Assembly (NCBI GenBank): GCA_002721875.1 | Contig: PBLU01000003.1 | Location: forward strand, 71,155 to 98,764 | Direction: 5' to 3' | Source: Chloroflexota bacterium | GTDB lineage: Bacteria > Chloroflexota > Dehalococcoidia > UBA1151 > TMED-70 | DNA length: 27,610 nucleotides | In this document: one piece after another, positions 1 through 27,610 of the stretch | Layout: each line of letters opens with the position of its first letter | Numbering within the stretch: position 1 is the first letter of the stretch | The notes under the pieces: model-generated | Told to the model about the DNA's origin: nothing | Seen by the model: the letters and a program-made list of their open reading frames with translations, nothing else | Database searches by the model: none | Position numbers and translations under genes: made by a program

Positions 1-162
1 AAGAATCACCCTATTCAATATAGAGGTGTCACTAAATATAAAGGATTATATTTTATGGGGTTGCAATGGATGCATTCATCAAAATCTGCTCAATTCATTG
101 GAGTAGCTGAAGACGCAGAATATATAGTAAATGATATTTTTTCTAAAAATTTATTCTCTTGA
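1..162 (+). CDS. flavin-containing monooxygenase / CzcO-type flavoprotein, C-terminal end (partial)
   Basis: Only the last 53 codons are in the window; frame 1 is open from base 1 to TGA at 160-162. The tail reads YKGLYFMGLQWMHS followed by a GVAEDAEYI segment. This matches the C-terminal signature of NAD(P)/FAD-dependent group B monooxygenases (FMO, Baeyer-Villiger or CzcO type), where GLYF.GL.W lines the FAD site and DAEYI closes the protein. Such enzymes insert oxygen into organic substrates using NADPH and O2. Substrate and full domain content cannot be read from this fragment. Its stop overlaps by 12 bp the 3' end of the convergent small gene that follows. The family call is fairly good; the subfamily is open. 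Confidence 0.6.
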   Translation, partial: KNHPIQYRGVTKYKGLYFMGLQWMHSSKSAQFIGVAEDAEYIVNDIFSKNLFS

Positions 163-408
163 TCTATATTCTTTCGTTTCAAATGAATAATCTGAAAGCT
201 CGCAAACTAATCCTTCTGAAGTCTCATCACAATTTGAATTACTTTTAGGTAAATCATATAAATCATACATAAGTACCTGTGTAATAAAAAAATAGATTAT
301 TGCTATGGATAATAAAACCCATGCTATGTTACCTCTACTTAGGACCATAACATTTAATTCAAAAAAATCCTTATAAGATCTAATTTTTTTTATTATTAAA
401 TTATCCAT
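151..408 (-). CDS. small single-pass membrane protein of unknown function
   Basis: An 85-residue protein that I do not recognise. It has a short basic N-terminus (IIKKIRSYK), a hydrophobic segment at about residues 28-48 (WVLLSIAIIYFFITQVLMY) and a polar, acidic C-terminal tail with two Cys (near residues 60 and 69). The predicted layout is one membrane span with a soluble tail, the Cys pair probably lying outside. It starts with ATG after a purine-rich stretch without a clear Shine-Dalgarno, ends 12 bp inside the neighbouring monooxygenase gene, and lies 17 bp from a tRNA gene on the same strand. It could be a spurious frame, but the TM segment and lack of a competing gene favour a real one. 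Confidence 0.45.
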   Translation of the reverse strand: MDNLIIKKIRSYKDFFELNVMVLSRGNIAWVLLSIAIIYFFITQVLMYDLYDLPKSNSNCDETSEGLVCELSDYSFETKEYRSRE

Positions 409-425
409 TTTTTACTTTTTTTTAA

Positions 426-501
426 TGGCGCCCCTGAGATCACTCGAACATCCGGCACCCGGTTTAGGAAACCGGTGCTCTATCATCTGAGCTACAGGGG
501 C
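426..501 (-). tRNA. tRNA-Arg (anticodon CCT), probably degenerate copy
   Basis: The reverse strand folds as a tRNA with acceptor GCCCCTG/CAGGGGC (7 bp, perfect), D stem GCTC/GAGC, anticodon stem CCGGT/ACCGG with loop TTCCTAA (anticodon CCT, reading AGG), a 5-nt variable loop, and an encoded CCA at 426-428. The T loop TTCGAGT is present, but the T stem GGATG/GATCT has a G-G clash at the normally invariant 53-61 pair. The D loop AGATGATA lacks G18 of the conserved GG. The first 46 nt match the intact tRNA-Arg(CCT) at 2126-2201 with one change, while the T arm differs. It is either a decaying duplicate or an unusual functional variant. Confidence 0.75.
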
Positions 502-577
502 TTACTCTCATATTACTTAATTTTACATCAACAAAACCCCGACTTACCTAAGAAAAGTATGGGGATTAGCGTGGGGA

Positions 578-820
578 TTGATAAATGAAAACGGTAAAAA
601 TCTAGCAGAAAAGTTTACGAATGATCTAAGTATAAACTCTCTTTCAAAGCAGCTTGGAAATATTAAGATTCAAAGTTTACATGAAGATTTTTCTGGATAT
701 AGCATAGAGCTAGAATTTAATAGGTCTATATTTCCTCTAATTTCAGCTCCAAACATAGCCATTAATAAGAATCATTGGGATGCTCTAAATAAAATAGCCA
801 AATTTTGCATAGAGAGTTAA
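578..820 (+). CDS. hypothetical protein
   Basis: An 80-residue soluble protein of unknown family. The proposed TTG start directly follows GTGGGGA, which is too close for a normal Shine-Dalgarno. The frame stays open upstream to a TAA at 518-520, so the N-terminus is uncertain or the ORF may be the tail of a damaged gene. No membrane segment or recognisable motif is seen; the C-terminal half (NKNHWDALNKIAKF) looks helical. It sits alone between two copies of tRNA-Arg(CCT), next to the zinc alcohol dehydrogenase. Being an orphan small ORF beside a tRNA is compatible with accessory DNA, but there is no integrase to support that. Confidence 0.4.
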   Translation: MINENGKNLAEKFTNDLSINSLSKQLGNIKIQSLHEDFSGYSIELEFNRSIFPLISAPNIAINKNHWDALNKIAKFCIES

Positions 821-904
821 ATTTTTTTGTTTAAACCTAATTTCTAAACTGTCATTTATAGGTAATGAATGATAAAAAAACTAAATTTTATAGGATTTTA
901 AAAA

Positions 905-2026
905 CTATGGAGTTACTATTGCTCTAGTAACTTCACTTCCAGACTGTGTGCCTATCCATTCTGCAGTCTTAAATGCTTCATCAATTTTTTCAATAGGAAA
1001 TTCATGAGAAATGACATTTGTTAGAGGATATTTGTCCTTGGTTCTTTCTATAAAATCTATAGCATTTGGAATTATCCAGGGATCGTAGTGTTGTATCCCA
1101 TAGAATCTTATTTGGTTAGATACTAATCCTGTAACATCAATAGATGCAAAAGAATTTGGAGAAATATGGCCCACTTCAAGATAAATACCCCTCATTCTCA
1201 CCATTTTTATTCCTTCCTCAACAGCTGATGGGAATCCAACAACTTCAACTACTTTATCGGCACCAATTCCACTTGTTAATTCCATAACTCGATCAATTCT
1301 AGATTCAGGAGTTGGAAATTCATTCATATCTATTGTGTGAGTTGCTCCACATTTCTTAGCTAAATCTAGCCTAGGTTTTTGGCCATCAATTACAATGATT
1401 TTTGAAGCACCTAGTTCTTTTGCTACAGCTGTTGCATTAACTCCGAGTCCCCCTGCTCCCTGAATTACAATATTATCACCAAGTCTGACTCCTCCTAGAT
1501 GCAAAGCTTCATATACTTGTGCTAATGCACAATTTATAGGAGCTGCTGCTGCATCAGAAATTGTATCGGGTAGTTTAAATACGTACTGAGGACTTCTTAG
1601 GTAATAATACTGAGCAAAACCTCCATTACAATATGGGAATTCATCTAGAGGTTTTCTTCCCATCCTAAACTTACAGGCTCCAAATTCACCTCTTATGCAG
1701 TTGTAACATTTTGTACAAGGGAAGAAATATGAGTAAGCAACCCTATCTCCTTCTTTAAGAGGGTTTCTTAGAGAATCAGTTTTAATTTTTTTACCTAAAG
1801 AAGCAACTACACCCATCATTTCGTGACCAAATACCATTGGATCTGGTGGAGGAGCATTTTTGTCTAGTCCGTCCCCTCTCCATACATGCAGATCAGATCC
1901 ACATACACTTGTTGCTTTGACTCTTATTTGGATAGCATCATTTTCTAGTTTTGGAAGAGGAAGTTCTCTAAGTTCCCAACTTTTATCTGATGAATGCCAT
2001 ACTGCAGAAATACCTGTTTTACTCAT
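905..2026 (-). CDS. zinc-dependent alcohol dehydrogenase (MDR superfamily)
   Basis: A 373-residue medium-chain dehydrogenase oxidising an alcohol or polyol with NAD(P). The N-terminal GroES-like domain has catalytic zinc ligand C42 (VCGSDLH) and H68-E69 (FGHEMMG). Structural zinc ligands are C104, C107, C110 and C118. The Rossmann domain begins at GAGGLG near residue 190 and is followed by an acidic residue (VID), suggesting NAD preference. The ATG at 2026 is chosen over an upstream in-frame ATG at 2047 because an exact AGGAGG lies 6 nt before it. The gene lies between the two tRNA-Arg genes, upstream of no obvious partner. Length and motifs are normal for the threonine/sorbitol dehydrogenase branch; the substrate cannot be assigned. 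Confidence 0.9.
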   Translation of the reverse strand: MSKTGISAVWHSSDKSWELRELPLPKLENDAIQIRVKATSVCGSDLHVWRGDGLDKNAPPPDPMVFGHEMMGVVASLGKKIKTDSLRNPLKEGDRVAYSYFFPCTKCYNCIRGEFGACKFRMGRKPLDEFPYCNGGFAQYYYLRSPQYVFKLPDTISDAAAAPINCALAQVYEALHLGGVRLGDNIVIQGAGGLGVNATAVAKELGASKIIVIDGQKPRLDLAKKCGATHTIDMNEFPTPESRIDRVMELTSGIGADKVVEVVGFPSAVEEGIKMVRMRGIYLEVGHISPNSFASIDVTGLVSNQIRFYGIQHYDPWIIPNAIDFIERTKDKYPLTNVISHEFPIEKIDEAFKTAEWIGTQSGSEVTRAIVTP

Positions 2027-2032
2027 AATTTT

Positions 2033-2038
2033 CCTCCT
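2033..2038 (-). promoter_or_regulatory. strong Shine-Dalgarno of the zinc alcohol dehydrogenase
   Basis: The reverse strand reads AGGAGG, 6 nt before ATG at 2026. It decides the start against the upstream in-frame ATG at 2047, and is one of the few full-consensus ribosome binding sites in this window. Confidence 0.8.
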
Positions 2039-2125
2039 AAATAACACTTGTAATAAATTTATAATTTATTTATTTTTTTTAAGTTTATTATAATTTACTA
2101 TTTTATTTTTTGACAAAGAAAATTA

Positions 2126-2201
2126 TGGTACCCCTGCCGCGACTCGAACGCGGGACACCCGGTTTAGGAAACCGGTGCTCTATCCTCTGAGCTACAGGGG
2201 C
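2126..2201 (-). tRNA. tRNA-Arg (anticodon CCT)
   Basis: A complete cloverleaf on the reverse strand: acceptor GCCCCTG/CAGGGGT (one G-U at 1-72), D stem GCTC/GAGC with loop AGAGGATA retaining the conserved GG, anticodon stem CCGGT/ACCGG with loop TTCCTAA (anticodon CCT), T stem CCGCG/CGCGG with loop TTCGAGT, discriminator A and encoded CCA at 2126-2128. It reads the AGG arginine codon. It is probably the functional one of the two copies here. A long hairpin abuts its 5' end (2201-2252). Confidence 0.95.
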
Positions 2202-2252
2202 ATGATATTTTAACTCTTTAATTTTATAACAGAATAAAGAGTAAATATCATG
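2201..2252. other. long imperfect hairpin abutting the 5' end of tRNA-Arg
   Basis: On the plus strand the left arm is CATGATATTT + TA + ACTCTTTA (2201-2220), then a 14-nt loop (2221-2234), then TAAAGAGT + AAATATCATG (2235-2252). This gives 18 paired bases with a single 2-nt bulge. Read on the minus strand it follows the gluconate-dehydrogenase-subunit-like gene and runs straight into base 1 of the tRNA. There is no U-run after it on either strand, so it is not a typical intrinsic terminator. A processing signal in a shared mRNA-tRNA transcript is possible. Confidence 0.6.
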
Positions 2253-2298
2253 AAAAATAAAAAAATAACCTAGATCAAAAGGGTAATAATATAAATAA

Positions 2299-2745
2299 TT
2301 AGACCTCCCTCCAAAAAGGATCTCTTTTTTTTATATTTTTCAGTATAGATGAGTCAAAAGGATGCATTTTATTTTCTTCTGCAAATTCATCGGGATTCCA
2401 TCCAATTTTTTCGTGAACTTCTTTTTTTGAATAATAGAGCAAATAAATAATCTCTATAAACATTAAGAGGTCATTAGGAATTAAGGCTTCCATTAATTTA
2501 ATTATTTCTACTTTTTGTGGCTCAGATAAAGAGGATGGTCCCCCTGCAACTCTTGTATTTGGTTCTTTCTTTATAAAATAAATTATTTGATCCAATGAAA
2601 TTTTATATTTATTATTTTCTAATAATAGTTTTTCAAAATCAAATAATGAAATTACCGCAGTAGCAGAAGGCATAAGTTCATCAGATGGAATTATTTGATC
2701 AAAAAAAGAATATAAAATTTTAATTTCATTACTATTAATTTTCAT
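2299..2745 (-). CDS. gluconate 2-dehydrogenase subunit 3-like protein
   Basis: A 148-residue protein resembling the gluconate 2-dehydrogenase subunit 3 family, the small gamma subunit that pairs with GMC-type flavin dehydrogenases. It shows an early FFDQIIPSDELMPSA segment (family: ..IIPaDd..PgA), a mid-length helical region, and a late YYSKKEVHEKIGWNP segment like the conserved (Y)YS.P.V...LGWpg..P ending. It starts 3 bp after the GMC gene stops, so the two are surely co-transcribed. In characterised complexes this subunit carries a Tat signal and exports the flavoprotein; here the N-terminus (MKINSNEIKILYS) has no twin arginine and no hydrophobic signal, so the pair may stay in the cytoplasm. 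Confidence 0.7.
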   Translation of the reverse strand: MKINSNEIKILYSFFDQIIPSDELMPSATAVISLFDFEKLLLENNKYKISLDQIIYFIKKEPNTRVAGGPSSLSEPQKVEIIKLMEALIPNDLLMFIEIIYLLYYSKKEVHEKIGWNPDEFAEENKMHPFDSSILKNIKKRDPFWREV

Positions 2746-2748
2746 AAT

Positions 2749-4344
2749 TCAATTTCCTAGTATAATATCAGCTGTTCTTAGTGCTATAGCTTGAATCGTA
2801 GGAGTAGGATTTACAGCTGCAGAAGTTGTAAAAACAGATCCATCTATAATAAATAAATTATCAATATCATGAGTCTCACAACTAGAATTAACTACTGAAG
2901 TTTTCGGATCATCTCCCATTTTTGCAGTTCCCATTAAGTGCCAACCAGCAGTTTCTAGCAAGGGATTATGGTTTACTTCATAGCTACCTGCTTCTAATAA
3001 TAATTTTTCAGCCGACTTCATTCCATGATCAAGTAAATTCCTCGTATTTTGAGATGTCTTATAAAATATTTTAGGTAAAGGCATACCATTTTTATCTTTT
3101 CTTGATTCATCTATTTCTACTCTATTATGTAATTCTGGTAAATCTTCACTAATTATTGCCATACCCAAAGATTTCTTAAATCTTCTGCTAAATTCTTTAT
3201 GATGATCTTTCCCCCATTGAACATTCTTTATATTTCCTGTACCCAAAGCTGTATGGGCAGGACCATTTGATCGACTCATTTGAAAAGAATAACCTCTGAC
3301 AAAGTTTCTTTTGGGATCTGTTTCATAAAACTCTTGAACAATTATGATATTTGCTAATGGACCTAAGGTGTAATTTACATCTTCTTCAAAATACCCATTT
3401 ACCGAGGCATATGGGTGGAACATTAAATTTTTACCTAATAAACCTGAAGAATTTGCTAGACCATCAGGAAAGTTCTTTGATTTACTATTTAGTAAAATCC
3501 TAGGAGTTCCTATTCCATTACAGGCGAGAATAACCTTACCTGCCTCTTGAAAAAATTGATTACCTGTTCCATCGATATAAATTAATCCCATAAGCTTACC
3601 GGAATTATCTACAGAAATATTTTGAACGGAACATTTAGTTCTAACCTCTAGACCATTTTTTACAGCAGGATTAATATATGTAACATCAGTAGAAGCTACA
3701 GATTTCCATTGTTTTTTAGAGGCAAATGTTCCATGATTATTCCATCCCACTCTTCCTCTATAATCTTCTGATGCTTGATAAGTATCTGACGGCCACCAAT
3801 GCCAACCTAATCTATCAGCGGCTTTTGCAATTCTCTCGCCATCATCCCCAAGAGGCATAGGTGGCATAGGTCTCACAGACCTTGGTGGATTTGCAGGGTC
3901 TCCATTTATTCCTGAACAACCCATCATTATATCGTTTAGGTCGTAATATTTTTCTAAATCCTTGTATGAAATGGGCCAATCATCTGCTACTCCGTCAAGA
4001 GACTTAACCTTAAAATCTGAAGGATGGAATCTAGGTGTATGAGCTGTCCAATGGTGAGTAGAACCTCCCACAGCATTATACATAAGTGGATGTATTTCAG
4101 AATCTTTGTCTAAAATTTCATAATCATCTTCATGCTTCCTAATATTTGGATTGAAATGAAATGAGTTCTTAAGATTTACTTCCCAGTCATCAGTATCACC
4201 AGGATAATCATCTTGATTAAACCAATCACCTTGTTCTAAGAGAACAACTTTGGCTCCACTCTCAGATAACTTCCAAGCACATGCTCCTCCTGAAGCTCCA
4301 GATCCAACTATCACTATGTCAACAAAGGGTAGATTTTTAGGCAA
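2749..4344 (-). CDS. GMC family FAD-dependent oxidoreductase (sugar/alcohol dehydrogenase large subunit)
   Basis: A 531-residue glucose-methanol-choline oxidoreductase that oxidises a hydroxyl group of a sugar, sugar acid or alcohol using FAD. The ADP-binding fold is at residues 8-38 (VDIVIVGSGASGGACAWKL, then a Glu ending strand 2). The second GMC signature region near residue 270 (GKVILACNGIGTPRILL) is present. The catalytic pair is H469 (GWHLMGT) and N512 (AAVNPTPT). The start is TTG at 4344; an upstream ATG is out of frame. It forms a two-gene operon with the subunit-3-like gene; the cytochrome c subunit of classic membrane gluconate dehydrogenases is absent nearby. No Tat signal is seen. 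The substrate is unknown. Confidence 0.9.
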   Translation of the reverse strand: MPKNLPFVDIVIVGSGASGGACAWKLSESGAKVVLLEQGDWFNQDDYPGDTDDWEVNLKNSFHFNPNIRKHEDDYEILDKDSEIHPLMYNAVGGSTHHWTAHTPRFHPSDFKVKSLDGVADDWPISYKDLEKYYDLNDIMMGCSGINGDPANPPRSVRPMPPMPLGDDGERIAKAADRLGWHWWPSDTYQASEDYRGRVGWNNHGTFASKKQWKSVASTDVTYINPAVKNGLEVRTKCSVQNISVDNSGKLMGLIYIDGTGNQFFQEAGKVILACNGIGTPRILLNSKSKNFPDGLANSSGLLGKNLMFHPYASVNGYFEEDVNYTLGPLANIIIVQEFYETDPKRNFVRGYSFQMSRSNGPAHTALGTGNIKNVQWGKDHHKEFSRRFKKSLGMAIISEDLPELHNRVEIDESRKDKNGMPLPKIFYKTSQNTRNLLDHGMKSAEKLLLEAGSYEVNHNPLLETAGWHLMGTAKMGDDPKTSVVNSSCETHDIDNLFIIDGSVFTTSAAVNPTPTIQAIALRTADIILGN

Positions 4345-4411
4345 AATTATTATTCCATATTTAAATTTTATTTTAGAATATAGTTATACTATTAAGATTT
4401 AGGTTTACAAA

Positions 4412-4768
4412 ATGATTAAAGGCGCATTAACTTCAGTAATTCTAATGTTTGTATTTATACCAATTCCTATTGTTCATTTTTTTGCAGTTCCACTTAGTCC
4501 ATTTATAGGAGGATTTATAGGAGGAGCAATAGCTAAAGCTGAAAAAGAAAAAATTATAATATTCAGTTTTATAACTACTGGAATCACTTTTATTCCTTGC
4601 CTAATAATAATTATTTATTCAATAATCCAAATGATTAATGAATCGGAAGTAGCAGGAATGAACCCATGGTGGACAATAGTAATTTCTACAGCATTAATAC
4701 CTTATACTTGGTTTGGCAATTTAGTTGGAGCACTAATTGGATATACAGCTAGATCTAGAGCTAATTAA
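4412..4768 (+). CDS. small multi-pass membrane protein of unknown function
   Basis: A 118-residue protein, not recognised. It has three or four hydrophobic segments: about residues 4-26 (short N-terminal span), 27-41 with small-residue packing (FIGGFIGGAIAKA), 47-70 (IIIFSFITTGITFIPCLIIIIYS) and 86-112, ending in a glycine-rich GALIGYTARSR. The glycine-zipper repeats (GGFIGG, GALIG) suggest tight helix packing. It is transcribed divergently from the GMC operon and overlaps by 4 bp the stop of the convergent universal-stress-like gene. No conserved polar catalytic residues are visible, so no function is proposed. Confidence 0.6.
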   Translation: MIKGALTSVILMFVFIPIPIVHFFAVPLSPFIGGFIGGAIAKAEKEKIIIFSFITTGITFIPCLIIIIYSIIQMINESEVAGMNPWWTIVISTALIPYTWFGNLVGALIGYTARSRAN

Positions 4769-5583
4769 TTACTATTTATTAATATAGGTATTTTACATTT
4801 TAAGAAATATGAAATTGAATTTTTAGAAAAACTATTTATTATAAAACTTTTGGGATGATAACTAATATTAACAATAATATTTTCTTGGTTTTCTAGTTTA
4901 TTCAATATTTTTGGAATATTATCTTTATTCTCAATAATGTTCACATGATAATTTTTTGAAATTTTTTCACTCAATAATGAAAGTTGCTCTTTCTCAGTAG
5001 AATTTTTAGCAATAAGATTTATATTTTGAATATTTATCAAATTCGTCTTTTCATCAAATAATAAATTTATAAATGGATTTTTTGAAATATTAGAAAAATA
5101 AGAAATATAAAGATGATTAGGTTTATTGATATCAATATTTGAATCAATAGGGATAACTAAAAGAGGATTAATATTTTTTACAAAATATCCTAGATCCCTA
5201 TTGCCGAATAGATAACTTATTCTATTTGAAGCATTAGATGAGATAAATGTTGCGAAAATATCTCCAAGTGAAATTCTTTCTATAATATTATTTTTTGAAT
5301 TCACTATATTTACAGATATTTTGGTATCTAGGTTATATTCCTTAATTATCTTAGTTATTTTTTCTAGATACTGTTTAGCCAACTTTCTTCCATGGTCATG
5401 AACATAATCGTTATAAATAACTTGTTTACTTTGACTTTCAGTTATAGGATTTAGAGGGTGCAAAATAAAAAAAAGGTTAATTTCTGAATATTCAAAAAAA
5501 TTAGAATTTAATATAAAGTTTATAGAATTTTCAAGAATTTCTGAACCATCAAGGATAATTAAGATTTTATTTTTAACTGTCAT
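4765..5583 (-). CDS. tandem universal stress protein (UspA)-like protein
   Basis: A 272-residue protein with the pattern of two UspA domains. Domain one (about 5-150) opens with KILIILDGSE, the usual first strand and DGSE turn, and ends with GNRDLGYFVKNINPLLVIP, matching the family's GS.ae.vl....PVLvvP close. Domain two (about 155-272) ends with SFSKNSISYFLKCKIPILI in the same position. The ATP-binding G-x2-G-x9-G motif is not intact in either half, so nucleotide binding is doubtful. It lies 2 bp after the sulfurtransferase stop and is probably co-transcribed with it. The sequence is unusually rich in Asn, Ile and Lys and diverged, so the call rests on fold pattern rather than strong identity. 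Confidence 0.65.
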   Translation of the reverse strand: MTVKNKILIILDGSEILENSINFILNSNFFEYSEINLFFILHPLNPITESQSKQVIYNDYVHDHGRKLAKQYLEKITKIIKEYNLDTKISVNIVNSKNNIIERISLGDIFATFISSNASNRISYLFGNRDLGYFVKNINPLLVIPIDSNIDINKPNHLYISYFSNISKNPFINLLFDEKTNLINIQNINLIAKNSTEKEQLSLLSEKISKNYHVNIIENKDNIPKILNKLENQENIIVNISYHPKSFIINSFSKNSISYFLKCKIPILINSN

Positions 5584-5585
5584 AA

Positions 5586-6443
5586 TTAAGTCATATCAAT
5601 TATTGGACAAGAATGATCTGATCCCCATTCCCTCCAAGATGCATCATAATTTAATACTTTACTAAAACCAGCAAGTTTCAGAGCCCAAAAAACATGAGCT
5701 GCCCTAATACCCCCTTGGCAATAAGTAATTGTAGGTTTCTGAGGATCTAAATTCATAGATTTTGCAATTGATAAAATTTCTTCTGAGGATTTTAATATGG
5801 GAATATCTCCACCAGTATTAAAATTTATCCATTCTTTATGAGCAGAATTCGGGATGTAGCCTCCCCTATCTCCTCCTCTTAAATTAATTCCATTACGCTC
5901 ATCATCTGATCTTACATCTAATATTTGATATCCTAAGTCATTATCAATTATTTCTAAAATTTTATCTTTACTAGCAAATATATCTAAGTTTGGATTCTTT
6001 GGAATAAAATTACCCTTTTTTGGACTTTCATTAGATTGTTTATCAATATACTTCCCCTCATATTTCCATTTTGGAAATCCTCCGTCTAAAACTTTTACAT
6101 TTAAGTGCCCATAAAAATTTAATCCCCAAGCCAGTCTAAAAGAATAGAGACTTGAAGATCTATCATATCCTATTACAGTTGTAGAGCTGGAAATACCTAA
6201 TTTAGAAAAAGTTTCAGAAATTTGATCTGGATCCTGAATATGAGTTCTGTCTTCAAGAGAAGTCTTGAAATAATTATCATCAACATTAACTGCCCCCCTA
6301 ATATGACCATTTTTATATTGTTCTTGTGAATCAAGATCTAAAATAACCAATTCAGGAGAATTTAAGTTCATATCAAGCCATTCTGTAGACACCAAAATAC
6401 TGTCATTATGATACTTTCTTTCTTTGATACTTAAAAATTCCAT
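5586..6443 (-). CDS. two-domain sulfurtransferase (rhodanese / 3-mercaptopyruvate type)
   Basis: A 285-residue tandem rhodanese that moves a sulfane sulfur from thiosulfate or 3-mercaptopyruvate to an acceptor. The N-terminal domain (about 17-130) has VSTEWL at 18-23, HIRGAV at 47-52 and D94 in place of the catalytic Cys, as expected for the inactive half. The C-terminal domain carries C242 in the loop CQGGIRA, followed by the conserved YDASWREWG block. The loop CQGGIRA differs from the well-studied CRKGVT (thiosulfate) and CG(S/T)GVTA (mercaptopyruvate) loops, so the donor cannot be predicted. The start ATG at 6443 lies behind an AGGT-like site. It is first in a two-gene unit with the Usp-like gene and divergent from folC. 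Confidence 0.85.
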   Translation of the reverse strand: MEFLSIKERKYHNDSILVSTEWLDMNLNSPELVILDLDSQEQYKNGHIRGAVNVDDNYFKTSLEDRTHIQDPDQISETFSKLGISSSTTVIGYDRSSSLYSFRLAWGLNFYGHLNVKVLDGGFPKWKYEGKYIDKQSNESPKKGNFIPKNPNLDIFASKDKILEIIDNDLGYQILDVRSDDERNGINLRGGDRGGYIPNSAHKEWINFNTGGDIPILKSSEEILSIAKSMNLDPQKPTITYCQGGIRAAHVFWALKLAGFSKVLNYDASWREWGSDHSCPIIDMT

Positions 6444-6487
6444 AATGATTTTACCTAAAATTTTATATTATTAATTTAACGATATAT

Positions 6488-6505
6488 TTATTCATGTATG
6501 AATAA
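6488..6505. promoter_or_regulatory. 18-bp palindrome in the divergent folC/sulfurtransferase spacer
   Basis: Arms TTATTCAT and ATGAATAA are perfect reverse complements around a GT centre. It lies midway between the ATG of folC (6524) and the start of the sulfurtransferase (6443). Its size and position suit a dimeric regulator site acting on both promoters; AT-rich DNA makes chance palindromes more likely, so this is tentative. Confidence 0.35.
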
Positions 6506-6523
6506 GAATATATTTTTTTAATT

Positions 6524-7880
6524 ATGAATCAAGAATTAATCTATAAAAATAATATAAAAAGTTTAATGTCACTAACAAACTTTGAATATAACAAATTAAA
6601 AAGAAGAGACCCAGGTTTTCACCTAGATAGGGTTAACTATATGATGAAAAAATTTGATTATCCTAATAAAAATAAGGACTTTATTCATATTGCTGGATCA
6701 AAAGGCAAAGGATCTACATCTAATCTAGTTTCATATGGTTTATCAAATAAAAAAATTGGTTTATTTACTTCACCTCATATGCATAAATTAACAGAGAGGA
6801 TAAAAATAAATAACAAATCAATATCAGAAAAATTATTTAATTTTTACTTTAAGAAGGTCTGGAAAATTGTTGAAATAATGGAAAAAGAAATAGACCAAAA
6901 ACCAACTTTCTTTGAATTTATGACTCTTCTTGCATTAGTAATCTTTAGAGATGAAAAAGTAGATATATCTGTAATAGAAGTAGGTTTAGGAGGAAGATTA
7001 GATTCGACAAATGTAATTGATTCTAATCTTTCAGTTATAACTCAAATTAGTAAAGATCATACTAATATATTAGGAGATACATTGATTAAGATATCTAATG
7101 AAAAAGGAGGAATAATTAAGTCTAAAACTCCACTAATCATTTCGAAACAACTAGAAAGAGTAGAAAAAAATTTAGAAAATATTGCTAAAAGAAAAAACTC
7201 AGAAATATATCATTCTTCAGATATAAAAATTATTACTAAATTAGTAAATATTAATGATAATTTTTTACAAAATATTTTATTGAAAAACAAATATAAATTT
7301 AATCTAAATTTGTTAGGAGACCATCAAATAGAAAATCTAAAAACAGCTCTTAAGACTATTGAAGTTTATTATCAATACAAAAAAAAAAGATAACCTTGAC
7401 TGGAATTTAGTTGGGGATAATATATCTAAGGCATTTATGACAGGAAGATGTGAAGTCATTAAGTATGGAAAGCATTTTTGGATCGCAGATGGGGCACAGA
7501 ATAACAAATCTTCAAAAGCACTGATTAGGACTATTAAGGAATTAAGATTTGATATAAATAAAATAATATGGATATATGGAGGTAGTGATGGACATAGTTC
7601 TTTCGAAACTATTAGAGCTATAAAAAAATATAGCCCCAAAATTATTCTAACTAAAAGTAGATTACCAAAAGCAAAAAGTCCATCAAGTATAGTCAAAGAG
7701 TTGAAAAATCTTAATTTAGATATAATAGAGTTAACAAGTAATACTTCTGAAGCCTTTAAGTTGGCTAAAAGTTTAGTAAATACAAAAGATTGCATTGTAG
7801 CCTTTGGTTCTTTGTATATTGCTGCTGAGTTCGTAGAACTATTAAAAAATATTAAACCTGAAAAATATACATATGAGTAA
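6524..7880 (+). pseudogene. folC: folylpolyglutamate/dihydrofolate synthase, frameshifted
   Basis: FolC adds glutamate to folates in the cytoplasm. The first frame (6524-7393) has the P-loop at residues 58-65 (GSKGKGST), the Mur-ligase-like DISVIEVGLGGRLDSTN block, the KDHTNILGDT metal/nucleotide segment and GDHQIENLKTAL. It then stops within 5 codons of a 10-A run at 7379-7388. The C-terminal ligase domain continues in the +1 frame to 7880 (GRCEVI, then ADGAQNNKS, the usual DGAHN site with Gln for His). One A fewer gives an uninterrupted 451-residue protein of normal FolC length. It may be a homopolymer error, a real mutation, or rescued by slippage. It overlaps fabF by 8 bp, implying an operon. 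Confidence 0.85.
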
Positions 7881-9105
7881 AAAGATCGTTGTTACAGGAA
7901 TGGGTTCATTGACATGTTTAGGAGATAGTGTCAATGAATTTTGGGAAAACCTTCAAAATGGTGTCTCTGGTATTAGAAGAATTTCTCAGGTTGATCCTGA
8001 GTCATTTCCATGCAAAGTTAGCGGAGAAGTGCAAAATTTTGTGCCTAGCGAATGGATGGATACTAAGGAATCAAAAAGAATGGGAAGATTTTCTCAATTA
8101 GCCGTTGCTGCTGCAAAAGAAGCTGTTGAACAATCTAATTTCATTGGAAAAGTTAAATCAGATAGAATCGGTGTTCTGATTGGAACAGGATCAGGCGGAC
8201 TTCCTGAAACTGATAAACAAGCCAGTGTTAAGGAAAATAGAGGCGTCATGAGAATGAGTCCATTCTACATACCTTCTATGTTAGCCAATATGGCTTCAGC
8301 AAACATATCAAGAATTTATGGTGCTACTGGATATAATAGTACATGCATAACAGCATGTGCAGCATCTACTCAAGCTATTGGAGAAGCAGCAGAAATTATT
8401 AAGAATAATAAGGCTGATATTGTAATAACAGGAGGGTCGGAATCAGGAATTTGTGAAATTGGAATGGGTGGCTTTAGTACAATGCATGCCTTGACTACTT
8501 GGGATGGTGACCCCTCGAAAGCGAGTAGGCCTTTTGATGCAAAAAGAGATGGTTTTGCTCCTTCGGAGGGAGCAGGAATAATAATTCTTGAAACCGAAGA
8601 GCATGCATTGAATAGGGGAGCTAAACCTATTGCAGAAATATCAGGATTTGGCGTAACTTCGGATGCCTTCCATCTTGTTCAACCCCACAAAGATGGATTA
8701 GGAGCGTCAAAGGCAATGAATTTAGCAATTGAAGATGCTGGCATAAATATCGATCAGATTGATTATATAAATGCCCATGGAACATCAACACCAACAAATG
8801 ATCGAATAGAAACCTTAGCTATAAAAAATACATTTAAAGACTTAGCTAAAAAAATACCTATTTCTTCAACTAAATCAATGATTGGACATTCTCTGGGTGC
8901 ATCAGGTGCATTAGAAATTATAGCGTGTATTAAAACCACTTTAGAAAATATTATTCATCCAACTATTAATCAAGAAAATAGTGATCCAGATTGTGACTTA
9001 AACTATGTTCCTAACATAAAAATCTCAAAAGATGTTAATTATGCTCTTTCAAACAGTTTTGGCTTTGGAGGTCAAAATGCTTGCATTGTAATCAAGAAAT
9101 ATTAG
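7873..9105 (+). CDS. fabF: beta-ketoacyl-ACP synthase II
   Basis: A 410-residue condensing enzyme that elongates acyl-ACP with malonyl-ACP in type II fatty acid synthesis. The catalytic triad is C162 (TACAAST), H302 (NAHGTSTPTND) and H339 (KSMIGHSLGASGALE), with K334. The C-terminal NSFGFGGQNA gate loop is present. Length and motifs are standard for FabF. The ATG at 7873 overlaps the last 8 bp of folC, so translation is likely coupled. The 3' end overlaps the convergent ABC ATPase gene by 14 bp. No other fab genes are in the window, and the partner genes are folate rather than lipid related. Confidence 0.95.
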   Translation: MSKKIVVTGMGSLTCLGDSVNEFWENLQNGVSGIRRISQVDPESFPCKVSGEVQNFVPSEWMDTKESKRMGRFSQLAVAAAKEAVEQSNFIGKVKSDRIGVLIGTGSGGLPETDKQASVKENRGVMRMSPFYIPSMLANMASANISRIYGATGYNSTCITACAASTQAIGEAAEIIKNNKADIVITGGSESGICEIGMGGFSTMHALTTWDGDPSKASRPFDAKRDGFAPSEGAGIIILETEEHALNRGAKPIAEISGFGVTSDAFHLVQPHKDGLGASKAMNLAIEDAGINIDQIDYINAHGTSTPTNDRIETLAIKNTFKDLAKKIPISSTKSMIGHSLGASGALEIIACIKTTLENIIHPTINQENSDPDCDLNYVPNIKISKDVNYALSNSFGFGGQNACIVIKKY

Positions 9106-10135
9106 TCATATTCGCATTATTGTTTATAATTTGAATCCCAACTTTTTGTCCTAAAAAAAAGTTATTTGCTCCACTGATACTTACATTTATAATTTGATCA
9201 GTTTTAATATTTTTTACTAAAAAAAGTTGATTCCCTTCTAAAAATTCTTCTTCAACTATTTCATATTCTTCTTCTGAGGATACTAAACTCAACTGACTAG
9301 GCCTAACATTTATAGTTACTTTCCTATCTGAATTAATTTTTTCTTCAATGACAAATTCCCCTAAATCCGTTTTAATTTTTCCGCCATCAGAAATACCTTC
9401 AAGAATATTAGAATTAGAAATACTTTTGGCAATTATCTTGTGCGAAGGATTATGAAAAATTTGATAAGGTGTGTCAAATTGAATTATTTTTCCTTGATAA
9501 AGATACCCAATCTTATCAGATAAACTTAATGCTTCTTCGGAATCATGAGTAATAAGAAGAACAGTAGTTCCAATTTTAGACAATATTTTTTTAAGATCTC
9601 TACGTATTTCTTGCCTTAGGTTTTTATCAAGATTTGAATAAGGTTCATCCATTAATAGAATCTTAGGTTTTCTTACAAGAGCCCTTGCGAGTGAAACCCT
9701 TTGTCTTTGACCCCCAGATAGTTCATCTACATATCTTTTCAAAAAATTTTCGACTCTTAATAACTCAATGATTTCATCAACAAATTTTTTATCATAGTTT
9801 TTCTTATCTAAGCCATAATAAATATTCTTCTCAACATTAAAATGAGGGAAAAGTGCATAATCTTGAAAAATTGTACCTACTGGTCTTTTTTCAGGTGAAA
9901 CATGATAAAAAGAGGAAGACATCAAATTCCCATCAACTCTGATATATCCATTACTAATTTTTTCTAAACCATTTATAGCTCTGAATAAGGTTGTTTTACC
10001 TGCTCCACTATCACCCAATACTGTAACAAACTCGCCATGGTTAACATCTATAGAAAAGTTATCTAGGACTGGTTCATTTTTAGTATATTTAAATGATATT
10101 TCTTCGATCTGTAATATTTTACTATCTTTTGTCAT
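9092..10135 (-). CDS. ABC transporter ATP-binding protein (Fe3+/thiamine/polyamine type)
   Basis: A 347-residue ATPase of an importer. The nucleotide-binding domain covers about residues 8-240: Walker A at 41-48 (GDSGAGKT), Q loop at QDYALF (91-96), signature LSGGQRQR (139-146), Walker B ILLMDEP (159-165), D loop SNLD, and switch His in ITHDSEEAL. The C-terminal 100 residues look like a TOBE regulatory domain (VRPSQLSLV), as in FbpC, PotA and related CUT1/iron subfamilies. Its ATG overlaps the permease stop (ATGA), so both are one operon. Substrate is not determined by the ATPase; the fused permease partner points to ferric iron or thiamine. Confidence 0.9.
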   Translation of the reverse strand: MTKDSKILQIEEISFKYTKNEPVLDNFSIDVNHGEFVTVLGDSGAGKTTLFRAINGLEKISNGYIRVDGNLMSSSFYHVSPEKRPVGTIFQDYALFPHFNVEKNIYYGLDKKNYDKKFVDEIIELLRVENFLKRYVDELSGGQRQRVSLARALVRKPKILLMDEPYSNLDKNLRQEIRRDLKKILSKIGTTVLLITHDSEEALSLSDKIGYLYQGKIIQFDTPYQIFHNPSHKIIAKSISNSNILEGISDGGKIKTDLGEFVIEEKINSDRKVTINVRPSQLSLVSSEEEYEIVEEEFLEGNQLFLVKNIKTDQIINVSISGANNFFLGQKVGIQIINNNANMTNIS

Positions 10136-11763
10136 AATCCTACCTTTTTTGATAGATTATTAGACATAAATATATATGTAGGGATTCCTGCAACTAAAAT
10201 TAAAACTAATGAGGCTGCTGCTGTATCCATAAAAAAAGCCTCGCTAGCTGATGACCAAATACTAGTAGCCAAAGTAGAAAATCCAAGTGGACTAAGTATA
10301 AGAGTTAATGGGAGTTCTTTAATACAAAGAATAAAAACTAAAACACCTCCATAGCTAACACCGGGAATTGATAATTTTACTATTACATTGTAAAAGGTCA
10401 TAACTTTACCCTTCCCTAATGAGTATGAAGCTTCTTCTAAAGAAGGATCAATTTGGCTAACGGATGACTTAACTGGAGTTAAAGCTGCAGGTAAAAAAGA
10501 AATCAAATATCCAAATATTAAGACTATATATGTTTGATAGATAAAATCTAAATAATTTATAGTAAAAAATACTAGTGACATAGCTACAACTATGCCTGGT
10601 AATGAAAGGCCTATATAAGAAGTTTTTTCAATAATAAATGAAATAACCCTTATCTTTTTTCTAATAATTAATACTACAATAGTTGCTAAAAATGTAATTA
10701 TTATTGATGATATCAGTGAAATAGTTACACTACCTATAATTTCAGAGAAGAGGTCTTCGTACACATTAATAAAAGATGTTTCAAAAAATATACCTGAAAT
10801 TAACCAGTATAAAAGAATCATAACAGGTAATAAAAAACCTAATACAGTTGGAAGTAATGCAAATGGTAAAATAACCCATTTCCAGTATCCTAAGTCTAAA
10901 ATTTTTAAGTTTACTGAAGTTGAATTAGAAAAATACCTTGAGTTGGTTCTGGATCTAGATTCAATAAATAGGATAATGAAACAAAATACTATTACTAAGG
11001 AACATAATTCTAGTACACCGTAATTTCCTATACTGCTATACATTCTATTAAAAATTGCTATTGTAAATGTATTAAATCTTAGTAATGCCACTGCTCCAAA
11101 ATCACTAAGTACATACAAGGAAACTAAAAGTGAGCCCGAAGCTATCGTTGGTAACACAAGAGGAATTATTATTCTATTAAAAGTTTTAGAAACACTAGCA
11201 CCTAATGTTCTAGAAGCATCAATCATCTGAAAATCAAATCTCCTAAATGTTGCACATAGACCTATATAAATGTAAGGATAGGTTATCAAGCCAAGAACTA
11301 TCACTGACCCCGAAAGTCCATAAAAGGAAGGTAATGGGGCTATTTCAAAAAAATTACTTAATATGTCATATACAATACCTCTTGGCCCCCATAACTCAAT
11401 TTGAGTAGTAGCCATAACATAACTTGGTAAAGCTATGGGCAATACGCTTATAGATAATAAGTATTTAGCGAAAGGTAAATTAGTTCTAACATTCAAGAAA
11501 GCTAAAGGAAGAGCGATGGCTGTTGCTAAAAAGACTACTAGAAAAACTAGTAATATTGAATTTAAGGCAATTTTTAAAATTTTATAATTAAATATAAAAT
11601 CAACAAATAAATTGATCCCAAAAGTTATTTTAAGAAATAAATATATTACAGGTAAAGATAAAATAATTGAAAAAATTATTGCCCATAATATGATAGCTAT
11701 AGAGGCAAAATTTACTGATTTAAGTTTATGTTTATAAAATGGATTAAGTTTGGATAGATTCAA
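10132..11763 (-). CDS. fused two-domain ABC transporter permease (FbpB/ThiP type)
   Basis: A 543-residue permease with about 12 membrane segments made of two BPD-transport modules, typical of ferric iron FbpB and thiamine ThiP. The first ATPase-docking EAA loop is DASRTLGASVSKTFNRIIIP (near residue 180); the second is EEASYSLGKGKVMTFYNVIV (near 445). Segments such as LPSYVMATTQIELWGPRG and LSDFGAVALLRF are characteristic of the iron branch. The start is TTG at 11763, with no clear Shine-Dalgarno. It is first in a two-gene operon with the ATPase. No periplasmic binding protein gene is in the window, so it must be elsewhere or replaced. Confidence 0.88.
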   Translation of the reverse strand: MNLSKLNPFYKHKLKSVNFASIAIILWAIIFSIILSLPVIYLFLKITFGINLFVDFIFNYKILKIALNSILLVFLVVFLATAIALPLAFLNVRTNLPFAKYLLSISVLPIALPSYVMATTQIELWGPRGIVYDILSNFFEIAPLPSFYGLSGSVIVLGLITYPYIYIGLCATFRRFDFQMIDASRTLGASVSKTFNRIIIPLVLPTIASGSLLVSLYVLSDFGAVALLRFNTFTIAIFNRMYSSIGNYGVLELCSLVIVFCFIILFIESRSRTNSRYFSNSTSVNLKILDLGYWKWVILPFALLPTVLGFLLPVMILLYWLISGIFFETSFINVYEDLFSEIIGSVTISLISSIIITFLATIVVLIIRKKIRVISFIIEKTSYIGLSLPGIVVAMSLVFFTINYLDFIYQTYIVLIFGYLISFLPAALTPVKSSVSQIDPSLEEASYSLGKGKVMTFYNVIVKLSIPGVSYGGVLVFILCIKELPLTLILSPLGFSTLATSIWSSASEAFFMDTAAASLVLILVAGIPTYIFMSNNLSKKVGL

Positions 11764-11811
11764 AACAATTATTATTTATTACTATTTCAGTATACAATCA
11801 AATATGGAATC

Positions 11812-12741
11812 ATGACCATCAACAGAACATTTAACAGATATAATTTTTTATTGAAATTTATTATGATTTCATTATCAATCATAGTTATTTTTATTTTCCT
11901 ACTTAATTCAAGTTTTATTTTTTTAGTAATTAATGATGATCACATAGGCTATTTGTATACTGAAGAAACAAATTTACACTTTAAAGAAGATATTGTGACT
12001 AATACACTAGAAGAAAAGAAGGAACCTGATTTGACTAATATACTAGAAGAAAAGAAGGAACCTTATTTAACTAATACTGTAGAAGAAAAGAAGGAACTTG
12101 AGTTGCCTCAAACCCTAGAAGATACAGAAATACCGGAGGTTATAGCTATTATAATGTCAAAAATTATTAGTGAAAAAAAGATTACCTCAGATGAAATCTA
12201 TTTTATTGAATTAGAAGAAAAAATATGGAACTCTAATGCATTAGGATGTCCCGTGGAAGGAATGATGTATACCCAACAGATAATTGATGGCTACAAAATT
12301 AATTTTTCAATAATGAATAGTAATAATGTAATCCATTCAGATATTCATGGAAATTATATTAATTGTTCTGAGATTGAGCTGATAAATGAAGAGTCAAATT
12401 TTAATTTCGTGAACCAATATAATCTTGAAGAGACAAGTATCATAACTTTAGAAACTGCTACCGGAAAAAATATAACTCAAATAGACGATAAGGATTATAT
12501 AGAAGAAACTATAAAAAAATTAAATCAAGATGTAATTATCTCAAATAGTAAAATTTGTTTTCATAAATATAATCTTATTTTTCAAAAAAAATCAGAGAAA
12601 ATATCTTTTGGGTTAGTTTGTGAAAATAATATTAACTATGTTTATGTTGATGAACCCATAGAATCAACAAATCTTTTTATAAAAATTATTGAACCCATTC
12701 TTGCTAATCAAGAATTCCCAGGTGTGCCAAAAAATGAATAA
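11812..12741 (+). CDS. membrane-anchored protein with EEKKE repeats and LGCP-GMMY motif domain
   Basis: A 309-residue protein of unknown function. Residues 13-42 are a hydrophobic anchor (Nin/Cout likely). Residues 66-101 are three 12-residue repeats (LEEKKEPDLTNI type), an acidic/lysine linker. The following domain (about 105-190) contains IWNSNALGCPVEGMMYTQ and YKINFSI and a later Cys (INCSE). This resembles a small conserved domain with the signature LGCP..GM.Y.Q....GY.I seen in exported proteins and lipoproteins of Chloroflexota, cyanobacteria and others. A second, unrecognised domain with two Cys (ICFHKY, LVCENN) follows. It probably acts outside the membrane. Its stop overlaps the HypE-like gene by 8 bp, indicating coupling. 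Confidence 0.65.
   Translation: MTINRTFNRYNFLLKFIMISLSIIVIFIFLLNSSFIFLVINDDHIGYLYTEETNLHFKEDIVTNTLEEKKEPDLTNILEEKKEPYLTNTVEEKKELELPQTLEDTEIPEVIAIIMSKIISEKKITSDEIYFIELEEKIWNSNALGCPVEGMMYTQQIIDGYKINFSIMNSNNVIHSDIHGNYINCSEIELINEESNFNFVNQYNLEETSIITLETATGKNITQIDDKDYIEETIKKLNQDVIISNSKICFHKYNLIFQKKSEKISFGLVCENNINYVYVDEPIESTNLFIKIIEPILANQEFPGVPKNE
12007..12114 (+). repeat. three tandem 36-bp in-frame repeats
   Basis: Units begin at 12007, 12043 and 12079; each starts CTA/GTA followed by GAAGAAAAGAAGGAA and encodes 12 residues (L/V-E-E-K-K-E-x-x-L-x-x-x). A fourth partial unit begins at 12115 (LED). The nucleotide conservation of the core implies recent expansion. The encoded stretch lies between the membrane anchor and the first globular domain, so it probably serves as a variable-length spacer. 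Confidence 0.85.
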
Positions 12742-13735
12742 TTTTTTACCTTTGGGAAAATTAAATAATAAACTATTGATCAAAATTTTGAATGATATTA
12801 AAAATGAGGGAGCCTCTCCTAAAATTGGTGAAGATTCTGCGACAATCAATATCAGAAGTGATAATAATTTATTACTTTCATCAGATCCAATTACATTCGA
12901 TTCTGAAGATATCGGAGAACACATATTAGATATCTGCGCAAATGATATATATGCAGCAGGAGGAGAGCCTAAGTGGTTTCTAATTACTATTCTTATACCT
13001 CCAAAGACCTCTTATAATAAACTCAAGAGAGTTATCTCCAAAGTTAATAGTCGAGCACAATCACTTAAAGTAGATATAATTGGAGGTCATACTGAAGTTA
13101 CCGAATCTGTAAATAAAATAGTTTTGAGTGGTACTATTGTAGGAAGAATCAACAAAAATTTTGTACCAAATCAAATAGTCAAAGGAAATCAATCAATAAT
13201 TTTGGGTGGACAAGCAGGAATTGAAGGAAGCAAAATTATTGTTGAAAATACAGAATCCAATCATAAAATAATTTCAAACCTAAAGAAAAGCATAAAAAAT
13301 CTTACTATCAGTGTTAATAATATAGCAAAAATTGCAATTTCAACTGGCAAAATAATTAAAATGCATGATCCAACAGAAGGTGGAATATCAACAGCATTAC
13401 ATGAATTATGCGAATTTTCAGACATTGGATGTGAGATTATTGAGAATGAAATTAAGTTTGTAGATAATTTTAATGAAGCTTGCCAGATTTTGAACCTAAA
13501 TCCACTAGGTGTAATAAGTTCTGGTTGTTTATTGATGATTTGCAAAGAAAAAGATTCCTCTGAAATAATAAATAAATTAAGATCTTCTGATATTCCTGCC
13601 ATAAAGATAGGTAAAACGACAAATTCAAAAAAACGTAATATTATTAAAAAAGATGGCAAAAAAGAAAACTTAGAAAGATTTGATCAGGACGAAATCATTA
13701 AAATTTTTAGGAATGTATACAGACAATCTATTTAA
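12734..13735 (+). CDS. HypE-like / AIR synthase-related protein
   Basis: A 333-residue member of the PurM/HypE/ThiL/SelD superfamily, ATP-using enzymes with an N-terminal dimer domain and C-terminal ATP domain. Visible are LPLGKL, GEDSATI (38-44), DPITF plus ANDIYAAGGEPKWF, GGHTEV, HDPTEGG (near 220) and LGVISSGCLL. This order is that of HypE-like proteins. The C-terminal PRVC/I tail of true HypE, which is carbamoylated at Cys during hydrogenase cofactor synthesis, is absent (the protein ends NVYRQSI), and no hydrogenase genes are nearby. The role is thus unknown. ATG at 12734 is preferred over an upstream TTG because AGGTG lies ahead of it and similarity begins there. It overlaps both neighbours. 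Confidence 0.8.
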   Translation: MNNFLPLGKLNNKLLIKILNDIKNEGASPKIGEDSATINIRSDNNLLLSSDPITFDSEDIGEHILDICANDIYAAGGEPKWFLITILIPPKTSYNKLKRVISKVNSRAQSLKVDIIGGHTEVTESVNKIVLSGTIVGRINKNFVPNQIVKGNQSIILGGQAGIEGSKIIVENTESNHKIISNLKKSIKNLTISVNNIAKIAISTGKIIKMHDPTEGGISTALHELCEFSDIGCEIIENEIKFVDNFNEACQILNLNPLGVISSGCLLMICKEKDSSEIINKLRSSDIPAIKIGKTTNSKKRNIIKKDGKKENLERFDQDEIIKIFRNVYRQSI

Positions 13736-15866
13736 TAAAATTGAATCATACTTACCCAAAGATGAAGTATCAAAAATAACAAATGCATTTGAATTTGCGA
13801 AAGATGCTCATAAAGGACAGAAGAGAAAATCTGGTCATGATTTTATTGTGCATCCTGTTGAAGTAGCAACTCATTTAGCAAGATTAGAACTTGACCCTAA
13901 AGTAATAATTTCTGGATTACTCCACGATGTTATAGAAGATACAAAAATAAACTCAAAAGATATTCAAAATGAATTCGGAAAAGAGATTACAGAAATTGTT
14001 TTATCTCTAACAAAATTAACTAATGATGAAAATAAACTTATAAAGAATTTAGATCAAAAGAATATGAGAAGATTCCTGGTATCAATGGCACAGGATATAA
14101 GAGTAGTCATTATCAAACTTGCTGATAGGCTTCATAACGTAGAGACTTTGGAATATTTAGATTTAGAAAAAAGAAAGAAAATAGCAAAAGAGACTTTATC
14201 TATTCATGCTCCTTTAGCTCAAAAAATAGGTATGAATGACCTAAAATGGAGACTTGAAGATGAAAGCTTCAAGCACTTAATGCCGGATAAATTTAAATTA
14301 ACAAAAAGATTAATTAGTCAAAAAAGAGAAGAAAGAGAAATAGCTACTCAAAAAATGATTGATCAAATAAATCATCATTTGGAAATTTCAAATATTAAAG
14401 CAGAAGTAACCGGAAGGCCTAAAAACTTATACTCAGTCTATAACAAACTTCAAAGATATAAACAATTGGGTAGAAATTTCTCGGATATTGAAGACCTAAT
14501 TGCTATTAGAGCCATAGTCGAAAATAAAGAAGATTGCTACGTTGTTCTAGGGAAAATTCATGACTTATGGAGGCCAATTGCAGGTTCTTTCGATGATTAT
14601 ATTGCATCTCCAAAAGAAAATTACTATCAATCACTTCATACAGTTGTGATGAATGATAGTAATCAAAAAATTGAGTTCCAAATCAGATCTCAAAAAATGC
14701 ATAATTTTGCTGAAGAAGGGGTTGCTTCACATTGGAAATATAAAGATTCTTTTGATGGAAATAAACATGAAAATTTCAGCAAAGATACTTATTGGTTAAA
14801 AGATATGATGGATTTTGAAAAGGAGATAATTGAAGATAGTGATTATCTTGAATCTGTAAATAATGATATTTTGTCTGACAAAGTAATCGTTTATTCTCCT
14901 AAAAATGATATTTTTACATTACCTATAGGCTCTACTCCTCTAGACTATGCATATAGCCTTCATACTGAGCTTGGGCATTCGTGCCAAGCATCTTTTATAA
15001 ACGGAATATTAAAGCCACTAAATACTAAACTGAATAATGGTGATACAGTTCAAATTCAAAAAACAGAGGTCTTAAATGGTCCTAAGCTTGATTGGCTAAA
15101 TGAAAATCTTGGTTATTTGAGTACTGCAAATGCTAAAAATAAAGTTAAAGCATGGTTCAAGAGAAGAGAAAGAAATGAAAATATTGAAAGAGGAGAAAAG
15201 CAAATCCTGAGAACTCTTAGACTTTCAAACATAGAGGATAGTGAAATAGTCCTAACCAATATGCTAGAAAATGATACCTACGAAAACTTTGCTTATAAAG
15301 TTGGAACTGGTGACATAAGCAATCAAAAAATTATAGACCTTATCAACAAGCAGCAATTAGAAGAAACTGTAAGAAAGATGAACTTGGCTGATGACCAAAT
15401 TGAAAATTCTAAGGAAACTAGTTCAGTTTCTTCAGTTGTAATTATAGGAGAAAGCAATAATGATAAAAAATTAGCAAATTGTTGCAATGTTGTTTATGGT
15501 GACGAAATAGTGGGATATAAAAATTCTAGTAATGAGATAGTTATTCATAGAATAATCTGCTCCAGACTGAGAAACTTCGAGCGTACTAATAGATTTTTAC
15601 CTGCCGTGTGGGGGCATTCAAAAGAATTATCACCTACAACTGTAGTTATTGAAGCATATGATAGAGTTGGTCTAATAAGAGATATAACGGATGTAGTTTG
15701 GGGTGAAAAAACTAATATTCATTCAATAAATTCTCAAGAAGAAGACAAAAATGGCACATGCAAAATACAATTAACGGTTTATACTAGAGACTTAGGTCAA
15801 ATAATTCGACTTTTAGGTAAAATGGAAAGTACACCAGGAGTGTATAAAGTTAGTAGAATAAAATAA
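13713..15866 (+). CDS. rel: bifunctional (p)ppGpp synthetase/hydrolase
   Basis: A 717-residue long RSH protein that makes and degrades (p)ppGpp, the starvation alarmone. Domains in order: HD hydrolase (about 25-180) with H47, H71-D72 (LLHDVIEDT) and KLADRLHN; synthetase (about 230-340) with GRPKNLYSVYNK, DLIAIRAIV and YYQSLHTVV; TGS (about 390-455, DIFTLPIGSTPLDYAYSLHT); a zinc-finger/CC-like region with ANCCNVVYGDEIVGY; and a C-terminal ACT domain (about 640-717). Intact HD residues suggest both activities. The ATG at 13713 is chosen because homology begins there; it overlaps the HypE-like gene by 23 bp with AGGA immediately before it. rpsT follows after 11 bp. Confidence 0.92.
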   Translation: MYTDNLFNKIESYLPKDEVSKITNAFEFAKDAHKGQKRKSGHDFIVHPVEVATHLARLELDPKVIISGLLHDVIEDTKINSKDIQNEFGKEITEIVLSLTKLTNDENKLIKNLDQKNMRRFLVSMAQDIRVVIIKLADRLHNVETLEYLDLEKRKKIAKETLSIHAPLAQKIGMNDLKWRLEDESFKHLMPDKFKLTKRLISQKREEREIATQKMIDQINHHLEISNIKAEVTGRPKNLYSVYNKLQRYKQLGRNFSDIEDLIAIRAIVENKEDCYVVLGKIHDLWRPIAGSFDDYIASPKENYYQSLHTVVMNDSNQKIEFQIRSQKMHNFAEEGVASHWKYKDSFDGNKHENFSKDTYWLKDMMDFEKEIIEDSDYLESVNNDILSDKVIVYSPKNDIFTLPIGSTPLDYAYSLHTELGHSCQASFINGILKPLNTKLNNGDTVQIQKTEVLNGPKLDWLNENLGYLSTANAKNKVKAWFKRRERNENIERGEKQILRTLRLSNIEDSEIVLTNMLENDTYENFAYKVGTGDISNQKIIDLINKQQLEETVRKMNLADDQIENSKETSSVSSVVIIGESNNDKKLANCCNVVYGDEIVGYKNSSNEIVIHRIICSRLRNFERTNRFLPAVWGHSKELSPTTVVIEAYDRVGLIRDITDVVWGEKTNIHSINSQEEDKNGTCKIQLTVYTRDLGQIIRLLGKMESTPGVYKVSRIK

Positions 15867-15877
15867 GTAGGAAAATA

Positions 15878-16135
15878 ATGCCAAGCACAAAAACACACAG
15901 AAATCAGTTGAATAAATACAAGGTAAATCTATCAGTTAAGACTGCTATAAAATCCTCTATTACAAAATTGAGAGAGAGTATTCAAAAAGATGATAATTCT
16001 GAAGAAGTAAACAAACTTTTTAAAGAAACTTCAAAAGTTTTAGATAGAGCGGCCAAGAAAAAAGTTATACATAAAAATAATGCTTCGAGAAAAAAATCAA
16101 GACTTCAAAAGTTAATTAACAAAAAAAATAATTGA
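15878..16135 (+). CDS. rpsT: 30S ribosomal protein S20
   Basis: An 85-residue basic protein with the S20 layout: N-terminal MPSTKTHRNQ, central helices, and the diagnostic C-terminal block DRAAKKKVIHKNNASRKKSRL. S20 binds 16S rRNA early in 30S assembly. An AGGA site (TAGGAAAATA) precedes the ATG. It lies 11 bp after rel and its TGA overlaps the TTG start of the next gene, so all three are probably one transcript. Length is normal. Confidence 0.95.
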   Translation: MPSTKTHRNQLNKYKVNLSVKTAIKSSITKLRESIQKDDNSEEVNKLFKETSKVLDRAAKKKVIHKNNASRKKSRLQKLINKKNN

Positions 16136-16545
16136 ACAATCAGCCAGTATATAATTGGGAAATCGATCATGGAGATCCCAATGACTTAAATTCAAAAATT
16201 GTTATTTCAGTAAAACCTCATACAGGACTTTTATCTAAGTGGAGATTTATTTTACCAGCAAATTATCAGGGCTTGACTGAATGGGGTGTCATTGAGGATG
16301 GTAAAAATATAATCAGAGAGCCAAGAGGTATTTTTGAAACAGGTAAGATTCAACTTCAGGATGGTCAAGTAGTTGTAGTAATAGGTGGACTAGAAGCAAT
16401 ATCTAAAATAAAGGCTGCAAGACTAGTATTAAGTGTTCCTCCTCCTAATTTCTTGGGGTTTGGATTTAGTGAAGATGATGCAGCAGCACCAATAAACATA
16501 GAAGGTATAAGCTTTGAAGCTCTTCCTCATGAAAAGAAGCCATAA
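16132..16545 (+). CDS. conserved-looking hypothetical protein
   Basis: A 137-residue soluble protein that I do not recognise. It starts TTG inside the rpsT stop (TTGA), suggesting translational coupling. It has no signal or membrane segment; alternating hydrophobic residues (KIVISVK, GQVVVVIGG, AARLVLSVPPP) suggest a mostly beta fold, followed by an acidic linker (FSEDDAAAPIN). Codon and amino acid use are like its neighbours, with richer Gly/Pro/Trp content than the Asn/Ile/Lys-heavy accessory genes, which supports a real, constrained protein. Position between rpsT and lexA gives no functional hint. Confidence 0.7.
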   Translation: MNNQPVYNWEIDHGDPNDLNSKIVISVKPHTGLLSKWRFILPANYQGLTEWGVIEDGKNIIREPRGIFETGKIQLQDGQVVVVIGGLEAISKIKAARLVLSVPPPNFLGFGFSEDDAAAPINIEGISFEALPHEKKP

Positions 16546-16548
16546 AGT

Positions 16549-16577
16549 TTGACAATAATTAAAATATCAATTAATTT
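16549..16577 (+). promoter_or_regulatory. possible lexA promoter
   Basis: A perfect TTGACA (16549-16554), then 17 nt, then TAATTT (16572-16577), a weak -10 match (3 of 6 to TATAAT). It lies just after the previous gene's stop and before lexA. The -35 is exact but the -10 is poor, so this is tentative. Confidence 0.3.
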
Positions 16578-16598
16578 CATAATATGGCAATTATGAAA
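16575..16598. promoter_or_regulatory. perfect inverted repeat spanning the lexA start codon
   Basis: Arms TTTCATAAT (16575-16583) and ATTATGAAA (16590-16598) are exact reverse complements around ATGGCA. The repeat covers both candidate lexA ATGs (16584 and 16593). A LexA dimer bound here would repress its own gene, the usual arrangement; alternatively an mRNA hairpin could hide the start. It does not match the CTGT-N8-ACAG or GAAC-N4-GTTC boxes, so the assignment is inference. Confidence 0.4.
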
Positions 16599-17234
16599 CC
16601 TTTATCAGATAAACAAAAAGATATACTAAAATTTATTGAAGGGTATATCGATGAATATGGTTATCCTCCCTCCATTAGAGATATTCAAAATAATTGTGAT
16701 ATATCATCAACATCAGTAGTTAAGTACAATTTAGATAGGCTTCAAGAAAAAGGATTAATGAATAGAGATTCAGAAGTATCCAGAAGCATAAGTTTAAAAA
16801 CAGAACACAAAACAAATACCATTAAGGTCCCAGTTCTAGGCACCATAACTGCAGGACAACCTTTCCCTTTAATTGACGATTCAAGATGGAACTTAGATGA
16901 TCAAGATATGATTGATCTTCCAGAAAACTTTTCACACATCGAAGAAAAAATATTTGCTCTAAAGGTAAATGGTTACTCAATGATTGATGCCCTAATAGGT
17001 GACGGAGATACTATTATTCTTGAAAAATCTCATAATGCAAGAAATGGTGAAATGGTTGCAGCAAAAATAAACTCTGAGAATGAAACTACTCTTAAGAGAA
17101 TATTTAAGGAAGGGAATAAAACTAGACTTCAGCCAGAAAATCCTTTGATGGAGCCTATGTACTTCCCATCAAACGATGTAAGTATTTTAGGAAAAGTAGT
17201 AGCAGTTTGGAGATATTTACCAAATGGTAAATAA
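16584..17234 (+). CDS. lexA: LexA SOS repressor
   Basis: A 216-residue transcriptional repressor of DNA-repair genes that self-cleaves when stimulated by RecA. Residues 5-65 form the winged helix-turn-helix (PSIRDIQNNCDISSTSVVKYNL). The cleavage site is A90-G91 in LGTITAGQP. The protease dyad is S132 (NGYSMIDALI) and K171 (ETTLKR). The end GKVVAVWRYL is typical. All functional residues are present. The start could be the ATG at 16584 or, 9 nt later, at 16593 (MKPLSDKQ, where homology starts). The gene closes a co-directional block and faces the SulP gene convergently. Confidence 0.95.
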   Translation: MAIMKPLSDKQKDILKFIEGYIDEYGYPPSIRDIQNNCDISSTSVVKYNLDRLQEKGLMNRDSEVSRSISLKTEHKTNTIKVPVLGTITAGQPFPLIDDSRWNLDDQDMIDLPENFSHIEEKIFALKVNGYSMIDALIGDGDTIILEKSHNARNGEMVAAKINSENETTLKRIFKEGNKTRLQPENPLMEPMYFPSNDVSILGKVVAVWRYLPNGK

Positions 17235-17275
17235 TTTTTTATAGAAACAAAGTCCTAGATAAATTACTAAATTCA

Positions 17276-18829
17276 TTAGAAAATATTTATGTCATAAGTT
17301 TTTTCAGATTTTTTTAAAAGCTTACTGCTGCTAGGACCTAAGTTATATATTCTAAGTACTTTATTATTTTCTTTATATTTTTTTGTAAGATTATCTAATA
17401 TTTCTAGAGATGATTGATCCCATATCCATGCTTCAGAACAATCTAAAATAATAATTTTTTCTTCAAAGTTAGCTGGATTCATAAAAGTCTTAAATTTATT
17501 TATTGATCCAAAAAATAAACTTCCTCTAAGCTTATATATCTTTTCATCATCTGATATTTTTTTGAATTGATTTATATTAATAAAACTTGATGACTTCCAA
17601 GCATAAATCAAGCTTGAAACTATAACTCCAACTATTACAGCTATAGCTAGATCCTTCCAGACAGTTACCGATGTGACTAGAATTATAACTATCACATCTC
17701 CTGCTGGAACTTTATTTATTATTTTTATAGATGCCCATGCAAAGGTTCCAATAACAACCATCATCATAATTCCAGTCAGGGCTGCTATAGGAATCATTTC
17801 TATCCATCTAGAAAAAAATAGTATAAAGCATAATAATGAAATTGCAGCAACTATCCCAGATAATCTACCCCTACCACCTGAAGTGATATTTATCATTGAT
17901 TGACCTATCATTGCACATCCCCCCATAGCTCCAAAAAAACCACATGTGACATTACTTAGTCCTTGCCCAAAACATTCTTTATTTGGCTGACTTTTAGTAT
18001 CAGTCATTTCATCTATGAGAGTTAAAGTTAATAAGCTTTCGATAAGACCAATTCCAGCAAGAGTTAGAGAAAAAGGCAAAACTATATATAAGGTTTCAAG
18101 ATTATATGGGACGGTAGGTATGCTAAATTCTGGTAAACCTCCTGATACAGAAGCTAAATCTCCAACTGTTGGTGTATCAATCTTAAGAGTGATTACTAAA
18201 AAAGAAAGTATAAGTATTGATATCAAAGGAGATGGAATCAATTTACCAATTTTAGGCAATTTTGGAACGAAAAAAATTATACCCATGGTAAATAATGTCA
18301 AAATTATCATAAGAAATAGCTGATTGCTTTCAAGCCAGCCTCCGTTAAGTAATACATTATAGGCTGCATGATTACTATCTGAATGAGATGTAAAATTAGG
18401 ATCCTTAAATTGACCTATCTGACTTAAAAAAATTACTATAGCTAATCCATTTACAAATCCTATCATTACCGATGAAGGCACAATATTTATAAGCTTACCT
18501 AGTCTTGCTATACCAATAATTATTTGGATAATTCCTGTTAGAATTATAGCTGCAAAAAGATATTGAATTCCATAAACAGCAACTAACGCAACCATTACTA
18601 CAGCCATAGCTCCAGTTGCGCCTGATATCATTCCACTTCTACCACCAAATATAGATGTAATAATTCCTACGAAGAATGCAGCATATAGACCTACTAGAGG
18701 TTCAACTCCTGCAACAAAAGAAAAAGCAATAGCCTCTGGAACAAGAGCTAGGGCTACAGTTAGTCCAGATAAGAAATCTAATTTTGGATTATTAGTTAAC
18801 TGAAATTTTGCCAATATACTTAGTAACAT
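17276..18829 (-). CDS. SulP family anion transporter with STAS domain
   Basis: A 517-residue membrane carrier for sulfate, bicarbonate or similar anions. The membrane part (about 1-395) opens with the SulP signature FLSGLTVALALVPEAIAFSFVAGV and GLYAAFF, and has SGATGAM at the substrate site in helix 3 and a PNKECFGQGLSNV segment before helix 9. A STAS domain (about 420-517: LRGSLFFGSINKF, IILDCSEAWIWDQSSLEIL) closes it. The SGATGAM motif is nearer to bicarbonate BicA-like members than to classical sulfate carriers, but substrate is not settled. The ATG at 18829 is preferred; a TTG 63 bp upstream (18892) also keeps the frame. It is a single gene. Confidence 0.88.
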   Translation of the reverse strand: MLLSILAKFQLTNNPKLDFLSGLTVALALVPEAIAFSFVAGVEPLVGLYAAFFVGIITSIFGGRSGMISGATGAMAVVMVALVAVYGIQYLFAAIILTGIIQIIIGIARLGKLINIVPSSVMIGFVNGLAIVIFLSQIGQFKDPNFTSHSDSNHAAYNVLLNGGWLESNQLFLMIILTLFTMGIIFFVPKLPKIGKLIPSPLISILILSFLVITLKIDTPTVGDLASVSGGLPEFSIPTVPYNLETLYIVLPFSLTLAGIGLIESLLTLTLIDEMTDTKSQPNKECFGQGLSNVTCGFFGAMGGCAMIGQSMINITSGGRGRLSGIVAAISLLCFILFFSRWIEMIPIAALTGIMMMVVIGTFAWASIKIINKVPAGDVIVIILVTSVTVWKDLAIAVIVGVIVSSLIYAWKSSSFININQFKKISDDEKIYKLRGSLFFGSINKFKTFMNPANFEEKIIILDCSEAWIWDQSSLEILDNLTKKYKENNKVLRIYNLGPSSSKLLKKSEKTYDINIF

Positions 18830-18974
18830 GTTGGATACTATATCACTTGATAAAGAAAAAAATCTTGTATTTAAAATAACAAGTTTAAGCAATAAAAAAA
18901 AATAAGTAACTATATATTAGTAAAAGTAAGAAAATATTTTAGAAATCATACTTGTAGATAATAATAATAAAAGC

Positions 18975-19003
18975 CGTTACGCAATACTAGATATAGTCGT
19001 TAC
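18975..19003 (+). repeat. short direct repeats CGTTAC upstream of tatA
   Basis: CGTTAC occurs at 18975-18980 and 18998-19003, a spacing of 23 bp (about two helix turns), inside the 219-bp spacer between the SulP start and tatA. They are the most GC-rich words in this spacer and could be an activator site, but nothing else supports a role. The rest of the spacer is AT-rich with no gene seen. Confidence 0.25.
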
Positions 19004-19048
19004 AATAATTTGATACTATTAAATTAATATCATTCAATAAAAAATAAT

Positions 19049-19222
19049 ATGGGATTTATTCAAAATTTAGGACCATTACAACTAGTTCTTATAGTTCTAG
19101 TAATTTTAGTTCTTTTTGGTGTAGGTAAGCTTCCTCAAGTGGGTAAAGGGGTTGGTCAAGCTATCAATGAGTTTAAAGCAGCCTTAAACAAATCAAACAA
19201 AGAAGACGATAAAGAAGATTAG
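19049..19222 (+). CDS. tatA: twin-arginine translocase subunit TatA/E
   Basis: A 57-residue protein with the TatA plan: short N-terminus, one membrane helix (about 7-22, LQLVLIVLVILVLFGV), the FG hinge, amphipathic helix GKLPQVGKGVGQAINEFKAAL, and a charged tail (KSNKEDDKED). TatA forms the pore that moves folded Tat substrates across the membrane. It is too short for a default ORF cut-off but unmistakable. It faces tatC, whose stop is 10 bp away; the intervening AATTTTATAAAATT palindrome might end both transcripts weakly. Confidence 0.92.
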   Translation: MGFIQNLGPLQLVLIVLVILVLFGVGKLPQVGKGVGQAINEFKAALNKSNKEDDKED

Positions 19223-19232
19223 TTTAAGAATT

Positions 19233-20072
19233 TTATAAAATTTTGAACTTATCGAACCTCACTATTATCGCTGATAATATTAATGCAACGACTATTAGTA
19301 CTAAGAAAATAATACCTAGATAAAATCTAAAAGTTTTCTTTTCAGGCTCAGTTATTCTGATAAAAATAAGTCCGAATTCATATAGTAGAATCATAGGTAA
19401 AGCCACAGTTATTTGAGTAATAGGATCAACTGTTGGAGTTATAATTGCTCCTAGTACAAAAGCTAAAAGAATTACCCATCTTCTAAATCTCTTTAATGAT
19501 TTATGAGTGATAATTCCTAATCTTCCCAATAAAAACATTATCAAGGGAATTTGAAAAATTATTCCCATCCAAAACATTAGAGAAAACATTAAAGCAGTTA
19601 ACGGTCCAATATTTATCATAGGTTGAGCTATATCATCACCAAATGTTATAAGAAAATTAAGTGCGCTAGGAATCACAAAAAAATAACTAAAAAAAGCTCC
19701 AGAAATAAAAAAAATAAAACATAAAGGAATTAGTAAATAAATATAAAGTTTTTCCTTACCTCTCAGACCAGGTCTAAGAAAAAAAATTACTTCTCCAAGT
19801 AAAAAAGGTATTGATAAAGATATGCCTAAAATTATTGAAACTCATGCGGCAGCTCCCCATGCTTCTGTTACTCTACCAAAAACTATTTGACCATCGGCTC
19901 CTGCTCCTAAAAGTATTTTATTTGCCGGTTCTATAAATATTTGAATTATTTGTTTAAAGAAAATTAAAGAACTAACAGTAAAGATTGTTAGAAAAATAAA
20001 GTATCTTATTAATCTTTTTTTTATCTCTTTAAAATGATCTAAAATATTTACAGGCTTATCTTCAGTTAGCAA
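19233..20072 (-). pseudogene. tatC: twin-arginine translocase subunit TatC with in-frame TGA
   Basis: TatC is the polytopic receptor for Tat signal peptides. The reading frame from TTG at 20072 encodes the N-terminus (ILDHFKEIKKRL, the usual hLxELRxRl, with a helix after it) to TEAWGAAA, where TGA occurs at 19842-19844. The same frame then continues without any gap: VSIILGISLSIPF, LRPGLRGKEK (typical APGLy.kEr), FFSYFFVIPSALNFL, and the C-terminal helices to 19233. The total of 279 codons is normal for TatC. So a single substitution interrupts an otherwise full gene. An error, a true nonsense mutation or readthrough are all possible. It starts 1 nt after the tatB stop, with AGGA inside the end of tatB. 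Confidence 0.88.
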
Positions 20073-20073
20073 A

Positions 20074-20355
20074 TTATTCTTTTCCTATATCTTTTTTTAT
20101 CTCACCAACTGATTTTGAAGTTTTTTCAGATAAGTTATTTAAGCTTTCCTTAAGATTTTGGAGTTCTTCAATATCATCATCTAAATCAATCGTTTGCTCA
20201 ACCGCAGAAATAAGTTCATCTCTTTGTTTCTTAAATTCTGAATAAACTAATCTAGTTTTTCTTATAAATACTAATAAATTTGCAGGCCCTACAATAAATA
20301 AAGCAATGATCATAATCATCACTAATTCAAATCCACCTATTCCAAAAATATTCAT
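20074..20355 (-). CDS. tatB: Tat translocase TatB-like protein
   Basis: A 93-residue TatA/B-family protein: MNIFGIGGFELVMIMIIALFIVGPANLLVFIRK, i.e. a short N-terminus, a single helix and the GP hinge typical of TatB, then a long charged amphipathic region with coiled-coil character to the end (EELQNLKESLNNLSEK). The GP rather than FG hinge and longer tail favour TatB over TatA; a dedicated TatA is at 19049. It is placed between maf (1 bp gap) and tatC, so the order is rlmD-maf-tatB-tatC in one operon. Confidence 0.8.
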   Translation of the reverse strand: MNIFGIGGFELVMIMIIALFIVGPANLLVFIRKTRLVYSEFKKQRDELISAVEQTIDLDDDIEELQNLKESLNNLSEKTSKSVGEIKKDIGKE

Positions 20356-20356
20356 T

Positions 20357-20956
20357 TTATACTTTCAAGCATTTAGAAAATGTAATTTTATCTATAAATC
20401 CATGCTCCATTAAAAAACTTTTTATCAAACAAGTCGGGAGACCTAAAATGTTTTCATAACAACCATAAAAACATTTTATGAAATCAAATTTTTTATTTTG
20501 TATGCCATACCCACCAGCTTTATCTTTATAATAACCAGTATCAACATACTCTTTTATTTTATCAGCAGAAATATTAGTAGTTTTGACTAATGAAATTTTT
20601 TTTTCTGAAAAGATTAGTTTTTCATTCTTAACAACTGAAATATTAGTTATTACCTTATGAAAAGAGTTTCTAAGTTTCAATAGAATTTTTATAGCATCAT
20701 CATCATTAATGGGTTTCTCAATTGTTTCATTATTTATACTAATAACAGTATCAGCGCCAAATATAAAATCGTTTCTTAAAATCTTTGAAATACTCATAGC
20801 TTTATTTTCAGAGTTAAATTTTGAAATTTCTAAAGAAGACATGTCATTTATTTTTTTCTCTTGAAAATCAGGAGATCTAAACTTAAATCTTCTAGATATT
20901 TGTAATAATAATTCTTTCCTCCTAGGAGAAGTGCTAGCAAAAATCAAATCATTCAT
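20357..20956 (-). CDS. maf: Maf family nucleoside triphosphate pyrophosphatase
   Basis: A 199-residue Maf/YhdE-type enzyme that hydrolyses dTTP, UTP or modified nucleotides to monophosphates, a house-cleaning role also linked to septum control. Motifs: LIFASTSPRRKELL at the N-terminus (family S.SPRR.ELL), GADTVISINNETIEKP (active Asp at about 70), and DKAGGYGIQ (family DKAG.Y.IQ). Its ATG overlaps the end of the RlmD-like gene by 8 bp, and tatB follows by 1 bp. Length is standard. Confidence 0.9.
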   Translation of the reverse strand: MNDLIFASTSPRRKELLLQISRRFKFRSPDFQEKKINDMSSLEISKFNSENKAMSISKILRNDFIFGADTVISINNETIEKPINDDDAIKILLKLRNSFHKVITNISVVKNEKLIFSEKKISLVKTTNISADKIKEYVDTGYYKDKAGGYGIQNKKFDFIKCFYGCYENILGLPTCLIKSFLMEHGFIDKITFSKCLKV

Positions 20957-22193
20957 TTAATAAATCCAAAATCCCAAGAACTTCAACATGCCTTGTTTGA
21001 GGAAACATATCGAAAGGAATTACTCTTAATAAACTAAAAATATTATCATCAATCAATCTGGAAATATCAATTGCAAAATTTTCAGGAGAACAAGATATTA
21101 GTATAATTTTTTTTGGCTTAATATCTTTAATTATTTTAATCACTTTTTCATCACAACCAATTCTTGGGGGATCTAAAATAAGAACATCAATATTTTCGGT
21201 ATATGATTCTAAAATATCTTCAGTTTTTCCAAGTAAATATTCAATGTTTGAGAATTTTTTAGAATTCTCCTTAGCATCTTCTACTGCTGAAAAAGATTCT
21301 TCTATTCCTACTATTTTTTTTACATAGGGAGCTATCAAACAAGTGAATGTCCCTACTCCACAATATGCATCGAGAACCGTATGTTGTTTTGAGAATATAT
21401 TTTGATCTAATAATTCTGAAAATATATTTTCTACCTGAGAAATATTTACTTGAAAAAAACTTGGGCTAGCTACCTGATATTCATTATCAAATATTTTTTC
21501 AGTGTAATATTTTTGACCAGTTTCAAAATCTACATCTATAAATTTTGGTTGTATCAAATAAGAAGATGTTTCATCTGAAGCTCTTATACTAACTTGTGTT
21601 TTATCAGATAAATTACCTGATAAAATTTTAATTTTTTCATTAATTGTTTCATTCATAATTCTACAGTGGTCTATTTTTACCCATTTTCTTTCTAGAAAAT
21701 TTACAAATCCAATTTCTTCTCTTAATTCTTTCTTTCTAACGGTAAATCTTCCATGATTTCTATAATGAATTTTTTTATTAGATGAGATAGTTTCAGATAA
21801 ATTGCTTACTTCTACTTTCTGGCGAATTAAGTTATCACCAACAATATCTTGCTTCAATTTCAATTGTTTTTCATATTTTAAGTGTAACCATTGACAACCT
21901 GTACATTCTCCAAAAAAAATACAATCAGGCACAATTCTATCTGAAGATTTCTTAATTATTTTAACTAACTTTGCTATAACTTTTTCTGGATATATTTTTA
22001 AAATTGATGCCTCAATTTCTTCTCCTATGATTGAATTAAATACAATCACTGGAGCATCCTTAACAAATGCTTTACCAACACCCATTTCATCATACTCAAC
22101 TATGGAAAGTTTTAGCGACTGATCAAGCTGAAAATTATGTTTTTCTGTTATATTTGGTCCAGAATAAATATTCTTTTTTCTTCTTTTGCCCAT
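20949..22193 (-). CDS. rlmD: 23S rRNA (uracil-5-)-methyltransferase, RlmD/TrmA family
   Basis: A 414-residue SAM-dependent m5U methyltransferase of the TrmA/RlmC/RlmD family. The N-terminal TRAM-like domain (about 28-85) is followed by a [4Fe-4S] cysteine set: C-x5-C-x2-C (CIFFGECTGC) and a later Cys (DHCRIM). The SAM site is VLDAYCGVGTF, then LDPPRIGC, and the catalytic Cys lies in ISCSPENFAIDI. The family call is secure; whether the target is 23S U1939, U747 or both cannot be read from sequence. First gene of the rlmD-maf-tatB-tatC operon, divergent from lipA. Confidence 0.88.
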   Translation of the reverse strand: MGKRRKKNIYSGPNITEKHNFQLDQSLKLSIVEYDEMGVGKAFVKDAPVIVFNSIIGEEIEASILKIYPEKVIAKLVKIIKKSSDRIVPDCIFFGECTGCQWLHLKYEKQLKLKQDIVGDNLIRQKVEVSNLSETISSNKKIHYRNHGRFTVRKKELREEIGFVNFLERKWVKIDHCRIMNETINEKIKILSGNLSDKTQVSIRASDETSSYLIQPKFIDVDFETGQKYYTEKIFDNEYQVASPSFFQVNISQVENIFSELLDQNIFSKQHTVLDAYCGVGTFTCLIAPYVKKIVGIEESFSAVEDAKENSKKFSNIEYLLGKTEDILESYTENIDVLILDPPRIGCDEKVIKIIKDIKPKKIILISCSPENFAIDISRLIDDNIFSLLRVIPFDMFPQTRHVEVLGILDLLNE

Positions 22194-22199
22194 ATATTA

Positions 22200-22248
22200 G
22201 ATTCTAACAATTTTAGATTGCTGATAATATTTAATTGTAAAAAGAATC
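22200..22248. promoter_or_regulatory. imperfect inverted repeat in the rlmD/lipA divergent spacer
   Basis: Left arm GATTCT-A-ACAATT (22200-22212) pairs with AATTGT-AAAA-AGAATC (22233-22248), two 6-bp blocks with an asymmetric internal loop. It fills most of the 61-bp spacer between the starts of the two operons, so it must overlap at least one promoter or leader. It could be an operator or a hairpin in a leader; AT richness makes chance a real alternative. Confidence 0.35.
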
Positions 22249-22254
22249 ATAATT

Positions 22255-23157
22255 ATGCAACAGAAAGTAAAAGTAAAACGAAAGTTACCAGATTGGTTTA
22301 AGGTAAAGTTTCCTGCTGGGGAAAATTTCCATGAACTAAAAGAGAAATTTTCAAAAGCATCGCTAAATACAGTTTGTGAAGAGGCTGCTTGTCCTAATAT
22401 CGCTGATTGCTGGGATAGAAAAACTGCAACATTTATGATTCTAGGGGATACATGTACCAGAGCTTGCTCATATTGTAATGTAAAAACTGGATGGCCTGGC
22501 TTTGTTGATAAAACAGAACCGTTCAGGGTAGCAATGACTATAAAACAAATGGAGCTTAACTACGTTGTTATAACATCAGTTGACAGAGACGATCTTGAAG
22601 ATGCTGGATCAGAAATATTTGCAAAAACAATTAGTGAAATAAAAAAACTTTCTCCAAATATAAAAGTAGAGGTGCTAACACCTGATTTCAATGGTTCCGT
22701 TAACTTAATAAAGAATGTTATTAATGCAGGACCTCATGTCATGAATCATAATATCGAAACTGTTAGAAGAGTCTTTAAGAAAGTTAGACCAAAGGGTAAT
22801 TATGATCTTTCTCTAAATTTTCTTTTAGATTCAAAAAAAATCAAACCTGATCTTCCAACTAAGTCTGGAATGATGGTTGGTCTTGGAGAGACTAAAGATG
22901 AAGTTATAGAAACAATGAAAGACTTAAGAGATCATCAATGCGATTTATTGACTATAGGGCAATATCTCAGACCATCTAAAAAACATCACCCTATTATAAA
23001 ATTCTATAACCCCAGAGAGTTTACTGAATTTCAAAATATAGGACTTGAAATGGGATTTAGTCATGTAGCAGCTGGGCCTTTAGTTAGATCATCCTATCAT
23101 GCAGATGAACAACACAATGCAGCAGTAGAAAAATTAATTAATCAAATCAAGAACTAA
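22255..23157 (+). CDS. lipA: lipoyl synthase
   Basis: A 300-residue radical SAM enzyme that inserts two sulfurs into octanoyl groups on lipoyl domains of 2-oxoacid dehydrogenases and glycine cleavage H protein. The auxiliary cluster motif C-x4-C-x5-C is CEEAACPNIADC; the radical SAM motif C-x3-C-x2-C is CTRACSYC. TSVDRDDLEDAGS, EVLTPDFNG and the C-terminal VRSSYHADEQ (RSSY serine ligand) are all present. First gene of the right-hand block; rsmI begins 3 bp later. lipB is not in the window. Confidence 0.97.
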   Translation: MQQKVKVKRKLPDWFKVKFPAGENFHELKEKFSKASLNTVCEEAACPNIADCWDRKTATFMILGDTCTRACSYCNVKTGWPGFVDKTEPFRVAMTIKQMELNYVVITSVDRDDLEDAGSEIFAKTISEIKKLSPNIKVEVLTPDFNGSVNLIKNVINAGPHVMNHNIETVRRVFKKVRPKGNYDLSLNFLLDSKKIKPDLPTKSGMMVGLGETKDEVIETMKDLRDHQCDLLTIGQYLRPSKKHHPIIKFYNPREFTEFQNIGLEMGFSHVAAGPLVRSSYHADEQHNAAVEKLINQIKN

Positions 23158-23160
23158 ATT

Positions 23161-23991
23161 TTGTCTAAACTATACATAATTGGTTCTCCTATAGGTAATT
23201 TAGAGGATATCACTATTAGAGCTATAGGTATATTGAAAAATTTAGATTATGTTTTTTCTGAAGATACAAGAATAAGTAGCAAACTGATGAAAAAGTTTAA
23301 TATTTCTACCTTATTATTACCAATATACACTTCAAAAAAAGAACTAAACAAAAATAAATTTGAAAAACTAATCTCCAATAATGATATAGGTTTCTTGACA
23401 GATGCTGGATCACCAGGTGTTTCTGATCCTGCGGGAGAATTTGTAAAAATAGCAAGAGAGAATAATCACGAAATTATTCCAATTCCTGGTGTATCTTCAG
23501 TAACATCAGCTTTTTCGGTATCTGGACTGGAATCAATTGGATTTTCTTTTTTAGGTTTTCTACCCAAAAGTGATAAACAAAAGTTGAATTACTTAGAACA
23601 ATTTTCTAATTCTAATAATCCTATTGTTATATTTGAATCTCCAAGAAGAATTATAAATACATTTAGATTCATTAGAGATAAGTTGAATATTAGTGAAATA
23701 TTTGTTGCAAAAGAAATGACTAAAATTTATGAGACTATATTTCAAGGTCATATAGATGATGCAATCAAGAAATTCAGTAATGAAAAAGGAGAGTTCGTAA
23801 TTATTTTCAAGAATGAAAATAATAAAATTAGCAATTCATTTACTAAGAAATACGATAAAATTTTAATTGATGGGTATGAAAATGGTATTAAGGGTAAAAA
23901 ATTACTAGACTTATTGTCTGAATTAACTAAAACTAAAAAAAGCTTTTTTTATGACAGATGGCTGGATATAAAAAATCAAAATGGTAAATAA
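23161..23991 (+). CDS. rsmI: 16S rRNA 2'-O-ribose C1402 methyltransferase
   Basis: A 276-residue tetrapyrrole-methylase-fold enzyme that methylates C1402 of 16S rRNA. Diagnostic segments: LYIIGSPIGNLEDITIRA (N-terminal), EDTRISSKLM, FLTDAGSPGVSDPAG, PIPGVSSVTSA, FLGFLP and VIFESPRRI, then VAKEMTKIYET. It starts with TTG 3 bp after lipA. Its end overlaps metG by 11 bp. Normal length. Confidence 0.93.
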   Translation: MSKLYIIGSPIGNLEDITIRAIGILKNLDYVFSEDTRISSKLMKKFNISTLLLPIYTSKKELNKNKFEKLISNNDIGFLTDAGSPGVSDPAGEFVKIARENNHEIIPIPGVSSVTSAFSVSGLESIGFSFLGFLPKSDKQKLNYLEQFSNSNNPIVIFESPRRIINTFRFIRDKLNISEIFVAKEMTKIYETIFQGHIDDAIKKFSNEKGEFVIIFKNENNKISNSFTKKYDKILIDGYENGIKGKKLLDLLSELTKTKKSFFYDRWLDIKNQNGK

Positions 23992-25648
23992 ACAAAAAAA
24001 TATATTAGTTTGTGTTGCTTGGCCTTATGTAAATGGTCCACCTCATCTTGGGCATATAGCAGGGATGAGTATTCCTGCAGATATTTTTGCAAGATACAAC
24101 AGATTAATTGGTAATAATGTGGCTATGGTTTCAGGTTCTGATATGCATGGAACACCTGTAACGCTTTTAGCAAATGATTTAGGAGTTTCACCTGAAGAAA
24201 TCTCTTCAAAATATCATGACATATGGTCTAGAAGCTTAAGAGATATGAATTTTCAGTATGATTTATATACAAATACACATACAGATAATCACATGGAAAT
24301 TGTAAAGAATATATTTTCTGATTTGTTAGCTAAAGAATTACTAGAAATTAGAGAGCAGCTAATGCCTTATTCAATTACTGAAAATATATTCTTAAGCGAT
24401 AGGTTAGTTGAAGGAGAATGCCCAGCAGGAGATAATGAAAGGGCTCGGGGAGATCAATGTGAAGTTTGTGGAAGGACTTTAGACCCTACTGATCTAAAGA
24501 ATATTAGATCAAAAAGAGATGGCTCTATACCAGAATTTAGAAAAACATCTCATTATTTTTTGAAACTAAGTGAGATGGAGTCAAAAATAAAAGAATGGAT
24601 TGATTCAAAAGAAGAGTGGAGACATAACGTAAAAAACCAAAGCCTTTCATTCATAAAAGAAGGTTTGAAAGATAGAGCAATAACTAGAGATCTTTCATGG
24701 GGAATAGATATACCTGTAAAAGGATGGGATAAAAAGAAAATATATGTTTGGTTTGAGGCTGTTTTAGGATACTTGACTGCTACAGTTGAACTATTTAGTA
24801 AAACTGATAACCCTGAAGAATGGAAGGAATTTTGGGAAAATGAAGAATCAGAATCATATTATTTTCAAGGCAAGGACAATATCCCTTTTCATACTATAAT
24901 TTTGCCCGCAATTTTACTTGGTATAGGAGGGAAAAATTTACCAACAGATGTAGTTGCAAATGAGTACCTGAATTTTTCTGGGAGAGAATTTTCTAAGAGT
25001 AGTAACTGGGCAGTTTGGTTGCCAGATTTTCTAGAAAAATACTCCTCTGATTCATTAAGATATTATCTAACTTCAATAATGCCTGAAACTTCTGACTCCG
25101 ATTTTACATGGGAAGGATATGTAGCTTCAAATAATAATGAACTTGTTGCGACTCTTGGAAACTTTATACATAGAGTATTAACAATGTCTCATAGAAATTT
25201 TGATGGAGAAGTTCCATATTTTGATACAAACTCATCAGAAACAAAAGAAATAATTGAAAAGTCAGAAAAAGCCTTAGAAGAAGTCGGTGAATCAATTTCA
25301 AAAAGAAAATTTAGAGAAAGCCTAAATAAATTAATGAATCTAGCTAGATTTGGGAATCAATATTTAGACAAAAATGAGCCTTGGAAAAAAATAAAGCAAG
25401 ATAAAAAATCTGCAGGTGAAGTTTTAGGTCAATCAATGATTATAATAAGCGCTATAAGCTCCATGCTTGAACCTTTTCTTCCAAACTCAGCCGAAAGACT
25501 TCAAAAAGTAATATTTAATGAGAAAAAAAATAATTGGAACTTAATACTTCCAATTTCAGGAGATAAGTTTGATAAACCAACTCCATTATTCGAAAAATTA
25601 GAGGAAGAAAAAGTGCTACAAGAAAATGGGATGATGTTAGATGAGTAG
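23981..25648 (+). CDS. metG: methionyl-tRNA synthetase
   Basis: A 555-residue class I synthetase charging tRNA-Met. HIGH motif: PPHLGHIAG (20-28). KMSKS motif: FSKSS (337-341). The SGSDMHGTP segment and the helical anticodon-binding domain (about 365-540) are intact; no C-terminal tRNA-binding extension is present. The zinc-knuckle insertion retains C147, C160 and C163 (RARGDQCEVCG), but the fourth expected Cys is Gly150 (CPAG in place of CP.C), so the site may be weakened. The ARGDQC.-type insert resembles archaeal-like MetRS forms. It overlaps both rsmI (11 bp) and the polyprenyl synthase (8 bp). Confidence 0.95.
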   Translation: MVNKQKNILVCVAWPYVNGPPHLGHIAGMSIPADIFARYNRLIGNNVAMVSGSDMHGTPVTLLANDLGVSPEEISSKYHDIWSRSLRDMNFQYDLYTNTHTDNHMEIVKNIFSDLLAKELLEIREQLMPYSITENIFLSDRLVEGECPAGDNERARGDQCEVCGRTLDPTDLKNIRSKRDGSIPEFRKTSHYFLKLSEMESKIKEWIDSKEEWRHNVKNQSLSFIKEGLKDRAITRDLSWGIDIPVKGWDKKKIYVWFEAVLGYLTATVELFSKTDNPEEWKEFWENEESESYYFQGKDNIPFHTIILPAILLGIGGKNLPTDVVANEYLNFSGREFSKSSNWAVWLPDFLEKYSSDSLRYYLTSIMPETSDSDFTWEGYVASNNNELVATLGNFIHRVLTMSHRNFDGEVPYFDTNSSETKEIIEKSEKALEEVGESISKRKFRESLNKLMNLARFGNQYLDKNEPWKKIKQDKKSAGEVLGQSMIIISAISSMLEPFLPNSAERLQKVIFNEKKNNWNLILPISGDKFDKPTPLFEKLEEEKVLQENGMMLDE

Positions 25649-26630
25649 CAATCAATTAGTTTCGTTATCAAATAATGAATTACTAATGGTAATGCTTGAA
25701 TTAAATAAAATTTCTGAAAGTCATACTTCTCAATCAAATTTAAATGAGAACATTATTGATCACGTGCTTAGTATTCCTGGTAAACAACTAAGACCTGCTC
25801 TAACAATAGTTTGTTCCAAATTATGGCAAGAAGATGTAGATGAAAAAGTTATAAAAATGTCTACTGCAGTTGAGCTTCTGCATATTGCTACGCTCGTTCA
25901 TGATGATACAGTAGACTTTGCTGATACTCGAAGAGGAGAAAAAACTGCATCGAATATATGGGGACCACACATAGCAGTTTTAGTAGGTGATTTTCTTTTT
26001 GCAACAAGTGCTGAATATGTTTGTGACACTCAATCTATAAGACTAATAAAACAATTTGCATCCACTATTTCAGATCTTGCAAAGGGACAATTAAAAGAAA
26101 TTGAAAATAAATTTAATATTGAATTAGATATCAATAACTACTTAGATATTATTTTTAAGAAAACAGGATCTCTTTTTGCTACATCATCAATGAGTGGAGC
26201 TTTACTAGGAGGAGCTCCAGAAGAAGATATAAATAATGTTTATCAATTCGGAAAAAACCTGGGATTAGGATTTCAAATCTATGATGATGCTTTAGATTTT
26301 GAAGGAGATGAGAAAAAAATGGGGAAACCCGTAGGAAATGACCTAAAAAACGGAGTAATGACATTACCATCTATAATTGCAAGTAAAAAGAATGAGAAAA
26401 TAAAAAAAGAAGTTATAAATCTGTTTGAATTAAAGGAAGAAAACAGGAGTGAAGAAGTTGATATTTTAGTAAAAAAAATTACCAAAGATGGATATGTTGA
26501 AGAAGCTAAATTCGAAGCTTCAAAACTTATTGACAGATCTATAGAAAATATATCCTCTTTGAAAAATAATAATATTTATAAAGATTCCCTAATTAATTTA
26601 GCTATAAGTTCTAAGGATAGAGAAAAATAA
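25641..26630 (+). CDS. polyprenyl diphosphate synthase
   Basis: A 329-residue trans-isoprenyl chain-elongating enzyme. The first Asp-rich motif is HDDTVDFADTRRG (about residue 90), the second is YDDALDF (about 215), followed by GKPVGNDLKNG. IPGKQLRPAL near residue 46 supplies IPP-binding basic residues. Length and motifs fit long-chain (C30-C45) synthases of the IspB/HepT/SdsA type that make quinone side chains. Residues before the first motif (CSKLW.. ATLVHDD) suggest no bulky chain-length stop, but product length cannot be assigned. The ATG overlaps the metG stop. Confidence 0.9.
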   Translation: MSSNQLVSLSNNELLMVMLELNKISESHTSQSNLNENIIDHVLSIPGKQLRPALTIVCSKLWQEDVDEKVIKMSTAVELLHIATLVHDDTVDFADTRRGEKTASNIWGPHIAVLVGDFLFATSAEYVCDTQSIRLIKQFASTISDLAKGQLKEIENKFNIELDINNYLDIIFKKTGSLFATSSMSGALLGGAPEEDINNVYQFGKNLGLGFQIYDDALDFEGDEKKMGKPVGNDLKNGVMTLPSIIASKKNEKIKKEVINLFELKEENRSEEVDILVKKITKDGYVEEAKFEASKLIDRSIENISSLKNNNIYKDSLINLAISSKDREK

Positions 26631-26648
26631 CTCTAGGAAGAAATTATT

Positions 26649-27302
26649 ATGCTAAAAAAAGATAGAGCTTTTTTTATAATCACTGAACTAGATAAAATAT
26701 ATCCAGAAGTACCTATTCCCTTAAATCATGAAAATAAATTTGAGCTACTAATCGCAGTATTATTAAGTGCTCAGTGTACGGATGAAAGAGTTAATAAGGT
26801 AACTCCAAATCTTTTTTCGAAAGCAAATAATCCTGAAAAAATGATGAAATTACCAACGGAAAAAATTTTTTCCATAATTCGATCTTGCGGTTTAGCACCA
26901 CAAAAATCAAAAAATATTTCTAAGCTTTCAAGAATAATTGTAGAAAGACATAATAAAAAAGTTCCTGAAAGTTTTTTAGAGCTAGAAAAATTACCTGGAG
27001 TTGGTCATAAAACGGCAAGTGTCGTAATGTCACAAGGATTTGGTCATCCAGCCTTTCCTGTGGATACCCATATACATCGTTTAGCGCAAAGATGGGGACT
27101 TACTAATGGTAAAAATGTCATACAGACTGAGAATGACTTAAAAAAGATTTTCCCTAAAAAAAGTTGGAATAAACTACATTTACAGATTATATTCTATGGC
27201 AGATCTCACTGTACTGCTAAAGGATGTGATGGAACAAAATGCAATATATGTCGAACTTGTTATCCAAATAGAAAAAAACCATTCAAGGCTAATAAACAAT
27301 AG
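26649..27302 (+). CDS. nth: endonuclease III (DNA glycosylase/AP lyase)
   Basis: A 217-residue base-excision repair enzyme that removes oxidised pyrimidines. The helix-hairpin-helix LPGVGHKTASVV contains catalytic K121; D139 is in FPVDTHIHR. LLSAQCTDERVN (substrate pocket) is typical. The Fe-S loop is unusual: Cys at 188, 193, 198, 201 and 204 give C-x4-C-x4-C-x2-C-x2-C, not the usual C-x6-C-x2-C-x5-C; 188, 198 and 204 keep canonical spacing, the remaining ligand must be C193 or C201. A good AGGAAG site precedes the ATG. Last complete gene of the block. Confidence 0.93.
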   Translation: MLKKDRAFFIITELDKIYPEVPIPLNHENKFELLIAVLLSAQCTDERVNKVTPNLFSKANNPEKMMKLPTEKIFSIIRSCGLAPQKSKNISKLSRIIVERHNKKVPESFLELEKLPGVGHKTASVVMSQGFGHPAFPVDTHIHRLAQRWGLTNGKNVIQTENDLKKIFPKKSWNKLHLQIIFYGRSHCTAKGCDGTKCNICRTCYPNRKKPFKANKQ

Positions 27303-27305
27303 CAC

Positions 27306-27332
27306 AGAGTGTTTTTACTCTTTCTCGAGAAA
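27306..27332 (+). terminator. weak stem-loop after nth
   Basis: AGAGT (27306-27310), loop GTTTTT, ACTCT (27317-27321), followed directly by the palindrome TTTCTCGAGAAA (27321-27332). The two can form alternative structures. Neither is GC-rich and the U-run is broken, so termination would be poor; it is the only candidate between nth and argC. Confidence 0.25.
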
Positions 27333-27395
27333 TTATTTATATAAAATACTATGAGAATTTAAGATAAGATTAAGTTTTACAAAAAAAAAATAGTA

Positions 27396-27610
27396 ATGTT
27401 AAACGTTGGCATCATAAATATAACTGGATATGCAGGTTCTGAAATTGCTAGGCTTGTATATTCTCATCCAGAATTAAATCTAGTTTCAGCAACTGGAAGA
27501 AGTAAGGCTGGGAAATATCTTGATGAAGTTTTTCCTCATCTTGAAAAAATAAATATAAAAATACAAGAAGAACTTAGCGATAATGTTGACTTCGTATTTT
27601 CAGCATTACC
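27396..27610 (+). CDS. argC: N-acetyl-gamma-glutamyl-phosphate reductase, N-terminal part (partial)
   Basis: The first 71 codons, running off the window. MLNVGIINITGYAGSEIARL shows the Rossmann start and the GY(T/A)G.E..RL motif of ArgC; HPELNLVSATGRSKAGK and FPHL match the family (HPe......SRs.AGk.....PhL). ArgC reduces N-acetylglutamyl phosphate with NADPH in arginine synthesis. The ATG follows a 10-A run and TAGTA without a clear Shine-Dalgarno. It lies 93 bp from nth, so it may have its own promoter. Confidence 0.9.
   Translation, partial: MLNVGIINITGYAGSEIARLVYSHPELNLVSATGRSKAGKYLDEVFPHLEKINIKIQEELSDNVDFVFSAL

Follow-up and report, generated by a model that had tools for sequence, protein, structure and literature searches.

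The window discussed here, a stretch of 27,610 nucleotides, carries on its minus strand, from 20072 to 19233, a TatC reading frame with a single interruption. In translation, this frame of 280 codons consists of 278 residues, an internal TGA, and the stop at its end. The internal TGA is codon 77 (19842–19844, read on the minus strand as 19844–19842) and directly follows the residues TEAWGAAA. The part before it (19845–20072, minus strand) has 76 codons beginning with a TTG start, and the part after it (19233–19841, minus strand) is open up to a TAA. Both parts match the TatC profiles, with PF00902 (profile length 208) aligned at positions 1–55 before the stop and 62–208 after it, and TIGR00945 at positions 1–44 and 63–215, respectively. 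Membership in these families is judged by coverage of the profile over its length in a single frame, which the window gene provides; the uninterrupted frame of a TatC gene is lacking in the window copy and present in that of the nearest genome compared (G001). Directly upstream of tatC lies a tatB-like gene (20074–20355, minus strand) that shows neither gap nor internal stop relative to G001 and scores below the TIGR01410 cut-off (42.5 of 56.5 bits), and convergent with tatC is a TatA-like ORF of 57 amino acids (19049–19222, plus strand), named TatA by eye from its sequence. Both are open, as a first-pass annotation had stated in describing tatA and tatB as intact.

The G001 genome, which is 97% complete, has 53% of sampled 31-letter words in common with the window and aligns with it in a single 25.5-kb block at 97.8% identity. 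The TatC proteins of SAR202 cluster bacterium OSU_BB06 and Chloroflexi bacterium TMED70 are in turn 97% identical to that of G001, so that the source of the window is, judging from these sequence similarities, an uncultured marine SAR202-type Chloroflexota bacterium. The single TatC of G001 scores 163.8 bits against TIGR00945, above the cut-off of 132.7 bits, and matches seven distinct solved TatC sequences. Alignment of the window tatC with its G001 counterpart extends over 840 bases with no gaps and 12 mismatches, and past the stop 201 of 202 residues are identical to those of G001 TatC, a correspondence by which the continuity of the frame cannot be ascribed to chance. The 12 codons that differ include eight synonymous and four nonsynonymous changes, the stop among the latter, and six of the seven differing codons that lie after the stop are synonymous. 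In the 80 bases around codon 77, the base that creates the stop is the sole difference between the two sequences. The earlier description of a full-length TatC with a single TGA, after which homology resumes with no indel, is thereby borne out, both by the ungapped alignment and by the profile matches before and after the stop.

How widely the interrupted codon is conserved can be judged from the related genomes. A TatC match was found in 58 of 60 of these, at 59 places, and in 30 of the 31 that are of good quality. One genome (G007, listed at 7% contamination) has two TatC matches, of 97% and 75%, the second of which lies outside the codon 77 reading. That reading covers 30 loci (L001 to L030) of the 59 places, and the codon is AGA at 13, AAG at 12, and AAA at 5, so that arginine or lysine is specified at every one. 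The genus is represented by nine loci, each from a different genome, and all have AGA, the open gene of G001 included. The window frame matches known TatC (PF00902, TIGR00945, and the structures 4b4a, 4hts, and 9e02) on both sides of the stop, but where the chains of 4b4a and 9e02 have lysine at the aligned site, the window has a stop codon. Because arginine or lysine recurs in the related loci and lysine in these two solved chains, the site is that of a conserved basic residue, presumably located at the beginning of transmembrane helix 2. Given the uniformity of AGA in the genus and of Arg or Lys across the 30 loci, the window TGA is, from the comparison of these genes, best described as a one-base change from AGA to TGA present only in the window among the sequences examined. 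Comparison with close relatives, which the first-pass annotation had proposed, thus shows the gene intact in those examined; of the one-base origins it had considered, TGG (Trp) or AGA/CGA (Arg), the comparison points to AGA rather than TGG.

In the protein collection, clusters were judged by representatives only, and members could still carry the same stop. Searching it with the 76-residue N-terminal piece retrieved nine fragments, seven of which reach codon 77, all with arginine there. The closest full-length TatC cluster, of 97 members, shares 97% identity with G001 TatC. The representative of cluster P0120 has arginine at codon 77 and extends two residues further; this cluster may contain the window's own 76-residue piece. 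A cluster of 18 TatC tails of 150 amino acids (P0001) begins at the internal GTG that also opens the tail ORF of the window, and its representative is 97–98% identical to G002, G005, and G007, 95% to G001, and 95% to the window. The cluster could represent either other broken tatC copies or contig ends, and it is the only result that could argue for tatC stops in other strains.

A second lesion in the window affects folC (6524–7880, plus strand), which is broken by one extra A relative to G001, a run of ten A's (7379–7388, plus strand) standing in place of nine and splitting the gene into two ORFs. The folC gene was found in eight of the nine genus genomes with no stop inside it. The extra base may be a sequence error or a mutation that arose by slippage; a less likely possibility is that slippage during transcription brings the two ORFs back into one frame. 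Of the 25 window genes compared, 24 have a counterpart in G001, where every one of them is open; in the window, tatC and folC are the only broken ones. Elsewhere, an ORF of 309 amino acids (11812–12741) shows two single-base gaps eight columns apart relative to G001 and keeps its frame, and the nine genes from tatC to nth are free of internal stops in G001, G002, and G005.

We infer, at somewhat better than even odds, that the most likely explanation of the tatC TGA is a base-level error, in which the AGA codon would have become TGA during amplification, sequencing, or consensus building, while in living cells the codon would be sense and TatC full length. Local base errors are suggested by the breakage, so close together, of two core genes whose counterparts in G001 are open, and the preservation of the frame past the stop and the constancy of Arg or Lys, both at the genomic loci and in the fragments that reach the codon, point the same way. 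The substitutions, however, give no hint of an elevated error rate: across eight genes, with the mosaic metG excluded, private codon changes number 13 nonsynonymous (stop included) to 22 synonymous in the window and 16 to 26 in G001. Runs of A such as that in folC can slip in living cells as well, and the cluster of 18 TatC tails could stand for other broken copies.

There is a substantial, though less than even, chance that the stop is a genuine and recent nonsense mutation by which a strain or cell lost TatC and hence Tat export. The remaining differences of the window resemble natural divergence, and the mosaicism at metG is natural. Within tatC itself, two changes can be placed on the window side, E56G and the stop, and neither is synonymous, compared with seven synonymous and one nonsynonymous on the G001 side and two codons that are unassignable, but these numbers are small, two changes being too few to weigh, and the pattern is as compatible with a relaxed gene as with errors. 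Such a loss would also be unusual in a group in which nearly all genomes, including those of good quality, have a TatC match; the single TatC of G001 gives no expectation of a spare copy, and the window gene shows no decay past the stop. Compared with nonsense pseudogenes and with base errors in draft sequences, the window tatC is alike in having one point change in a gene otherwise unbroken and an isolated frameshift elsewhere in the window, and no difference from these cases was found. An ordinary outcome, either sequence error or recent loss with no new decoding signal, is thus the most likely for the tatC TGA.

Alternatives in which the stop is decoded have less in their favor. The first-pass annotation had thought general reassignment unlikely, and this is upheld by TGA serving as the terminal stop of 4 of the 25 window genes, where reassignment would leave UGA unused as a stop. 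It had also raised readthrough by selenocysteine or a suppressor, for which nothing found here provides support; the checks it proposed, for another tatC, sel genes, and a suppressor tRNA, were made in relatives of the window. The open and conserved frame past the stop is what would be expected if leaky decoding or a suppressor of some unknown kind allowed some full-length TatC to be made, but relatives with AGA at the codon have no need of such a device, TGA is an ordinary stop here, and no UCA anticodon occurs among the 33 tRNA matches of G001 (all typed) or in an extra tRNA found by ARAGORN, in a list that is incomplete, the search having missed the Leu (gag) tRNA in L094 detected by ARAGORN and listing no Lys-UUU (ttt). 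Readthrough of this type is accordingly considered very unlikely. The specific variant in which a real UGA at the conserved arginine codon would yield TatC by inefficient readthrough, so that Tat export would be set by the level of readthrough, is more doubtful still.

Insertion of selenocysteine at the TGA appears the least probable of all, even though the pathway is present in the genus. Among the nine genus genomes, tRNA-Sec is over its cut-off in seven (with anticodon tca in all seven), selA in seven, and selB in five, the SelB winged-helix domain being found in the same five. The distribution of this machinery is patchy, as none of the three components is over cut-off in G001 or in G007 (87% complete), a pattern suggesting that the lineage closest to the window has lost it. 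As in known cases of UGA recoding, the window has an in-frame TGA past which homology continues, and the machinery occurs in most genus genomes; unlike in such cases, the site is one of Arg or Lys, never Cys or Sec at any of the 30 loci, the machinery was not found in G001, and no marked structure follows the codon. The 66-base stretch 3′ of the TGA folds little better than shuffled sequences (z of −0.98, with 32 of 200 shuffles folding as well) in a general folding calculation using no specific SECIS model, and the same stretch occurs in G001 after an AGA. To our knowledge, there is no precedent for selenocysteine at an arginine site.

Two routes by which the tail might be translated separately were also considered and rejected. 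At the overlapping ATGA, termination followed by reinitiation would use an ATG in another frame that, by eye, soon meets a stop, and so gives no TatC tail. Translation starting afresh at the internal GTG (19676) would yield 147 amino acids and omit the residues between the stop and the GTG. The TatC fold has six helices, so the 76-residue piece can be expected to contain no transmembrane segment beyond the first, and the ORF of 147 amino acids to miss the part around the second.

For lone in-frame TGA codons in draft environmental sequences, this case illustrates the value of looking first at close relatives and only then at recoding. A real stop would mean that Tat export has naturally been lost in a lineage where TatC is otherwise retained. 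In a different setting, a paper on bacterial fitness genes, which appears to concern Enterobacterales in blood infection, names TatC 34 times (PMC11376589).

Elsewhere in the window, in the region 426–2201 (minus strand), two copies of tRNA-Arg(CCT), alike at 63 of 76 bases, flank about 1.6 kb in which the only ORF of at least 100 amino acids is that of a zinc alcohol dehydrogenase (905–2047, minus strand). At the corresponding site, G001 has one tRNA and no insert, and a protein search for the dehydrogenase, run with no positive control, gave no match at an E value of 1e-50 in the nine genus genomes; the flanked segment resembles a small island at a tRNA site or the relic of one. In metG, at about 24300–25200, the identity of the window to G001 drops to 84–92% and that to G002 is 92–97%, while G001 is 93–94% identical to G005 in this region, a mosaic that looks, from these identities, like the product of homologous recombination between lineages.
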